Source of the DNA: Jeotgalibacillus aurantiacus
Lineage (GTDB): Bacteria; Bacillota; Bacilli; Bacillales; Jeotgalibacillaceae
Direction: 5' to 3'
NCBI RefSeq assembly: GCF_020595125.1
Contig: NZ_JACNMS010000004.1
Span: 124,001 to 188,000 of the forward strand
Length of the DNA stretch: 64,000 bases
Under the pieces are notes generated by a model. It was not told the origin of the DNA and did not search any database. It worked only from the letters and a program-made list of their open reading frames with translations. How positions within the stretch are numbered: the first letter of the stretch is position 1; each line of letters opens with the position of its first letter. Shown piece after piece: positions 1 through 64,000 of this stretch. The translations under genes were made by a program, and so were the position numbers.

Positions 1-1161
1 GGATTTAACCGGAGTCATGCAGTGGCATACAGTATTATCGCTTATCATCTTGCTTACCTGAAAGCCAATTATCCTGCTGAATTTATGGCAGCCCTGATGA
101 CATCCTCGACAGGTAACGAGGATAAACTTGCTGTCTATATCCGTGAGTCCAGACGTCTGTCCATATCGATTCAGCAGCCTTCTGTCAACCAGAGCATGAG
201 GTATTTTAAGTGTACCGGTAACAGTATTTTATTCAGCCTGACGGCGATTAAAGGAATCAGTTCCGCGGCCGCCGCTGAAATCATTGAAACTCGGAGGGAA
301 AAACCGTTTATTGATCTCTTCGATTTTTGTGCAAGAATGCCGGCTAAATGGATCAACAGAAAATTTCTGGAGTCGCTTGTGCTGTCAGGTGCATTTGATG
401 AATTTAAAAAGGATCGATCCGTCTTACTTGCTACCATTGATGTAGCGGTTGAGCACTCCTCGCTGATCCGGTCTGACGGAGACAGCCTGTTTGAGGATCT
501 GGATATCCGGCCGAAGCATATCCAGGCGTCTCCCATGCCTGCTATCGAAAAGCTCGCATTTGAAAAAGAAGTACTCGGTATTTATTTATCAGCGCATCCT
601 CTTTCAGCGTATAAGGATGACTTGAAGAAAATAAATGCAACAGCCATTTCTGAATTGAAAGCCGGACAAAAGATGGTAACGGTCGGTGTCCTTGTGTCGT
701 CTGTCAGAGTCATCCGTACAAAAAAGGGTGAAAATATGTGCTTTGCTTCGCTCGGAGATGAGACAGGAGAAATTGATTCAGTTGCGTTTCCAGAAACGTT
801 CAGAAAACATTCAGCAGTTTTGCAAAAAGGTCAGCTCCTCGTAGTGAAAGGAAAGGTCGAAGATCGCGATGGCAAACCGCAGCTGATTTTACAGCAGGCA
901 CTTCCTGCCGATCAGTTTAAGGAGATCGCAGAGCAGAAGACCGTTTTTCTGCGAATTCCTGCCGGTGCTGACCGTGAGCAGATCAAGCTTGAAATTCTTG
1001 CACTCAGCAGAAGATATAAAGGAAATCAGAAAGCTGTCATATTTGAAGAAGAAACAGGGGAAAAAACAATTCTTCATGGCAAAAATGGAATAAGCGCGGA
1101 CGAAGAAAGTATAGCTGAGTTTAAAAAGTTACTCGGCAGCCGCCATGTTGTCATTCAATGA
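1..1161 (+). CDS. dnaE: DNA polymerase III subunit alpha DnaE, 3' part only
   Basis: Only the last 386 codons are present; the frame is open from base 1 (GFNRSHAVAYS...), so the gene starts upstream of the window. DnaE is the second replicative polymerase of Firmicutes, extending RNA primers before PolC takes over (family knowledge). The visible part covers the end of the finger region, a helix-hairpin-helix-like stretch (ITAIKGISSAAAAEI-type, about window residue 90) and a C-terminal OB-fold nucleic-acid domain (VTVGVLVSSVRVIRTKKG onward). No PHP or catalytic Asp motifs can be checked because they lie outside. The gene is followed by 200 bp holding a weak short hairpin (1232-1248) and a candidate operator before the malic enzyme gene. 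Confidence 0.95.
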   Translation, partial: GFNRSHAVAYSIIAYHLAYLKANYPAEFMAALMTSSTGNEDKLAVYIRESRRLSISIQQPSVNQSMRYFKCTGNSILFSLTAIKGISSAAAAEIIETRREKPFIDLFDFCARMPAKWINRKFLESLVLSGAFDEFKKDRSVLLATIDVAVEHSSLIRSDGDSLFEDLDIRPKHIQASPMPAIEKLAFEKEVLGIYLSAHPLSAYKDDLKKINATAISELKAGQKMVTVGVLVSSVRVIRTKKGENMCFASLGDETGEIDSVAFPETFRKHSAVLQKGQLLVVKGKVEDRDGKPQLILQQALPADQFKEIAEQKTVFLRIPAGADREQIKLEILALSRRYKGNQKAVIFEEETGEKTILHGKNGISADEESIAEFKKLLGSRHVVIQ

Positions 1162-1208
1162 ATTGCATTACGTTCTCTATATTTGATATAGTTAGATAGA
1201 GTTTTATG

Positions 1209-1219
1209 TGGTCTGACCA
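1209..1219. promoter_or_regulatory. TGGTCTGACCA palindrome, candidate FadR/GntR operator
   Basis: A perfect 11-base palindrome (TGGTC-T-GACCA) lies about 140 bases before the malic enzyme start. It equals the core of the operator known for Escherichia coli FadR (TGGTCNGACCA). The gene two positions downstream (2584-3243) encodes a GntR-family regulator with a FadR-type architecture, so it is the obvious candidate ligand. A possible -10 (TAAAAT, 1224-1229) follows directly, which would place a bound protein over the promoter; no good -35 was found. The sequence match is seen; the regulatory role is inference. Confidence 0.55.
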
Positions 1220-1361
1220 ATTGTAAAATACAGGGCAGATAAACGATTAATCGTTTTTATCATCATTATTATTCTTTGTTAAAGCCATTGCTGCTGGTCT
1301 CTATATGATCTACATTCAGCACAATTCCATTTAGCACAGCAAAATTTAGGAGTGAAAACCG

Positions 1362-2600
1362 TTGTCTTTAAGAGATGAAGCACTGCATATGCACAGAATT
1401 AACCAGGGAAAACTGGAATCAAAATCTAAAGTACTCGTACGGAATGCCGAAGAATTAAGTCTGGCTTATTCACCGGGGGTAGCAGAGCCCTGCAAAGAAA
1501 TTTATGACAAGCCTGAAACAGTTTACGATTATACGATGAAGGGCAATATGGTAGCCGTTGTTTCTGATGGTACAGCTGTGCTTGGCCTTGGAAACATTGG
1601 CCCTGAAGCTTCTCTTCCTGTAATGGAGGGGAAAGCGGTTTTATTTAAAAGTTTTGCAGGTGTTGATGCATTTCCAATCTGCCTGAATACGACAGAGATT
1701 GATAAAATCGTTGAAACGGTCAAATTGATGGAGCCTACGTTCGGGGGAGTAAACCTGGAGGATATTGCAGCACCACGCTGCTTTGAAATCGAGGAGCGCC
1801 TGAAAAAAGAAACGAATATCCCGATTTTTCATGATGATCAGCACGGAACAGCGATTGTGACTGTTGCCGGTCTTGTCAATGCACTGAAAATTACAGGAAG
1901 AGATTTTTCTTCGATCAAGGTCGTAATGAACGGAGCAGGTGCAGCGGGTATTGCCATTATTAAACTTTTATACAGTTACGGTGTTCGAGATATTATCATG
2001 TGTGACTCAAAAGGTGCCATCTATGAAGGACGCCCATACGGAATGAATGAGGTCAAACATAATGTGGCGAAAATTACGAACCGTGAGAAGCTTGACGGTT
2101 CACTTGGTGACGTTATTAAAGGTGCAGATGTCTTTATCGGGGTATCTGTCGCAGGAGCACTGACAGAGGAAATGGTGTCAGAAATGAATGATGATGCCAT
2201 TTTGTTTGCGATGGCTAATCCTGTCCCTGAAATCATGCCTGCCTTGGCCAAGTCTGCGGGAGCACGTGTAGTCGGTACCGGCCGCTCTGACTTTCCGAAT
2301 CAGGTAAACAATGTACTCGCCTTCCCGGGGATTTTCCGCGGGGCATTAGATGTGCGTGCTACACATATTAATGAAAAAATGAAAATTGCAGCCGTCGAAG
2401 CAATTGCTTCCCTAATTTCAGAAGAACAGCTGAATGAGGATTACGTGATTCCTGCACCGTTTGATCCGCGTGTTGCACCTGCTGTAGCGGCAAGTGTAGC
2501 CAAAGCGGCGATGGAAACGGGTGTTGCGCGGATCAAAGTCGACCCGGAAGAGATCCGTGAAAAGACGGCGCGTCTTTCGTTAATTGGAAAGAGTGAGTGA
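1362..2600 (+). CDS. ytsJ: NAD(P)-dependent malic enzyme
   Basis: Oxidative decarboxylation of malate to pyruvate in the cytoplasm, supplying pyruvate and NADPH. The 412-residue protein has the short bacterial malic-enzyme layout: N-terminal malic domain (YSPGVAEPC near residue 36, GTAVLGLGNIGP near 70, FHDDQHGTA near 156) and a Rossmann NAD(P) domain (VVMNGAGAAGIAI near 188). Length is close to B. subtilis YtsJ, which occupies the same place after dnaE. The start is TTG at 1362 with AGGAGTG (1348-1354) seven bases upstream. The stop lies inside the next open frame, so translation of the regulator gene may be coupled. Placing it with accDA suggests a link between NADPH/pyruvate supply and fatty-acid synthesis (inference). 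Confidence 0.95.
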   Translation: MSLRDEALHMHRINQGKLESKSKVLVRNAEELSLAYSPGVAEPCKEIYDKPETVYDYTMKGNMVAVVSDGTAVLGLGNIGPEASLPVMEGKAVLFKSFAGVDAFPICLNTTEIDKIVETVKLMEPTFGGVNLEDIAAPRCFEIEERLKKETNIPIFHDDQHGTAIVTVAGLVNALKITGRDFSSIKVVMNGAGAAGIAIIKLLYSYGVRDIIMCDSKGAIYEGRPYGMNEVKHNVAKITNREKLDGSLGDVIKGADVFIGVSVAGALTEEMVSEMNDDAILFAMANPVPEIMPALAKSAGARVVGTGRSDFPNQVNNVLAFPGIFRGALDVRATHINEKMKIAAVEAIASLISEEQLNEDYVIPAPFDPRVAPAVAASVAKAAMETGVARIKVDPEEIREKTARLSLIGKSE

Positions 2601-3243
2601 GAATAGCTTGAACCAGTCAAAACCACAAAAAAAAGTATTTATCTCTGTTGTTCATCAGCTTAAGAGCATCATCCAGCATGACCGGTTGATGGCTGGGGAC
2701 AGAATTCCTTCAGAGCGGGAATTGTCTGACCGTCTCAATGTCGGCCGGTCATCAGTAAGAGAAGCCTTGCGGGCACTCGAACTGCTCGGTCTCATTGAAA
2801 CCCGCCATGGAGAAGGGACGTTCCTGAGAGATTTTCGTGATCATCACCTGGTAGACCTCCTTGGCATGTTCATTCTCCAAAGTGGACGTGCCGAAGGAGA
2901 TGTCGCTGAGGTGAAAAGGTGGATTGAAGAGCAAAGTCTTCATACGCTTCATCAGTTTTCCGATGAAAAAATAAGCCGTTTATTCGAACAGATTTTCCAA
3001 AAATATGAACAAGGATTCATTCAGCATGCTTCCCAGCTTAAAGCTGAGCTGGTCAACGGAGCAGGCAATCAGCTTGCATTCAAAATCTGGCTGGTGCTCA
3101 ATGATTTTTATCAGCTTCAGGTTGATTCTGAAAAGCTGAAAGCCGAAGATCTTAAATACTTACAAACTTGTCTAACGTCAGGTACGCCTGAAGAAGCGCT
3201 TAGCCTGTTATGCAGCCTGGTTAAAAAACCGACTGCCCTTTAA
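2584..3243 (+). CDS. GntR-family transcriptional regulator, FadR-like
   Basis: About 212-219 residues. N-terminal winged helix typical of GntR (RIPSERELSDRLNVGRSSVREALRALELLGLIETRHGEGTFL), then a mostly helical C-terminal effector domain resembling the FCD/FadR type. The start is uncertain: TTG 2584, GTG 2593 or TTG 2608 all lie in frame and overlap or touch the malic-enzyme stop. TTG 2608 has the best-placed purine-rich stretch (GAGTGAG) but none is strong. Sandwiched between malic enzyme and accD, an arrangement that points to control of fatty-acid precursor supply; the TGGTCNGACCA palindrome at 1209 is a candidate target. Effector (acyl-CoA?) cannot be read from sequence. Confidence 0.85.
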   Translation: MERVSENSLNQSKPQKKVFISVVHQLKSIIQHDRLMAGDRIPSERELSDRLNVGRSSVREALRALELLGLIETRHGEGTFLRDFRDHHLVDLLGMFILQSGRAEGDVAEVKRWIEEQSLHTLHQFSDEKISRLFEQIFQKYEQGFIQHASQLKAELVNGAGNQLAFKIWLVLNDFYQLQVDSEKLKAEDLKYLQTCLTSGTPEEALSLLCSLVKKPTAL

Positions 3244-3267
3244 ATCCAGATTGGGGAGGATGCTACG

Positions 3268-4128
3268 TTGCTGAAAGATATTTTTGCCAAAAAGAAAAAG
3301 TATGCGACAATTCCATCTGAAAACGCCAAAAACGACGTGCCGGAAGGAATTCTGACGAAATGTCCAAAATGTAAAAAGATTGTCTATACAAAAGAGATTC
3401 ATAAAAACCTTAAAGTATGTCCGGGTTGCGGCTACCATCATCCGATGAACGCCCAGGAGCGCATTGGCAGTCTGGCAGACGAAGGTTCATTTAAAGAAAT
3501 CAATCGTGAATTGACTTCCGGAAATCCACTTTCGTTTCCTGATTATGAGGAAAAGGTTGAAAAAGACCGTGTGAAGACGGGATTAAATGAAGCGGTTGTG
3601 ACAGGTTCCTGCACAATTGAAGGCCATAAGGCAGTACTGACCATCATGGATTCAAACTTCCGTATGGGAAGTATGGGTTCTGTAGTAGGCGAAAAAATTG
3701 CCGCAGCTGTCAAACTGGCAGAACAGCAGCAGGTTCCATTTATCATTTTTACCGCAAGTGGCGGAGCCAGAATGCAGGAAGGCGTTTTGTCCCTGATGCA
3801 GATGGCAAAAACGAGTACGGCGCTTAAAAAATTCAGTGATGCCGGCGGATTGATTATCTCTGTTATGACGCATCCAACAACGGGTGGCGTGTCGGCAAGT
3901 TTTGCTTCACTTGGAGATTACAACTTTGCTGAACCGGGCGCACTGATCGGCTTTGCCGGAAGACGAGTGATCGAGCAGACAGTACGTGAAAAGCTGCCGG
4001 ATGATTTCCAGACGTCTGAATTTCTGCTCGAGCATGGACAGCTTGATCGTGTGATCCCGAGAAACGATATGAAACCGCAGCTGACAACGATTTTATCACT
4101 GCATGAACGGGGGGCTGGAGCGTGGTGA
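3268..4128 (+). CDS. accD: Acetyl-CoA carboxylase carboxyltransferase subunit beta
   Basis: With AccA it moves the carboxyl group from biotinyl-BCCP to acetyl-CoA, giving malonyl-CoA for fatty-acid synthesis. The 286-residue protein begins with a C4 zinc ribbon (CPKC...CPGC, residues about 32-53) and continues with the crotonase-like carboxyltransferase fold (GGARMQEG near 169, [14 protein letters not shown] near 205). Start TTG 3268 is chosen because GGGGAGGA (3253-3260) precedes it at normal distance. The last codons overlap accA by seven bases, so the two subunits are probably translationally coupled to equal amounts. Confidence 0.97.
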
Positions 4129-5087
4129 ATGAACTTGAATTTGAAAAGCCGCTGGTACAGCTGAAGGAAAAGATCAATGAACTGAAAGCATTCACAGCAG
4201 ACTCAGACGTTGATTTATCCTCAGAAATTGAGCGTCTTGAAGAACGCCTGGCGAAGTTGGAGGAAGATATTTATTCATCCATCAAGCCATGGGACCGTGT
4301 TCAAATTGCACGTCATCCGGAGCGTCCATCAACTCTCGATTACATAGAGGTTCTGTTCGATCAGTTTATGGAAATGCATGGAGACCGTTTATATGGTGAT
4401 GACCGGGCGATTGTAGGCGGAATTGCTTACTATAAAGGAAAGCCTGTAACCGTAATCGGACACCAGCGTGGTAAAGACACAAAAGAAAATATACTTCGTA
4501 ACTTCGGTATGCCGCACCCTGAAGGTTACCGGAAAGCACTTCGTCTGATGAAGCAGGCTGAAAAGTTCGGACGCCCGATCATCTGCTTTATTGACACGAA
4601 AGGTGCTTACCCTGGAAAAGCGGCTGAAGAGCGTGGTCAGAGTGAAGCGATCGCAAGAAACCTATTCGAAATGGCAGGATTGACCGTACCGGTTGTCTGT
4701 ATCGTCATTGGTGAAGGTGGAAGCGGCGGTGCACTGGCACTTGGAATCGGTAATCACGTCCACATGCTTGAAAACTCCACTTATTCAGTGATTTCACCTG
4801 AAGGAGCGGCCTCTATTCTCTGGAAGGATTCATCCCTTGCAAAGCAGGCGGCAGAATCAATGAAGATTACAGCACCTGACCTGAAAGAAATGGGTATCAT
4901 AGACGAAATCATTCCTGAAGTGAAGGGCGGGGCTCATAAAGACGTCAAATCACAGGCGGAATATATCGATGCAGTGCTGTATCAATCCTTAAAGGAACTG
5001 ACACAGATGGATGAAGAAACACTTGTGATGCACCGATACGAGAAATTTCAGGAGATCGGGAAGTTTAACGAATACTCAAATGTGTAA
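4122..5087 (+). CDS. accA: Acetyl-CoA carboxylase carboxyltransferase subunit alpha
   Basis: Partner of AccD in the cytoplasmic alpha2-beta2 carboxyltransferase. 321 residues, near the usual 315-325. Conserved stretches seen: [45 protein letters not shown] and [12 protein letters not shown], which form the crotonase-type core binding carboxybiotin. Start GTG 4122 lies inside the accD stop region (GCGTGGTGA); a second in-frame GTG follows at 4125. Nothing unusual in the sequence. A long inverted repeat ending in a T-run follows and should terminate the malic enzyme-accDA transcript. Confidence 0.97.
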
Positions 5088-5104
5088 TAGATAGAAAGCA
5101 GAAG

Positions 5105-5178
5105 AAACAATCCTGCAGCAGCAAGAATGTACCCGGACCTATCCCAGGAGCATACTGCTGAACACCAGGATTGTTTTT
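5105..5178 (+). terminator. Terminator-like hairpin after accA
   Basis: An 11-bp perfect stem (5105-5115 with 5166-5176) is extended by six more pairs (CAGCAG 5116-5121 with CTGCTG 5155-5160) across a small bulge, encloses about 33 bases, and runs straight into TTTTT. The loop is long for a plain intrinsic terminator. The rest of the 342-bp accA-pfkA gap holds a weak cre-like site and no further gene. Confidence 0.75.
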
Positions 5179-5219
5179 CTTTTCCTGACGTGTGACAATA
5201 TTGTGACAAATACATTCGT

Positions 5220-5233
5220 GTAAAGCGTTTTCA
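5220..5233 (+). promoter_or_regulatory. Weak cre-like site upstream of pfkA
   Basis: GTAAAGCGTTTTCA fits the CcpA consensus TGWAANCGNTNWCA at 12 of 14 positions, failing at the first two. It lies about 200 bases before pfkA. CcpA control of glycolysis genes is known in several Firmicutes, but the poor left half makes this tentative. Confidence 0.3.
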
Positions 5234-5396
5234 TTCGAATGATTATTTCGTCTTTTCTTATCCACTGGTACTAATGATTGAGAAGCCGTATGCTTCATGT
5301 TATTTTTAAGAAGATGAATTTTACTTGTACATGCAACCTGATGATTTTATGAATGAACGAGTATCGAATGTCTATTTCTTTCTGTGAAATAGTTAA

Positions 5397-6389
<993 letters not shown>

Positions 6390-6419
6390 TCGAAACATCC
6401 TTCAGGAGGGTATAAACTA

Positions 6420-8180
6420 ATGAGAAAAACGAAGATTGTATGTACGATTGGACCGGCAAGCGAAAGCGTAGAAAAACTGACACAGCTGATGGAAGCAGGA
6501 ATGAACGTTGCCCGCTTAAATTTCTCTCACGGAGATTTTGAAGAGCACGGAGCACGCATTAAGAACATTCGCGAAGCAGCTGGAAAGCTAGGCAAAAATG
6601 TTGGAATCCTGCTTGATACAAAAGGGCCGGAAATCCGTACAAACACAATGGAAAATGGTGCGATTGAGCTTGTGGCAGGTAACGAAATCATCGTATCTAT
6701 GAAGGAAGTTGTAGGAACAACAGAGAAGTTCTCCATCACTTACAGCGATCTTGTCAATGATGTAACGACAGGATCAAAAATTCTTCTTGACGATGGTTTA
6801 ATTGGACTTGAAGTACTATCTGTCGACGCGGCAGCTGGTGAGATTAAGACAAAAATTCTTAATACAGGCGTGCTGAAGAACAAAAAAGGTGTAAACGTAC
6901 CAGGCGTTTCAGTCAACCTTCCGGGTATCACTGAAAAGGATGCCAATGACATTCTGTTTGGCGTTGAGCAGGGCGTTGACTTTATCGCTGCTTCATTTGT
7001 CCGCAGAGCGTCTGACGTACTTGAGATCCGCGAGCTTCTTGAAAAGAATAACGCAGCAAGCATCAACATCATTCCTAAGATTGAAAACCAGGAAGGTGTC
7101 GATAACATCGACGAAATCCTTGAAGTTTCTGACGGATTAATGGTTGCACGTGGTGACCTTGGCGTTGAGATCCCTGCAGAAGAGGTTCCTCTTGTTCAAA
7201 AGCAGCTGATCCGTAAATGTAACGCAGTTGGAAAGCCGGTTATTACAGCAACTCAAATGCTTGATTCCATGCAGCGTAACCCGCGCCCGACACGTGCTGA
7301 AGCATCTGACGTGGCAAATGCGATTTTCGATGGTACAGACGCAATCATGCTTTCAGGTGAAACAGCAGCAGGAGATTATCCTGTAGAATCAGTTCAGACT
7401 ATGAACAACATTGCTTCACGTGCAGAAGAAGCACTTGATTATAAAGCAATTCTTTCAAAGCGCAGCAAACGCTTTGACCGCAACATGACGGATGCAATCG
7501 GACAGGCTGTTGCTCACACAGCACTAAACCTTGATGTGAATGCCATCATTGCACCGACAGAAAGCGGACATACAGCTAAAATGATTTCCAAGTACCGTCC
7601 AGAGGCTGCAATCGTTGCTGTAACATCTGATGCAGCAGTATCACGCCGTATGGCTCTTGTATGGGGCGTATACCCTCAATTGGGACGTCAGACGTCTACA
7701 ACAGACGAAATGCTTGATATGGCTGTTTCTGAAAGCTTAAACAGCGGCTGTGTTAAACATGGTGATCTTGTTGTCATCACGGCAGGTGTTCCAGTTGGTG
7801 AATCAGGTACAACAAATCTGATGAAAATCCACATTGTCGGAGATGTGCTGGCAAAAGGTCAGGGAATTGGCCGCAGATCGGGCTTTGGCCGCGTTGTAAC
7901 GGCTTCAAACGCTAAAGAAGCACTTGATAAAGTAACAGAAGGATCTGTACTGGTTACGATTGGTACGGATAAAGAAATGATGCCTGCTCTTGAAAAGTGT
8001 TCTGCACTGATCGTTGAAGAAGGCGGATTAACAAGCCATGCAGCAGTTGTGGGCTTGAATCTTGGGCTGCCTGTAATCGTTGGTGTAGACAATGCACTTT
8101 CACAGTTTACAGATGGCCAGGAAGTAACGGTTGATGCAGAACGCGGCGTCGTTTATAACGGACACGCAAGCGTACTGTAA
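6420..8180 (+). CDS. pyk: Pyruvate kinase with C-terminal PEP-utilising-type domain
   Basis: Converts phosphoenolpyruvate and ADP to pyruvate and ATP. The first 470 residues are a standard pyruvate kinase ([10 protein letters not shown] at the start, NFSHG near 34, [10 protein letters not shown] near 216, ATQMLDSM near 275). The remaining roughly 110 residues form the extra domain seen in Bacillus and Geobacillus enzymes, with the [18 protein letters not shown] signature related to the phospho-histidine domain of PEP-utilising enzymes. 586 residues, as in B. subtilis (585). Start ATG 6420 after AGGAGGG. A strong terminator follows. Confidence 0.97.
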
Positions 8181-8195
8181 TTTCTAATAACGAAG

Positions 8196-8227
8196 GTGGG
8201 ACAGTTCAATCTGTCTCACTTTTTTTG
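8196..8227 (+). terminator. Terminator after pyk
   Basis: Nine-pair stem GTGGGACAG / CTGTCTCAC (8196-8204, 8211-8219, one G-U pair) with a six-base loop, followed by a seven-T run. It ends the pfkA-pyk transcript. Confidence 0.9.
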
Positions 8228-8248
8228 TTTATATAATTTTTAAAAATC

Positions 8249-8363
8249 GTGCCAGGTCATTCCTTCGCTTTCCACGGCCGCGCGGTGAGCCAGCTAGTGC
8301 TTCGCACTACGCTGTCTCACCTTTCGCTCCTCTGCCGTAGGAGTCTACGGAATGACCTGGCAC
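8249..8363 (+). repeat. Dispersed hairpin repeat, copy A (long form, forward)
   Basis: Perfect 15-bp inverted arms (GTGCCAGGTCATTCC at 8249-8263 and its reverse complement at 8349-8363) flank an 85-base core. The core begins TTCGCTTTCC, ends AGGAGTCTAC, and holds an inner hairpin (GGTGAG...TAGTGC-TTC-GCACTA...CTCACC). The same core, in reverse and also 85 bases, occurs at 56021-56105, but with different arms. The element fills most of the 375-bp pyk-fxsA gap and contains no reading frame. Confidence 0.85.
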
Positions 8364-8493
8364 TTGTTATGGTGAACCATTTTAAATGATAAATTTAAGC
8401 GTTAAATGACCACCACGATGAAATAATATATTTTAAATGTCAACACTTCACAAAAGTGAGACCTTTGATCGTGTAGCATTTGGAACAGATTTT

Positions 8494-8522
8494 TTCAGTG
8501 TCCAGTCAGGTTATGATACAAT
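8494..8522 (+). promoter_or_regulatory. Possible fxsA promoter (extended -10)
   Basis: TGATACAAT gives an extended -10 (TACAAT 8517-8522) with a poor -35, TTCAGT, 17 bases upstream. It lies 34 bases before the fxsA start. Confidence 0.4.
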
Positions 8523-8555
8523 TGTCTTAACCTTAATAGAAGGGTGCAATGCTGA

Positions 8556-8939
8556 ATGAAATGGCTTGTTTTACTAATCATTATAGTTCCTGCACTTGAA
8601 ATTGCCCTGCTGATTACGGCTGGTAACTGGATTGGTGTCATGCCTACCGTGCTGTTAATCATTTCGACGGGTCTTGTGGGTGCTTATTTAGCGAAGTCTC
8701 AAGGGATGCAGGCATTACGGAAAGTACAGACTCAGCCTTTTACAGGGCCTCCGGGAGATGCGATCATCGACGGTCTTTGTATATTAGTCGGAGGGGTTGT
8801 GCTCTTAACACCGGGTTTCATAACAGATGCAATCGGTTTTTTATTACTGATTCCAGCTACAAGAAAATGGTTTAAACCGCTGATTTATAAATGGATTAAA
8901 AGAAAAATGAGTAATGGCAGTATGATTATTCACCGGTAG
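8556..8939 (+). CDS. fxsA: FxsA family membrane protein
   Basis: 127 residues with two clear hydrophobic segments near the N-terminus (WLVLLIIIVPALEIALLI, then GVMPTVLLIISTGLVGAYLA) and a third around residues 75-105, then a basic tail (KPLIYKWIKRK). This is the FxsA/YtzA family; in E. coli FxsA overproduction relieves F-plasmid exclusion of phage T7, but its native job is unknown. Position after pyk matches B. subtilis ytzA. ATG 8556 is used although the purine-rich AGAAGGGTG lies a little far upstream. It faces ytvI across a shared terminator. Confidence 0.88.
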   Translation: MKWLVLLIIIVPALEIALLITAGNWIGVMPTVLLIISTGLVGAYLAKSQGMQALRKVQTQPFTGPPGDAIIDGLCILVGGVVLLTPGFITDAIGFLLLIPATRKWFKPLIYKWIKRKMSNGSMIIHR

Positions 8940-8944
8940 ATAAA

Positions 8945-8987
8945 AGAGGGAGAACAACTGAATCAGGTTGTTTTACCCTCTTTTTTT
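8945..8987. terminator. Bidirectional terminator between fxsA and ytvI
   Basis: AAGAGGG..GAACAAC (8945-8958) pairs with GTTGTTTTACCCTCTT (from 8967), followed on the plus strand by a seven-T run. The convergent arrangement of the two genes lets one hairpin serve both; it overlaps the last codons of ytvI. Confidence 0.8.
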
Positions 8988-10054
8988 ATGTAATCAATGA
9001 TCTTTGGAAAAATGCCCGTTTTGATCGAAACGGCTGCAGCAATCAATAATCCCGGTGCCCAGAGCACCCCCTGCCAGCCCCCTGCTTTGACAGACAGGTA
9101 AAGGATAAGAAAGGCGGCAAAAGGGTGGATGCCAAGCCGCTGACCAATGATCTTCGGTTCGATCAGCTGTTTGACAATAAAAATGATCATATAGACTGCC
9201 ATGGCCCCTGCTGCCATGCCGGCTTGTCCAGTCAGCAGGCAATAAATGATAACAGGAGCAAATAAGAGCAGGGATCCCGCTATCGGAATGAGATCTGATA
9301 ATGCGGCAATGAAAGCGAGAAGCAGTGGATGCTCAACATGTAAAATGATAAATCCAATCAGGCAGAGCATAAATGTAACAAGCGACAGTATCAGCTGTGC
9401 ACCGACATATCCGGCTGTTTCACGGTAAAGCTGATGAGCGGTTGTGTTAAACATTTGGATGATCTTTTTTTGGTTAGCTCCGGACAAAAATCGAATAAAG
9501 AGAGCAGGATCGTTTGTCAGAAAGTAAGCCGTAAAGAACATGACAATACATGTGAACGCTAAAGAAGGGAGCGAAACAGCCAGTACAGACCCTTCGTTTA
9601 GCACAAAGGAACCAGCCTGAATGGACAGCTGCTCAATCATCGGGAAACTTTTATGTTTTATGTAATCTCTTGCTTCTACCGGTAAAAGTCTGAACCAGCC
9701 GGAGAGCTGTTCAGAAAAAGGGAAGTCTCCAGAATATAGTCTGATGTGAAGGTCGTATATACGCTCTGGCAGGTTTGTAATCAGTGACTGTGTCTCATTG
9801 ATTAAAAAGTAGCAGATAAAGAAAATGATCGTTCCTGTAAACGTGACAAACGAAATGATACTCAGAAGAATACAAAGAGAAAATGGTATTCCTGTATAAT
9901 GATTAATGCGTTTAGATGCAGGATATAAAAGAAATGAAAGCACGATTCCGAAAAACAATGGAGTCAGCCATTTAACCAGCATGTAAAGAAGGGTAAGGGT
10001 AAATAATGCAGCCAGCAACACAGCCAGTAATCTTTTAATATTGAAGAAAGTCAT
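8963..10054 (-). CDS. ytvI: AI-2E family transporter, YtvI-type permease
   Basis: 363 residues with the AI-2E/UPF0118 pattern: a pair of N-terminal helices (LLAVLLAALFTLTLLYMLV, PLFFGIVLSFLLYPASKRI), a third helix, a soluble stretch of about 90 residues, then a block of at least four helices ending in AAFLILYLSVKAGG. Family members include sporulation protein YtvI and Na+/H+ antiporter-like proteins; the substrate cannot be told from sequence. Transcribed opposite to all near neighbours. Start ATG at 10054 with AGGTGAGG upstream. Position between fxsA/pyk and the DUF441 gene is conserved in Bacillus. Confidence 0.88.
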   Translation of the reverse strand: MTFFNIKRLLAVLLAALFTLTLLYMLVKWLTPLFFGIVLSFLLYPASKRINHYTGIPFSLCILLSIISFVTFTGTIIFFICYFLINETQSLITNLPERIYDLHIRLYSGDFPFSEQLSGWFRLLPVEARDYIKHKSFPMIEQLSIQAGSFVLNEGSVLAVSLPSLAFTCIVMFFTAYFLTNDPALFIRFLSGANQKKIIQMFNTTAHQLYRETAGYVGAQLILSLVTFMLCLIGFIILHVEHPLLLAFIAALSDLIPIAGSLLLFAPVIIYCLLTGQAGMAAGAMAVYMIIFIVKQLIEPKIIGQRLGIHPFAAFLILYLSVKAGGWQGVLWAPGLLIAAAVSIKTGIFPKIIDYIKKEGKTT

Positions 10055-10122
10055 AGCCTCACCTGATCAACGTTTTTCTCATGATATGATGGTCAAAATA
10101 AATTATGAAAAGAGGTGGTCGA

Positions 10123-10590
10123 ATGATCGATCAGGCACTCATCTTTTTACTGTTACTGCTCGGTATCGGATTTTTCGCTAAAAATAATTCTTTGATTATT
10201 GCAGTGCTCGTTTTGGTTATTCTAAAAATAGCCGGTCTGGATGAAAAGATATTTGGACTTATTCAGTCGAAGGGAATCAACTGGGGTGTCACCATTATTA
10301 CGATCGCGGTTCTTGCCCCGATTGCCAGTGGTGCGATTGGCTTTAAGGAGTTAACGGATGCTGTGAAATCTCCATATGCATGGGTTGCGCTTGCCTCAGG
10401 AATTGCCGTTGCGCTGATCGCAAAAGGAGGAATCACCCTTCTGAGGGATGATCCGCATATTACCGTGGCACTCGTATTCGGAACGATCCTTGCCGTTGCA
10501 TTGTTTCGTGGAATCGCTGTTGGGCCGCTGATTGGAGCGGGGATCGCGTACAGTGCGATGAAGGTGTTTGAGTGGCTGGGAAAATGGTGA
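10123..10590 (+). CDS. DUF441 family membrane protein (YtwI-like)
   Basis: 155 residues, nearly all hydrophobic, with four or five predicted membrane spans (QALIFLLLLLGIGFFA, LIIAVLVLVILKIAGL, WGVTIITIAVLAPIASG, WVALASGIAVALIA, TVALVFGTILAVALF). It matches the DUF441/YtwI family in length, hydropathy pattern and position upstream of citZ. Molecular function is unknown. ATG 10123 is preferred to ATG 10105 because AAGAGGTGG (10110-10118) lies between them at the right distance for 10123. It diverges from ytvI; the 70-bp space may hold both promoters. Confidence 0.85.
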   Translation: MIDQALIFLLLLLGIGFFAKNNSLIIAVLVLVILKIAGLDEKIFGLIQSKGINWGVTIITIAVLAPIASGAIGFKELTDAVKSPYAWVALASGIAVALIAKGGITLLRDDPHITVALVFGTILAVALFRGIAVGPLIGAGIAYSAMKVFEWLGKW

Positions 10591-10681
10591 AATACGGTGG
10601 AATGAAGACTGCACGGGCAGGTTCATTCCACAAATTTTTCAGTCAGAGTAAAATTAATACCAGTAAATTAATGCGTTTTCA

Positions 10682-10730
10682 TTCACAAAGTTCAGATTAT
10701 TGATTATAATGTGTTATGTAAGCGCATCCT
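10682..10730 (+). promoter_or_regulatory. citZ promoter with cre half-site
   Basis: TTCACA (10682-10687), 17 bases, TATAAT (10705-10710) is a near-consensus sigma-A promoter 172 bases before citZ. TGTAAGCGCATCCT starting at 10717, near the transcription start, has a perfect left half of the CcpA site but a poor right half. CcpA and CcpC repress citZ in B. subtilis. The remaining 150-base leader has no clear hairpin-T-run. Confidence 0.7.
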
Positions 10731-10881
10731 TTGTGACAATATGTTGAAATAAGTTTTTTCCTGTCACGGAACTGAGCAGCCGCTCGGCGCACCTGATGCG
10801 CAGGAATGTGCGTAAACTCTTCTGTATCGTGCTTATTCAGCCCGGAGCAGAAATTAATTATACGAAAAAGGAGAGATTTTG

Positions 10882-12000
10882 ATGACAGCAACCCGGGGAT
10901 TAGAAGGTGTCGTTGCGACAACCTCATCCATTAGTTCAATTATCGATGACACGCTTACATATGTCGGCTATAACATTGATGACCTCACAGACAACGCAAG
11001 CTTTGAAGAGGTTATTTACTTACTGTGGCATCTTCGACTGCCAAAAGAAGACGAGTTAAAGGAATTAAAGCAGCAGCTTGCTGAAAATATGTCTTTACCT
11101 GAGGAAGTGATTGCTCAGCTTAAAGCCATGCCAGTAAATAGCGTACACCCGATGGCGGCAGTACGTACGGCTGTTTCTGCCCTTGGTCTTTATGATGAAG
11201 AGGCAGATGTGATGGAGGAAGGCGCTAACTATCGGAAAGCAATTCGTCTTCAGGCGAAGATTTCCTCGATCGTCACTGCTTTTGCACGGATCCGTCAGGG
11301 TAAAGAGCCGGTAGCTCCGAAGGAAGAACTAAGCTATGCTGCAAACTTCCTTTACATGCTGAATGGCGAACTGCCTGAGGATATTGAAGTGGAAGCGATG
11401 AACAAAGCGCTTGTTCTTCATGCTGACCATGAACTGAATGCATCTACATTCACTGCACGCGTATGTGTGGCAACGCTTTCTGACGTATACTCAGGCGTTA
11501 CTGCAGCGATCGGTGCACTTAAAGGCCCTCTTCACGGCGGTGCCAACGAGCAGGTTATGAAAATGCTGACTGAGATTGATTCAGTTGAAAATGCAGAGTC
11601 TGTCATCCGCGAAAAGCTTGAAAATAAAGAGAAAATCATGGGCTTTGGACACCGTGTGTACCGCCAGGGAGATCCGCGTGCGAAACACCTGCGTGAAATG
11701 TCGAAGAAATTGACTGAACTCCGCGGTGAATCAAAGTGGTACGAGATGTCTGTGAAAATTGAAGAAGTCGTCACTTCTGAAAAGAAGCTGCCGCCTAACG
11801 TTGATTTTTACTCAGCGTCTGTATACCACAGCTTAGGAATTGACCATGATCTGTTCACGCCAATTTTTGCAGTGAGCCGTGTATCGGGCTGGCTTGCGCA
11901 TATTCTTGAGCAGTACTCAAACAACCGTCTGATCCGCCCGCGTGCAGATTATACAGGCCCTGGCATGCAGGAATATGTGCCGGTTGAAAAAAGAGGCTGA
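10882..12000 (+). CDS. citZ: Citrate synthase
   Basis: Condenses acetyl-CoA and oxaloacetate to citrate, first step of the TCA cycle. 372 residues, the size of Bacillus CitZ. Active-site regions are intact: LHGGANEQ near residue 217, GFGHRVYRQGDPRA near 254 and NVDFYSASVYH near 308. ATG 10882 follows AAAGGAGAG at good spacing. First gene of the conserved citZ-icd-mdh cluster, but a 237-bp gap with a large inverted repeat separates it from icd. Confidence 0.96.
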   Translation: MTATRGLEGVVATTSSISSIIDDTLTYVGYNIDDLTDNASFEEVIYLLWHLRLPKEDELKELKQQLAENMSLPEEVIAQLKAMPVNSVHPMAAVRTAVSALGLYDEEADVMEEGANYRKAIRLQAKISSIVTAFARIRQGKEPVAPKEELSYAANFLYMLNGELPEDIEVEAMNKALVLHADHELNASTFTARVCVATLSDVYSGVTAAIGALKGPLHGGANEQVMKMLTEIDSVENAESVIREKLENKEKIMGFGHRVYRQGDPRAKHLREMSKKLTELRGESKWYEMSVKIEEVVTSEKKLPPNVDFYSASVYHSLGIDHDLFTPIFAVSRVSGWLAHILEQYSNNRLIRPRADYTGPGMQEYVPVEKRG

Positions 12001-12096
12001 TTGAAGATCGTTTACAAATCATCAATTTATTGATGTAATGAAAAGGTATGACATGCAGCGAACACAAAAATGAAGCCATTAATTAAACAATTGAGT

Positions 12097-12174
12097 GAAA
12101 ATCCACGAAAGCGAAAAACAACGGTTCTTTAAAGAACGGTAAGGTTTTCGTCCGCAAAGAGCGGGTGGATTTTC
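12097..12174. repeat. Nested inverted repeat between citZ and icd
   Basis: GAAAATCCAC (12097-12106) and its exact complement (12165-12174) enclose a second pairing of the CGAAAA / TTTTCG type and an inner perfect 14-base palindrome, GTTCTTTAAAGAAC, around 12124-12137. There is no T-run directly after, so this is not a plain terminator. It may be a processing or stability structure in the citZ-icd message. Confidence 0.6.
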
Positions 12175-12237
12175 TCTGTGCGGTTTCAGGCTGTTTTCTT
12201 TCTGCAGAGACAAAGTTAAATCTGGAGGGAATTATTC

Positions 12238-13506
12238 ATGACACAAGGTGAAAAAATCACAGTAACGAACGGAAATCTTAACGTACCAAACCACCCGATC
12301 GTACCATTTATCGAAGGTGACGGAACGGGTCCAGATATCTGGGCATCTGCTTCACGCGTTTTAGATGCAGCAGTTGAAAAAGCGTATAACGGCGAAAAGA
12401 AAATCGTATGGAAAGAAGTACTGGCTGGAGAAAAAGCATTCAACGAAACAGGCGAATGGCTTCCACAGGCAACACTTGACGCAATCAATGAATACTTCAT
12501 TGCAATTAAAGGTCCTCTTACAACACCAATTGGCGGAGGAATCCGTTCATTGAACGTGGCTCTTCGTCAGCAGCTTGACCTGTTTACATGTCTTCGTCCT
12601 GTGCGTTACTTTGAAGGCGTTCCTTCACCTGTAAAGCGCCCGGAAGATACTGATATGGTCATCTTCCGTGAAAACACAGAGGATATCTACGCCGGGATCG
12701 AGTTTGCAGAAGGCTCTGATGAAGTGAAAAAGCTGATCAACTTCCTTCAGGATGAAATGGGTGCAACAAACATCCGCTTCCCTGAAACTGCAGGTATTGG
12801 TGTGAAGCCGGTATCTAAGGAAGGTACTGAGCGTCTTGTGCGTTCAGCAATCAACTATGCACTGACTGAAAACCGTAAGTCTGTCACTCTTGTTCATAAA
12901 GGTAACATCATGAAGTTTACAGAAGGAGCGTTCAAAAAGTGGGGTTACGACCTTGCAGAGCGTGAATTCGGGGATAAAGTTTTCACATGGAACCAGTATG
13001 ACAAGATTAAAGACGAGCAGGGTACAGACGCTGCTAACAAAGCACAAAGCGATGCTGAAGCTGCCGGAAAAATCATCATCAAGGATTCCATTGCGGATAT
13101 CTTCCTTCAACAGATCCTTACACGTCCTGCAGAGTTCGATGTTGTTGCAACAATGAACCTAAACGGTGACTATATTTCTGATGCACTTGCTGCACAGGTT
13201 GGTGGAATCGGAATTGCTCCTGGAGCAAACATTAACTATGACACTGGACACGCTATTTTCGAAGCAACACACGGAACAGCTCCAAAATATGCAGGTCTTG
13301 ATAAAGTAAACCCTTCATCTGTTATCCTTTCAGGCGTGCTTTTACTTGAGCACCTAGGATGGAGTGAAGCGGCTAATCTTGTCACTTCAGCAATGGAAAA
13401 AACAATTGCATCTAAAGTTGTTACTTATGACTTTGCCCGTCTGATGGATGGCGCAACAGAAGTTAAATGTTCTGAGTTCGGAACAGCTTTGATCGAAAAT
13501 ATGTAA
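12238..13506 (+). CDS. icd: Isocitrate dehydrogenase (NADP+)
   Basis: Oxidative decarboxylation of isocitrate to 2-oxoglutarate with NADPH production. 422 residues, matching B. subtilis Icd (423). Seen: [12 protein letters not shown] near 21, the [10 protein letters not shown] loop with the serine that is phosphorylated in E. coli, [13 protein letters not shown] near 141, [14 protein letters not shown] near 217 and [14 protein letters not shown] near 338. ATG 12238 has TGGAGGG upstream. A stem-loop and an SD-led mdh follow within 78 bp. Confidence 0.97.
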
Positions 13507-13513
13507 GACACCT

Positions 13514-13540
13514 GAATGAGCCGTCCTGTACGGCTCATTC
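13514..13540. other. Strong stem-loop without T-run between icd and mdh
   Basis: An 11-bp perfect stem (GAATGAGCCGT / ACGGCTCATTC) closes a five-base loop just after the icd stop. No T-run follows (TCGTACATAAAAAA), so transcription should continue into mdh. A hairpin like this could protect the icd 3' end after cleavage or mark a processing point (inference). Confidence 0.65.
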
Positions 13541-13584
13541 TCGTACATAAAAAAATCCAGAGCAGGTTCAAGGAGGAGTTTTTG

Positions 13585-14532
13585 ATGGGCTTTACACGTA
13601 AAAAAATCTCAGTAGTAGGTGCCGGTTTTACGGGAGCAACAACAGCATTATTCCTTGCACAAAAAGAACTTGGAGATATCGTTCTGGTTGATATTCCTCA
13701 AAACGAAGGGCCTACAAAAGGCAAAGCACTTGATATGCTTGAAGCAGGTCCTGTTTTTGGCTATGACGCACATATTAAAGGAACATCGGATTATGCAGAT
13801 ACTGCAAACTCCGACCTTGTCATTATTACAGCCGGTCTTCCGCGTAAACCGGGTATGAGCCGCGATGATCTCGTTCAGACAAATGAAAAAATCATGAAGT
13901 CAGTAACAGCTGAAATCGTGAAACATTCACCTGAAACAATGATTCTCGTTCTATCTAATCCGGTGGATGCCATGACCTATACCGTTTTTAAAGAATCAGG
14001 TTTTCCAAAGGAACGTGTTATCGGACAATCAGGCGTTTTGGATACCGCACGTTTCAATACATTTGTGGCAGAAGAATTGAATCTTTCTGTTAAAGATATT
14101 CAGGGGTTTGTTCTCGGTGGTCATGGTGATGACATGGTGCCGCTCACCCGCTATTCAAATGCAGGAGGCGTACCGCTGGAAACACTGATTCCGAAGGACC
14201 GTCTCGATGCAATCATTGAACGCACGAGAAAAGGCGGCGGTGAGATTGTTGCCCTTCTGGGGAACGGCTCCGCCTATTACGCTCCGGCAGCAGCGCTGAT
14301 GGAGATGGCAGAAGCGATTTTAAAGGACCAGAAGCGTGTTCTGCCATCCGTTGCCTACCTTGAGGGTGAATACGGCTTCGAAGGCATTTACCTTGGTGTC
14401 CCGACCGTGCTTGGAGGAAACGGTATTGAAAAAATCATCGAGCTTGAACTGACAGACGATGAAAAATCCCAGCTTCAAAAATCAGCCGACTCCGTTCGTA
14501 ATGTGATGAGTGCATTATCCGGTAACGAATAG
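13585..14532 (+). CDS. mdh: Malate dehydrogenase
   Basis: Reversible NAD-dependent oxidation of malate to oxaloacetate, closing the TCA cycle next to citZ and icd. 315 residues of the LDH-like MDH type. NAD-binding [11 protein letters not shown] near residue 11, substrate arginine regions RKPGMSRDD near 85 and [13 protein letters not shown] near 150, and the catalytic histidine in GGHGDDMVP near 175. ATG 13585 is preceded by AAGGAGGAG (13570-13578), which rules out the longer frame beginning at 13516. A dispersed hairpin repeat follows. Confidence 0.96.
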
Positions 14533-14566
14533 GAGTTATAAGCTTAAGCTGATCATTATACTTAAA

Positions 14567-14644
14567 GTGCCGGTGACATCCAAAGACTGCGGAAAGGAAG
14601 CGACAGCCGACTCAACGCGGAAAATCGAAGGATGTCACCGGCAC
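14567..14644 (-). repeat. Dispersed hairpin repeat, copy B (short form, reverse)
   Basis: Perfect 15-bp arms (GTGCCGGTGACATCC at 14567-14581; complement at 14630-14644) around a 48-base core. The core carries GACTGCGGAAAGGAAGCGACAG, the reverse of the shared edge found in the other copies, and then CGCGGAAAATCG. The large central hairpin of copies A, D and E is missing. It lies in the mdh to MaoC gap and may act as a hairpin at the mdh 3' end. Confidence 0.75.
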
Positions 14645-14741
14645 CGTTTTAAATGAATTGTAAGCGGTTTCTTTTAACCGGAGATAAATTTTCTGAAAAA
14701 TGGTACAATAAATCAACAACAGTCAAGAGGGGGAGTTATAG

Positions 14742-15218
14742 ATGCTTCTTGGTAAAAAGAGAAAGCTCGGCAGACAAATAGAAGATATGTCGATTGGTGA
14801 GAAACTGACATTAACAGAAAAAATAGAGGATAAGGACCTTCTCCTGTTTCTTGGATTAACCAACGATTCTAATCCTTTATATATTCAGCATGATTATGCT
14901 TCGCAGACGCCATACAAAAAACCGATCGTTCCATCTATCATGCTCACCGGTTTTGTTACTTCTGCGGTTTCAAAATATATGCCTGGTCCGGGATCGCATG
15001 TGAAAGAACAGAATCTGCGTTTCCCAAAACCGCTTTATCATTATGCAACGATAGACTATACATTTGAAGTTAAATCCATTGACCGCCCGAATTACGAAGT
15101 TGAAATCGCGGTACAGGCAGTTGACGAAAGCGGAGATGTTGTATTGAAGGGTACCGTGATCGTCTGCCCGCCACATAAACTCGAACGCTTCGAGGGCTCA
15201 GCGCTGGATAACTTTTAG
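14742..15218 (+). CDS. MaoC/hot-dog fold dehydratase-like protein, catalytic His replaced
   Basis: 158 residues with the MaoC-like (R-specific enoyl-CoA hydratase) hot-dog fold. The hydratase-2 signature reads TNDSNPLYIQHDYAS; in active hydratases this is GDxNPxHxD. The aspartate and NP are kept, the histidine is Tyr. That suggests loss or change of hydratase activity, perhaps only thioester binding. Genes of this type sit between mdh and phoP in many Bacillaceae; the role is unknown. Start ATG 14742 after GAGGGGGAG. A good terminator follows, so it is probably a single-gene unit. Confidence 0.75.
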   Translation: MLLGKKRKLGRQIEDMSIGEKLTLTEKIEDKDLLLFLGLTNDSNPLYIQHDYASQTPYKKPIVPSIMLTGFVTSAVSKYMPGPGSHVKEQNLRFPKPLYHYATIDYTFEVKSIDRPNYEVEIAVQAVDESGDVVLKGTVIVCPPHKLERFEGSALDNF

Positions 15219-15262
15219 GATAAGATTTTGATATGAAGTGCAGGTTCATTCCGGCAGCCATG

Positions 15263-15303
15263 ACTGTATCAACACGAATCAAAGTGTTGGTACAGTTTTT
15301 TTA
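15263..15303 (+). terminator. Terminator after the MaoC-like gene
   Basis: A 13-pair stem (15263-15275 with 15284-15296, one G-U pair, ACTGTATCAACAC / GTGTTGGTACAGT) with an eight-base loop, followed by seven Ts. Confidence 0.88.
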
Positions 15304-15429
15304 ATGACGATAAATACTGAATTTGCAGCTTGAAAGATTCCTTATCGCGTCCCGAAACAGTTTATACTATAATAAAGTTGGGTGAATGGATCGAAATATA
15401 GGGGTTAATTAAGTTCCTGGAGGTTTAAC

Positions 15430-16140
15430 ATGAGTAAAAGAGTCCTTGTAGTAGACGATGAACAATCAATCGTAACACTTCTAAAATATAACCTGGAGCA
15501 GTCCGGGTATGAGGTGCTGACCGCTCTCGATGGTGAGGAAGGATTCAATCAGGCGCTTGAAGGAAAGCCGGATCTGATCGTTCTTGACCTGATGCTGCCA
15601 AAGATGGATGGAATCGAGGTCTGCAAAAAGCTGCGTCAGGAGCATGTGGATATTCCAATCATCATGTTGACAGCGAAGGATGATGAGTTTGATAAGGTGC
15701 TGGGCCTGGAGCTTGGTGCAGATGATTATATGACAAAGCCTTTCAGTCCACGTGAAGTGGTTGCTCGTGTTAAAGCCATTTTAAGAAGAACGAAACATGC
15801 TGAAGTAAAGCAGCCGGAACCTGAAGAACCATCACATTCGATTGGTGAGGTAAAAGTGTATCCTGATCAGTACGAAGCGTTTTTCAGGGATGAACCGATT
15901 GAATTAACGCCAAAGGAATTTGAATTGCTGGTTTATCTGATCGAAAATAAGGGTCGCGTCCTGACAAGGGACCAACTGCTTCAGGCTGTATGGAATTATG
16001 ATTTTGCCGGTGATACCCGGATTGTAGATGTTCATATCAGTCATTTGCGCGAGAAAATTGAAGAAAACACAAAGAAGCCTGTTTACATCAAAACGATTCG
16101 CGGCCTTGGCTATAAAATGGAGAAACCAAAAGAAGCGTGA
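15430..16140 (+). CDS. phoP: Phosphate response regulator PhoP
   Basis: OmpR-family response regulator, 236 residues. Receiver domain with D9/D10, phospho-acceptor D53 (VLDLMLPKMDG) and KPFSPREV switch region; C-terminal winged helix (LTPKEFELLVYLIENKGRVLTRDQLL ... RIVDVHISHLREKIE). The assignment as PhoP rests on its position between mdh and phoR-polA, as in B. subtilis, and on the partner kinase. A TATAAT (15368-15373) upstream could serve as -10 but has no convincing -35. ATG 15430 follows TGGAGG. It overlaps phoR by four bases (GTGA), implying coupling. Confidence 0.92.
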   Translation: MSKRVLVVDDEQSIVTLLKYNLEQSGYEVLTALDGEEGFNQALEGKPDLIVLDLMLPKMDGIEVCKKLRQEHVDIPIIMLTAKDDEFDKVLGLELGADDYMTKPFSPREVVARVKAILRRTKHAEVKQPEPEEPSHSIGEVKVYPDQYEAFFRDEPIELTPKEFELLVYLIENKGRVLTRDQLLQAVWNYDFAGDTRIVDVHISHLREKIEENTKKPVYIKTIRGLGYKMEKPKEA

Positions 16141-17909
16141 AGATTTCATCCTTTCGTGGACGGCTTCTCTTTGCGCTTATCACACTCATTTTTCTTGTGC
16201 TGATCGGCCTTGGCATTCTAATCGGTGAGCTCGTAAAATCCTATTATTTAAACGCTTTGCATTCAAGGCTTGAGCGTGAGGTTGATATTGTCATTGACCA
16301 GACGGAACGGCAGTCGTCATTTGAAGAACTGAATTTATCAGATTTTAATCAGTTGAGTGATGTGCTGGATACCAGGATCTCTATTTTAGATCAGGAGGGC
16401 GTGATCATTTACGATTCTGGTATGGGGGTATCGGAAACGGTGAATCATGAAACGATCCTGGAGGAGATCAGTCAAACGTTCCCTGATCAAGAGGAGGGAA
16501 TTGTTCAGTATCCTCAGAATGACCAGACCTTTTATTATGCAGGGGCAGTTGAGACGGCAGGAGAGAGCGGCTATGTGATCATGGCAACCTCTTTTAATGA
16601 ACTTGGGGATGTATACAGACAAATTTGGATCATCCTTTCCATTACGCTTGGAATCGCAATGCTCATCATCATTTTCCTTGGTGCCAGAATTACAAGTCAG
16701 TATACGAAGCCGATTGAATCAGCAACCAAAGTGGCGATTGAACTCGCTAAAGGAAATTATAAAGCAAGGACTTTTGAAGACCGTGTTGATGAGACGGGCA
16801 TGCTGAGCAACGCGATTAACGTTCTTGCACGCAATCTTCAGGAGATGGTCAACGATCAGGCCGTCCAGCAGGACCGGCTTCAAACTCTGATTGAAAATAT
16901 GGGAAGCGGACTCATCATGATTGATAAGCAGGGGTATATTGTGCTTGTAAACCGTCCGTTTTTATCCTTCTTTCAGATGGATTTGAAGGAAATTTTAAAT
17001 GAGCGTTATAAAGATGTGTTTCATGATCCGCGTGTCAGGGAAATCGCAGAAGAGGTTTTCATGACTGAGCAGCGCGTCAGAAAACAGGTCTATACCGAAA
17101 GTACGATCCCGAAAAGACATCTCGAAATCTACGGGGCTCCGATTATCGGTGAAAGAAGTGCGTGGCAGGGCATTGTGCTCGTATTCCATGATATCTCTGA
17201 GCTTAAAAAGCTCGAGCAGATGAGAAAAGACTTTGTAGCAAACGTATCGCATGAGGTTAAAACACCAATTACCTCCATAAAAGGGTTCACTGAAACCTTA
17301 CTCGACGGTGCAATGAATGACCGTGACGCCCTTGATTCATTTCTGACAATCATTCTGAAAGAAAGTGATCGTCTGCAAATGCTCATTCAGGACCTGCTTG
17401 ACTTATCTAAGGTCGAACAGCAGGGCTTTAAGCTATCGCTATCTGAGGTGAATCTGTCAGATCTGCTTGAAGAGGTAAAAATGGTCATCGGTCAGCGTGC
17501 GGCAGAGAAAAAGATGCACATTGTACTGGAGCTCGATCCGAAGTCTGTCATCGAGGGAGATTTTGACCGGCTGAAGCAGGTGTTTATTAACCTTCTAAAC
17601 AATGCGATTACGTATTCTTACAATGAAGGCGAAATAAAAGTCAAAACGGTAAGGCGCGGTGACAGAATGCTGATTCATGTCATTGATAATGGAATTGGGA
17701 TGGAAAAAGAGGAGATATCCCGTATTTTTGAACGGTTTTACAGAGTGGATAAGGCAAGAAGCAGGAACTCCGGCGGGACCGGGCTGGGACTTGCCATTGT
17801 TAAGCATATAGTAGAAGTGCATCATGGAGAAATCCAGGCAACGAGTCAGGTTGGAAAGGGGACCACCTTCACGATTGATCTGCCAGTTGAACAGGATAAA
17901 TGGAATTAA
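16137..17909 (+). CDS. phoR: Phosphate sensor histidine kinase PhoR
   Basis: Membrane sensor kinase, 590 residues, partner of PhoP. Order: membrane span 1 (LLFALITLIFLVLIGLGILIG), an extracellular region of about 130 residues, span 2 (IWIILSITLGIAMLIIIFLG), HAMP, PAS (LIENMGSGLIMIDKQGYIVLVN), HisKA with the phospho-accepting His in VSHEVKTPITS, and HATPase_c with N box (FINLLNNAITYS), DNGIGM and GTGLGLAIVKH. Length agrees with B. subtilis PhoR (579). GTG 16137 overlaps the phoP stop. A strong terminator ends the operon before hflK. Confidence 0.93.
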   Translation: MKISSFRGRLLFALITLIFLVLIGLGILIGELVKSYYLNALHSRLEREVDIVIDQTERQSSFEELNLSDFNQLSDVLDTRISILDQEGVIIYDSGMGVSETVNHETILEEISQTFPDQEEGIVQYPQNDQTFYYAGAVETAGESGYVIMATSFNELGDVYRQIWIILSITLGIAMLIIIFLGARITSQYTKPIESATKVAIELAKGNYKARTFEDRVDETGMLSNAINVLARNLQEMVNDQAVQQDRLQTLIENMGSGLIMIDKQGYIVLVNRPFLSFFQMDLKEILNERYKDVFHDPRVREIAEEVFMTEQRVRKQVYTESTIPKRHLEIYGAPIIGERSAWQGIVLVFHDISELKKLEQMRKDFVANVSHEVKTPITSIKGFTETLLDGAMNDRDALDSFLTIILKESDRLQMLIQDLLDLSKVEQQGFKLSLSEVNLSDLLEEVKMVIGQRAAEKKMHIVLELDPKSVIEGDFDRLKQVFINLLNNAITYSYNEGEIKVKTVRRGDRMLIHVIDNGIGMEKEEISRIFERFYRVDKARSRNSGGTGLGLAIVKHIVEVHHGEIQATSQVGKGTTFTIDLPVEQDKWN

Positions 17910-18003
17910 ACGTTCTTTACGTTAAATTTACATCTTTAAGACATTTTCTTAATATTCAATTGATAAGATACAAAGTGAAAACCCCTTCATCCAAGGAACC
18001 CCG

Positions 18004-18039
18004 AAAAAAGCGTGAACAGACCCCGTTCACGCTTTTTTC
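18004..18039 (+). terminator. Terminator after phoPR
   Basis: Fourteen-pair stem AAAAAAGCGTGAAC / GTTCACGCTTTTTT (18004-18017, 18025-18038) with a seven-base loop and terminal T-run; the A-run on the left arm makes it usable on either strand. Confidence 0.9.
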
Positions 18040-18100
18040 ATGTCTTTTTCTAAAAATCTGTAATTCCTTTATCCAGTCATCATCATTTTTGACATTTTAC

Positions 18101-18128
18101 TGAAACCTTTCTGTTACATAATCGTATT
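18101..18128 (+). promoter_or_regulatory. Sigma-W (ECF)-type promoter of hflKC
   Basis: TGAAAC (18101-18106), 16 bases, CGTATT (18123-18128) fits the B. subtilis sigma-W consensus TGAAAC-N16/17-CGTA. It lies 31 bases before the hflK start and directly after the phoR terminator. Sigma-W controls other SPFH (flotillin-like) genes in B. subtilis, which fits the product. A TTGACA at 18089 has no -10 at usual spacing. A second sigma-W-type site occurs at ysdB in this window. Confidence 0.75.
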
Positions 18129-18159
18129 ATAGGCAATACATACAGAAAGGAAGAATGAG

Positions 18160-19131
18160 ATGAGCATAAGACGAATTATGGCTGGGATCGGGATTGTGTT
18201 TGGTTCTGTCATCCTTCTTATTATATTGTTTACATCCTGGTACACCGTTGATGAATCCGAGCAGGCACTCGTTTTAACATTTGGTGAAGCCAATGAAACC
18301 ATCACCGAATCAGGCTTGAAGTTCAAGCTGCCATGGCCTATTCAGCAGGTGGAGGTGTTATCAAAGGAAACCTTCAGTCTGCAGTTTGGTTATGAACAGG
18401 AAGGCGGGGAAATTCAATCATTTCCTGAAGAAACCGTGATGATTACAGGTGATGAAAACATTGTATTAACGGATCTTGTTGTTCAGTGGAAAATTACTGA
18501 ACCTCGTGACTACCTGTTCAATGCGGAGGACCCGCGCGAGGTTTTATACGATGCAACGTCCGCATCCATCCGGAGTATTATTGGAAGTTCTACTATAGAT
18601 GATGCTTTGACATCAGGGAAAGCGGAAATTGAAGCAGAGGTTCGGGAACTGCTGGCATCATTGATGGAGAAGTATGAGGTAGGGATTTCCGTTCAGGCAG
18701 TCCAGCTGCAGGACGTGGAACTGCCAAACCAGGAAGTGCGTCAGGCATTTACCGCTGTAACGGATGCACGTGAAACGATGATCACGAAAGAAAATGAGGC
18801 TGAAAAATATAGAAATCAGAAAGTAAACGAGGCGCAGGGGGAAAAGGATGCCATTGAATCCCGGGCCCAGGGTGAAAGAGCAGCCCGGATCGAACAGGCG
18901 CGAGGAGACGTTGCGATCTTTAACGAAATCTTTGCCGAGTATCAGAACAATCAGGAGATCACCCGTCAGCGTCTGATTTTGGAGACGCTTGAAGAAGTAC
19001 TCCCGGGAACAAAGCTTTACATCATGAATGATAATGGAGATACGCTGAAATACCTTCCACTGCAGCCTGACAGTCAGCAGCCGGTTCCGCCACCTGCTGA
19101 AGAGAGTGAGGGTTCGTCAAATGGACAATAA
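18160..19131 (+). CDS. hflK: FtsH protease modulator HflK (SPFH protein)
   Basis: 323 residues: one N-terminal membrane anchor (AGIGIVFGSVILLIILFTSW), then an SPFH/prohibitin domain (VDESEQALVLTFGEAN ... TDLVVQWKI) and a charged coiled-coil (ENEAEKYRNQKVNEAQGEKDAIESRAQGERAARIEQARGD region, about 207-245). HflK and HflC form large membrane assemblies that surround the FtsH protease in E. coli. This gene pair is absent between phoR and polA in B. subtilis. Start ATG 18160 after AAAGGAAG. Its last codons overlap hflC by 11 bases. Confidence 0.88.
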   Translation: MSIRRIMAGIGIVFGSVILLIILFTSWYTVDESEQALVLTFGEANETITESGLKFKLPWPIQQVEVLSKETFSLQFGYEQEGGEIQSFPEETVMITGDENIVLTDLVVQWKITEPRDYLFNAEDPREVLYDATSASIRSIIGSSTIDDALTSGKAEIEAEVRELLASLMEKYEVGISVQAVQLQDVELPNQEVRQAFTAVTDARETMITKENEAEKYRNQKVNEAQGEKDAIESRAQGERAARIEQARGDVAIFNEIFAEYQNNQEITRQRLILETLEEVLPGTKLYIMNDNGDTLKYLPLQPDSQQPVPPPAEESEGSSNGQ

Positions 19132-20080
19132 TGATCAGAATAAAGTATTTGATTTTAATAAAAAGCCAAAACAGACTAAGAAAAATATTGATATTGACTG
19201 GAAGAAATACCGTAAAGCAGGGATCATATCATTTCTTCTCATCTTCCTTCTGATCATTGCCCTTTTGAATGTGTTTATCGTAAAAGAAGGAGAATACCGG
19301 GTGATTCGTCAGTTTGGAGAGGTTGTTAATATTATAGAAGAGCCGGGATTACACGCGAAGATTCCGTTTGTACAGTCCGTCACGACACTCCCTAAATATC
19401 AGATGACCTATGATGTATCTGAAGCGGAAATTAACACGATGGATAAAAAGCGTATTATTATTGATAATTACGCTGTCTGGCGTATTACAGAGCCAATTAA
19501 TATGATCTCGAATGCGGGTACCATGGTCAATGCAGAATCCCGCATGGAAGAATATATTTATTCAGTTGTCCGGTCTGAGCTTGGACGATTGAATTATGAT
19601 GAGATTATAAATGATGAAAACTCTTCCAGAGGAAGCCTGAATGACCGTGTAACAGAGCGGGTCAATGAACTGCTTGAACAGGAGCAGTTCGGGATTGAAG
19701 TTGTTGACGTCCGGATGAAACAGACGAATCTTCCAGAGGCGAATGAGGAGTCCGTTTATACAAGAATGATTTCTGAGCGTCAGTCAACAGCTCAGGAATA
19801 CTTATCAATGGGTGATGCGAACAAAAACCGGATCGAAGCGAATACGGATCGTGAAGTCAGGGAGCTGCTGGCAAAAGCAAACGCGGAAGCTGATGTGATC
19901 CGTGCGGAAGGTGAAGCAGAGGCGGCCAGAATCTACAATGAAGCCTTCTCAAAAGATCCTGAGTTTTATGAGCTGTTTAGAACACTCGAGTCGTATAAAA
20001 CAACGGTGAATGATGAAACGATGATTATTTTACCTTCAGACTCACCGTACGCTTCCCTCCTGCAGGGAATAACTGAATAA
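19121..20080 (+). CDS. hflC: FtsH protease modulator HflC (SPFH protein)
   Basis: 319 residues: a basic N-terminus, one membrane span (AGIISFLLIFLLIIALLNVFIV), an SPFH domain (VKEGEYRVIRQFGEVVNIIEEPGLHAKIPF) and a coiled-coil with alternating Ala and charged residues (EVRELLAKANAEADVIRAEGEAEAARIY). Pairs with the preceding HflK; together they probably adjust FtsH activity at the membrane. ATG 19121 is chosen because GAGTGAGGG (19104-19112) precedes it; an upstream GTG at 19106 lies within that ribosome binding site. A long hairpin terminator follows. Confidence 0.88.
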   Translation: MDNNDQNKVFDFNKKPKQTKKNIDIDWKKYRKAGIISFLLIFLLIIALLNVFIVKEGEYRVIRQFGEVVNIIEEPGLHAKIPFVQSVTTLPKYQMTYDVSEAEINTMDKKRIIIDNYAVWRITEPINMISNAGTMVNAESRMEEYIYSVVRSELGRLNYDEIINDENSSRGSLNDRVTERVNELLEQEQFGIEVVDVRMKQTNLPEANEESVYTRMISERQSTAQEYLSMGDANKNRIEANTDREVRELLAKANAEADVIRAEGEAEAARIYNEAFSKDPEFYELFRTLESYKTTVNDETMIILPSDSPYASLLQGITE

Positions 20081-20093
20081 AAGTGTGCAGGTG

Positions 20094-20152
20094 CCGCTGT
20101 TTTCCCTTTCATTTTGGAAATGCTAAAATGAAGGAAGGACAGCGGCTTTTTG
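20094..20152 (+). terminator. Long hairpin terminator between hflC and polA
   Basis: GCCGCTG (20094-20100) pairs with CAGCGGC (20141-20147), with further pairing inside (CTTTCATTTT with AAAATGAAGG), then TTTTT. It lies just ahead of the polA ribosome binding site. Confidence 0.7.
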
Positions 20153-20184
20153 CTGTAATTGAACCGGAAAAGGAGTGGATCAGC

Positions 20185-22812
20185 GTGTCAAAAAAGTTGA
20201 TGCTGATTGATGGGAACAGTATTGCATACCGTGCTTTCTTTGCTTTACCGTTACTCAATAATGATAAAGGAATACATACGAATGCCATTTACGGCTTCAC
20301 AACCATGCTAATGAAATTGCTTGACGAGGAAAAACCGACTCACTTAATGGTGGCTTTTGATGCCGGTAAAACAACCTTCCGGCATAAAACCTTCTCAGAA
20401 TATAAAGGAGGACGTCAGAAAACACCACCTGAATTATCTGAGCAGTTTCCTTTTATCCGAGATCTGCTCGATGCCCACAGCATCGAATATTATGAGCTTG
20501 ATCAATACGAAGCGGATGATATTATCGGAACGCTGTCCGCGCAGGCTGAAAAAGAAGGCTTTGAGACAGTGATTGTATCAGGAGATAAAGACTTAACGCA
20601 GCTCTCGTCTGATAAAGTCAGAGTGGATATTACGAAAAAAGGAATTACCGATCTGGAGAAATATACGCCTGCACATATTGAAGAAAAGTACGGGCTGAAA
20701 CCGGATCAGATCATTGACATGAAGGGGCTTATGGGTGACGCTTCCGATAACATTCCAGGCGTTCCCGGGGTCGGTGAAAAAACAGCGATTAAGCTTCTAA
20801 AGCAATTTGGCACGCTTGAAAAAGTGTATGAATCGATCGATGAGGTAAGCGGGGCGAAGCTGAAGGAAAAGCTCTCAGATAATGAGCAGCATGCAGTCAT
20901 GAGTAAAAAACTTGCGACGATCACAAGAACGGCTCCTGTCACAGTAAAGCTTGATCAGCTCGGAAAAAAAGAAGCAGATTCTGCAAAGCTGATTAAGCTT
21001 TATAAGGAGCTTGGCTTTAATTCGCTGCTCGAAAAGCTCGACGGTCCTGCAGAAGAAAAGGTGGAGCTGAAGGAGATTCAGTGGGAAACGATTACTGACT
21101 TTGAAAAAAACAGTATTCCGGATCATGCGGAGTTATATGTGGAATTGTTCGGAGAAAATTATCATACGGCACAAATTCTCGGGATCTCTGTTCATTTCAA
21201 CGGGAAAACGTTTTTTATTTCTCCTGAGGACGCTGCTGAGTCCACTTATTTTAAAGAGTGGGTTGAAAATGATGCGGTGAAAAAGTCTGTTTATGATGCG
21301 AAGCAGTCGATCGTAGCATTCGGACGTTTAGGGATGCAGCTGAAAGGGATTGATTTCGATCTGCTCATTGCTTCCTATGTTATTGATGCTTCTGAAGCGG
21401 CGGATGATTTTGCCTCCATCGCGAAACGTCATGGTGCCGATGCTGTTCCAACGGATGAATCCGTCTATGGAAAAGGAGCTAAAAAAGCAGTACCCGACGA
21501 TGAGACGCTTCAGCAGCATGTTGCGAGAAAAGCGGCTGCGATTGGGAACATTAAAGAAACATGTATTGAATCCTTAAAGAAAAACGAGCGGTACAGCCTT
21601 TTTGAAGAGCTTGAATTGCCTCTTGCCACGGTTCTGGCTTCGATGGAACAAAAAGGGGTGAAAGTCGACATTGAACGGCTGAAAGAGATGGGTGTTGAAC
21701 TGAAAGAAAAGCTTGAGGAAATTGAGCAGAACATTTACCGCATTGCGGGTGAGGAATTTAATATCAATTCCCCAAAACAGCTTGGCGTCATTCTGTATGA
21801 AAAAATGGGGCTTCCTGCACTTAAGAAAACGAAAACAGGATACTCAACCTCTGCGGATGTGCTCGAAAAACTCAAGCCTGAACATGAAGTGATCGAACAT
21901 ATTCTGCATTTCAGACAGCTTGGTAAGCTGCAATCAACTTATATTGAGGGCTTGCTGAAGGTCATCCATGAAGATTCAAATAAAATTCATACACGCTATA
22001 ATCAGGTGCTGACCCAGACTGGACGACTGAGTTCAACGGACCCTAACCTGCAGAACATTCCAATCCGTCTTGAGGAAGGGCGTAAAATCCGTCAGGCTTT
22101 TGTGCCATCAAAAGAAGGATGGGTCATGTTCGCGGCGGATTATTCCCAGATCGAGTTGCGTGTGCTTGCCCATATTTCAGACGATGAAGGGCTGAAGGAG
22201 GCGTTCCATGAGGGATTGGACATTCATACTAAGACGGCTATGGATGTATTTGGTGTGGCAAAAGAGGAAGTCACGTCCGATATGCGCCGTCATGCGAAAG
22301 CCGTTAACTTTGGTATCGTCTATGGCATCAGTGATTACGGCCTTTCGCAAAGCCTGGATATTCCGAGGAAAGAGGCAGCGGAATTTATTAAACGTTACCT
22401 TGAAAGCTATCCGAAAGTAAAAGAATACATGGACGATATTATTCATGAAGCGAAACAAAAAGGGTATGTGGAAACGCTGCTGCATCGCAGAAGATATATC
22501 CCGGAGATCACAAGCCGTAATTTTAACGTGAGAGGTTTTGCAGAGCGGACTGCGATGAACACTCCGATTCAGGGAACCGCCGCAGACATTATCAAAAAGG
22601 CCATGATTGAAATGGATGAAACGCTGAATCGTGAAAACCTGAAAGCCCGAATGCTGCTCCAGGTACACGATGAACTGATTTTTGAATGTCCGAAGGATGA
22701 AGTGAAAAAGCTTGAAAAACTCGTACCAGAAGTGATGGAAGCGGCTGTTGAGTTATCCGTTCCGCTGAAGGTGGATTATTCATACGGCGACACCTGGTAC
22801 GATGCTAAATAA
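20185..22812 (+). CDS. polA: DNA polymerase I
   Basis: Gap filling and Okazaki-primer removal. 875 residues: N-terminal 5' nuclease (LMLIDGNSIAYRAFFALP; DQYEADDIIG; DNIPGVPGVGEKTA helix-hairpin-helix), a central 3'-5' exonuclease-like domain, and the C-terminal polymerase (SSTDPNLQNIPIR, AADYSQIELRVLAH motif A, RRHAKAVNFGIVYG motif B, LLQVHDELIFE motif C). The exonuclease motif with paired acidic residues is replaced (LYVELFGENYH), so proofreading is probably lost, as in Geobacillus PolI. GTG 20185 with AAAAGGAGTGG upstream gives the proper N-terminus; the 34 extra upstream codons overlap the terminator hairpin. Confidence 0.96.
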   Translation: MSKKLMLIDGNSIAYRAFFALPLLNNDKGIHTNAIYGFTTMLMKLLDEEKPTHLMVAFDAGKTTFRHKTFSEYKGGRQKTPPELSEQFPFIRDLLDAHSIEYYELDQYEADDIIGTLSAQAEKEGFETVIVSGDKDLTQLSSDKVRVDITKKGITDLEKYTPAHIEEKYGLKPDQIIDMKGLMGDASDNIPGVPGVGEKTAIKLLKQFGTLEKVYESIDEVSGAKLKEKLSDNEQHAVMSKKLATITRTAPVTVKLDQLGKKEADSAKLIKLYKELGFNSLLEKLDGPAEEKVELKEIQWETITDFEKNSIPDHAELYVELFGENYHTAQILGISVHFNGKTFFISPEDAAESTYFKEWVENDAVKKSVYDAKQSIVAFGRLGMQLKGIDFDLLIASYVIDASEAADDFASIAKRHGADAVPTDESVYGKGAKKAVPDDETLQQHVARKAAAIGNIKETCIESLKKNERYSLFEELELPLATVLASMEQKGVKVDIERLKEMGVELKEKLEEIEQNIYRIAGEEFNINSPKQLGVILYEKMGLPALKKTKTGYSTSADVLEKLKPEHEVIEHILHFRQLGKLQSTYIEGLLKVIHEDSNKIHTRYNQVLTQTGRLSSTDPNLQNIPIRLEEGRKIRQAFVPSKEGWVMFAADYSQIELRVLAHISDDEGLKEAFHEGLDIHTKTAMDVFGVAKEEVTSDMRRHAKAVNFGIVYGISDYGLSQSLDIPRKEAAEFIKRYLESYPKVKEYMDDIIHEAKQKGYVETLLHRRRYIPEITSRNFNVRGFAERTAMNTPIQGTAADIIKKAMIEMDETLNRENLKARMLLQVHDELIFECPKDEVKKLEKLVPEVMEAAVELSVPLKVDYSYGDTWYDAK

Positions 22813-22832
22813 AGTGGAAGGAGCGGGTAAGG

Positions 22833-23705
22833 ATGCCGGAACTTCCCGAAGTAGAACATGTAAAAAGGGGCCTCACACCTAAAATTGCGGGATTGACAAT
22901 TGTTGAAACTGTGTTTTCCCAAACGGTCATCAATGCCCACGAATCAGGGAGAAAAGCGGTTATTAAAGGAGAAGGTCTTGACTATTTCAGAAGCTCAGTT
23001 ATGAATGCCGAGATTGAAACAGTAGACAGGAGAAGCAAATATTTATTGTTCAGGCTGAAAAAAGATGACCGTACTGAATGGATTTTGTCCCATTTAGGCA
23101 TGACCGGGGCTTGGTTTGTCGTGAATGATGTAGAAGAAATTGGGGAGCTCAGATTCCGGAATCATGTGCACGTCATTTTTACCCTTTCCAATGAGCAGCT
23201 GCTCGTGTACTCGGATATCCGAAGATTCGGTGAGATGAGGCATCTTAAAGATCAGTCTGATCACCCGCCTCTCCTTGCCATCGGTCCGGAGCCTTTTGAT
23301 GCCGATGCTGAGAGCCGGTTTTTAGAAGCGCTGGAATGGACGAGATTCAGCCAAAAGCCGATCAAAGAATCGATTATGCATCATTCAGTCATTGCAGGCT
23401 GCGGCAATATTTACGCAACCGAAGCACTGTTCAGGGCGAGGGTGAATCCGAAAAGAAAGACGGAGCGCTTAAGTCTTCAGAAGAAAAAAGAGCTGTTCGG
23501 CCATATTGTGGACGTGTTGAAAGAAGGCATTGAAGCGGGTGGCAGCAGTATTTCTGACTACCGTAATGTCAATGGTGAAGCAGGCGGGATGCAGGAAAGA
23601 CTGCAAATGTACGCAAAATCAGCGTGTCCATTATGCGGATACGAAGTGAAAAAAGCCGTGATCGGTGGCCGTACGTCTCACTACTGTCCGAAATGCCAGC
23701 GTTAA
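22833..23705 (+). CDS. mutM: Formamidopyrimidine-DNA glycosylase
   Basis: Removes 8-oxoguanine and ring-opened purines, then cuts the abasic site. 290 residues; after Met removal the N-terminal catalytic PELPEVE is intact. The middle holds the H2TH region (SIMHHSVIAGCGNIYATEALFRARVNP) and the C-terminus a zinc finger CPLC...CPKC (residues about 267-288). It is slightly longer than the usual 270-280. ATG 22833 lies 20 bp after polA with GGAAGGAG upstream. The polA-mutM-coaE order is that of B. subtilis, except that ytaF is not present between mutM and coaE. Confidence 0.95.
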   Translation: MPELPEVEHVKRGLTPKIAGLTIVETVFSQTVINAHESGRKAVIKGEGLDYFRSSVMNAEIETVDRRSKYLLFRLKKDDRTEWILSHLGMTGAWFVVNDVEEIGELRFRNHVHVIFTLSNEQLLVYSDIRRFGEMRHLKDQSDHPPLLAIGPEPFDADAESRFLEALEWTRFSQKPIKESIMHHSVIAGCGNIYATEALFRARVNPKRKTERLSLQKKKELFGHIVDVLKEGIEAGGSSISDYRNVNGEAGGMQERLQMYAKSACPLCGYEVKKAVIGGRTSHYCPKCQR

Positions 23706-23724
23706 CAGAAAGGATTTGTTGCAC

Positions 23725-24321
23725 ATGATCATTGGACTGACCGGAAGTATCGCTACCGGTAAAAGTACGGTAGCGAACGAATTGATAAATAGAGGGTTTA
23801 CCGTCATTGATGCGGATCAATCAGCAAAAAAAGTGGTGGAACCGGGACAGGAAGCAAACCTGAAAATCAGGGAAGTGTTCGGTGACGACTTTTTCCTTGA
23901 AAACGGTGAACTGGATCGTGTCAAAATGGGGAACGAAATTTTTCGCAACCCGGATCAGCGTCAAAAGCTTAATGAAATTGTTCACCCTGCTGTCAGGCAG
24001 GACATGCTCAGACAAAAGGATGAAGCACTTGCTTCAGGTAAGACCACGATCTTTTTAGACATTCCACTGCTGTTTGAGAGTAAGCTGCAATGGATGGTTG
24101 AGAAAATCCTTGTTGTGTATGCAGAAGCGGCTGTGCAAAAAAAGCGTCTGATGGATCGCAACGGATACTCAGAGCAGGAAGCACTGGACCGGATTCAGTC
24201 ACAGATTCCAGCTGAAGAGAAAAAACAGCTGGCTGATGCTTTTCTCGACAACAGCGGTGACCTGGCTGATACGATCGGACAGCTGGATGAAGTGATTAAA
24301 CAGTGGGATCTGAAACCATAA
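23725..24321 (+). CDS. coaE: Dephospho-CoA kinase
   Basis: Last step of coenzyme A synthesis: ATP-dependent phosphorylation of the 3'-hydroxyl of dephospho-CoA. 198 residues with an N-terminal P-loop GLTGSIATGKST (residues 4-15), VIDADQSAKKVVEPG (adenine/CoA site), HPAVRQDM, and FLDIPLLFES. ATG 23725 follows AGAAAGG; an upstream in-frame start lies inside mutM and would add 20 residues before the P-loop. A strong terminator follows, separating it from gapB. Confidence 0.95.
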   Translation: MIIGLTGSIATGKSTVANELINRGFTVIDADQSAKKVVEPGQEANLKIREVFGDDFFLENGELDRVKMGNEIFRNPDQRQKLNEIVHPAVRQDMLRQKDEALASGKTTIFLDIPLLFESKLQWMVEKILVVYAEAAVQKKRLMDRNGYSEQEALDRIQSQIPAEEKKQLADAFLDNSGDLADTIGQLDEVIKQWDLKP

Positions 24322-24349
24322 TATTGAGGTTTGAAAAATACTTACATTT

Positions 24350-24390
24350 AAAAGCCGGAGCCGACTCTTTTTGAGCGGCACCGGCTTTTT
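24350..24390 (+). terminator. Terminator after coaE
   Basis: AAAAGCCGG (24350-24358) with CCGGCTTTT (24381-24389), inner GCCG / CGGC and CTC/GAG pairs, ending in a T-run. Confidence 0.88.
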
Positions 24391-24441
24391 ATGTTGCAAA
24401 ACATAAGATTGGCAAAATCGTGAAAAATACCAATTAGGTCT

Positions 24442-24470
24442 TTGCAAACGCTTTTAATATGTTATACTAT
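24442..24470 (+). promoter_or_regulatory. gapB promoter with cre-like overlap
   Basis: TTGCAA (24442-24447), 17 bases, TACTAT (24465-24470). TGCAAACGCTTTTA over the -35 fits the cre consensus at 12 of 14 positions. The -10 is covered by a CcpN-type site. Confidence 0.65.
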
Positions 24471-24501
24471 TTTTAGTTATTTTGATTATAAGTATAACAT
24501 T
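24458..24501. promoter_or_regulatory. Paired inverted CcpN operators at gapB
   Basis: TATGTTATACT (24458-24468) fits the CcpN consensus TRTGHYATAYW at all 11 positions and overlaps the -10. AGTATAACATT (24491-24501) is the same motif on the other strand with one mismatch. CcpN represses gapB during glycolytic growth in B. subtilis through two sites at this promoter (established). ccpN itself is not in the window. Confidence 0.75.
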
Positions 24502-24516
24502 ATTAGGGGGATCCTC

Positions 24517-25554
24517 ATGAAAAAAACGAACATTGCCATTAATGGATTTGGCCGCATTGGCCGAATGGTGTTTAGAAAAGCGATTATGGAGGACAATTTG
24601 AATCTTGTAGCCATCAATGCAAGCTACCCTCCGGAAACACTTGCGCACCTCATTAAATATGATTCCACTCATGGAGCGTTTGCGGCTGAAGTGTCCGCTG
24701 ACGAGGATTCATTAACTGTAAACGGAAAGAAAATTCTGCTTGTAAATGACCGTAACCCGGAGAATCTTCCGTGGGCACGTCTTCAAATTGATATTGTGAT
24801 TGAGGCTACAGGGAAATTTAATGCACGTGATAAAGCAGCTCTTCATTTAAACGCTGGCGCTAAGAAAGTTGTATTAACAGCACCTGGTAAACAGGAAGAT
24901 GTCATGATTGTGATGGGCGTTAACGAAGACGCACTTGATGTTCACCAGCACGATGTCATCTCAAATGCTTCCTGCACGACAAATTGTCTTGCTCCGGTAG
25001 CAAAAATTCTTGATGAAGAATTCGGTATTGAAAACGGTCTTATGACGACTGTGCATGCCTATACGAACGACCAGAAAAACATTGATAATCCGCATAAGGA
25101 TCTGCGCCGTGCACGTTCATGCGGACAGTCTATTATCCCGACTTCAACAGGTGCAGCGAAAGCGTTAGGAAAAGTTTTGCCGAACCTTCAGGGTAAACTG
25201 CACGGAATGGCGCTGCGCGTTCCAACACCAAACGTATCGCTCGTTGATCTTGTTGTAGATGTAAAACGGGAAGTGACAGTGGATGAAGTGAACGCAGCTT
25301 TTAAACGCGCTGCTGAAAATGAACTGAATGGGATTGTTGCATTTACAGCAGAACCGCTCGTATCGATTGATTTCAACACAAATCCAAACTCCGCGATCAT
25401 CGACGGTCTGTCCACAATGGTCATGGGGGCTACAAAAGTTAAAGTACTTGCATGGTACGATAACGAATGGGGCTACTCATGCAGAGTCGTTGACCTCGTT
25501 CAGCACCTCGCTCACCAGATGGATCAGTCACATAGAGAAGTAACGGCTTCATAA
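24517..25554 (+). CDS. gapB: Glyceraldehyde-3-phosphate dehydrogenase, gluconeogenic type
   Basis: 345 residues. NAD(P)-binding NIAINGFGRIGRMVFRKA at the start, catalytic cysteine in SNASCTTNCLAP, and NPNSAIIDGLS / WYDNEWGYSCRVVDL near the end. It is called GapB rather than GapA because of the INASYPPETLAHLIKYDSTHG-type segment after the first strand, as in B. subtilis GapB, which prefers NADP and runs toward gluconeogenesis. Position after coaE and before speD and the paired CcpN sites agree. ATG 24517 follows AGGGGG. Confidence 0.95.
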   Translation: MKKTNIAINGFGRIGRMVFRKAIMEDNLNLVAINASYPPETLAHLIKYDSTHGAFAAEVSADEDSLTVNGKKILLVNDRNPENLPWARLQIDIVIEATGKFNARDKAALHLNAGAKKVVLTAPGKQEDVMIVMGVNEDALDVHQHDVISNASCTTNCLAPVAKILDEEFGIENGLMTTVHAYTNDQKNIDNPHKDLRRARSCGQSIIPTSTGAAKALGKVLPNLQGKLHGMALRVPTPNVSLVDLVVDVKREVTVDEVNAAFKRAAENELNGIVAFTAEPLVSIDFNTNPNSAIIDGLSTMVMGATKVKVLAWYDNEWGYSCRVVDLVQHLAHQMDQSHREVTAS

Positions 25555-25558
25555 GATG

Positions 25559-25590
25559 AAAACTCCTGCCATGGCGGCAGGAGTTTTTTA
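25559..25590 (+). terminator. Terminator after gapB
   Basis: AACTCCTGCC / GGCAGGAGTT stem (25561-25570, 25576-25585), five-base loop, T-run. Confidence 0.92.
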
Positions 25591-25652
25591 TATGGCAGAG
25601 TCTTTTTTCCTGTAATAGCTGGTGCGAGTGAAACGAATGGTTCAAATTTTTG

Positions 25653-25838
25653 TTATCAGCAGAACTGGCGTCTCTATCGACAGTAATCTGAGGTCTATCG
25701 ACGATTCGAAGCCTTCTATCAACATTTACATCCCTGCTAACGACAAAACCAATCCACTGCGGAGGACTATCAACAATATAAAGCGTGCGATCAACAACCA
25801 TTGTCCTCCTTACGACAGTGCGGATCGTGCTATCGACA
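25653..25838. repeat. 21-bp phased array of degenerate CTATCRACA 9-mers (array 1)
   Basis: Nine 9-mers related to CTATC(A/G)ACA begin at 25653, 25674, 25695, 25716, 25737, 25767, 25788, 25809 and 25830. Steps are 21,21,21,21,30,21,21,21 bases. Spacers of 12 bases (one of 21) share little. All units have the same orientation. Reading frames cross the array on both strands because every step is a multiple of three (plus-strand heptads such as SIDSNLR, SIDDSKP, SINIYIP), but none has a ribosome binding site. The array fills the gap between the gapB terminator and the speD promoter. No function is known to me. Confidence 0.85.
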
Positions 25839-25977
25839 TTTACAGATTTCATTTTAAAGAAATCTCGCAAGTCCGGGTGATATCATCAGCTCCTTTCTCG
25901 CGCGTGGAAGCGTTCTAACATTGTCATTGACAATCCTAAAAATAACCTTTTACATATCTCTATTTCAAAACAAGTTA

Positions 25978-26006
25978 TTGCAAAACCTTTCAAAAAAACG
26001 TATACT
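25978..26006 (+). promoter_or_regulatory. speD promoter
   Basis: TTGCAA (25978-25983), 17 bases, TATACT (26001-26006). An alternative lies upstream: TTGACA (25927-25932) with TTACAT 17 bases on, inside the inverted repeat ATTGTCA-T-TGACAAT (25920-25934). Either would give a long speD leader. Confidence 0.7.
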
Positions 26007-26059
26007 GTTTTTCGTGATCTTATTTCGGTTCCACACAACATAACTTTCTGCTTAAAGGG

Positions 26060-26132
26060 TTAGGACCTCATCGGACTAACTTTCCCCCGTGGCAGTCAGT
26101 GTCTGACCAACCGGATGAGTTCAAATTTTGTT
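26060..26132 (+). other. Structured speD 5' leader
   Basis: CCTCATCGG (from 26067) can pair with CCGGATGAG (26111-26119), and GTCAG-TGT-CTGAC (26095-26105, approximate) forms an inner hairpin. These lie between promoter and ribosome binding site. No named riboswitch is recognised. It could regulate translation of speD in response to polyamines (speculative). Confidence 0.4.
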
Positions 26133-26147
26133 AAGGGGGAACGATCA

Positions 26148-26528
26148 ATGGAAACTATGGGTCGTCATGTAATTGCAGAATTATGGGGCTGTGACTTTGA
26201 AAAGTTAAACAGCATGGAGTTAATCGAACAGACATTTGTCGATGCTGCTCTGAAATCAGGAGCAGAAGTCAGAGAAGTGGCATTTCACAAATTTGCACCG
26301 CAGGGAGTAAGTGGCGTTGTGATTATTTCTGAATCACACCTTACAATTCACAGCTTCCCGGAGCATGGTTACGCGAGTATTGACGTATACACATGCGGGG
26401 ACCTGGATCCGACAATCGCAGCAGATTATATCGCTGAAGCGCTTGGTGCACAAACACGTGAGACTGTTGAAGTGCCAAGAGGCATGGGTCCTGTTAAAGT
26501 TGGTAAACCTGCTATTAGTGCCGTTTAA
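26148..26528 (+). CDS. speD: S-adenosylmethionine decarboxylase proenzyme
   Basis: Makes decarboxylated SAM, the aminopropyl donor for spermidine. 126 residues, the same as B. subtilis SpeD. The self-cleavage site is intact: [14 protein letters not shown], with cleavage expected between Glu62 and Ser63 to create the pyruvoyl group. ATG 26148 has AAGGGGGA upstream; an earlier in-frame start at 26115 lies within the leader structure. A terminator follows directly. Neighbouring gapB and nrdR match B. subtilis order. Confidence 0.96.
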
Positions 26529-26545
26529 TAGAATATTGACCGTTC

Positions 26546-26575
26546 AGGAGGATGCCTTTGTGCATCCTCTTTTTA
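26546..26575 (+). terminator. Terminator after speD
   Basis: GAGGATGC (26548-26555) / GCATCCTC (26562-26569), six-base loop, then TTTTTT. Confidence 0.9.
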
Positions 26576-26599
26576 TATACTTATTAAATGGTGAAATCG

Positions 26600-26652
26600 G
26601 GCTGGACTCACCTGTCGCTTTCCGCCAAAGGAGTCTTCTGATGAGTCCAGCC
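26600..26652 (+). repeat. Dispersed hairpin repeat, copy C (minimal form)
   Basis: Arms GGCTGGACTCA (26600-26610) and its exact complement (26642-26652) flank only 31 bases, TCGCTTTCCGCC...AGGAGTCTTC, i.e. the two core edges without the central hairpin. The 3' flank (26653-26709) resembles the 3' flank of copy D, so C and D look like a diverged tandem pair. Confidence 0.75.
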
Positions 26653-26709
26653 TTCTTTGAGAAGCAATTCATTTTCTTAGGGTTAGTGATAGGAGAAGTA
26701 TAAAAAGCC

Positions 26710-26822
26710 GGGCAGGGCCGCAGCCTACGCTTTCCGTGGCCGGGCGGTGAACCCCTTGTGCTTCGCACAATGGTTTCACCTGTCCCTTTCCGCCACAGGA
26801 GTCTCCGGCTGCGGCCCTGCCC
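26710..26822 (+). repeat. Dispersed hairpin repeat, copy D (long form, forward)
   Basis: Perfect 16-bp arms (GGGCAGGGCCGCAGCC at 26710-26725; complement at 26807-26822) around an 81-base core: CGCTTTCCGTGGCCGGGCGG, an inner hairpin GGTGAA...TTGTGC-TTC-GCACAA...TTCACC, and TTTCCGCCACAGGAGTCTCC. With copy C it fills the speD-27063 gap; the following 240 bases hold an AT-rich stretch and no clear promoter. Confidence 0.85.
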
Positions 26823-27062
26823 TCTTTGAAACGTATTACATTTTCTTAAGGCAGTTAGTAATAGAAAAATACAAGGCCGACTCTTGTGGGATCTTCAAAT
26901 CTTATGATGTTAAGGAAAGGTAAGGGAAACAAAACGGATAAGCAATGATTTTTAAACCGTACATATAATTTGAAACGTCTTTTGTGGCGTTTTGACGTGT
27001 GTTTTTATTTATTCGACAAAAACTGATAGAATGGATATACAGAGTTTAGAGGAGGAATGACG

Positions 27063-27446
27063 TTGGCAGGTTTAAAAGGGATGTTTAAGCGCTTCAGCTC
27101 AGAGTGTGAGACGCATGATTCGCACGCTGATAAAGAGCTTGAAACGCGTTATTACAAAGCTTCGTTTGATAAGGTGTATGATCAGGTTAAAAAGTATTTT
27201 TCTGGTGAAGGGTATGATATCTCATCGGAATCGAAGGATCATGGGGAGATTATGATCAATCGGACAAAAAAGCCTTCGATGTTTATTATTGCGACGGTTG
27301 TGAGTACAAGACCGATTCATACGGCGCTTGACTTAAAGATTTCCACGGACCAGACGATTGTTGGCGGTGCGTATCCGAAGCTGAAAGAGGAAGTGCTCGC
27401 CTGTTATCAGGCTATGTCAAGGGAGCTGCGGGAGTCAGATCGTTAA
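27063..27446 (+). CDS. Conserved cytosolic protein of unknown function
   Basis: About 127 residues, soluble, no membrane span or signal. It begins with a basic helix (AGLKGMFKRFSS), then ETHDSHADKELETRYYKASFDKVYDQVKKYF and a beta-rich region ending in KEEVLACYQAMSREL. Similar small cytosolic proteins lie between speD and nrdR in other Bacillales; their function is not known. TTG 27063 is preferred because GGAGG (27051-27055) is too close to the ATG at 27057, which would add two residues. No partner is evident from the context. Confidence 0.7.
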   Translation: MAGLKGMFKRFSSECETHDSHADKELETRYYKASFDKVYDQVKKYFSGEGYDISSESKDHGEIMINRTKKPSMFIIATVVSTRPIHTALDLKISTDQTIVGGAYPKLKEEVLACYQAMSRELRESDR

Positions 27447-27516
27447 AGGCTACCTTGTGATTTCTCTCCTTTTTGGCTATCATAGTAAGAAATAGACCCA
27501 ATTTGGAGCTGGTGAA

Positions 27517-27978
27517 ATGAAATGTCCTTCGTGCCATGAAAATAATACGAGAGTAATTGACTCCCGTCAGATTGATGAAGGCAGATCAATCCGCAGAAGA
27601 AGAGAGTGCGAATCGTGTCACTACCGTTTTACGACGTTTGAAAAAGTGGAGGAAGTTCCGCTGATTGTTGTGAAGAGAGATGGCATACGTGAAGAATTCA
27701 GCCGTGATAAAATTCTCAGAGGTCTGATTAAAGCGTGTGAAAAGAGACCGGTTCCATTTGAAAACCTGGAGAAGATTTCAGGAGATATTGAACGGGAGCT
27801 GCGCAATCAGGGTATTTCAGAGATCCCGTCTGTTGATATCGGCGAGATGGTCATGGACCGGCTGTCAAAGGTTGATGAGGTCGCCTATGTCCGGTTTGCA
27901 TCTGTCTACAGACAGTTTAAGGACATCAACGTATTTATTGAGGAATTAAAAGAACTGATGAATAAAGAACGTACATAA
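27517..27978 (+). CDS. nrdR: Transcriptional repressor NrdR
   Basis: Zinc/ATP-cone repressor of ribonucleotide reductase genes. 153 residues: zinc ribbon with CPSC (residues 3-6) and CESC (about 31-34) around RSIRRRR, then an ATP-cone ([29 protein letters not shown]). Senses ATP/dATP balance and binds NrdR boxes upstream of nrd genes, none of which lie here. It is followed closely by dnaB-dnaI as in B. subtilis, so replication initiation and dNTP control are linked by position. ATG 27517 follows GGAGCTGGTG. Confidence 0.96.
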
Positions 27979-28010
27979 GAGAGTGAGAGGTCTTCCTCTT
28001 CTCTTTTTTT
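27978..28010 (+). terminator. Weak terminator between nrdR and dnaB
   Basis: GAGAGG-TCTT-CCTCTTCTC with a seven-T run (28003-28009). Pairing includes bulges, so some read-through into dnaB is likely. Confidence 0.55.
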
Positions 28011-28035
28011 GTCTGAATGGAAAGGGTCTGAGTGT

Positions 28036-29412
28036 ATGACGAACAGATGGAAAGAGATACAGCCTTCAGATGAATATAAAATCCAGCTGAATGGTCAGCT
28101 TAACCATCATGACAGGGAAATACTGACTTTTTTATATCAGCCGCTCGTAGGACCGGATGCAGTCAGTCTTTACAATCTCCTGTGGATGGAGGTAGACAAA
28201 AATCAGCTTGAGAGTGCCGGCTACAGTCATGGATCCCTCATGTCAATGCTGTCATTTTCCATTGATGAGGTGTTTCAGGCGAGGATGCGTCTGGAGGGAA
28301 TGGGACTCTTAAAGACTTACCGTCATGGATCGGCTGATAAGAAATCCTATCTTTATCAACTTCAGCCTCCACTGAGTGCACGCTTGTTTTTTGAGGACCC
28401 GATGCTGAGTGTTTTTCTATATAAACAAATTGGCAGTGCTCAGTTTCAAAGGTTGAAAAAGGTTTTTTCCGTCCCTTTTGAAAGCCTTGAAAATTACACC
28501 GATATTACCCGGAGCTTTCAGGATGTATTTGAGTCGGACATGAAGCTGTCCCCTGTAAAATCGGAGACACCTGAGAAAAACACAACCGTTCTTTATCGGG
28601 CTGAAAATGAAGGAGTCCCTGCCGATTTTCAGGGATTTGATTTTCAGCTGCTGCTTGCGGGTTTATCAGAGGCATTGGTGCCCCGGAAAGCACTTACTTA
28701 TGAGGTAAAGCAAATGGTCGTAAAGCTTTCCGTCCTTTACGGCTTAACTGAAACAGATATGAAAAATCCGATTTTATCGGCGCTGAATGAAGAGGATCAG
28801 ATTGATGTACACGAATTAAGGAAGGCATGCCGTGATGTTTTCCAGCTCAGAAATAAAGGGACGCTGCCATCAATCAAAGCAAAAGCACAGGAAAGCACTG
28901 CGCAGGAGCCTGTCACGGAAATGAACACAGAAGACAGTCTTCTGCATTATCTTAAGACAGCATCTCCTGTAAAGGTATTATCGGACGCCTCAAAAGGTGT
29001 CGATCCGACGAGATCCGAGCTTGAACTGATTGAGACCCTTCTTTATGAGAAAAAGCTGCCTCAGGAAGTGGTGAATGTCCTTCTTCAGTTCGTCCTGTTG
29101 AGAACGAATATGAAGCTGACAAAAGGCTTCGCTGAACAAATCGCCAATCACTGGGTAAGGTCGGGTATTCAGACCGCAGAAGAAGCGATGGAGGAAGCGA
29201 AAAAAGAATATAAAAGCTATATGACCTGGAAAAAATCAGGCGGGCAGCAGCCATCTAAAAAAGGAAAGACGATCCGGAAGGAAAAGCTGCCGGACTGGTT
29301 TACTTCCAAGAGCGATTCAGAAGAAGATGAGGCCGATCCGGAATTCTTAAAAGAGCGGGAACGGTATTTAAAAGAGCGTAAAATGAAAAAACGCATGGCA
29401 GGTGATGAATAA
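28036..29412 (+). CDS. dnaB: Replication initiation and membrane attachment protein DnaB
   Basis: Firmicutes-type DnaB, a helicase-loading co-factor acting with DnaD and DnaI at oriC and at restart sites (it is not the replicative helicase). 458 residues; winged-helix N-terminal region (DREILTFLYQPLVGPDAVSLYNLLW) and a C-terminal DDBH2-like part (EYKSYMTWKKSGG near 400) with a highly charged tail. ATG 28036 is chosen over a TTG at 28009, which lies in the terminator T-run. The stop overlaps the dnaI start by one base (TAATG), so the pair is coupled. Confidence 0.93.
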   Translation: MTNRWKEIQPSDEYKIQLNGQLNHHDREILTFLYQPLVGPDAVSLYNLLWMEVDKNQLESAGYSHGSLMSMLSFSIDEVFQARMRLEGMGLLKTYRHGSADKKSYLYQLQPPLSARLFFEDPMLSVFLYKQIGSAQFQRLKKVFSVPFESLENYTDITRSFQDVFESDMKLSPVKSETPEKNTTVLYRAENEGVPADFQGFDFQLLLAGLSEALVPRKALTYEVKQMVVKLSVLYGLTETDMKNPILSALNEEDQIDVHELRKACRDVFQLRNKGTLPSIKAKAQESTAQEPVTEMNTEDSLLHYLKTASPVKVLSDASKGVDPTRSELELIETLLYEKKLPQEVVNVLLQFVLLRTNMKLTKGFAEQIANHWVRSGIQTAEEAMEEAKKEYKSYMTWKKSGGQQPSKKGKTIRKEKLPDWFTSKSDSEEDEADPEFLKERERYLKERKMKKRMAGDE

Positions 29413-30350
29413 TGGATCCAATTAACCGGACGATCAGGCGTCTGTCAGGTTCCGATCAGTTCCAGCAGAGATATGAAATGATGAAAAAAGAGATTGCCTC
29501 CAATCCGGAGGTTCAGCATTTTCTTCAGCAAAACCGGGATAACCTGTCCAGGAATGCTGTGGATCAGGGAATGATTAAGCTTTACGAGTACATGAACCGT
29601 TCTGTAAAGTGTGCGGACTGTCCAAGCCTCGGAGAATGTAAAAATACGATGCAGGGATATGAGCCGAAGCTGATCATCCAGAATGGTTTTATTGACCTAC
29701 AGTATGCGCCATGTCCAAGACAGCTCGCAGCCCGTGAGCAGAAGGAAACGGAAAAGCTGATCCAAAGCATGTATGTTCCAAAGGATGTTCTGAAGGCAAC
29801 TTTTGATCAGGTGGATGTGGACAGCCCATCCCGGATGAAGGCGTTGCAAATGGCTGAGGACCTTGTGAAAAGATTGACAGAGGACCCTGAACATTATAAA
29901 GGCCTGTATCTTTACGGGCAGTTCGGTGTAGGAAAAAGCTATCTGCTTGGTGCCATTGCCAACGAACTGAAGAACCAGAACAAAGCAAGCTTTATTTTAT
30001 ATTTCCCGGAGTTTCTGAAGGAAATGAAACAGTCATTAGGAGATCAATCGTTTGCAGGGAAAGTGGATGCCGTAAAAAAAGCATCTATTCTTATGCTTGA
30101 TGATATCGGGGCGGAATCAATCTCAAGCTGGGCGCGCGATGAAGTGCTCGGGACGATTCTGCAGTACCGAATGGCAGAGGGGCTTCCGACTTTCTTCAGC
30201 TCCAATTTCGATTATGAAGGGCTTGAGCATCACCTGACATTCTCACAGCGTGGAGAGGAAGAACCGGTAAAGGCAGCGAGAATCATGGAAAGAATTAAAT
30301 TTCTCTCTATACCTGTTGAAATGAAGGGCAAAAATAAACGCCATTCTTAA
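29412..30350 (+). CDS. dnaI: Primosomal protein / helicase loader DnaI
   Basis: AAA+ ATPase that loads the replicative helicase DnaC. 312 residues. The N-terminal domain carries a zinc-binding cysteine set (CADCPSLGEC ... APCPRQ, residues about 62-100). The ATPase domain has Walker A GQFGVGKSYLLGA near 172 and Walker B SILMLDDIGAE near 228, then SSNFDYEGLEHHL and the arginine-containing RIMERIKFLS. Length equals B. subtilis DnaI (311). ATG 29412 overlaps the dnaB stop. The thrS T-box leader follows after about 90 bases. Confidence 0.94.
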   Translation: MDPINRTIRRLSGSDQFQQRYEMMKKEIASNPEVQHFLQQNRDNLSRNAVDQGMIKLYEYMNRSVKCADCPSLGECKNTMQGYEPKLIIQNGFIDLQYAPCPRQLAAREQKETEKLIQSMYVPKDVLKATFDQVDVDSPSRMKALQMAEDLVKRLTEDPEHYKGLYLYGQFGVGKSYLLGAIANELKNQNKASFILYFPEFLKEMKQSLGDQSFAGKVDAVKKASILMLDDIGAESISSWARDEVLGTILQYRMAEGLPTFFSSNFDYEGLEHHLTFSQRGEEEPVKAARIMERIKFLSIPVEMKGKNKRHS

Positions 30351-30439
30351 AAAACCCTCTTGCTTTTGGAAAAGGACTGCTCTAAAATGTCCTTATACAT
30401 TTGAATTAGATATTTTTAAAGGCACTGATGGGGACATGA

Positions 30440-30666
30440 ATCATTTTGGCTGATTTTCAGAGAGAGAGGACACGGCTGCAAGCCTCTCATGACGCGGAAT
30501 GACTTTACCACCCTTGAGCCGTACGAGTGAACCTTTCAGTAATTTGTACCGGATGCAGCCCGTTAGCTGAACCAGAGATTCTGAATGCAGTCTGTTCAGA
30601 AAAAAGGGTGGAACCGCGGGTTTGATAAAACTCCGTCCCTTTCCAGGGATGGGGTTTTTTTATATG
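30440..30666 (+). promoter_or_regulatory. T-box leader of thrS
   Basis: The conserved T-box AGGGTGGAACCGCG is at 30605-30618. Stem I can close by GGCTGCA (from 30474) with TGCAGCC (from 30553). Two Thr ACC triplets lie in the right arm region (30507-30509 and 30531-30533); which is the specifier needs folding. A terminator (CCGTCCCT / AGGGATGG, then a T-run) ends at about 30663. Uncharged tRNA-Thr should favour read-through. Confidence 0.92.
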
Positions 30667-30720
30667 CATAAAAAAGCATGAAGGCGAGAGTCCATGCAAA
30701 ATCAAAAAGGAGTGTTAATG

Positions 30721-32652
30721 ATGGAAGAAAACATGCTGATTACATTTCCAGATGGCAATAGCCGGGAGTATCCGAAAGGAACATCTGTTGAGAAAATTGC
30801 TTCATCCATTTCTTCAGGACTGAAGAAAAAAGCGGTTGCAGGTAAAGTGAACGGTGAGCTGATCGATCTTCGCACACCGATCGAAGCGGATGCGACAGTC
30901 GCAATCTTAACGCCTGATGATGAAGAGTCTCTTGAAGTTATGCGTCACAGCGCTGCTCACCTGATGGCACAGGCTGTTAAACGTCTTTACCCGGATGCGA
31001 AGCTTGGTGTCGGTCCTGTGATTGAAGGTGGCTTCTACTACGATATTGATACTGAGTCATCTATTTCAACAGAGGATCTTCCGCGTATTGAAAAAGAAAT
31101 GAAAAAAATCGTTGGGGATAACATTGATGTGGAGCGTGAGGTTGTCAGCCGCTCGGAAGCGGTTCGCCGTTTCGAAGAGATCAATGATCCTTACAAGCTG
31201 GAGCTGATTGAAGCGATTCCGGCTGATGAAGACGTGACAATTTATAAGCAAAGTGAATTTTTTGACCTTTGCCGCGGTATCCACGTTCCTTCAACAAAAC
31301 ATATTAAGGAATTTAAGCTGTTAAGCGTGGCCGGTGCCTACTGGAGAGGAAACAGCGATAATAAAATGCTTCAGCGTATTTACGGAACAGCTTTCTTTAA
31401 GAAAGAAGATCTTGATCACCACCTTCAGATGCTTGAAGAAGCGAAGCAGCGTGACCACCGTAAAATCGGAAAGGAGCTTGACCTGTTCACGAGCTCTCAG
31501 CTTGTTGGTCAAGGTCTGCCGATCTGGCTGCCAAAGGGTGCGACAATCCGCCGTACAATTGAACGCTACATCGTAGATAAAGAAATTTCACTTGGCTATG
31601 ACCATGTGTATACGCCTGCATTAGGCAGTGCTGAGCTGTATAAAACAAGCGGTCACTGGGACCACTACGAAGAAGGCATGTTCCCCCCAATGGAGATGGA
31701 TAATGAAACACTTGTCCTCCGTCCGATGAACTGCCCGCACCATATGATGGTGTACAAACAGGACATTCACAGCTATCGTGAGCTGCCGATCCGTATTGCA
31801 GAGCTTGGTCTGATGCACCGTTATGAAATGTCAGGTGCACTTTCAGGACTTCAGCGTGTGCGTGCCATGACATTAAATGATGCTCATATTTTCGCGCGTC
31901 CTGATCAGATCAAGGAAGAGTTCCAGCGCGTTGTGCGTCTGATCGAAGAAGTATATAAAGACTTTGGATTAAATGAATATAAATTCCGTCTTTCTTACCG
32001 TGACCCGGAGGATACAGAGAAGTATTTTGATGACGATGAGATGTGGGAAAAGGCTCAGGCGATGCTGAAAGAAGCTATGGACGATATGGGCCATGACTAC
32101 TTTGAAGCAGAGGGTGAAGCGGCTTTCTACGGACCGAAGCTTGATGTTCAGGTGAAAACAGCGATCGGTAAGGAAGAAACGCTTTCAACTGTTCAACTTG
32201 ACTTCCTTCTGCCTGAGCGCTTTGATCTGAATTATATCGGTGAAGATGGCAAGCAGCACCGTCCGGTTGTTATTCACCGCGGAGTTGTTTCTACAATGGA
32301 ACGATTTGTTGCCTTCCTGATTGAAGAACATAAGGGAGCACTACCTGTGTGGCTGTCTCCTGTTCAGGTTCAGGTCATTCCTGTTTCACCATCGATCCAT
32401 CTTGACTACGCGAAAAAGGTGCAGGAAGAGCTGCAGCTTGCAGGCGCACGTGTGGAGCTTGACAGCCGTGATGAAAAAATGGGTTATAAGATCCGTGAAG
32501 CTCAGATGAAGAAGATCCCTTATATGCTTGTTGTGGGAGATAAAGAAGCGGAAAATAATGAAGTGAATGTCCGTAAATATGGAGAACAGGATTCTGAAAC
32601 GGTTTCGTTAGAGGCGTTTGCAGAAGTTCTTAAAAAGGACATCAGGAAATAA
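30721..32652 (+). CDS. thrS: Threonyl-tRNA synthetase
   Basis: Charges tRNA-Thr. 643 residues, the same as B. subtilis ThrS. Order: TGS domain ([16 protein letters not shown]), editing domain with [14 protein letters not shown] and the CRGIHVPST motif, class II catalytic core ([26 protein letters not shown]; motif 2 [18 protein letters not shown]; motif 3 [19 protein letters not shown]) and anticodon-binding domain. ATG 30721 is favoured over 30718 because AGGAG (30708-30712) is eight bases upstream. Expression is governed by the T-box leader above. Confidence 0.97.
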
Positions 32653-32668
32653 TAAAGGTTTGACACAT

Positions 32669-32704
32669 AAAACCCGGCACCTTAATCAGGCAGCCGGGTT
32701 TCTC
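32669..32704. terminator. Terminator shared by thrS and the lipoprotein gene
   Basis: AACCCGGC (32671-32678) / GCCGGGTT (32693-32700) between two converging genes; flanking A- and T-rich tails are short. Confidence 0.75.
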
Positions 32705-33172
32705 TTATGCTTCACGTTCATAATCTTTTTCTGTTCCGTCTTCGAATTTAATTTCAACATCGATAGACTGGAAGCCTTCTTCAATTTCGAACCCCTCAAT
32801 AACAGCATTGATCACTTCTTCATCGGGTGTATCCACTGTAAATTCGAAGCTGCTTAAAACAGGCTGCATCTCTTGAAATGCGTCATCTCCTGAGAGCATC
32901 ATCATATTTTGTTCATCTTCAAAAGAAGCTTTAATCGTTTCTCCTTCTGCATCGTAAGTCGTTTCAAAATCATTATCATTTCCTTCATAATCGACATCAA
33001 TGTCAAACTCTAAATAAGGTATGTCAGTGTTATCCTGTGAAGATCCGCTGTCAGACTGTTGACCTGATTGTTCTTCTTCGGGGGCAGGGTTATTGACTGT
33101 TTCATCATCACCGCAGGCTGCAAGAAGAAAGGTCATGGTGGCGATTGTGGTAAGGGTATATGTGTATTTCAA
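32705..33172 (-). CDS. YusW-like lipoprotein
   Basis: 155 residues on the minus strand. Lipoprotein signal peptide (MKYTYTLTTIATMTFLLAAC; lipobox LAAC, cysteine 20), an acidic low-complexity linker rich in Ser, Gln and Glu, then a soluble domain of about 100 very acidic residues (YLEFDIDVDYEG; TYDAEGETIKASFEDE; IDVEIKFEDGTEKDYE) resembling the YusW-like family. Function unknown; it should be anchored on the outer face of the membrane. It sits where B. subtilis has ytxB/ytxC, neither of which is seen. Confidence 0.8.
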   Translation of the reverse strand: MKYTYTLTTIATMTFLLAACGDDETVNNPAPEEEQSGQQSDSGSSQDNTDIPYLEFDIDVDYEGNDNDFETTYDAEGETIKASFEDEQNMMMLSGDDAFQEMQPVLSSFEFTVDTPDEEVINAVIEGFEIEEGFQSIDVEIKFEDGTEKDYEREA

Positions 33173-33410
33173 TTGTGTGCCTCCGTTCTGGTTGGTTTAC
33201 AGTCAGTTTAGCCTGTTTCAGCAAACTTAAACGCAGTTTGAGAAGGCAGGTAGACACATCATTCGTCATCATTTTAGGAACATGATCAATCATCTTACGA
33301 AAGACTGTTTAAATAGACAAGGACCATTCATTAAAAAAATCCAAAAAACTGTTGCGACATCCGAAATCATTTGATATGATCAATCATGTTGATTTAATTA
33401 CGAACAAGGA

Positions 33411-33439
33411 TTGACAGCAGACTTTTGCTGCGTTACAAT
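33411..33439 (+). promoter_or_regulatory. infC-rpmI-rplT promoter
   Basis: TTGACA (33411-33416), 17 bases, TACAAT (33434-33439); the best sigma-A match in the window. The preceding 230 bases upstream to the lipoprotein gene hold no gene. Confidence 0.9.
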
Positions 33440-33606
33440 AGCATGAGTGAATTGAATACGAATTTGTGTACAAGAAGAGGCACCCGCTTCTCACCTGACC
33501 GGCACAGCAGTAGCTGACAGGTAACACGCAGTACGTACATACATAAAGTATGTATCGGCATGCATGGATGCGGGGAACTAATGTGGTTTCCGGCTTTTTT
33601 TATGTC
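33440..33606 (+). promoter_or_regulatory. L20-type autoregulatory leader of infC operon
   Basis: A leader of about 220 bases with several hairpins (TACATAC/GTATGTA around 33540; GCGGGGAAC / GGTTTCCGGC at 33570-33595) ending in a T-run at 33595-33601 before infC. This is the place and form of the B. subtilis leader in which ribosomal protein L20 binding promotes premature termination. Assignment is by position and structure, not by covariance search. Confidence 0.7.
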
Positions 33607-33667
33607 TTAAAGCACTAATCTTATGCGCAAACCGAGTATTCTCAAATCAATCCGGAGGTGGATTACT

Positions 33668-34183
33668 ATTAGCAAAGACGTAATGGTTAACGAAGGAATC
33701 CGTTCACGCGAAGTACGTTTAATCGATCAAAACGGCGAACAGCTTGGTATTAAATCCAAGAACGAAGCCCTTGATATTGCAGCGCGTGTAAACCTTGATC
33801 TGGTTCTTGTTGCACCAAATGCGAAGCCGCCTGTTGCACGTATCATGGATTACGGTAAATTCAAGTTCGAGCAGCAGAAGAAAGAAAAAGAGGCACGTAA
33901 AAATCAAAAGGTTATCAATCTGAAAGAAGTTCGTCTAAGTCCGACGATTGATGAGCATGATTTTAACACGAAGCTTCGTAATGCACGCAAGTTCCTTGAA
34001 AAAGGGGATAAAGTAAAAGCGTCCATCCGTTTCCGCGGACGTGCGATCACGCACAAGGAAATCGGACAGCGGGTTTTAGAGCGTTTCGCTGAGGAATGCA
34101 AAGACGTTTCAACAGTGGAATCAAAACCTAAAATGGACGGCCGCAGCATGTTCTTAATGCTTGCACCAACGATCGAAAAGTAA
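33668..34183 (+). CDS. infC: Translation initiation factor IF-3, ATT start
   Basis: 171 residues. IF3 N-terminal domain ([23 protein letters not shown]), linker rich in Lys/Glu ([14 protein letters not shown]) and C-terminal domain ([25 protein letters not shown]). The start is taken as ATT at 33668 (I-S-K-D-V-M-V-N), because GGAGGTG (33654-33660) lies seven bases upstream. ATT starts on infC are known in E. coli and B. subtilis, where IF3 discriminates against them and so limits its own synthesis. The next ATG is at 33683, with no suitable ribosome binding site. Confidence 0.95.
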
Positions 34184-34205
34184 TGATTTAAGGAGGATAC
34201 TACTC

Positions 34206-34394
34206 ATGCCAAAAATGAAAACTCACCGTGGATCAGCTAAGCGTTTCAAAAAGACTGGATCTGGAAAACTTAAGCGTTCACGTGCATACACTAGTCACCT
34301 TTTCGCTAACAAGTCTACAAAAGCTAAGCGTAAGCTTCGCAAAGGTTCTCTTGTGTCTTCAGGCGATTACAAGCGCATCAAAAACATGATCTAA
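34206..34394 (+). CDS. rpmI: 50S ribosomal protein L35
   Basis: 62 very basic residues beginning [20 protein letters not shown], the L35 hallmark. It is four residues shorter at the C-terminus than B. subtilis L35 (66). ATG 34206 follows AAGGAGG; the earlier in-frame start at 34161 lies within infC. Middle gene of infC-rpmI-rplT. Confidence 0.96.
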
Positions 34395-34435
34395 TTTTAA
34401 AATACAGAACAAAGATTTATTAGGAGGTAATCACT

Positions 34436-34795
34436 ATGCCACGTGTTAAAGGTGGAATCGTTTCTCGTAAACGTAGAAAAAGAGTTCTTAAACTCGCTAA
34501 AGGATATTATGGTTCAAAACATACGCTATACAAAGTAGCTAACCAGCAGGTAATGAAGTCAGGAAACTATGCTTTCCGTGACCGTCGCCAGAAAAAGCGT
34601 GATTTCCGTAAGCTTTGGATTACTCGTATCAACGCAGCAGCTCGTACAAACGGACTTTCTTACAGCCGTTTAATGCACGGACTTAAGCTTGCAGGTATCG
34701 AAGTAAACCGTAAAATGCTTGCTGAGCTTGCTGTAGCTGACGAAAAAGCATTCACACAGCTTGCAGACGCTGCAAAAGCTGAACTTAACAAGTAA
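34436..34795 (+). CDS. rplT: 50S ribosomal protein L20
   Basis: 119 basic residues ([28 protein letters not shown]...), the same as B. subtilis L20. Binds 23S rRNA early in assembly of the large subunit. In Bacillus, free L20 also binds the leader of its own operon and causes premature termination, which fits the structured leader at 33440-33606. ATG 34436 follows AGGAGG. A terminator follows. Confidence 0.97.
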
Positions 34796-34802
34796 TAATT
34801 AA

Positions 34803-34839
34803 AGGGACTGTTCCGATTGACGGAGCAGTTCTTTTTTAT
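34803..34839 (+). terminator. Terminator after rplT
   Basis: GGACTGTTCCG (from 34805) pairs with CGGAGCAGTTC (34821-34831), one mismatch, then TTTTTT. Confidence 0.9.
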
Positions 34840-34915
34840 TTTAAATGCCGCGTGATCTGTTCTATACTGAAATAGATAATGAAGCATTGATCATATGTAA
34901 AGAAAGGAAATATGA

Positions 34916-35185
34916 ATGAATCAGCTATTTTTGGGATACTTACTGTTAATCAATATTGCGGGATTTGCTACGATGGGGATCGATAAAAAGAAGGCTAAGA
35001 AAAATGAGTACCGTATTCCAGAAAAAACATTGTGGCTTGTTGCATTCGCAGGAGGAGCGCTCGGCAGCTGGCTTGGCATGCAGTTTTTTCACCACAAGAC
35101 AAGACACCGTAACTTCTCCATGGGACTTCCATTTCTCGTAATCGTGTATGGAGGGCTTCTGATTTATACCTATTACTGGCAGTAA
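34916..35185 (+). CDS. ysdA: DUF1294 family membrane protein (YsdA-like)
   Basis: 89 residues with three or four membrane spans: LFLGYLLLINIAGFATMGID, then KKKAKKNEYRIPEKTLWLVAFAGGALGSWLGMQFF and LPFLVIVYGGLLIYTYYW. The RIPE-x4-L...GG-x2-G / HKTRH pattern is that of DUF1294. Function unknown; gene position after rplT matches B. subtilis ysdA. ATG 34916 follows AGAAAGGA. A strong terminator ends it; array 2 follows. Confidence 0.88.
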   Translation: MNQLFLGYLLLINIAGFATMGIDKKKAKKNEYRIPEKTLWLVAFAGGALGSWLGMQFFHHKTRHRNFSMGLPFLVIVYGGLLIYTYYWQ

Positions 35186-35235
35186 AAAAGATAGGGATTT
35201 GACTTTGAGTTGCGTCAAATTCCTATCTTTTTTTG
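35184..35235. terminator. Terminator after ysdA
   Basis: AAAAAGATAGG (35185-35195) / CCTATCTTTTT (35222-35232) with inner TTTGAC / GTCAAA pairing, ending in Ts; usable on both strands. Confidence 0.9.
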
Positions 35236-35346
35236 TTTGGGATTGCATTATACCATTTTTGAGATAACTGGTTTTTTGTGAAAAACGGCCAGATGACAAT
35301 CACGCTTGTGAAAATCGCTGTTCAGCTTTAGGAAGTAGAAGTTGAT

Positions 35347-35511
35347 CTATCGACAGATTCTTTGGTGATATGAACAGATCGTTGAGTGCTATCAACAGAA
35401 ATAACGTATCTACCGACAGGATTTTAAGTGCTCTCAACAATTCCAGTCCTAGAAGGCTTTCTATCTACAAATATGTGTTGTCTAGTGACAGAAATCATTC
35501 TGCTATCAACA
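35347..35511. repeat. 21-bp phased array of degenerate CTATCRACA 9-mers (array 2)
   Basis: Eight 9-mers begin at 35347, 35368, 35389, 35410, 35431, 35461, 35482 and 35503: CTATCGACA, ATATGAACA, CTATCAACA, CTACCGACA, CTCTCAACA, CTATCTACA, CTAGTGACA, CTATCAACA. Steps are 21,21,21,21,30,21,21, the same plan as array 1, including the 30-bp step after the fifth unit. Spacers are unrelated to those of array 1 apart from a CCA(A/G)TCC element in the long spacer. It lies between the converging ysdA and ysdB genes. The plus frame is open but lacks a ribosome binding site, and the minus frame is broken by a stop. Confidence 0.85.
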
Positions 35512-35553
35512 CCTGCCTGCAAATGATCTACTGCAAAAAATTACTCAATGGAT

Positions 35554-35949
35554 TCATTCCATCCGATCCTTTTCAAGCAGCTCCCTGATCGGACTCTTCC
35601 AATCAATCCTGGCGTGGGGATAATTGCTGCGAACCTCCGTTTCAAGAAAGCGGAAATCCTCAATCGTAAACCCCTGCAGTCTGGAAGGGTCATGCGGCCA
35701 GATGAAAATCGAAACAACATCAAATGAACGCTCCGTTTCACCCAGATATTTTTCACCTTGAAACATCAGACCTTTATAAGTAATAAAGAAATTTTTACGT
35801 GGATTATTCGAATCATCATGAAAATAATAATCTGCTTTTTCGTGGGCAAGCTCCAATTTCCTCTTCGGATCAAACAAATATTTAAATCCCTTATAAATAA
35901 GATAAAGAACAGCTGCAAGTATAATCAGCCTCAGCAAAAGAACAACCAT
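35554..35949 (-). CDS. ysdB: YsdB, sigma-W pathway protein
   Basis: 131 residues: one N-terminal membrane span (VVLLLRLIILAAVLYLIYKGFKYLF) and a cytoplasmic domain (RKLELAHEKADYYFHDD; IFIWPHDPSRLQGF). Length and sequence type match YsdB, whose loss lowers sigma-W activity in B. subtilis; its exact role is unclear. Read from the minus strand; a sigma-W-type promoter lies directly upstream (35979-36007), consistent with autocontrol in that regulon. Divergent to the dUTPase gene. Confidence 0.88.
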   Translation of the reverse strand: MVVLLLRLIILAAVLYLIYKGFKYLFDPKRKLELAHEKADYYFHDDSNNPRKNFFITYKGLMFQGEKYLGETERSFDVVSIFIWPHDPSRLQGFTIEDFRFLETEVRSNYPHARIDWKSPIRELLEKDRME

Positions 35950-35978
35950 TTAAACGCCCCCCAACAATCCTTGTCCTC

Positions 35979-36007
35979 TATACGTACCGAGGGATAAAAA
36001 GGTTCCA
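35979..36007 (-). promoter_or_regulatory. Sigma-W-type promoter of ysdB
   Basis: On the minus strand TGGAAC (36007-36002), 17 bases, CGTATA (35984-35979), 5/6 and 6/6 to the sigma-W consensus, with a T-run after the -35 as is usual for sigma-W promoters. It lies 30 bases from the ysdB start. Confidence 0.8.
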
Positions 36008-36062
36008 ATTTTCTTTTCTTTTTTTGTGATTTTGATACACTGAACAGAGAAGGAGAGGGAAA

Positions 36063-36551
36063 ATGATGAACTGGACTAAATTGTATGATATGCAACTTGA
36101 ACTTGACCGCTTTATTGAGCGTGAAAATAATATTGAAAAACAGGAAGTAACGGATAAAAAAATACTCGCGCTGCTCGTTGAAGCAGGAGAGCTGGCTAAT
36201 GAAACGAGATGTTTTAAATTCTGGAGCAAAAAAGGCCCATCCGAGAGATCAGTCATTCTAGAGGAATATGTGGACGGGATCCATTTTCTTTTGTCTATCG
36301 GGCTTGATCTGGAATTAAGATATACAGATCAGGCAGAAGTGCATTCTGGCAGTGATTTGAGCGACCTGTTCCTTGACTTTTACCATTCAGTTACTCAATT
36401 CAGAAGCTATCAGAGCCAATTTAATTACGATGGAATGTGGGATCGGTATTTAAAAATTGGGACGGTACTCGGCTTTTCTGTGGAGGACGTCATGAGTGCA
36501 TATACGGAAAAAAATGAAGTTAATATTAAGCGTCAGCAGGAAGGCTATTAA
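36063..36551 (+). CDS. dUTP diphosphatase, dimeric all-alpha type
   Basis: 162 residues, all helical. The dUTPase_2/MazG-like metal site is seen: KKILALLVEAGELANETRCFKFW (ExxE) and ILEEYVDGIHFLLSIG (E...D). It hydrolyses dUTP to dUMP, keeping uracil out of DNA and feeding thymidylate synthesis. Unlike the trimeric beta-type dUTPase, this family uses two or three Mg ions in a four-helix bundle. Start ATG 36063 (or the adjacent ATG 36066) after AAGGAGAGGG. Stands alone between ysdB and ysdC. Confidence 0.85.
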   Translation: MMNWTKLYDMQLELDRFIERENNIEKQEVTDKKILALLVEAGELANETRCFKFWSKKGPSERSVILEEYVDGIHFLLSIGLDLELRYTDQAEVHSGSDLSDLFLDFYHSVTQFRSYQSQFNYDGMWDRYLKIGTVLGFSVEDVMSAYTEKNEVNIKRQQEGY

Positions 36552-36618
36552 TCAGCTTTGTGAATAATCTGACGAAATGGTATAATTTTGACTGGATGAA
36601 AATTAGGGAGGCGAAGAA

Positions 36619-37704
36619 ATGGCTGAATATAACGAACAGCTGACGATGCTTAAAGACTTAACGGATGCTAAAGGTATTCCGGGTAACGAACGTGAACCGA
36701 GAGAGGTAATGAAAAAATACATAGCACCATTCGCTGATGAAGTGACAACGGACGGAATCGGTAGTCTGATCGCCAAAAAGACAGGTGAGGCAAATGGACC
36801 GCGTGTTATGGTTGCCGGTCACCTGGATGAAGTCGGATTTATGATCACGCAGATTGATGATAAAGGTTTTCTGCGCTTTCAAACCGTAGGAGGCTGGTGG
36901 TCACAGGTAATGCTGGCTCAGCGCGTTACGATTGTAACGAAAAAAGGGGATATTACCGGGGTCATTGGTTCAAAACCACCTCATATCCTTCCTCCGGAAG
37001 CGCGTAAAAAACCGGTTGATATCAAAGACATGTTTATTGATATCGGTGCTTCTTCCCGTGAAGAGGCAATGGAGTGGGGTGTCACACCTGGTGATATGGC
37101 TGTTCCTTATTTCGAATTTACTGTCATGAACAATGACAAGATGCTTCTTGCAAAAGCCTGGGATAACCGTATTGGCTGTGCGATTGCCATTGATGTCATG
37201 AGAGCGTTAAAAGATGCGCAGCACCCGAATGAAGTATACGGTGTAGGCACGGTTCAGGAGGAAGTGGGACTGCGCGGTGCCCGTACGGCGGCAGCAACAG
37301 TGAAGCCGGATATCGGTATTGCAGTTGACGTGGGTATTGCGGGGGATACACCTGGTATTACGTCTAAAGAAGCCAGCTCTAAAATGGGTGACGGTCCTCA
37401 GATAATCCTTTATGATGCATCGATGGTTGGTCATAAAGGGCTGAGAGATTTTATTACGGGTATTGCTGATGAGCATGGTATTCCATATCAGTTTGATGCG
37501 ATTGCAGGCGGAGGAACGGACGCTGGATCGATTCATCTTTCTGCGACGGGTGCACCGTCGATTGCGATTACGGTTGCTTCGCGTTATATTCATTCGCATG
37601 CTGCGATGATTCATAAAGATGATTATGAGAATGCGGTGAAGTTGATTGTGGAAGTGATTAAGAAGCTGGATCGTGATGCGGTGAATAAGATTACGTTTGA
37701 TTAA
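36619..37704 (+). CDS. ysdC: M42 family metallopeptidase (glutamyl aminopeptidase-like)
   Basis: 361 residues, the size of B. subtilis YsdC. Cytoplasmic dodecameric aminopeptidase family trimming N-terminal residues from short peptides. Metal ligands are intact: [11 protein letters not shown] (His near 68), [12 protein letters not shown] (bridging Asp near 182), [10 protein letters not shown] (catalytic Glu pair near 214), [11 protein letters not shown] (Asp near 236) and RYIHSHAAM (His near 325). Proteins of this family have sometimes been labelled cellulases, which the sequence does not support. ATG 36619 follows AGGGAGGCGA. Confidence 0.93.
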
Positions 37705-37713
37705 GTGAAGAGA

Positions 37714-37752
37714 GGTTGCCGGGTGGTGAATGTGCCACTTGGCAGCCTTTTA
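37714..37752 (+). terminator. Terminator after ysdC
   Basis: GGTTGCCGGGTGG (from 37714) pairs with CCACTTGGCAGCC (ends 37747), G-U pairs included, then TTTTA. The next 50 bases carry a fragment (GGCGCTTTCCGC) of the dispersed repeat core. Confidence 0.75.
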
Positions 37753-37895
37753 TTATTGGGAAACGTGGCTCTGCGCTGCAGACGGCGCTTTCCGCTCATG
37801 GCTATTAATTCGGATTTTATGGGGTTGTGAAACTATTTTGCTGTTGGTTCGTAAGCTTGTTTATACGAAGTTTAGTGTTGAGGGAGTGTGTAGGT

Positions 37896-38345
37896 GTGGG
37901 TTTGGTTGAGTATGTGCTGTTGTTTTTGGCTGCTGCTACGCCGTGGCTGGAAATTGCATTAGTGGTTCCTTTGGGGATTGTGAGAGGGCTGTCGCCATTT
38001 TGGGTCATGGTAACCGGTTTTGCGGGGAATTTATTAACGGTCTTTTTATTAATTGTTTTATTTCAGAGGGTAAGGGATTATCTGGCGAACAGGAAAAAAG
38101 GTGAAAAGAAAGAAGGGAAGAGGCAGACGAGAGCGCGTAATATTTGGAATAAATACGGGCTGCCGGGGCTATCCCTTCTTGGACCGATTCTGATTGGTAC
38201 TCATATTGCTGCGTTTATCAGCATGTCGCTTGGTGCAGATAAAGCAAGAGTGCTATTCTGGCAAATCGTCAGTATTGCCTTGTGGACGCTGATCTTCGGG
38301 TATGCTGCGATAGCAGGTGTTGATTTTCTGATCCGTGAGTCTTAA
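37896..38345 (+). CDS. Small multi-drug export family membrane protein
   Basis: 149 residues with about four membrane spans (VEYVLLFLAAATPWLEIALVVPLG, FWVMVTGFAGNLLTVFLLIVLF, LSLLGPILIGTHIAAFISMSLG, FWQIVSIALWTLIFGYAAIAG) and a basic loop (NRKKGEKKEGKRQTRAR). This resembles the Sm_multidrug_ex/COG2426 family. The name reflects family annotation; no substrate can be inferred. GTG 37896 is chosen because GGGAGTG lies upstream at normal distance; the open frame upstream lacks a ribosome binding site. Converges with and overlaps sspI by four bases. Confidence 0.75.
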   Translation: MGLVEYVLLFLAAATPWLEIALVVPLGIVRGLSPFWVMVTGFAGNLLTVFLLIVLFQRVRDYLANRKKGEKKEGKRQTRARNIWNKYGLPGLSLLGPILIGTHIAAFISMSLGADKARVLFWQIVSIALWTLIFGYAAIAGVDFLIRES

Positions 38346-38551
38346 TGTTTCAGGCCGTTTTCAAGAAGCTCAAGCATTTTTTGCTGGTCTTCTCCTGAAC
38401 TTTCTTTCCAGATAATTTCAAACAGGACGCCGAGCCCTGGGAGTAATTCTTCCTTTTTACGCTCGATGGAATCGGTAATGGTGTCCTCAAGCTGGGCGGT
38501 TGAATTATCCTTTACATTGTGAATGACGGTTTCGCGGATGTTCAAATTCAT
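38342..38551 (-). CDS. sspI: Small acid-soluble spore protein SspI
   Basis: 69 residues (MNLNIRETVIHNVKDNS...LLPGLGVLFEIIWK...LLENGLKH), closely similar in pattern to B. subtilis SspI (71 residues), a minor spore protein made in the forespore under sigma-G. Its presence says that the organism forms spores. The minus-strand ATG at 38551 is preceded by GAGAGGAGG; an extra upstream ATG would add six residues but lacks a ribosome binding site. Same position, before ysgA, as in B. subtilis. Confidence 0.93.
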   Translation of the reverse strand: MNLNIRETVIHNVKDNSTAQLEDTITDSIERKKEELLPGLGVLFEIIWKESSGEDQQKMLELLENGLKH

Positions 38552-38580
38552 CGTGTTTCCTCCTCTCATATGATCTGAAC

Positions 38581-38610
38581 TATTTTTCCCTGGAATTGTT
38601 TTGTTTATGC
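38581..38610 (-). promoter_or_regulatory. Possible sigma-G promoter of sspI
   Basis: GCATA (38610-38606 on the minus strand) is a full sigma-G -35; 18 bases on lies AAAAATA (38587-38581), a poor match to CATNNTA. The gene is expected to be sigma-G dependent. Confidence 0.35.
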
Positions 38611-38661
38611 GGAAAAACTCCGCTATAATGAGGAAATCGGATAATCAGAGGAGAGAATGGT

Positions 38662-39408
38662 ATGAGTGTGATTCAGTCCATGCAAAATGGGAAGGTAAAA
38701 GAGTGGAAAAAGCTTTTGACGAAAAAGGGACGGGATAAATCCGGTTTGTTTCTTGTTGAAGGATATCATTTGATAGAAGAAGCAATTCTTGCGGATGCAG
38801 TTATTGAAGTGATTGTCCGTGAAGGTGTGGAGATACCAGGAAAAGCAGAGGAGCTACCGGTTTCGATCGTGACAGAGGAGATCAGTGCAGCCCTTGCCGA
38901 GACAGAGCATTCACAAGGTGTATTTGCTATTTGCAGACAGCCTGATCTGAATGTGGCAACGCTGACAGGGAAGCAGCTGCTGATCCTTGATTCCGTTCAG
39001 GATCCCGGAAATATCGGAACGATGATCCGGACAGCGGACGCGGCCGGAATAGATGCTGTCATTTTAGGAAAAGGGACGGCGGATCCTTATAATGCTAAAA
39101 TTCTGCGTGCAGCCCAGGGCAGTCATTTCCATCTTCCGATTGTTAAAGAAGACATCCAATCTGTTCTTGCGTATTGTAAAAACAACGGTATTTCTGTTTT
39201 CGGTACGTCACTGCAGGAGGCACTTCCGTATAGAGAAGTGGACAGCAAGAAAGAATTTGCCCTCATCATGGGGAATGAGGGAGCGGGGATGAAACAGGAG
39301 CTGCTTGAGCAGACCGATCAGAACCTGTATATTCCGATCTATGGGAAAAGTGAATCGTTAAATGTGGCGATTGCTGCAGGTATTCTGCTTTATCATTTAA
39401 AGGGATAG
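38662..39408 (+). CDS. ysgA: TrmH/SpoU family RNA 2'-O-methyltransferase
   Basis: 248 residues: N-terminal substrate-binding region (KEWKKLLTKKGRDKSGLFLVEGYHLIEEAI) and C-terminal SPOUT trefoil-knot domain with the three family motifs, LLILDSVQDPGNIGTMIRTADAAG (motif 1 with Asn and Arg), FALIMGNEGAGM (motif 2) and IPIYGKSESLNVAIAAGILLYHL (motif 3). Methylates ribose of an rRNA or tRNA nucleotide using SAM; the target is not predictable from sequence. ATG 38662 follows AGAGGAGAG. Position between sspI and pheS matches B. subtilis. Confidence 0.92.
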   Translation: MSVIQSMQNGKVKEWKKLLTKKGRDKSGLFLVEGYHLIEEAILADAVIEVIVREGVEIPGKAEELPVSIVTEEISAALAETEHSQGVFAICRQPDLNVATLTGKQLLILDSVQDPGNIGTMIRTADAAGIDAVILGKGTADPYNAKILRAAQGSHFHLPIVKEDIQSVLAYCKNNGISVFGTSLQEALPYREVDSKKEFALIMGNEGAGMKQELLEQTDQNLYIPIYGKSESLNVAIAAGILLYHLKG

Positions 39409-39469
39409 AGATTCCCTCTTTTAATAATAGGCGAATTAGTATATACTTGTTGAGGATAAATCATAAAGA

Positions 39470-39732
39470 CTTTGACGGAGAAAAGTAATCACGTGTGACT
39501 GCAAAAGGGAAGGCGGATCATAGACTGAAAATCTGCCTGCACGAACCATGATGAAGTTCACCTCCCGAGTCGGCATCGGGACCGCTTGGTTTGAGCGTAA
39601 AGATGCACCGGCTAAACGCCGTTATCAGTCAATTGAGAGGATCAGTCTTATAGATAAGCCTGATCAATCAGGGTGGTACCACGGAATCAAAGCACTTCGT
39701 CCCTAGTTTTAGGGGAGAAGTGCTTTTTTGTA
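39470..39732 (+). promoter_or_regulatory. T-box leader of pheST
   Basis: T-box AGGGTGGTACCACGG at 39670-39684; candidate Phe specifier TTC at 39557-39559 in GATGAAGTTCACC. The antiterminator competes with a terminator made of AGCACTTCGTCCCTA / TAGGGGAGAAGTGCT with a T-run to about 39729. The 5' end (upstream of 39470) has TATACT at 39442-39447 as a possible -10 with no clear -35. A weak hairpin after ysgA is at 39404-39425. Confidence 0.93.
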
Positions 39733-39784
39733 TGGAAAGCTTTGTTATCAATTGTTAACAGAGCCATCAAAAGGAGGAAAGGCA

Positions 39785-40828
39785 ATGGAAGAACGCTTAA
39801 AAGAATTAAGCCAGCAGGCGCTGGCGCAGGTTGAAGAAGCGCAGGATCTTAAAGCAATCAACGATGTACGTGTCGCGTATCTCGGGAAAAAAGGTCCCAT
39901 TACGGAAGTATTAAAAGGCATGGGTAAGTTATCTGCGGAAGAACGCCCGAAAATGGGGGCGCTTGCCAATGAAGTGCGTGATGAGATTGCTAAGGCCATT
40001 GAAGTCAAGCAGGAAGAGCTTGAAAGACAGGCGGTGGAAAAACGTCTTGCAGAGGAAGCGATTGATGTAACCCTTCCAGGCCGCCCTGTGCCGGCAGGTC
40101 ATGCTCATCCGCTCACGACAGTGATCAGTGAGATCGAAGACCTGTTTATTTCAATGGGTTATACCATTGAAGAAGGACCTGAAGTGGAAAAGGACTATTA
40201 TAACTTTGAAGCACTGAACCTGCCGAAAGGCCATCCGGCTCGTGATATGCAGGATTCATTTTATATTACTGAGGACATTTTGCTTCGCACGCATACATCC
40301 CCTGTTCAGGCAAGAACGATGGAGCGTCATGCAGGTAAAGGTCCGGTGAAAATCATCTGCCCGGGTAAAGTGTACCGCCGTGATAATGATGATGCGACGC
40401 ACTCACACCAGTTCATGCAAATCGAAGGTCTCGTCGTGGATGAGAATATCCGTATGAGTGATCTGAAAGGAACGCTGAACGTATTTGCCAAAAAGATGTT
40501 TGGTGAAGACCGTGAAATCCGTCTGCGCCCAAGCTTTTTCCCATTTACAGAGCCTTCTGTTGAAATGGATATTTCATGTAAAATCTGTGGCGGTAAAGGC
40601 TGCAGTGTATGTAAGGGAACAGGATGGATTGAAATTCTTGGTGCAGGTATGGTTCACCCGAACGTACTGCGTATGGCAGGATTTGATCCTGAAAAATATA
40701 CCGGTTTCGCATTCGGAATGGGGCCGGAACGAATCGCAATGCTGAAATATGGCATTGACGATATCCGTCATTTCTACACAAATGATTACCGCTTTTTAGA
40801 TCAATTCGGACGAAAAGAAATTCGATAA
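39785..40828 (+). CDS. pheS: Phenylalanyl-tRNA synthetase subunit alpha
   Basis: 347 residues; catalytic subunit of the alpha2-beta2 enzyme charging tRNA-Phe. N-terminal coiled-coil binds tRNA ([36 protein letters not shown]). The class II core shows motif 1 ([17 protein letters not shown]), motif 2 ([27 protein letters not shown]), [12 protein letters not shown] and motif 3 ([19 protein letters not shown]). It also has the C-x2-C pairs ([14 protein letters not shown]) typical of Bacillus PheS. ATG 39785 has AAAGGAGGAAAG upstream; the earlier start at 39728 lies in the terminator. Confidence 0.97.
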
Positions 40829-40840
40829 GGAGGGCTCCAG

Positions 40841-43255
40841 ATGTTTGTATCATATAAATGGTTAGAAGAATATGTAGATTTATCGGGCATTACACCTGAG
40901 GAGCTCGCAGATAAAATTACCCGCTCCGGAATCGAAGTGGAAGGAGTCGAGGTTCCAGGTGAAGGCATCAGCGGTGTTGTCGTTGGACACGTGCTGTCAT
41001 GCGAAAAGCATCCTGAGGCAGATAAACTGAATATTTGCCAGGTGGACGTTGGTGAAGAAGAGCCTGTACAGATTATCTGTGGCGCAGCGAACGTTGGCGC
41101 AGGTCAGAAGGTTGCTGCAGCAAAGGTTGGTGCTGTACTGCCGGGTAATTTTAAGATTAAAAAAGCGAAGCTTCGCGGTGAAGCTTCACACGGAATGATT
41201 TGTTCCTTGCAGGAGCTTGGTGTTGAAGGAAAGCTTGTGACAAAGGAGTATTCAGAAGGGATTTTCAACTTCCCTCAGGATGCTGAAGTTGGAGCGGATG
41301 CGATTGAAGCGCTGATGCTTGATGACTCTATCCTTGAGCTTGGTTTGACACCTAACCGTGCAGATGCGATGAGCATGATCGGGGTAGCGTATGAGGTCGG
41401 TGCGATTTTAGACCGTCCGGTAAAGCTGCCTGATTTGAGTTATGAAACGGTTTCACACCAGGCAGCTGCTGACGTTAAGCTGACGGTTGAAGCGAAAAAA
41501 GAAAATCCTGTTTATCTGGCGAAGGTCATGAAAAACGTAAAGGTAAAGCCATCACCTCAGTGGATGCAAAATCGATTAGTCGCAGCAGGTATTCGTCCTC
41601 ACAACAATATTGTGGACATAACCAACTATATTTTAATTGAATATGGTCAGCCGCTTCATGCTTTTGACTTGGATCAGGTTGGAACAGGTGAAATCCTGGT
41701 CCGCCTCGCAAATGAAGGTGAAAAAATTAAAACACTTGATGAAGCGGAACGCACACTTCAGTCTCATCACCTTGTCATTACAAATGGTAAAGAGCCAATC
41801 GCAATTGCCGGTGTGATGGGTGGCTATGACAGTGAAGTAACGTCTGAAACCGTGAATGTTGTCATTGAATCGGCTTATTTTGCTCCGTCATCAGTCCGCC
41901 AGACTTCAAAGGATCTGGGACTTCGCAGTGAAGCAAGCTCGCGCTTTGAAAAAGGCGTGGATCCGAAACGTGTTGCCCTTGCTGCAGAGCGTGCTGCCCA
42001 GCTGATGGCTCAGTACGCAGGAGGTGAAGTTTCAGAGGGAACGGTTGCCTTTGATGAGCTGTCAAAGGAAGAGAAGAAAATCTCTGTTTCCCTTGAGAAA
42101 ATTAATCGCGTAACAGGAACGGACCTTTCGGAAAATGAAGTGCTTGATCTGTTCCGCCGCCTGCAGATCACGGCAGAAGCGTCAGATGGCGTGATCCATG
42201 TTTCAGCACCAACGCGTCGAGGAGATCTTGAAATTGAAGAGGATCTGATTGAGGAAGTAGCGAGACTGTATGGATATGATCTGATTCCAATGACACTTCC
42301 GGTTCATGCGACAAATCCGGGCGGACTTTCTGTGAGACAGCAAAAGCGCCGGTTAATCCGCCAGACGGCTGAAGGTGCAGGCCTTACACAGGCAGTGACG
42401 TATTCTTTGACGAACGAGCAGAAAGCGACTGAGTTTGCGCTTGATACGACTGAGACAGTGAAGCTGTTAATGCCAATGAGTGAGGAGCGCAGCCAGCTGC
42501 GTCTGAGCATCATACCGCAGCTTCTTGAAAGTGTTTCTTATAATCGAGCAAGACAAAAAGACTCTTCAGCCTTTTATGAAATTGGCTCAGTGTTCCTGAA
42601 AACAGTGGATCAGGAACTTCCAAAAGAAGAAGAGCATCTAGCCGGCGCACTGACAGGCCTATGGCAGCTGCATCCGTGGCAGGGTGAGAAAAAGCCTGTT
42701 GATTTTTATGTAGTAAAAGGAATCCTTGATGCGATCTGGGACCGTCTTGGGATTAAGGAAGAGATCCGTTACGAAACAGCCAAAATGGATCACCTTCACC
42801 CTGGACGTACGGCAGCGATTTACTTCAGGGATGAGCAGATCGGTATCGTCGGTCAGGTTCACCCTGTTAAAGAAAAAGAGCTTGACCTGAAGGAAACGTA
42901 TGTATTTGAAGTGAAGCTTGAGTCCATCTACGCACACGATGCGGACCCGCTTAAATACAGTGCCATTCCACGTTATCCATCGATTTCACGTGATATTGCA
43001 CTTGTAACGGACCGCACAGTGGAAGCGGGTACCCTTGAGACGATCATTAAGGAAGCCGGCGGTAAACTGCTGAAATCCGTTCAGCTGTTTGACCTTTACG
43101 AAGGAGACCGTATGGAGGAAGGCAAGAAGTCACTCGCGTTCTCCCTTCTGTATATGGATCCTGAACGTACGCTGACAGACGAAGAGGTCGGCAACGTCCA
43201 CAACCGCGTACTTGAAGCGGTGAAAGAGAAAACAGGAGCAGAACTGCGTTCATAA
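40841..43255 (+). CDS. pheT: Phenylalanyl-tRNA synthetase subunit beta
   Basis: 804 residues, the same as B. subtilis PheT. Order: N-terminal tRNA-binding OB domain ([28 protein letters not shown]), B3/B4 editing domain ([29 protein letters not shown]), B5 domain ([15 protein letters not shown] is before; [21 protein letters not shown] in the B5 part), catalytic-like core and C-terminal FDX-ACB anticodon domain ([20 protein letters not shown]). Follows pheS by 12 bases with AAGGAGG, so it shares the T-box control. A GC-rich hairpin separates it from the converging rnhC. Confidence 0.97.
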
Positions 43256-43268
43256 TAAAACGAAAACA

Positions 43269-43302
43269 GGGCCCGTACTCAGATGAGTGCGGGCCCGGTT
43301 AT
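43269..43302. terminator. Bidirectional hairpin between pheT and rnhC
   Basis: GGGCCCGTACT (43269-43279) / AGTGCGGGCCC (43286-43296), one G-U pair. T-runs on both sides are short, so termination may be partial. Confidence 0.7.
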
Positions 43303-43304
43303 TG

Positions 43305-44222
43305 TTATATCAGCTTTTTCGCCTTCTGTGTGTTCGCGAAATGAACTTTCGCAAATGTGTGAAGCTCCTCTTCGCCAAACTTTCTGATCAGCTTTGCGGC
43401 AGCCTGGTCAACTTTCGCGCCGGCACCTTTAGGGATCGTAAATCCTGCTTTTTCGCTCAGCTGGTCCATGGCTTTAATAAAGGCATAGCGGGCGATAATG
43501 GAAGCTGAAGCCACTGCTAAATGAATCCCTTCAGCTTTCGTGCTAAAATAGACATTTTGACAATAGATCATCTTTTCATTTTGAATATGGCGGTAATACA
43601 CCTGCTTTTCTGCAAACTGATCGATTAAGACACCTTCAGGCTTTTCGGGATTCATTTTCTTCAGTAAATGAAGAATGGCCTGATTATGAAGGACAGCTTT
43701 AATCTTCCCCTGACTCCAGCCCTGTGCCTGCTTTTCGTTATATTTCTCATTCGGGAGCGTCAGCAGACTGTAGGGAATGGTCTGGATTAAACCCCTGGCG
43801 ATTTTGACAATCGTTTCATCCGTTAAATGCTTGGAATCTTTTACGCCAAGCTCCTTTAAAAGAGGAATCTGCTCTTTTTTTACATAAGCTGCCACAACCG
43901 TGATTGGCCCGAAATAGTCACCTGTTCCAACTTCATCCGTTCCAATCAGTGACATCGTTGCTATGTTCTGAGGCAGATCAGCTGATGAGGCCGCTGCTTT
44001 GACAGTCCTTTTGGCATCAGCAGTTCCCCACTTTGCTGCCTCTGTCTCCCCATCTTTACCCTGAAATAATACTTTTCCGGATTTATAGGCAGTTACTGAA
44101 TAGGTAGGTGCTTTTGCTGCGAAAACGGCACCTTGTGGTGGATTTGCTTTTAAACTTCTTTTATAATAGTCCTGCATCTTCAGCAGTTCGCTCTGTGATA
44201 CAGTTAAAACAGTGTTTGGCAT
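43305..44222 (-). CDS. rnhC: Ribonuclease HIII
   Basis: 305 residues; removes RNA from RNA-DNA hybrids, the main such enzyme in Bacillus. N-terminal substrate-binding TBP-like domain (MPNTVLTVSQSELLKMQDYY; AVFAAKAPTYSVTAYKSGKVLFQG) and a type 2 RNase H domain with the acidic site in IGTDEVGTGDYFGPITVVAAYV (Asp-Glu-Gly pattern of RNase HIII), a later Asp in GVLIDQFAEKQVY and HLAVASASIIARY. The minus-strand ATG at 44222 is preceded by AAGGAG; upstream extension of the frame lacks such a site. Confidence 0.93.
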   Translation of the reverse strand: MPNTVLTVSQSELLKMQDYYKRSLKANPPQGAVFAAKAPTYSVTAYKSGKVLFQGKDGETEAAKWGTADAKRTVKAAASSADLPQNIATMSLIGTDEVGTGDYFGPITVVAAYVKKEQIPLLKELGVKDSKHLTDETIVKIARGLIQTIPYSLLTLPNEKYNEKQAQGWSQGKIKAVLHNQAILHLLKKMNPEKPEGVLIDQFAEKQVYYRHIQNEKMIYCQNVYFSTKAEGIHLAVASASIIARYAFIKAMDQLSEKAGFTIPKGAGAKVDQAAAKLIRKFGEEELHTFAKVHFANTQKAKKLI

Positions 44223-44344
44223 ACGGAAGCTCCTTGTCTTAAAGTTAAGATGATACGTCAAATGACCCCCTGTTTTAAAATCAAGGGATTTAGCATTTCG
44301 GTAAATAAAAACCCAATAAAAAGTAAATAATATCAACTTTTATT

Positions 44345-44372
44345 TTGATCTGCAAAATGATCATGTTATGAT
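44345..44372 (+). promoter_or_regulatory. Possible zapA promoter
   Basis: TTGATC (44345-44350), 16 bases, TATGAT (44367-44372), 35 bases before the TTG start of zapA. Moderate match. Confidence 0.45.
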
Positions 44373-44407
44373 AGTGATTAGGATTCTTGAGAATGGGGGC
44401 AGCTGCG

Positions 44408-44668
44408 TTGTCGAATAACGGAAAAAATCGGATAAACGTTGACATCTATGGACAATCATACTCCATCGTCGGCAGTGAGTCCACGTCTCACATCAGACTT
44501 GTTGCCTCAATGGTTGATGATAAGATGAGGGAGATCAGCTCGATCAACCCTTCGCTTGATACATCAAAACTGGCTGTTTTAACAGCTGTGAATGCTGTCC
44601 ATGATTTTTTAAAGTTAAAAGAAGAGATTGAAGAACTAGAGTTCGAATTAAAAAAACTAAGGGATTGA
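44408..44668 (+). CDS. zapA: Cell division protein ZapA
   Basis: 86 residues. Beta-hairpin N-terminal part ([19 protein letters not shown]) followed by helices ending in a coiled-coil ([25 protein letters not shown]), the ZapA plan. It cross-links FtsZ filaments in the Z ring. TTG 44408 is preferred to the longer frame from 44387 because GGGGGC lies eight bases upstream; it then matches the B. subtilis protein (85 residues). Followed closely by cvpA. Confidence 0.9.
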
Positions 44669-44675
44669 ATGCTTG

Positions 44676-45224
44676 ATGCTGGATTTGCTGCTGTTAGTCT
44701 TTCTTGTGACCGGCTTTATTATTGGTTTGCGCCGGGGGTTCATCTTACAACTTATTCATCTTGTAGGCTTTTTTATTGCTTTCTTTCTGGCCTACAAGTA
44801 TTACAGTGTGCTCGCACCTAAGCTCACACTGTGGGTGCCTTATCCTGCTTTTGATGCGGGGTCCCGGCTGGCTTTTATTGCGGATACAGTGAATTTTGAA
44901 GAAGCCTATTACAGGATCATTGCTTTTGCCATCATCTTTTTCGGAGCGAAAATCGTGATGCAGCTGATCGGGTCGATGTTCGATTCTGTGGCTCAATTCC
45001 CTATGCTTCGCCCGCTTAATATATTTGGCGGTGGAATTTTAGGGTTTATTGAAATGTATGTGATCTTATTTGTCCTTATTTATATTGCGGCCATGGTTCC
45101 GATGAATTCCATTCAGGATACTTTAGCCGGTTCAGGGATTTCAGAATTCATTTTGCAGCAGACGCCGGTATTTTCAGAGCAGGTAAAAGAATGGTGGCTG
45201 AATGCACAGGAGCCGTCATCGTAA
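44676..45224 (+). CDS. cvpA: CvpA family membrane protein
   Basis: 182 residues with four membrane spans (MLDLLLLVFLVTGFIIGLRRGF, IHLVGFFIAFFLAYKYYS, YYRIIAFAIIFFGAKIVMQLIG, IFGGGILGFIEMYVILFVLIYIAAM). The GLRRGF motif after the first span is typical of CvpA/YshB. Required for colicin V production in E. coli; the native function in Firmicutes is unclear. ATG 44676 or the adjacent TTG 44673 may serve as start; both are close to zapA. Ends in a strong terminator. Confidence 0.88.
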   Translation: MLDLLLLVFLVTGFIIGLRRGFILQLIHLVGFFIAFFLAYKYYSVLAPKLTLWVPYPAFDAGSRLAFIADTVNFEEAYYRIIAFAIIFFGAKIVMQLIGSMFDSVAQFPMLRPLNIFGGGILGFIEMYVILFVLIYIAAMVPMNSIQDTLAGSGISEFILQQTPVFSEQVKEWWLNAQEPSS

Positions 45225-45233
45225 CATTTTCAG

Positions 45234-45272
45234 AAGCCCGGAATTCCATAACAAGGATTCCGGGCTTTTTTA
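45234..45272 (+). terminator. Terminator after cvpA
   Basis: AAGCCCGGAATTCC / GGATTCCGGGCTT (45234-45247, 45255-45267), seven-base loop, then TTTT. Confidence 0.92.
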
Positions 45273-45329
45273 AGAGAAGATAAGGTTAATTGACTATAAA
45301 AGTAATTTATAAGGAAAGGAACCTGTCCC

Positions 45330-47042
45330 ATGAACAAAAAAGAAATCATCAGACTGCTTGAGAAAATTGCGGTATACATGGAGCTGAAAGGGGAAAATCC
45401 GTTTAAAATCAGTGCGTTCAGAAAAGCAGCCCAAGCGCTGGAGACGGATCAGAGAAGCCTCTCACAGATTGAAGATGTTAAAGCCTTGAAAGGAGTCGGG
45501 AAAGGAACGGCTGCTGTCATTGAAGAATACATGAAAACGGGTCAATCATCTGTCCTTGATTCGCTTAAGGAAGAAGTGCCTGAAGGGTTAATTCCACTAT
45601 TAAAACTTCAGGGGCTTGGCGGGAAAAAGATTGCCCGCCTGTATCAGGAGCTCGGTGTGGAATCGGCTGAAGATTTGAAGCGTGTCTGTGAAGAAGGCAA
45701 AGTTCAGCAGCTTTCCGGATTTGGTGCTAAAACGGAGGAAAAAATCCTGGCCGCGCTCCTGAATGCCGGCAGCCGTCCGGAGAGACTGCCGATTTCAGCA
45801 GTATTGCCAATAGCTGAAGAACTGGACGGATTTCTTGCAGGGATTGATGAGATCAGCCGCTTTTCACGTGCCGGCAGTTTAAGGCGAAACAGTGAAACCG
45901 TAAAAGATCTTGATTATATTGCCTCTACAGATCAGCCGGAGAAGGTTAAAGATCAGATCTTAACCATACCGGGTTTAAAAGAAGTGCTGTCAGCAGGAAA
46001 TACAAAAGTTTCTGTCGTTCTGGAACGCGAGTATGATCTGTCAGTCGATATCCGGCTTGTTGAGGATCAGGCATTTGCGACAACGCTCCATCATTTTACG
46101 GGCTCAAAGGATCATAATGTAAAAATGCGCCAGATTGCGAAAGAACGCGGTGAGCGGATCAGTGAATATGGCGTTGAAAACCTTGAGACAGGAGAAGTGA
46201 CGACGTTTGAAAGCGAAGAAGCCTTTTTCGCTCACTTTGGCATGGCCTTTCTTTCACCTGAACTGAGGGAAGATGGCACGGAAACTTCCCGGCATGAAGA
46301 AGCGGAAGATCTGATCACCCTTGATGACATCAGAGGGGATCTTCACATGCATACGACCTGGAGTGATGGTGCTTATTCTCTGGAGGAAATGATTGAAGCA
46401 TGCCGCCAAAAAGGGTACGATTACATGGCTATAACAGATCACTCCCATTACTTGCGTGTTGCCAATGGGCTGTCAGCTGAGCGCTTAAGGAAGCAGATAA
46501 GTGAAATAAGAGCATTAAATGAAAAGTATGATGATATTGACATTCTGGCAGGTATAGAAATGGATATCCTTCCGGATGGGTCGCTTGATTATGATGATGA
46601 GCTTCTTGAAGAGCTCGACATTGTCATTGCCTCTATTCATTCCTCTTTTTCACAGTCCGAGGAACAGATCAGGGAGAGACTTGAAACAGCTCTTGCCAAC
46701 CCTCATGTTGATTTTATTGCGCACCCGACCGGTCGTATTGTCGGGGAAAGAAAAGGATATCGTGTCGATATGGACTGGCTCGTGAAGAGAGCGGCAGAAA
46801 CGAGTACAGGCCTTGAATTGAATGCAAATCCGCATAGATTTGATTTGAACAGTGAATACGTAGCGCTCGCTCAAAAGCATAACGTACCCGTATTCATTAA
46901 TACGGATGCTCATGATACGACTCATCTGGAATTTATGGAGCTTGGTATAAAAACCGGTCGTAAAGGCTGGCTGAAAAAAGAGTCCGTCATGAATGCAAAA
47001 TCGTTTGATGAGCTTTCCCGTTTTCTGAAACGCCATCAATAA
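45330..47042 (+). CDS. polX: DNA polymerase/3'-5' exonuclease PolX
   Basis: 570 residues, equal to B. subtilis YshC/PolX. Family X polymerase for short gap filling. N-terminal helix-hairpin-helix units ([47 protein letters not shown]), polymerase site with the acidic pair in [11 protein letters not shown] and the third Asp in LSVDIRL, and a C-terminal PHP phosphoesterase domain ([46 protein letters not shown]) that provides exonuclease and AP-endonuclease activity. ATG 45330. Followed at 13 bp by mutSB with an SD in between. Confidence 0.96.
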
Positions 47043-47055
47043 GGAGAGAAAGCAA

Positions 47056-49416
47056 TTGAATGAAAAGACTTTAAAAACGCTTGAATTTATTAAAATCAGA
47101 CAACAGGTGCTTGAGTTTGCAGCCTCCTCGCTTGGTGCATTCCGAATTGAAAAGCTTGCGCCATCTACAAATCTTGAGGATGTGATGCGCTGGCAGGATG
47201 AAACGGACGAAGCAGCTACCATTCTGCGGGTCAAAGGTGGCATGCCGCTTGGTGGGATTTTTGATATCAGACCGCACATTAAACGCGCTCAGATTGGCGG
47301 GATGTTAAGTGCTGCTGAACTTGTGCAGGTTGCAAGTACGATCCGGGCCGGGAAAAATATCCGGAACTTTGTTGACAATATGATGGAAGAAAGAGAAATT
47401 CATATTCCGATTATTCTCGAAAAAAAAGAGAATCTCGTTGTTCTGACTCCGTTAGAGCATAAAATTTTTGAATCGATTGATGAAAACGGCGAAGTACTGG
47501 ATTCGGCAAGTCATGAGCTCCGTTCCATCAGACAGAAAATACGTACAAGCGAAAGCCGGGTACGCGAAAAGCTTGAAAGTGCGATCCGTTCAAAAAATGC
47601 AGCAACCATGCTGTCTGATGCGGTCATCACCATCAGAAATGACCGTTACGTAATCCCCGTTAAGCAGGAGTATCGCAGTCATTATGGCGGGATCGTCCAC
47701 GATCAGTCTTCATCGGGGCAGACTTTATTTATTGAACCTGAGTCCATCGTTCAATTTAACAATCAGCTCCGTGAACAGCGGTTAAAGGAACAGGAAGAAA
47801 TCGAAAAGATCCTGCTCGCGCTGACCCAGGACGTTCAGGAGGAAGCAGACAGTCTGCTTTTAACAGTTGAGATTCTCGGTGATCTTGACTTTATGTTTGC
47901 AAAAGCGAAATATGGCCGAAGTATTAAAGCAACAAAACCTGAAGTAAACGGTGAAGGCATTATCAATCTGAATAAAGCCCGTCATCCGCTGCTGCCGATG
48001 GATGAGGCAGTGGCCAATGATATTTACCTCGGTGAAGATTTTTCCGCAATTGTGATTACCGGACCGAATACGGGGGGGAAAACAGTCACGCTGAAGACGA
48101 TTGGCTTATGTACGCTGATGGCACAGGCAGGGCTTCCTTTACCGGTTTTGGACGGATCTAAAATTGCCGTATTTGAGTCTGTCTATGCTGATATCGGAGA
48201 TGAACAGTCGATTGAGCAGAGCTTGAGTACGTTTTCTTCGCACATGGTAAATATAGTGGATATATTAAAGCAGGCAGATGAAGGCAGCCTTGTCCTGTTT
48301 GATGAGCTTGGTGCCGGGACAGACCCTCAGGAGGGAGCGGCACTTGCCATTTCCATTCTCGATGAAGTGCATGGAATAGGCGCACGCGTTGTGGCAACGA
48401 CCCATTATCCGGAACTGAAAGCTTACGGCTATAACCGTGAAGGTGTGGTAAATGCCAGCGTTGAATTTGATGTTGATACGCTGAGCCCGACTTATCGTTT
48501 GTTAATCGGCGTGCCTGGCCGAAGTAATGCATTTGACATTTCAAAAAGGCTTGGTCTTAGCGATCATGTAATTAATCACGCAAAAACATTCATCGGCACA
48601 GACTCAAGGGCTGTTGAAACAATGATTGCCTCCCTTGAAGCAAGCCGTAAAAGTGCAGAGACGGATTACAGTGAAGCGCAGGAGCTGTTGAAGGACGCTG
48701 AGAGAATCCATCGTGATCTTCAAAAGCAAATGGCTGATTATTATCAGCGAAAAGAAGATCTTTATGAAAAGGCCCGTATAAAAGCCAATGAGATTGTTGA
48801 ACAGTCGAAGGCAGAGGCAGAAAAAATTATGTCTGAACTTAGACAATTACGCTTTGAAAAGCATGCGGACATTAAAGAGCACGAATTGATTGAGGCGCGA
48901 AAACGTCTCGAAGGTGCTGCGCCTGAGCTGAAAAAGACAGGTAAGAAAAAACAGCCAGAACAATCGAAACGAAAACTGCAGCCTGGCGATGAGGTAAGTG
49001 TTTTAAGCTTCGGTCAAAAAGGAATCCTGCTTGAGAAAACAGCTGATAAAGAATGGGCTGTCCAGATGGGTATTCTTAAAATGAAGGTGGAAGAAAAAGA
49101 TCTGGAGTTTATCAAGGGAGAGAAAAAACAGGAGCCGAAGCCACTTGCTACAGTGAAAGGTAAGGATTTTCATGTCAGCCTTGAACTGGATCTGAGAGGT
49201 GAACGCTTTGAAAATGCGCTGATCCGCGTGGATAAATATATAGATGACGCGCTATTGGCAGGTTATCCGAGAGTATCCATCATTCATGGTAAAGGGACCG
49301 GTGCATTGCGTTCAGGTGTTCAGGAAAAACTTAAAAATCACCGTTCTGTTAAAAGAGTTCGTCTTGGTGAAGATGGAGAAGGCGGCAGCGGCGTAACGAT
49401 TGTAGAATTCAAATAG
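47056..49416 (+). CDS. mutSB: Endonuclease/ribosome-rescue ATPase MutS2
   Basis: 786 residues, as in B. subtilis MutSB (785). Lacks the mismatch-recognition domains of MutS; has the core ([18 protein letters not shown]...), ATPase with Walker [19 protein letters not shown] near 335, [23 protein letters not shown] and [19 protein letters not shown], a long coiled-coil (about 520-640), and a C-terminal Smr domain ([23 protein letters not shown] ... [11 protein letters not shown]). Suppresses recombination and, in Bacillus, acts on collided ribosomes. TTG 47056 follows AAGGAGAG. Confidence 0.96.
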
Positions 49417-49438
49417 CCTTTTCAGCGACAAACAACCG

Positions 49439-49470
49439 GGAGGTGATCAACCTGTCACCTCCTTCGTTTT
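49439..49470 (+). terminator. Terminator-like hairpin after mutSB
   Basis: GGAGGTGA (49439-49446) / TCACCTCC (49455-49462), eight-base loop, followed by TTCGTTTTC, an interrupted T-run. Confidence 0.6.
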
Positions 49471-49544
49471 CAAATCGGTTTTGAGAATCTGTGAGGTGCC
49501 CGGACCATTCGCATCTCTTAAATAAATGAAACAGCAGGTGAATA

Positions 49545-49955
49545 ATGATGGAAGCCTTTTGGAGTCATCCACTCGTGGAATCAGCCGGTTACTATAGTGT
49601 AGTCGTTTTATGTATGATTTTATTTCTGGCTGTTTTTGAGCTGGTCACTAAATATAACAACTGGGAAGAAATTAAAAATGGCAATATGGCTGTTGCCATG
49701 GCGACCGGCGGAAAGATATTCGGAATTGCAAACATTTTTACGAGCTCGATTGATCAGCATGATACCCTTTTAGCCATGATTGGATGGGGCGTTTTTGGTT
49801 ATGTAATGCTGCTCATCGCATATTTCATGTTTGAGTTTCTGACACCAAGATTTAACGTGGACACAGAAATTGGAAAAGGAAATAAAGCTGTCGGGTTCAT
49901 TTCAATGATTATCTCAGTCGGGTTATCTTTTGTAGTCGGCGCGAGTATCATGTAA
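49545..49955 (+). CDS. yshE: DUF350 family membrane protein (YshE-like)
   Basis: 136 residues with four membrane spans (YYSVVVLCMILFLAVFELVTKY, MAVAMATGGKIFGIANIF, LLAMIGWGVFGYVMLLIAYFMFEFL, AVGFISMIISVGLSFVVGASI). Pattern NMAVAMATGGKIFGI and NKAVGFISM are internal repeats of the DUF350 unit. Function unknown. The gene holds the place of B. subtilis yshE between mutSB and lcfA. ATG 49545 (or 49548) follows AGGTGA. A 26-codon ORF with its own ribosome binding site starts 13 bp after the stop. Confidence 0.85.
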   Translation: MMEAFWSHPLVESAGYYSVVVLCMILFLAVFELVTKYNNWEEIKNGNMAVAMATGGKIFGIANIFTSSIDQHDTLLAMIGWGVFGYVMLLIAYFMFEFLTPRFNVDTEIGKGNKAVGFISMIISVGLSFVVGASIM

Positions 49956-49967
49956 AGGAGATCAGAA

Positions 49968-50048
49968 ATGGAAACACTGTCAAAAATATTAATCGGCTGC
50001 TGCGCAGTTTTTATTGTCATCGGTATTGTATACTGGTTCACGATGTAA
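49968..50048 (+). CDS. Candidate 26-residue single-span membrane peptide
   Basis: ATG 49968 to TAA 50048: METLSKILIGCC followed by AVFIVIGIVYWFTM. One hydrophobic helix of about 18 residues covers nearly all of it, with two adjacent cysteines at its start. AAAGGAG (49954-49960) lies seven bases upstream, overlapping the yshE stop, so it would be co-translated with the DUF350 protein. A terminator follows at 50077. It could be a small partner of the membrane protein. No family is recognised; the evidence is the ribosome binding site, tight spacing and hydrophobicity. Confidence 0.6.
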   Translation: METLSKILIGCCAVFIVIGIVYWFTM

Positions 50049-50076
50049 AAATGACAAGGGAAAAGCTTTAGTTGGG

Positions 50077-50108
50077 GAAAAGTGCACCATTCAGCGCACT
50101 TTTCTTTC
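50077..50108 (+). terminator. Terminator before lcfA
   Basis: GAAAAGTGC (50077-50085) / GCACTTTTC (50096-50104), ten-base loop; ends the yshE-small ORF transcript. Confidence 0.8.
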
Positions 50109-50146
50109 AATCCAAAACTTTTTCTGTGTCTTTTTTCATAGAAAAA

Positions 50147-50175
50147 TTGTAACCGCTTTCTCTATTGGTTATAAT
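50147..50175 (+). promoter_or_regulatory. lcfA promoter with overlapping cre
   Basis: TTGTAA (50147-50152), 17 bases, TATAAT (50170-50175). TGTAACCGCTTTCT (50148-50161) fits the cre consensus TGWAANCGNTNWCA at 13 of 14 positions and covers the -35. CcpA repression of the lcfA operon is established in B. subtilis. No FadR palindrome is visible here; it lies instead at fadR. Confidence 0.85.
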
Positions 50176-50224
50176 GAAATCAGAAATGGGAATTTTCTAA
50201 AAATTATCTTAAGGAGGTTGTTCA

Positions 50225-51922
50225 ATGTCTGCACAGCCATGGCTGAACTTATATCCAGACACGATTCCCACAACACTGCAGTATGATCCAAAACCGGTCC
50301 ATGCGTATTTGACAGAGGCAGCGGTCGCGTACCCTGACAAAAAAGCTGTTCATTTCATGGGGAAGGAATTCACCTTTAAGGAAATGCATGAGTCATCCTT
50401 AAAAATGGCGAAGTATCTTCAGGATATCGGCATTAAAAAGGGAGACCGGGTAGCCATTATGCTGCCAAACACGCCAGCGTCTGTCATTGCCTATTACGGT
50501 ATTTTGTATGCCGGGGGAATTGTCGTACAGACAAACCCGCTTTATACGGAGCGCGAAATTGAGTATCAAATGAAGGATTCCGGAGCAAAAGCGATTGTTA
50601 CGCTGGATATTTTATTCCCTCGCGTGTCCAAGGTTTTTAATGATACAGACCTTGAGCATATGATCATTACGGGGATCAAGGATTTTCTTCCGTTTCCTAA
50701 AAACCTGATTTATCCTTTCATTCAGAAAAAGCAGTATGGTATTACGGTAAAGGTGGAGCATGCAGGCAGCAATCATCTGTTAACGGAAATACTTAAAACA
50801 GCTACTCCGGATCCTGAAGTGCCATCGCTCAACTTTGAAGAGGATGTAGCGATCCTGCAGTATACTGGTGGAACAACCGGTTTTCCTAAAGGCGTTATGC
50901 TCACACATAAAAACCTGATTGCGAATGCTTCTATGTGTGATGCCTGGCTGTATAAAAATAAAAAGGGCGAAGAGAGCATTATGGGAATCCTGCCGTTTTT
51001 CCATGTGTATGGCATGACAACAGTCATGATTCTTTCCATCATGCAGGGATACAAGATGATCCTTCTTCCAAAATTCGATGTGGAAACAGCATTGAAAACG
51101 ATTCATAAGCAAAAGCCAACGATTTTTCCGGGTGCACCTACCATTTACATTGGTATTTTAAATCACCCTGATCTTAAAAAATATGATTTAACATCTGTTC
51201 AATCATGTATCAGTGGATCAGCTCCACTGCCGGTTGAAGTACAGGAGAAATTCGAAAAGCTGACAGGTGGAAAGCTGGTGGAAGGTTACGGATTGACTGA
51301 ATCTTCTCCGGTTACTCACTCAAACTTCATCTGGGATCAGCAGCGGATTAAGGGAAGTGTAGGTGTGCCGTGGCCGGATACTGATTCGAAAATTGTTTCC
51401 ATGGAAACAGGCCAGGAGCTTCCTCCGGGAGAAGTCGGGGAAATTATCGTAAAAGGTCCTCAGGTGATGAAGGGATACTGGAATCAGCCTGAAGAAACTG
51501 CAGCAGTTTTACGTGATGGTTGGCTTTATACAGGGGACCTTGGATATATGGATGAACAGGGTATGTTTTATGTAGTAGACCGTAAAAAAGATATGATTAT
51601 CGCCGGTGGATTTAATATTTATCCGCGTGAAATTGAAGAAGTAATGTATGAGCATCCTGCTGTGCAGGAAGTAGTGGCTGTTGGAGTACCTGATGCGTAC
51701 CGCGGAGAAACGGTAAAGCTGTTTGTTGTGTTAAAACAGGGAGCGCAGGCAACCCAGGAAGAGCTCGATGAATTTGCACGCAAGCATTTAGCAGCTTACA
51801 AGGTTCCGAGAATTTATGAGTTCCGTGATGAGCTTCCTAAAACAGCGGTCGGTAAGATTCTCAGAAGAAAGCTTGTAGAAGAGGAAAAAGAGAAGCAGGA
51901 GCAGCAGAAGTTCACGTCGTAA
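50225..51922 (+). CDS. lcfA: Long-chain fatty acid-CoA ligase
   Basis: 565 residues of the AMP-forming acyl-CoA synthetase superfamily; activates long-chain fatty acids with ATP and CoA for beta-oxidation. P-loop ILQYTGGTTGFPKGVMLTHKN near 210, A5 motif VEGYGLTESSPVTH near 350, GWLYTGDLGYMDEQG near 433, the DRKKDMIIAGGFNIYPREIEE linker region near 452, and the catalytic lysine in LPKTAVGKILRRKL near the end. ATG 50225 follows TAAGGAGG. First gene of the fatty-acid degradation cluster; a terminator between it and fadR partly uncouples them. Confidence 0.95.
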   Translation: MSAQPWLNLYPDTIPTTLQYDPKPVHAYLTEAAVAYPDKKAVHFMGKEFTFKEMHESSLKMAKYLQDIGIKKGDRVAIMLPNTPASVIAYYGILYAGGIVVQTNPLYTEREIEYQMKDSGAKAIVTLDILFPRVSKVFNDTDLEHMIITGIKDFLPFPKNLIYPFIQKKQYGITVKVEHAGSNHLLTEILKTATPDPEVPSLNFEEDVAILQYTGGTTGFPKGVMLTHKNLIANASMCDAWLYKNKKGEESIMGILPFFHVYGMTTVMILSIMQGYKMILLPKFDVETALKTIHKQKPTIFPGAPTIYIGILNHPDLKKYDLTSVQSCISGSAPLPVEVQEKFEKLTGGKLVEGYGLTESSPVTHSNFIWDQQRIKGSVGVPWPDTDSKIVSMETGQELPPGEVGEIIVKGPQVMKGYWNQPEETAAVLRDGWLYTGDLGYMDEQGMFYVVDRKKDMIIAGGFNIYPREIEEVMYEHPAVQEVVAVGVPDAYRGETVKLFVVLKQGAQATQEELDEFARKHLAAYKVPRIYEFRDELPKTAVGKILRRKLVEEEKEKQEQQKFTS

Positions 51923-51934
51923 TGACCTGATTTC

Positions 51935-51970
51935 AAATGCGATTTTGCTTGACGGAAATCGCATTTCTTA
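51935..51970 (+). terminator. Terminator after lcfA, overlapping the fadR promoter
   Basis: AAATGCGATTT (51935-51945) / AAATCGCATTT (51956-51966), ten-base loop. The loop contains TTGACG, the -35 of the next promoter. The T-run is weak (TTTCTTA), so read-through is possible. Confidence 0.7.
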
Positions 51971-51977
51971 GTAAGAT
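51949..51977 (+). promoter_or_regulatory. fadR promoter
   Basis: TTGACG (51949-51954), 17 bases, TAAGAT (51972-51977). It is followed at once by the FadR palindrome. Confidence 0.75.
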
Positions 51978-52009
51978 GAAAATATGAATGAATCATCATT
52001 CATATTTTC
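51978..52009. promoter_or_regulatory. FadR (TetR-family) operator
   Basis: A 14-bp perfect inverted repeat (51978-51991 with 51996-52009) about ATCA; the centre ATGAATGAATCATCATTCAT agrees with the B. subtilis FadR (YsiA) box, ATGAATGA...TCATTCAT. It covers the expected transcription start of fadR, so FadR should repress its own unit (fadR-fadB and perhaps etfBA) until long-chain acyl-CoA releases it. Confidence 0.85.
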
Positions 52010-52041
52010 GTCTTTTATTTTGTCTGAAAGGTGATGGCCTG

Positions 52042-52623
52042 ATGAAGAAGGATAAACCAAAATATAAAATGATTATTGATGCAGCCGTTGTGGTCATTGC
52101 CGAAAACGGCTACCATCATGCTCAGGTTTCGAAGATTGCCAAGCAGGCAGGTGTTGCAGACGGTACGATTTATCTGTATTTCAAAAATAAAGAAGATATC
52201 CTCATTTCTTTATTTGAAGAAAAAATGGGTCAGTTTGTACAGTCGATCAGAACGAGAATGTCGGATAAAACCGACGCCATTGATCAGCTGAAAATACTGG
52301 TAGACAGCCATTTTAATATGCTTGCAGAGGATCATCACCTTGCTATTGTAACACAGCTTGAACTGAGGCAGTCTAACAAAGATATCAGACTCCGGATAAA
52401 CAAAGTGCTGAAGGAATATCTCGTACTCGTTGATGAGGTGCTTCAAAACGGCGTTGATAACGGTGTACTGTCTGAGGACCTTGATATTCGATTGGCAAGG
52501 CAAATGGTCTTTGGTACGATTGATGAGGTAGCCACTTCCTGGGTGATTAATGATCAGAAATATTCAATCACCGATCTGGCTCCGGGTGTACATACCCTTC
52601 TTGTAAAAGGATTGCGCAAATAA
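52042..52623 (+). CDS. fadR: TetR-family fatty acid degradation regulator FadR (YsiA)
   Basis: 193 residues, as B. subtilis FadR (194). N-terminal TetR helix-turn-helix (KYKMIIDAAVVVIAENGYHHAQVSKIAKQAGVADGTIYLYFKNKEDIL) and a helical ligand domain for long-chain acyl-CoA (AEDHHLAIVTQLELRQSNKDIRLRINKVLKEYL). Binding of acyl-CoA releases DNA and switches on beta-oxidation genes. ATG 52042 is preferred because GAAAGGTGATGG lies upstream; an ATG at 51986-51988 lies within the operator. fadB follows after 14 bp. Confidence 0.94.
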   Translation: MKKDKPKYKMIIDAAVVVIAENGYHHAQVSKIAKQAGVADGTIYLYFKNKEDILISLFEEKMGQFVQSIRTRMSDKTDAIDQLKILVDSHFNMLAEDHHLAIVTQLELRQSNKDIRLRINKVLKEYLVLVDEVLQNGVDNGVLSEDLDIRLARQMVFGTIDEVATSWVINDQKYSITDLAPGVHTLLVKGLRK

Positions 52624-52637
52624 AGGGGGAAAAGAAC

Positions 52638-53411
52638 ATGGGATTTTTACGATGGGAGAACAATGAGTTTATTTCAACAGCTACAATCAGCCGTCCCCCG
52701 GCAAACGCTTTGTCCGGTGCGCTGATTGAAGAAATTGATTCGTGGCTCGATGCAGTCGAACATGATCAGGATGTAAGAGTCCTTCTCATCCACGGTGAAG
52801 GCAGGTTTTTTTCTGCAGGGGCAGACATCAAGGAATTCACTGAGGTTCCTTCCGGTGCAGAGTTTACTAAACTGGCACAGAGGGGTCAACGCGTATTCGA
52901 AAGAATGGAAGCGTTCTCAAAGCCGATTATTGCCTCAATCCATGGGGCGGCTTTAGGTGGTGGTCTTGAACTTGCAATGGGCTGCCATATCCGTTACGTG
53001 AGTGAGTCCGCCAAGCTTGGCCTTCCTGAGCTGCAGCTCGGGTTGATTCCGGGATTTGCAGGCTCGCAAAGGCTGCCAAGATTTGTAGGATTCGCCAAAG
53101 CGGCGGAAATGCTTTTATCAAGCGATCCGATAACTGGGGAAGAAGCTGTGCAGTGGGGTCTTGCCAATAAGGCGTTCCCTGAAGAAGAAGTATTCGAAAA
53201 ATCGAAAGCGCTTGCATTAAAACTGGCTCAAAAGAGTCCGGTTTCAGTAAAAGCGGCGATCGACCTGCTTCAATATTCAAAACGCGGAGAATTTCAGGCC
53301 GGTGTTGATAAAGAAGCGGAGCTTTTTGGAGAAGTATTCGTGTCAGAGGACGCAAAAGAAGGCATTGGCGCGTTCATTGAGAAAAGAAAACCTGTTTTTA
53401 AGGGAAATTAA
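52638..53411 (+). CDS. fadB: Enoyl-CoA hydratase
   Basis: 257 residues of the crotonase superfamily: oxyanion-hole segments GRFFSAGADIKEF near 56 and SIHGAALGGGLELAMGCH near 97, then LPELQLGLIPGFAGSQRLPRFVG with the first catalytic glutamate region, and AAEMLLSSDPITGEEAVQWGL. It hydrates trans-2-enoyl-CoA in beta-oxidation. Follows fadR at 14 bp with AAGGGGGAAA, so it is in the FadR-controlled unit. Matches B. subtilis fadB/ysiB in size and place. Confidence 0.93.
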   Translation: MGFLRWENNEFISTATISRPPANALSGALIEEIDSWLDAVEHDQDVRVLLIHGEGRFFSAGADIKEFTEVPSGAEFTKLAQRGQRVFERMEAFSKPIIASIHGAALGGGLELAMGCHIRYVSESAKLGLPELQLGLIPGFAGSQRLPRFVGFAKAAEMLLSSDPITGEEAVQWGLANKAFPEEEVFEKSKALALKLAQKSPVSVKAAIDLLQYSKRGEFQAGVDKEAELFGEVFVSEDAKEGIGAFIEKRKPVFKGN

Positions 53412-53448
53412 TATAAATTAATCATCATCAAAAATCGGAGGGAATAAT

Positions 53449-54222
53449 ATGAATATTTACGTACTGATGAAAAGAACGTTTGATACAGAGGAAAAAATTT
53501 CAGTCCAGGGTGGAAAGATTGCTGAAGACGGAGCGGAATTCATCATCAACCCTTACGATGAATATGCGATCGAGGAAGCCATCCAGCTTCGCGATGAGCA
53601 CGGTGGAGAAGTAACTGTTGTATCAGTCGGTAATGAAGAGACAGAAAAGCAGCTTCGTACTGCTTTAGCAATGGGTGCTGATAAAGCAGTGCTTGTTAAT
53701 ATTGAAGATGACCTGGATGAAACGGATCAGTTTACAACAGCAAAAATTCTTGCTGAATACCTGAAAGATAAGGAAGCGGATCTGATCATCGGAGGAAACG
53801 TGGCAATTGATGGCGGTTCAGGTCAGGTCGGTCCGCGTGTGGCTGAGCAGTTAAACATCCCTTACGTAACGACGATCACAAGCATCAAAATTGATGGAGA
53901 CACAGTAACCATTGTCCGTGACGTAGAAGGAGATTCTGAAACAATCGAAACTTCACTTCCACTACTCGTTACGGCACAGCAAGGTCTGAATGATCCGCGT
54001 TATCCATCACTTCCGGGGATCATGAAAGCAAAGAAAAAGCCGCTTGATGAGCTTGAGCTTGATGATCTGGATCTAGAGGAAGAAGATGTTGAACCAAAAA
54101 CAGAAACAGTTGAAATTTACCTGCCACCTGCAAAAGAAGCAGGGCGTATTCTTGATGGTGACATTGACGCACAGGTGAAAGAACTTGTGGACCTTCTTAG
54201 AAAAGAAGCAAAAGTAATCTGA
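53449..54222 (+). CDS. etfB: Electron transfer flavoprotein subunit beta
   Basis: 257 residues. Adenine nucleotide-binding alpha/beta domain (MNIYVLMKRTFDTEEKISVQGG; NPYDEYAIEEAIQLRDEHGGEVTVVSVGNEE; ADLIIGGNVAIDGGSGQVGPRVAEQLNIPYVTTITSI region), AMP-binding loop, and the recognition segment PSLPGIMKAKKKPLDELEL that docks acyl-CoA dehydrogenases. With EtfA it carries electrons from beta-oxidation dehydrogenases towards the quinone pool. ATG 53449 follows GGAGGG. 37 bp after fadB, so co-transcribed. Confidence 0.95.
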   Translation: MNIYVLMKRTFDTEEKISVQGGKIAEDGAEFIINPYDEYAIEEAIQLRDEHGGEVTVVSVGNEETEKQLRTALAMGADKAVLVNIEDDLDETDQFTTAKILAEYLKDKEADLIIGGNVAIDGGSGQVGPRVAEQLNIPYVTTITSIKIDGDTVTIVRDVEGDSETIETSLPLLVTAQQGLNDPRYPSLPGIMKAKKKPLDELELDDLDLEEEDVEPKTETVEIYLPPAKEAGRILDGDIDAQVKELVDLLRKEAKVI

Positions 54223-54308
54223 TTTCACATGTAAACTAAACAGTCAGACTCGTCATTTCAGAGTCAAAGACAGGACTAAACATGACAATAACCAGGAGGT
54301 TTTATCAT

Positions 54309-55274
54309 ATGAGCAAAAAAGTAGTCGTTTTAGCAGAATCCAGAGAAGGTGCACTTAGAAACGTATCGTTTGAAGCAATCGCAGCCGGAAAGAAAATCTC
54401 AGATGGTGGCGAGGTTGTCAGTGTACTCGTTGGAAACCAGGTTGCCGGATTGGCAGATGAATTATTCGCTTACGGTGCTGATAAAGTCGTAACTGTTGAG
54501 GATGCAAAGCTCGAACAGTATTCTTCTGATGGTTATGCACAGGCATTACTAGCTGTGATTGAACAGGAGTCTCCGGAAGCGCTCGTTTTCGGCCACACTG
54601 CACTTGGTAAAGACCTTTCACCTAAAATTGCAGGAAGACTGAACATCGGCCTTGTATCAGATGTAACGTCGATTGAGGATGGCCCTGTGTTCATCCGTCC
54701 AATTTACAGTGGTAAGGCATTTGAAAAGAAAGTCATCAAAGACGGCCTGACATTTATTACGATCCGTCCAAACAACATTGCACCGCTTGATAAGGAAGAA
54801 GGCCGCTCAGGTGAAGTTTCATCTGTAAGCGTGGACATTAAAGACCTTCGTACAATCATCAAAGATGTTGTCCGTAAAGCAACAGACGGAGTGGATCTGT
54901 CAGAAGCAAAAGTCATCGTAGCCGGCGGACGCGGAGTCAAGAGTGAAGAAGGATTTGAACCGTTAAAAGAGCTTGCTGACCTTCTTGGCGGTGCAGTAGG
55001 CGCTTCCCGTGGAGCATGTGACGCTGATTACTGTGACTATTCACTGCAAATCGGCCAGACAGGTAAAGTTGTTACACCTGATTTGTATATTGCATGCGGA
55101 ATCTCAGGTGCGATTCAGCACATGGCCGGTATGTCAAACTCAAAAGTCATCGTGGCGATCAATAAAGATCCGGAAGCGAACATCTTTAAAGTGGCCGACT
55201 ATGGAATTGTAGGAGACCTGTTCGAAGTTGTACCATTACTGATTGAAGAATTTAAAAAAGTAAAAGTATCTTAA
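54309..55274 (+). CDS. etfA: Electron transfer flavoprotein subunit alpha
   Basis: 321 residues, FAD-carrying partner of EtfB. N-terminal alpha/beta domain (KKVVVLAESREGALRNVSFEAIAAGKKI) and C-terminal FAD domain with VGASRGACDADYC, QIGQTGKVVTPDLYIACGISGAIQH and AINKDPEANIFKVADYGIVGD. The usual Arg/Gln/Thr contacts to FAD are present. ATG 54309 has AGGAGG upstream; the longer frame from 54282 starts before that site. Last gene of lcfA-fadR-fadB-etfBA; a terminator follows. Confidence 0.95.
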   Translation: MSKKVVVLAESREGALRNVSFEAIAAGKKISDGGEVVSVLVGNQVAGLADELFAYGADKVVTVEDAKLEQYSSDGYAQALLAVIEQESPEALVFGHTALGKDLSPKIAGRLNIGLVSDVTSIEDGPVFIRPIYSGKAFEKKVIKDGLTFITIRPNNIAPLDKEEGRSGEVSSVSVDIKDLRTIIKDVVRKATDGVDLSEAKVIVAGGRGVKSEEGFEPLKELADLLGGAVGASRGACDADYCDYSLQIGQTGKVVTPDLYIACGISGAIQHMAGMSNSKVIVAINKDPEANIFKVADYGIVGDLFEVVPLLIEEFKKVKVS

Positions 55275-55284
55275 TTTTATAAAC

Positions 55285-55325
55285 GGGTGGGACAAACTCT
55301 CAACAGAGCGTCCTGCCCTTTTCTT
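55285..55325 (+). terminator. Terminator after etfA
   Basis: GGGTGGGAC (55285-55293) / GTCCTGCCC (55310-55318), one mismatched pair, then TTTTC. Confidence 0.8.
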
Positions 55326-55372
55326 TTAAGTCCATGATGTTAAGCATAAAGGTGGCGAAACCTTTTTCTGCC

Positions 55373-55381
55373 TGCTATACT
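55373..55381 (+). promoter_or_regulatory. trxA extended -10 promoter
   Basis: TGCTATACT gives TGn-TATACT (-10 at 55376-55381), 37 bases before trxA, with no good -35. Stress-type control of trxA (Spx in B. subtilis) would fit a weak -35. Confidence 0.5.
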
Positions 55382-55417
55382 CATTTTAGATTCGGAACCA
55401 ATAAGGAGGAATTACGA

Positions 55418-55732
55418 ATGGCAATTGCACACGCAACTGATCAAACATTTACTGAAGAAACAAAAGACGGTCTAGTACTAGCTGATTTCTGGGCAACATG
55501 GTGCGGACCTTGTAAAATGATTGCACCCGTTCTAGAAGAACTTGATGCTGACATGGGCGATAAAGTGAAAATCGTAAAGCTTGACGTTGACGAAAACCAG
55601 GAAACAGCAAGCAAATTCGGCGTAATGAGCATCCCGACTCTTGTCGTATTCAAAGACGGAGAAATCGTGGACAAAGTAGTAGGCTTCCAGCCGAAAGAAG
55701 CCCTAGAAGAGCTTCTAAGCAAACACGCATAA
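55418..55732 (+). CDS. trxA: Thioredoxin
   Basis: 104 residues with the active site WCGPC at 28-32 in [23 protein letters not shown] and the cis-proline region [13 protein letters not shown]. Reduces disulfides of cytoplasmic proteins and supplies ribonucleotide reductase. The N-terminal start ATG 55418 follows AAGGAGG; a longer frame from 55334 runs through the promoter. Single-gene unit with its own terminator, in the B. subtilis position between etfA and uvrC. Confidence 0.97.
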
Positions 55733-55746
55733 GCAAAACAAAACCA

Positions 55747-55774
55747 AAAACCGGGCCCAGCGCCCGGTTTTTTC
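55747..55774 (+). terminator. Terminator after trxA
   Basis: AACCGGGC / GCCCGGTT (55749-55756, 55762-55769) with a five-base loop and T-run. Confidence 0.92.
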
Positions 55775-55785
55775 ATTAGAAAAGC

Positions 55786-55895
55786 GAAGGCGACTCGTCC
55801 AGTCCCGACAAGCATAAGGCGAAGATGAAAAAAGGGCTGACCTTCGCCCACGTTCAGCTTTGACTTATGACCTCGAGGGGCTAGTCGCCGCAGCT
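55786..55895. repeat. Second dispersed-type repeat (nested imperfect hairpin)
   Basis: Nested complementary blocks in order: GGCGACT (55789-55795) with AGTCGCC (55883-55889), CATAAG (55813-55818) with CTTATG (55864-55869), and GGCGAAG (55818-55824) with CTTCGCC (55842-55848). One imperfect hairpin of about 110 bases results, unlike the other repeat family in sequence and arm layout. No other copy is seen in this window. Confidence 0.6.
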
Positions 55896-56004
55896 AGACA
55901 CAAAAAAAGCGTAGTATGTTTTCAGTAGACTTTATCATTGCAATGAACTAATTTTTTCGGTTTTTCATTTTTTGAAAAATCAATAGATAGAGTCGAATCA
56001 CGAA

Positions 56005-56121
56005 GGGCAGGTGAGCATCCGCAGACTCCTGTGGCGGAGGAGCGACAGGTGAGACAGCGTAGTGCGTAGCACTAGCTGGCTCACCGCGCGGCCACGGAAA
56101 GCGGAGGATGCTCACCTGCCC
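56005..56121 (-). repeat. Dispersed hairpin repeat, copy E (long form, reverse)
   Basis: Perfect 16-bp arms (GGGCAGGTGAGCATCC at 56005-56020; complement at 56106-56121) around an 85-base core that is the near-exact reverse complement of the core of copy A, with only scattered differences. The trxA-uvrC gap (556 bp) thus holds a terminator, two repeats and a candidate promoter, but no gene. Confidence 0.88.
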
Positions 56122-56179
56122 GGTTTCAATAAACGGAAATTCCTCTACAGTCCATCTCCCACAAAAACAACTTTAATTT

Positions 56180-56209
56180 TTGATTAAACATCACACACTA
56201 AAGTAAAAT
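56180..56209 (+). promoter_or_regulatory. Possible uvrC promoter
   Basis: TTGATT (56180-56185), 18 bases, TAAAAT (56204-56209). Moderate match; 80 bases before uvrC. Confidence 0.4.
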
Positions 56210-56288
56210 GGTAGAATAAGCCGGTCATCCACGACCCGCAGCAAACAAGAAAAAACTCTTCAAAAATATTTACCAGGAGGCCATCGAC

Positions 56289-58061
56289 ATGAACGACTTA
56301 CTCAAAAATAAGCTGGCCGTCCTTCCTGACCAGCCGGGTTGTTATCTGATGAAAGACCGTCAGGGAACCATTATCTACGTCGGAAAAGCAAAGGTGCTAA
56401 AAAACCGAGTCCGGTCCTATTTTACAGGCTCGCATGACGGCAAAACACAGCGCCTCGTTTCTGAAATTGAGGACTTTGAATATATCGTGACCTCCTCCAA
56501 TATGGAGGCACTCATTCTTGAATTGAACCTCATTAAAAAACATGACCCTAAATATAACGTCATGCTGAAGGATGATAAAACGTATCCGTTCATTAAAGTA
56601 ACAGCAGAAAGACACCCGCGGCTCCTGATTACTCGGAAAGTAAAAAGGGATAAAGGGAAATACTTCGGTCCCTATCCGAATGCGCAGGCGGCCAACGAAA
56701 CGAAAAAACTGCTGGACCGTATGTATCCACTCAGAAAATGCTCTACACTTCCTGATAAAGTCTGTCTCTATTATCATATGGGACAATGTCTTGCACCTTG
56801 TGAATTTAAGGTGGAGGAAGGCACGTACCGCCAAATGACAGAGGATATCGCACGTTTTCTCAATGGCGGATTTAAGGACGTGAAAAAAGAGTTAAAAGTG
56901 AAAATGGAGAAAGCTGCAGAAAATCTCGAATTTGAACGGGCAAAGGAATTCAGGGATCAGATTATTCACATTGAAGCGACGATGGAAAAGCAGAAGATGA
57001 CAATGAATGATTTCACGAACCGTGATATTTTCGGTTATTCTGTCGATAAAGGCTGGATGTGTGTGCAGGTTTTCTTTATCCGTCAGGGAAAACTGATTGA
57101 ACGGGATGTGTCGCTTTTCCCCATATACGATGAGGCTGAAGAGGAATTTCTTACGTTTCTCGGTCAATTCTATATGAAAGCGAATCATTTCAAGCCGAAG
57201 GAAGTGCTCGTGCCGCAATCCATCAACCGTGAGATGGCTGAGGAGCTGCTTGAGGTAACAGTTAAGCAGCCGGTAAGGGGACAAAAGAAGGATCTCGTTA
57301 ATCTTGCTTCTAAAAATGCCCGGATCGCGCTGCATGAGAAATTCGCCTTGATTGAACGTGATGAAGACCGGACAATCCGCGCTGTTGAAAGTCTTGGTGC
57401 GGCGATGAATATTTACCCTCCGCTCCGAATTGAAGCGTTTGACAACTCCAATATTCAGGGGGCGGATGCAGTCTCTGCAATGGTTGTCTTCCAGGACGGT
57501 AAGCCGGACCGGAAAGAATACAGGAAATATAAAATCAAGACGGTTCAGGGTCCTGATGACTACGAATCCATGCGTGAAGTCATTCGGAGACGATACACCC
57601 GTGTTCTGAGAGACGATCTTCCTTTACCTGATTTGATCCTGATTGATGGAGGGAAGGGACAAATTGAAGCAGCGCGTGAAATCATTGAAGATGAACTTGG
57701 CATTGAGGTTCCGGTTGCCGGTCTCGCCAAGGATGACCGCCATAATACTTCACAGCTGTTATACGGGAATCCGCTTGAAATCATTCCGCTGAACAGGCGC
57801 AGTCAGGAGTTTTATCTGCTGCAGAGAATCCAGGATGAAGTTCACCGGTTTGCGATCACGTTTCACAGACAGGTGCGCGGCAAGAACTCCATTCAGTCAG
57901 TGCTAGATGAAATTCCGGGTGTCGGACCTCAGCGTAAAAAGCAGATTTTACGTTATTTCGGGTCGGTAAAAAAACTGCGGGAAGCGCCGCTTGAAGAAAT
58001 CGTGAAGGCGGGAATCCCGGCCGCGACAGCTGAGAAAATTGTGGAGAAATTGAAGGAATAG
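56289..58061 (+). CDS. uvrC: Excinuclease ABC subunit C
   Basis: 590 residues; makes both incisions in nucleotide excision repair with UvrA and UvrB. N-terminal GIY-YIG nuclease ([20 protein letters not shown]), a cysteine-bearing region ([21 protein letters not shown]), UvrB-binding UVR motif ([24 protein letters not shown] near 200), the RNase H-like 5' nuclease ([38 protein letters not shown]) and a C-terminal helix-hairpin-helix ([20 protein letters not shown]). ATG 56289 follows AGGAGG. Size equals B. subtilis UvrC (598) within a few residues. Confidence 0.96.
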
Positions 58062-58063
58062 TG

Positions 58064-58092
58064 TTGCTGTCTAAAAAAAGCAGTGCTATAAT
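58064..58092 (+). promoter_or_regulatory. lysC promoter
   Basis: TTGCTG (58064-58069), 17 bases, TATAAT (58087-58092), also with TGC before the -10. The -35 is three bases after the uvrC stop. Confidence 0.85.
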
Positions 58093-58123
58093 GAGTGAAA
58101 ATTATACACTTTTTCTAAAGTGG

Positions 58124-58366
58124 TGATAGAGGTGCGGACGTCAATAGTAGCACAGCAGAGGATGATGAACTCCTTTGAAGCTGTGTGAAAGGGGCGGACC
58201 GCCGAAGTGATCAGCCATTCATCGAGCTGATTGCTGGTTCTGCATTTAAGAGGTGCAGGGCTGTCAGAACATTGACCTGTTCTGGAGAGCTATCTCACCT
58301 GTGCGATATACGGACGATGTCTGTTAAAAAGCAATGGGGATAGCCTTCCCCATTGCTTTTTTTTAT
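58124..58366 (+). promoter_or_regulatory. Lysine riboswitch (L box) of lysC
   Basis: L-box elements in order: GATAGAGGTGCGGACGTC at the 5' end, AGTA, GAGGATGATGAACTCC, GGGGCGGACCGCCGAAGTGATC, AAGAGGTGCAGGGCTGTC and GGAGAGCTATCTCACC closing the junction. The expression platform ends in a strong terminator (AAGCAATGGGGA / TCCCCATTGCTT, then eight Ts, 58329-58366). Lysine binding should favour termination before lysC. Confidence 0.93.
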
Positions 58367-58410
58367 TTCGCGGAAGGTTGAGAAATACAATATGAGAGAA
58401 GGAAATTAAA

Positions 58411-59643
58411 GTGGGTTTAGTTGTTCAGAAGTTTGGCGGAACGTCAGTAGGATCAGTTGAGAAGATCCATCATGTAGCCAATCGCGTCATTCAGGAAAAA
58501 GAGCGAGGGAATGATGTAATTGTCGTTGTGTCTGCAATGGGGAAAACAACAGATGAGCTTGTCAGACTGGCAGGGGAAATGACCTCAAGACCTGAGAAGC
58601 GTGAAATGGATATGCTGCTGACAACGGGAGAGCAGATGTCGATTTCACTCTTATCCATGGCGCTTCAAAACAGAGGATATAAAAGTACGTCCTTAACGGG
58701 CTGGCAGGCAGGAATCCGTACAGAGGCTGTTTTCAGCAACGCAAGAATTACAGATGTTAAGACGGAGCGTGTAAAGGGACTGCTGAATGAAGGACGTGTT
58801 CTTGTTGTCGCAGGATTTCAAGGAATGGATGAGAACGGTGAAATTACAACACTGGGCCGTGGTGGATCCGATACGACCGCTGTAGCACTCGCAGCAGCAC
58901 TGCGCGCAGACCGGTGTGATATTTATACAGATGTTGATGGCGTATATACAACAGATCCGAGATATGTGAAGGGTGCAAGAAAATTAACAGCCGTATCTTA
59001 TGATGAAATGCTTGAGATGGCAAATCTTGGTGCGGGCGTTCTGCATCCAAGGGCGGTTGAGTTTGCTAAAAATCATCAGATTACATTAACAGTCCGTTCG
59101 AGTATGGAAGAAGTGGAAGGAACGATTATTGAGGAGGATGCACCAATGGAAGGAAATTTGGTTGTACGAGGAGTAGCATTTGATCAGGGGATTGTCAGAA
59201 TGACCGTTGTCGGTTTGCAGGATGAATTAATAGGGATGTCATCTGTTTTCACCGTATTGGCTGATAATCACATTGATGTGGATATTATTATTCAGAGTAA
59301 AACAGATACCGGGAAGGTTAATCTTTCATTCTCTATTAAAGAAGCTGCATTGCATGAAGCGCTTGAAGTACTTGAGCAGCACAGAGAGCAGATCGGATTT
59401 GATCAGATTGAGCACGAATCAGGGTTAGCGAAGGTTTCCATCGTTGGGTCCGGTATGGTATCAAATCCGGGTGTGGCAGCGAAAATGTTCAGCGTACTTG
59501 CATCAAACGGAATTCAAATGAAAATGGTCAGCACGTCTGAGATTAAGGTTTCTGCATTGGTGGATATGGAGAAAATGCAGGATGCGGCACAAATTCTGCA
59601 TGACAGCTTCAGCCTGAGCGAGCTTGCAGCCGGGCAGGCATAA
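58411..59643 (+). CDS. lysC: Lysine-sensitive aspartokinase (alpha, with internal beta start)
   Basis: 410 residues; phosphorylates aspartate, first step to lysine, diaminopimelate, methionine and threonine. N-terminal kinase domain (VQKFGGTSVGSVEKI; LTTGEQMSISLLSMAL; GRGGSDTTAVALAAAL; YTDVDGVYTTDPR) and two C-terminal ACT domains that bind the feedback inhibitor. GTG 58411 follows AGAAGGAAA. In-frame codon 246 is an ATG with its own ribosome binding site, as in B. subtilis LysC, where it makes the separate beta subunit. Control is by the lysine riboswitch upstream. Confidence 0.96.
   Translation: MGLVVQKFGGTSVGSVEKIHHVANRVIQEKERGNDVIVVVSAMGKTTDELVRLAGEMTSRPEKREMDMLLTTGEQMSISLLSMALQNRGYKSTSLTGWQAGIRTEAVFSNARITDVKTERVKGLLNEGRVLVVAGFQGMDENGEITTLGRGGSDTTAVALAAALRADRCDIYTDVDGVYTTDPRYVKGARKLTAVSYDEMLEMANLGAGVLHPRAVEFAKNHQITLTVRSSMEEVEGTIIEEDAPMEGNLVVRGVAFDQGIVRMTVVGLQDELIGMSSVFTVLADNHIDVDIIIQSKTDTGKVNLSFSIKEAALHEALEVLEQHREQIGFDQIEHESGLAKVSIVGSGMVSNPGVAAKMFSVLASNGIQMKMVSTSEIKVSALVDMEKMQDAAQILHDSFSLSELAAGQA
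59131..59148 (+). promoter_or_regulatory. Internal ribosome binding site and start for aspartokinase beta subunit
   Basis: GAGGAGG (59131-59137) lies eight bases before ATG 59146, in frame at codon 246 of lysC. The product (59146-59643, 165 residues, M-E-G-N-L-V-V) would be the two ACT domains only. The same codon number is the known beta start in B. subtilis. Confidence 0.85.
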
Positions 59644-59648
59644 TAAAA

Positions 59649-59683
59649 TAAAGCGCCTGATTCGTTCTTCAGGCGCTTTTATG
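59649..59683. terminator. Bidirectional terminator between lysC and yslB
   Basis: AAGCGCCTGA (59651-59660) / TCAGGCGCTT (59669-59678) with an eight-base loop, Ts after and As before. Confidence 0.9.
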
Positions 59684-59688
59684 TATGC

Positions 59689-60138
59689 TCAGACGCGGCT
59701 GTTGGCCTTTCTGGATGGAAGAGAATAAGGATCTCTTGAGTCAGACTTCAATTCAAACTGAACTTTGTTTTTCTTCTCTTTCTGAAAAACAGCTTCAGTC
59801 TGGTACTGCTTCATCATCGCTATTTGTTCAGCGAGGAACCCTGCTTCAAGTGAAAATTGGCTTTCCTTGATTTTTAATCGTTCCTCGACGATAGAGCCGG
59901 ACAATTCAAAGTGCATCTCATCATTTTTCTGACGGATGATCATCAGGCTGCCCCAGTTTGCACGTGAGAAAAAAGCGATCAGTTCTCCTTCATTTTCACA
60001 TGGATATTTACGGGCCATGTTTTTACCTGCCCAGTATAGTATGTCCTTTGTATGCGTACCCAGCAGATCCGGGATAAGCTCGTCTCTGATCATGGTAAAT
60101 CCAAAATGGTCCAATGGTGTTTCTTGTTCATTTGACAT
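59689..60138 (-). CDS. yslB: YslB family protein (DUF2507)
   Basis: 149 residues, soluble. The V4R/DUF2507-like pattern is seen: PLDHFGFTMIRDELIPDLLGTHTKDILYWAGKNMARKYP, FFSRANWGSLMIIRQK, EERLKIKESQFSLEAGFLAEQIAMMKQ. Small-molecule-binding fold related to 4VR domains; ligand and function are unknown, though lipoprotein-like roles are not supported since no signal peptide is seen. Same place, between lysC and sdhC, as in B. subtilis. The minus-strand ATG at 60138 is preceded by TGAGGG. A 376-bp gap to sdhC follows. Confidence 0.87.
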   Translation of the reverse strand: MSNEQETPLDHFGFTMIRDELIPDLLGTHTKDILYWAGKNMARKYPCENEGELIAFFSRANWGSLMIIRQKNDEMHFELSGSIVEERLKIKESQFSLEAGFLAEQIAMMKQYQTEAVFQKEKKNKVQFELKSDSRDPYSLPSRKANSRV

Positions 60139-60381
60139 AATAAACCCTCACTTTCCACACATTTATTATATCGGGTCTCTGTCGAAAGTGTAAGGGCTGA
60201 AGGTGGAAATGGTTCATTTTAATTAAATATCCACTAGAATATGCTTTATTGCGATAATAGATTGTGAAAAATGTTTATTTGTGAAATTTATGTGAACAGA
60301 ATGTGTGAAACCTGCATTCTAGAGGTTTTTATTGCACTGTAAAGACAGAGTGTTCAGAATCGTTTTTATGTATACGTTTTC

Positions 60382-60410
60382 TTGACGCTCTATACATAGA
60401 GGAGTACAAT
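60382..60410 (+). promoter_or_regulatory. sdhCAB promoter
   Basis: TTGACG (60382-60387), 17 bases, TACAAT (60405-60410), about 105 bases before sdhC. The region between yslB and this promoter (60139-60380) is AT-rich with no gene visible; the leader has no clear terminator. Confidence 0.85.
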
Positions 60411-60514
60411 AAATTTGTCACATAAATGTTATACTGTGCGAAATTTTGTTGCTTGTGTTGGAATCTGGGGAACACTGGCAGCAGCGTTACTTAATCAAGA
60501 GGGGGTTACATTCG

Positions 60515-61123
60515 ATGGCAGAAAATCGAGAGTTTTATTGGAGGAGGCTGCATTCCTTACTTGGGGTTATTCCTGTAGGAATCTTCCTGATTCAACACTT
60601 AGTTGTTAACCATTTCGCTACCAGAAGCGAACAGGCTTTCAACGATGCAGCACACTTTATGGAGAGTTTACCTTTTAGAATTTTCCTTGAAATTTTCATT
60701 ATTTTTATTCCTTTATACTTCCACGCAATCTACGGAGTATACATCGCATTTACTTCGAAAAACAATACGAGACGTTATGGAACACTTCGAAACTATATGT
60801 TCCTTCTTCAGCGTCTTACAGGGATCTTTACGCTGATCTTTGTAACATGGCATATCTGGGAAACGCGTATTCAGGCAGCGCTGGGTGCAGAAGTTGACTT
60901 TGGCATGATGGAAGCAATTTTGGCTAATCCATGGATGGTAGCGTTCTATATCGCTGGTGTTGTATCCACAACATTCCACTTTGCTAACGGACTGTGGTCA
61001 TTCTTCGTGTCATGGGGTATCACTGTAAGTCCCCGTTCACAAGTGATCTCAACATATGCAACAATGGGTGTCTTTGTTGTATTAACTATTATTGGTGTAC
61101 GTGCAATTCTGGCGTTTGTATAA
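60515..61123 (+). CDS. sdhC: Succinate dehydrogenase cytochrome b558 subunit
   Basis: 202 residues, same as B. subtilis SdhC. Five membrane spans (SLLGVIPVGIFLIQHLVVNHFA, FLEIFIIFIPLYFHAIYGVYIAF, YMFLLQRLTGIFTLIFVTWHIWE, WMVAFYIAGVVSTTFHFANGLWSF, YATMGVFVVLTIIGVRAILAF) with histidines (QHLVVNH, FHAIYG, WHIWE, FHFANG) placed to hold two hemes. Anchors SdhAB and passes electrons to menaquinone. ATG 60515 follows AGAGGGGG; the longer frame from 60446 begins upstream of that site. Confidence 0.94.
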   Translation: MAENREFYWRRLHSLLGVIPVGIFLIQHLVVNHFATRSEQAFNDAAHFMESLPFRIFLEIFIIFIPLYFHAIYGVYIAFTSKNNTRRYGTLRNYMFLLQRLTGIFTLIFVTWHIWETRIQAALGAEVDFGMMEAILANPWMVAFYIAGVVSTTFHFANGLWSFFVSWGITVSPRSQVISTYATMGVFVVLTIIGVRAILAFV

Positions 61124-61173
61124 ATCGATCGGTATAAAAGTTATGGCTTGAAATCAGTAAGGAGAGTGACAAA

Positions 61174-62934
61174 ATGAGTAAAGGGAAAATTATCGTTGTA
61201 GGCGGCGGACTTGCCGGACTGATGGCAACGATTAAAGCAGCTGAAGCCGGAATGTCAGTAGATTTATTCTCTCTCGTTCCAGTAAAGCGTTCACACTCTG
61301 TATGTGCCCAGGGCGGCATTAACGGAGCGGTTAATACAAAAGGTGAAGGGGATTCTCCTTGGGAACACTTTGATGACACGGTTTACGGAGGAGACTTCCT
61401 TGCGAACCAGCCTCCTGTTAAAGCAATGTGTGAGGCAGCGCCTGGTATCATTCACCTTCTTGACCGTATGGGCGTTATGTTCAACCGTACACCTGAAGGT
61501 CTGCTTGACTTCAGACGTTTCGGGGGCACACAGCATCACCGTACAGCATTTGCAGGGGCGACAACAGGCCAGCAGCTGTTATATGCACTTGATGAGCAGG
61601 TAAGACGTCATGAAGTAGCCGGTCTTGTAACAAAATATGAAGGCTGGGAATTCCTCGGTTCTGTACTTGACGACGATGGCGTTTGCCGCGGCGTCGTATC
61701 TCAGGATCTGAAAACAATGGAAATCAAAGCTTTCCGTGGAGATGCGGTGATTCTTGCAACAGGTGGTCCTGGAATCATCTTTGGTAAATCAACGAACTCC
61801 GTCATCAACACTGGTGCTGCAGCATCTGTTGCTTACCAGCAGGGTGTTTATTACTCAAACGGTGAATTCATTCAGATCCACCCGACTGCGATTCCTGGTG
61901 ACGATAAGCTTCGTCTTATGAGTGAGTCAGCGCGTGGTGAAGGTGGACGTGTATGGACGTATAAGGATGGCAAACCATGGTACTTCCTTGAAGAGAAGTA
62001 TCCTGCATACGGAAACCTTGTACCTCGTGATATTGCCACACGTGAAATTTTCGACGTATGCGTGCGTCAAAAACTGGGTATCAACGGAGAAAACATGGTT
62101 TACCTGGATCTTTCACATAAAGATCCTAAGGAGCTTGACATTAAGCTCGGTGGAATCATCGAAATCTATGAGAAATTCATGGGTGATGACCCTCGTAAAG
62201 TACCAATGAAGATCTTCCCGGCTGTTCACTATTCAATGGGTGGACTATGGGTAGATTATGATCAGATGACAAACATTCCTGGCCTGTTCGCAGCCGGTGA
62301 GTGTGATTACTCGATTCACGGTGCAAACCGTCTTGGCGCAAACTCACTGTTATCCTCTATTTACGGCGGGATGGTTGCCGGACCAAATGCAGTGAAATAT
62401 ATTAACGGACTTGAGCAGACAGCTGAAGATATGCCGGAAGAAATCTACACACGTTTTGTGAAAGAAAAGCAGGACGAGTGGGATGAAATCATGGCAATGG
62501 ACGGCGACGAAAATGCTTATGTGATTCACAAAGAGCTTGGTGAGTGGATGACGGACAACGTAACGGTTGTGCGCTACAACGACAAGCTGCGTGAAACAGA
62601 TGAGAAAATTCAGGAGCTTCAGGAACGCTTCAAGCGCATTAATATCAACGATACAGCGAAATGGAGTAACCAGGGAGCAGTATTTACCCGCCAGTTAAAA
62701 GGTATGCTTCACCTTTCACGTGTTGTAACAATCGGTGCCCTAAAGCGTGATGAAAGCCGCGGCGCTCATTATAAGCCGGAGTTCCCGGAACGTAACGATG
62801 CTGACTTCCTGAAAACAACAATGGCGAAATTCAATCCTGCAACAAACGCACCTGAATTCCATTTTGAAGATGTAGACGTGTCACTGATTGAGCCGCGTAA
62901 GCGCGATTACTCCAAGAAGAAAGGAGCAAAATAA
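61174..62934 (+). CDS. sdhA: Succinate dehydrogenase flavoprotein subunit
   Basis: 586 residues, the same as B. subtilis SdhA. FAD-binding IIVVGGGLAGLMATIKAAE at the N-terminus, the flavinylation region RSHSVCAQGGINGAVN (expected His-FAD link nearby), substrate motif FIQIHPTAIPGDDKL, DIATREIFDVC, the active-site arginine region GANRLGANSLLSS and a helical C-terminus. Oxidises succinate to fumarate and hands electrons to SdhB; may run in reverse. ATG 61174 follows AAGGAGAG, 50 bp after sdhC. Confidence 0.97.
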   Translation: MSKGKIIVVGGGLAGLMATIKAAEAGMSVDLFSLVPVKRSHSVCAQGGINGAVNTKGEGDSPWEHFDDTVYGGDFLANQPPVKAMCEAAPGIIHLLDRMGVMFNRTPEGLLDFRRFGGTQHHRTAFAGATTGQQLLYALDEQVRRHEVAGLVTKYEGWEFLGSVLDDDGVCRGVVSQDLKTMEIKAFRGDAVILATGGPGIIFGKSTNSVINTGAAASVAYQQGVYYSNGEFIQIHPTAIPGDDKLRLMSESARGEGGRVWTYKDGKPWYFLEEKYPAYGNLVPRDIATREIFDVCVRQKLGINGENMVYLDLSHKDPKELDIKLGGIIEIYEKFMGDDPRKVPMKIFPAVHYSMGGLWVDYDQMTNIPGLFAAGECDYSIHGANRLGANSLLSSIYGGMVAGPNAVKYINGLEQTAEDMPEEIYTRFVKEKQDEWDEIMAMDGDENAYVIHKELGEWMTDNVTVVRYNDKLRETDEKIQELQERFKRININDTAKWSNQGAVFTRQLKGMLHLSRVVTIGALKRDESRGAHYKPEFPERNDADFLKTTMAKFNPATNAPEFHFEDVDVSLIEPRKRDYSKKKGAK

Positions 62935-62936
62935 TC

Positions 62937-63719
62937 ATGACAACAGCAGATACAATGACAGAAAATAAGGTGATTAAGTTTGAGATTCACCGTCAGGACG
63001 ACGGTCAGTCAGAACCTTATTTCGAAGAGTTTGAGATTCCTTACCGTCCGAATATGAACGTGATCTCGGCGCTGATGGAAATCCGCCGTAACCCTTTCAA
63101 TAAAAAAGGTGAAAAAACTCAGCCGGTAGCCTGGGATATGGGCTGTCTGGAAGAGGTTTGCGGAGCGTGTTCAATGGTCATCAACGGCAAGCCGCGTCAG
63201 TCTTGTACAGCACTTGTTGACCAGCTTGAACAGCCGATCCGCCTTGAGCCGATGAAAACATTCCCGGTCGTGCGTGACCTTCAGGTTGACCGCAGCCGCA
63301 TGTTTGATTCACTGAAGAAAGTAAAAGCATGGATTCCAATTGACGGAACGTACGATCTTGGTCCTGGACCGCGTATGCCTGAGAAAAAACGTCAGTGGGC
63401 CTATGAGCTGTCAAAATGTATGACATGTGGTGTATGTCTTGAAGCATGTCCAAACGTAAACAGCAAATCAGACTTTATCGGACCTGCGCCACTTTCACAG
63501 GTTCGTCTGTTCAATGCTCATCCGACAGGCTCCATGAACAAAAACGAGCGTCTTGAAGCTATTATGGGTGAAGGTGGACTCGCAAACTGCGGTAACTCAC
63601 AAAACTGCGTTCAGGCATGTCCGAAAGGCATTCCATTAACAACTTCTATTGCGGCGCTAAACCGCGACACAAGCTTCCAGATGTTCAGAAGCTTCTTCGG
63701 AAGTGACAGAGAAGTATAA
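62937..63719 (+). CDS. sdhB: Succinate dehydrogenase iron-sulfur subunit
   Basis: 260 residues. N-terminal [2Fe-2S] ferredoxin domain (CLEEVCGACSMVINGKPRQSC, residues about 66-86) and C-terminal clusters (CMTCGVCLEACP and CGNSQNCVQACPKG). Links SdhA flavin to SdhC heme. It is a few residues longer at the N-terminus than B. subtilis SdhB (253); ATG 62937 follows AAGGAG, and ATG 62955 is a possible shorter start. Two bases after sdhA, so the trio is one operon, ended by a terminator. Confidence 0.97.
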   Translation: MTTADTMTENKVIKFEIHRQDDGQSEPYFEEFEIPYRPNMNVISALMEIRRNPFNKKGEKTQPVAWDMGCLEEVCGACSMVINGKPRQSCTALVDQLEQPIRLEPMKTFPVVRDLQVDRSRMFDSLKKVKAWIPIDGTYDLGPGPRMPEKKRQWAYELSKCMTCGVCLEACPNVNSKSDFIGPAPLSQVRLFNAHPTGSMNKNERLEAIMGEGGLANCGNSQNCVQACPKGIPLTTSIAALNRDTSFQMFRSFFGSDREV

Positions 63720-63735
63720 AATAAGTACTCTTGAT

Positions 63736-63771
63736 GCAGCCGGTTTCCTTTTGGGAGCCGGCTGTTCTTTG
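63736..63771 (+). terminator. Terminator after sdhCAB
   Basis: GCAGCCGG (63736-63743) / CCGGCTG (63758-63764) with inner TTTCC / GGGA pairing, followed by TTCTTT. Confidence 0.8.
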
Positions 63772-63773
63772 AG

Positions 63774-63886
63774 TTTGTGAGGTGCCGAGTGGAATTTATG
63801 AGGTTAGAGGAAAAGCTCGTGAGGTTAGCCGCTGAGTTCGTGAGTTCCGGCTGCAGATTCGTCAGCTTGTATGAGAATTTGTGAGT
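63774..63886. repeat. 21-bp phased array of TTYGTGAGK 9-mers (array 3)
   Basis: Related 9-mers begin at 63774 (TTTGTGAGG), 63795 (TTTATGAGG), 63816 (CTCGTGAGG), 63837 (TTCGTGAGT) and 63858 (TTCGTCAGC), steps of exactly 21; a sixth (TTTGTGAGT) begins at 63878, 20 bases on. The motif differs from arrays 1 and 2 but the phase is the same. It starts four bases after the sdhB terminator. The rest to 64000 (63887-64000) shows only loose relatives (63906, 63922, 63941) and no gene. Confidence 0.75.
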
Positions 63887-64000
63887 TCAGTGACTTATGG
63901 ACCAGGTTATGACAGTCTTGATTTGTCATTCTGCTCGAGGTTCGTAAAATTTTTTCAGTGTTTCAAAGAATTTGCTGTGTGTTTCAAAAGATTTGGCTTT

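What the first reader, a model, noticed from the sequence alone, without database searches (positions are those of the whole stretch)
35347..35511. Second array with the same plan: five units, a 30-bp step, then more units
Ten kilobases away, eight units at 35347, 35368, 35389, 35410, 35431, 35461, 35482, 35503 give steps 21,21,21,21,30,21,21. Array 1 gives 21,21,21,21,30,21,21,21. The single 30-bp step falls after unit five in both, although spacer sequences differ. Two independent regions sharing motif, phase and the place of the long step point to a constrained element with a defined architecture, not chance or simple tandem duplication. The long spacers share a CCA(A/G)TCC element followed by GGA/AGG, which may mark a centre.
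Basis: partly seen in the sequence, partly recalled or inferred. Interest (0 to 1): 0.88.

Follow-up and report, generated by a model that had tools for sequence, protein, structure and literature searches.

The report
Dispersed 5+4 phased DNA-repeat arrays
The chromosome carries about fifty copies of a small DNA element made of eight or nine evenly spaced copies of one ten-base word, usually with one wider gap after the fifth, and none was found near the replication terminus; it looks like a landing array for an unknown DNA-binding protein and matches no system I know.

Summary
Both window arrays (25653 and 35347) are five 21-bp-spaced CTATCRACA units, a 30-bp step, then three or four more. 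A profile of the layout gives 78 matches in this 3.5-Mb genome, 55 of them near full length; 72 merge to 50 loci. Counted without anchoring, 42 of 53 arrays with one long step have exactly five units before it. Spacers differ between loci (identity 0.30, shuffled 0.27) while words agree (0.70). In nine orthologous arrays of a sister species, words diverge 5.7% and spacers 17.0%. No RNA fold, covariation or clear coding was found. Arrays favour convergent gene junctions and are absent from a 648-kb stretch holding dif, where an unrelated intergenic repeat has its expected density (18 of 99). One of 11 sampled congeners shares the family; other Bacillales have 21-bp arrays without the wide step. 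Best reading: a DNA-level binding array for an unidentified protein that marks the chromosome outside the terminus, working somewhat like Noc/SlmA site sets but built differently. Protein and function are not shown; a selfish repeat is the main rival.

The parts
35347..35440 (+). array 2, units 1-5 (10-bp words at 35347, 35368, 35389, 35410, 35431; step 21)
   Evidence: R1 match C4:159347-159514, E 3.6e-29
35441..35460 (+). array 2, long spacer of the 30-bp step (TTCCAGTCCTAGAAGGCTTT)
   Evidence: weak family consensus TTTCAGCCT...CAG
35461..35512 (+). array 2, units 6-8 (35461, 35482, 35503)
25653..25746 (+). array 1, units 1-5
   Evidence: R1 match C4:149654-149823, E 6.7e-24
25747..25766 (+). 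array 1, long spacer of the 30-bp step
25767..25839 (+). array 1, units 6-9
35190..35235 (+). hairpin followed by a T run, downstream of the DUF1294 gene and upstream of array 2
   Evidence: read from the sequence; no terminator program was run
25561..25589 (+). hairpin followed by a T run between the gap gene and array 1
   Evidence: read from the sequence; no terminator program was run
34916..35185 (+). left neighbour of array 2, DUF1294 protein (context only)
   Evidence: Pfam PF06961, E 7.6e-26
35554..35949 (-). right, convergent neighbour of array 2 (context only)
   Evidence: ORF; no Pfam match
24442..25554 (+). left neighbour of array 1, glyceraldehyde-3-phosphate dehydrogenase (context only)
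   Evidence: Pfam PF00044/PF02800
26115..26528 (+). right neighbour of array 1, S-adenosylmethionine decarboxylase (context only)
   Evidence: Pfam PF02675

Best explanation
The element is a double-stranded DNA binding array. A sequence-specific protein, not identified, recognises the non-palindromic word CTATCRACA; copies 21 bp apart sit two helical turns apart, so the molecules line up head to tail on one face of the DNA, and the one 30-32-bp step (about three turns) keeps that face while separating a five-site block from a three- or four-site block. Single copies come and go, but the set as a whole stays out of the terminus region and lies mainly between convergent genes, so the likeliest role is to mark the rest of the chromosome for segregation, nucleoid organisation or timing of division, as Noc and SlmA sites do. 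Shown: layout, constraint on the words, no sign of RNA structure, distribution. Inferred: that a protein binds, its same-face arrangement, and the chromosomal role.
For: Layout: 42 of 53 unanchored arrays with one long step have five units before it; 50 loci, 42 of them with a near full-length match (counted by hand). Word versus spacer divergence in 9 orthologous arrays 37/648 against 112/657, p 6e-11. Spacer identity between loci 0.296 against 0.266 for unit-shuffled elements, word 0.70. No covariation over 33 elements; fold of array 2 z -0.12. No orientation preference relative to replication, 23 along and 27 against, counted by hand (binomial); in tandem gene contexts 5 co, 11 anti. Convergent junctions hold 22 of 39 classed blocks against 6 of 55 gaps in the window. 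Terminus: perfect match to a dif-like pattern at C2:342113, GC-skew switch between the 300- and 400-kb samples of C2; no array in C2:1-647573 (expected 9.2), permutation p 2.5e-4 for a gap of that size; C2 has 2 of 50 loci, both incomplete arrays. Unrelated intergenic repeat in the same stretch 18 of 99, expected 18.3. Noc-type sites with at most 1 mismatch: 1 of 21 on C2, p 0.013. In G009, 0 of about 30 loci on the 531-kb dif contig, p 0.007.
Against: No protein is known or nominated; no gene family recurs beside arrays among the 40 largest clusters looked at. Ten of 11 sampled congeners show only 0-2 weak matches, so any role is not essential to the genus. Seven of seven loci chosen because G009 showed no match are array-free in G009, which a selfish element would also show. 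Noc-type sites with 2 mismatches do not avoid C2 (10 of 22 there, 4 in the array-free stretch; the reversed control gives 7 sites, so many are chance). In Planococcus ruber one array lies about 233 kb from dif. Terminus avoidance rests on one draft genome plus one related draft that shares loci; twelve small contigs (C8-C19, about 0.19 Mb) are unplaced. The R1 search scored 150 of 451 first-look candidates, so weak arrays may be missed. 17 of 33 elements are open in one non-unit frame, about as expected where most codons are fixed and stop-free.
Confidence: 0.45

Rival explanations
1. A selfish or neutral dispersed intergenic repeat (REP- or MITE-like). The array would be the cis part needed by some transposase or replication protein; the fixed layout is inherited from one ancestral copy.
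For: Patchy presence within the genus, array-free orthologous sites, tandem duplication or triplication at several loci with spacer identity mostly 0.6-0.98, slight excess of between-locus spacer similarity over shuffles (99th percentile 0.485 against 0.41), placement where insertion does little harm.
Against: Words are under constraint in resident copies; no target duplication was visible by eye at 7 polymorphic sites, and two of them keep a single word in G009, as after loss; almost no flank conservation (at most 0.3 bit per column); terminus avoidance, while an ordinary intergenic repeat is at or above expectation there.
Confidence: 0.3
2. A transcription-level device between convergent genes: a protein roadblock, terminator booster or a 3'-UTR RNA element.
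For: 22 of 39 blocks are at convergent junctions; both window arrays follow hairpin/T-run sequences.
Against: No RNA structure or covariation, no Rfam match near gathering score around array 2, no significant orientation to tandem flanking genes, no reason for terminus avoidance.
Confidence: 0.13
3. DnaA-titration clusters: the word differs from the DnaA box (TTATCCACA, recalled) mainly at position 6.
For: Similarity of the word; distribution away from the terminus.
Against: By layout position alone, word position 6 is G 126, A 125, C 8, T 5 of 264 units; C is the base the DnaA box prefers (recalled). Regular one-strand 21-bp phasing is not typical of DnaA-box clusters (recalled).
Confidence: 0.04

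Closest known systems
Noc / NBS nucleoid-occlusion sites (Bacillus subtilis) and SlmA / SBS (E. coli)
   Same: Tens of dispersed chromosomal sites under-represented around the terminus (PMC4726725, passages read); the stronger Noc-type sites in this genome are also scarce on C2 (1 of 21).
   Different: NBS and SBS are palindromic sites; here a site is an 8-9-unit one-strand array with a 5+3(4) layout, and the word is unrelated to NBS.
Plasmid iterons and centromere arrays (for example ParR/parC, TubR/tubC; recalled)
   Same: Direct repeats about two helical turns apart read by a head-to-tail protein.
   Different: Some 50 chromosomal loci, no recurrent gene beside them, spacers unrelated between copies.
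21-bp YTATCRACA arrays of other Bacillales (Allobacillus, Alkalibacillus aidingensis, Planococcus ruber)
   Same: Same word, same 21-bp spacing.
   Different: No 30-bp step seen; unit numbers from about 4 to more than 20; spacers often alike within an array, as in minisatellites.
REP/BIME, bcr and other dispersed intergenic repeats (recalled)
   Same: Dispersed, intergenic, near gene 3' ends.
   Different: No palindrome, no conserved spacer or flank, constraint limited to the words, terminus avoidance.

Membership tests
Noc binding sites (NBS) | 14-bp palindrome ATTTCCCGGGAAAT (letters recalled) | tested here: not met
   Unit is non-palindromic CTATCRACA; NBS-like sites occur separately, 21 with at most 1 mismatch
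Noc/SlmA-type nucleoid-occlusion sites, by function | under-representation around the terminus | tested here: met
   0 of 50 loci in C2:1-647573 containing dif; 18 of 99 control repeats there. Against: a P. ruber array about 233 kb from dif
Noc/SlmA-type nucleoid-occlusion sites, by function | bound protein that blocks Z-ring assembly | not testable with these tools
   needs ChIP and microscopy
DnaA-box cluster | C at position 6 of TTATNCACA (recalled) | tested here: not met
   C in 8 of 264 units placed by layout
Plasmid iteron / centromere array | direct repeats in helical phase | tested here: met
   steps 21 and 30-32
Plasmid iteron / centromere array | cognate Rep or partition gene beside the array | tested here: not met
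   no recurrent neighbour family among 683 flanking ORFs, 40 largest clusters viewed; a gene beside one array only would be missed
Minisatellite / VNTR | near-identical head-to-tail units including spacers, variable unit number | tested here: not met
   spacers differ from unit to unit; mostly eight or nine units
MITE or similar transposon | terminal inverted repeats and target-site duplication | tested here: inconclusive
   almost no flank conservation over 33 elements; no duplication seen by eye at 7 sites array-free in G009, but most of those sites also differ around the array
Structured non-coding RNA | conserved or covarying secondary structure | tested here: not met
   33 elements; array 2 only
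Protein-coding repeat | open reading frame through the array | tested here: not met
   3 of 33 elements open in the unit frame; 17 of 33 in one other frame with stop rate 0.015, about that expected from its fixed codons (expectation by hand)

The most novel reading that the evidence does not exclude
A previously undescribed chromosome-marking system of Bacillales in which an unknown protein assembles on 8-9-site helically phased arrays with a 5+3(4) layout, kept out of the terminus region to couple segregation or division to replication, alongside Noc-type sites, and apparently gained within one small clade of Jeotgalibacillus.
Probability: 0.3. Interest if true: 0.88.

Novelty: new variant of a known kind. 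Interest (0 to 1): 0.7.

Why it matters
The terminus-avoiding site sets I know of are single short palindromes. A set whose sites are multi-unit phased arrays of one layout, found in two sampled species of a genus and not beyond weak matches in ten, would be a fresh natural experiment in how chromosome-marking systems arise, and gives a bait (one 180-bp DNA) and a gene-content contrast (two genomes with, ten without) to find the protein directly.

Tried and rejected
Coding repeat: rejected, arrays hold stops in the unit frame in 30 of 33 elements. RNA element: rejected. CRISPR: rejected, the repeated word is 10 bp and tolerant and spacers are 11 bp. Neighbour-gene clue: all-against-all BLAST of 683 flanking ORFs; the 40 largest clusters were the arrays' own readings, orthologous loci and what look like common families. 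Phage or plasmid source: one viral contig with an exact minisatellite at its edge, judged unrelated; no plasmid match to array 2. DNA curvature from phased A-runs was dropped because Allobacillus units lack the A-run. Replication-direction marking (KOPS-like): no orientation bias, 23 against 27. A first orthologue comparison was partly misaligned and included two pairs that may not be orthologous; both are superseded, which kept 9 of 14 candidate rows (3 with a different fitted long step and 2 below 75% identity dropped; the cut-off favours conserved arrays). A fitted long step of 29 bp (L220) and two of 33 bp in G009 are scoring artefacts: the first reads 30 then 20 (L086), the other two have no second block. 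NBS-array proximity (8 of 20 within 6 kb, rotation p 0.05) is post hoc and not used. The word matrix came from units chosen by likeness to the consensus, so position 6 was recounted by layout. Literature: nine searches; none of the listed papers appears from title and abstract to describe the arrays; three searches found nothing, and one search lists 15 of 122 papers holding one of four word variants, the rest unseen. Only passages of PMC4726725 were read; otherwise search listings. dnaA was not located: a short motif search in five stretches near 0.87-0.94 Mb of C1 found none, so the origin is placed by GC skew between the 850- and 920-kb samples only, and finer samples are noisy.

Full report
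Check of the observation. They are beyond chance: no shuffled window gave five matching offsets out of eight (0 of 300), and genome-wide the 21-spaced pair of words occurs 176 times against 6 for the reversed control, the 30-spaced pair 21 times against 1.

Genome-wide family. Without anchoring, 59 clusters appear: 53 have exactly one long step, and five units precede it in 42 of these; after it come three units in most and four in the next largest group. The exceptions (four, three, two, six or seven units before) include missed or chance units; six clusters lack a single long step. A scan anchored on the layout found 51 elements; with long steps limited to 28-33 bp, the step is 30 in 43, 31 in 7 and 32 in 1. 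Unit nine scores above threshold in 18 of 51. Scores fall sharply outside the array on both sides in nearly all. A sequence-only profile of 17 elements searched over the whole genome gave 78 matches with E up to 0.1, with 150 of 451 first-look candidates scored; 55 of the 78 run from model position 20 or lower to 164 or higher (counted by hand). Leaving out six weak matches of at most 24.6 bits, 72 merge to 50 loci, 42 of which hold a near full-length match. Several loci hold two or three tandem copies of the whole element.

What is conserved. The word is C T A T/a C R A C A, with ACA nearly fixed, followed by a weak G/A/T and AAA (units chosen by likeness to the consensus). Counted by layout position only, position 6 is G 126, A 125, C 8, T 5 of 264. 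Spacers carry little information except a faint consensus in the long spacer. Between loci, spacer identity is 0.296 (0.266 after shuffling units within elements) and word identity 0.70; a few between-locus pairs reach 0.5, so some common descent is likely. In nine orthologous arrays of the sister species G009, words differ at 37 of 648 positions and spacers at 112 of 657 (p 6e-11). In two orthologous pairs the fitted long step differs, 30 against 31 and 30 against 32. The words thus look maintained by selection while spacers drift.

DNA, not RNA or protein. No covariation among 33 elements; array 2 folds no better than shuffles (z -0.12); no Rfam family near its gathering score around array 2; stops in the unit frame in 30 of 33 elements, though 17 of 33 are open in another frame whose fixed codons carry no stop. 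Orientation is indifferent to replication (23 along, 27 against, counted by hand) and not significantly tied to tandem flanking genes (5 along, 11 against). A 21-bp step is two helical turns and a 30-32-bp step about three, so sites would sit on one face; this is inference from geometry.

Where they are. Of 41 array blocks in the fetched stretches 39 had both neighbours called by a simple codon-usage gene finder: 22 lie between convergent genes, 16 between tandem genes and 1 between divergent genes; the window's own 55 gaps are 6, 43 and 6. GC skew of 40 samples shows the terminus on contig C2 and the origin between 850 and 920 kb of C1; a perfect match to a dif-like pattern lies at C2:342113. 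C2 is 27% of the genome but has 2 of 50 loci (p 3e-5), both incomplete arrays more than 300 kb from dif; C2:1-647573 has none, p 2.5e-4 for a gap of that size. As a control I used an unrelated abundant intergenic repeat: 39 of 99 copies are on C2 and 18 of 99 in the array-free stretch, where 18.3 are expected (counted by hand; tests; one search used a miscount of 40). Noc-type sites with at most one mismatch number 21, one on C2 at 793 kb (p 0.013); of 22 sites with two mismatches, where chance matches are common (reversed control 7 sites at up to two mismatches), 10 are on C2, 4 of them in the array-free stretch. In G009 the dif contig (531 kb) has none of about 30 array loci merged by hand (34 of 35 matches were listed; p 0.007); these loci partly overlap those of G000 by descent. 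In Allobacillus the dif contigs carry no listed array (G397) or one weak match at the far end (G398), not significant, and that listing was truncated; in Planococcus ruber one array lies about 233 kb from dif, which does not fit a wide exclusion zone there.

Who has them. The other ten sampled congeners give 0-2 weak matches each; the array 2 locus is syntenic and array-free in the two that I read by eye (G001, G006). Seven G000 loci, chosen because G009 showed no match there, have high-identity flanks and no array in G009, without visible target duplication; at two of the seven (array 1 and L013) G009 keeps a single word, perhaps a remnant. The G009 copy of array 2 keeps only its first five units, the rest being replaced by another dispersed repeat. 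Copies thus turn over. In the order, 29 of 397 genomes have a pair with at most one mismatch, mostly single matches; 21-bp arrays in which I saw no 30-bp step occur in Allobacillus, Alkalibacillus aidingensis, Planococcus ruber and possibly a few others. Hits outside Bacillales look like heptad coding repeats, which I did not test.

Reading. The best-supported model is a binding array for an unidentified head-to-tail DNA-binding protein. Turnover of single copies with upkeep of words, layout and terminus avoidance resembles site sets such as NBS and SBS, which are under-represented around the terminus (PMC4726725, passages). It is not a member of those families: the word and form differ and no protein is known. 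The main rival is a selfish dispersed repeat; constraint on resident copies and terminus avoidance speak against it, patchiness and array-free sites for it. The biological role remains inference.

Noticed in passing
window 55776-56107 and 8245-8371; 99 places in G000: An abundant unrelated intergenic repeat (about GACTCCTGCGGCAGAGAAGCGACAGGTGAGACAG...CTCACCGCGCGGCC, up to about 250 bp); 39 of 99 copies lie on the terminus contig C2 and only 12 of 99 on the origin contig C1, the reverse of the arrays.
   Followed up: partly
G000 C1:36752-37430, 58665-59207, 65683-66284, 114816-115467, 567747-568416; C3:139117-139760 and 450009-450445; C6:9754-10452: Whole 5+3(4) elements occur as tandem pairs or triplets with periods of about 216-268 bp, dense near one end of contig C1.
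   Followed up: partly
L116 (G104, another Bacillales family): A run of more than 50 tandem 21-bp units (CATCGACAGAGTAGGCCGG type), perhaps slipped amplification of the same word.
   Followed up: no
Allobacillus loci L174, L190, L214 and others: Units often alternate TTATCAACA / TTATCGACA, giving a 42-bp higher-order period within long arrays.
   Followed up: no
G000 Noc-type sites, for example C1:113272 and 116814 flanking arrays at C1:114816-115467: 8 of 20 Noc-type sites lie within 6 kb of an array (rotation mean 4.4, p 0.05, post hoc).
   Followed up: partly
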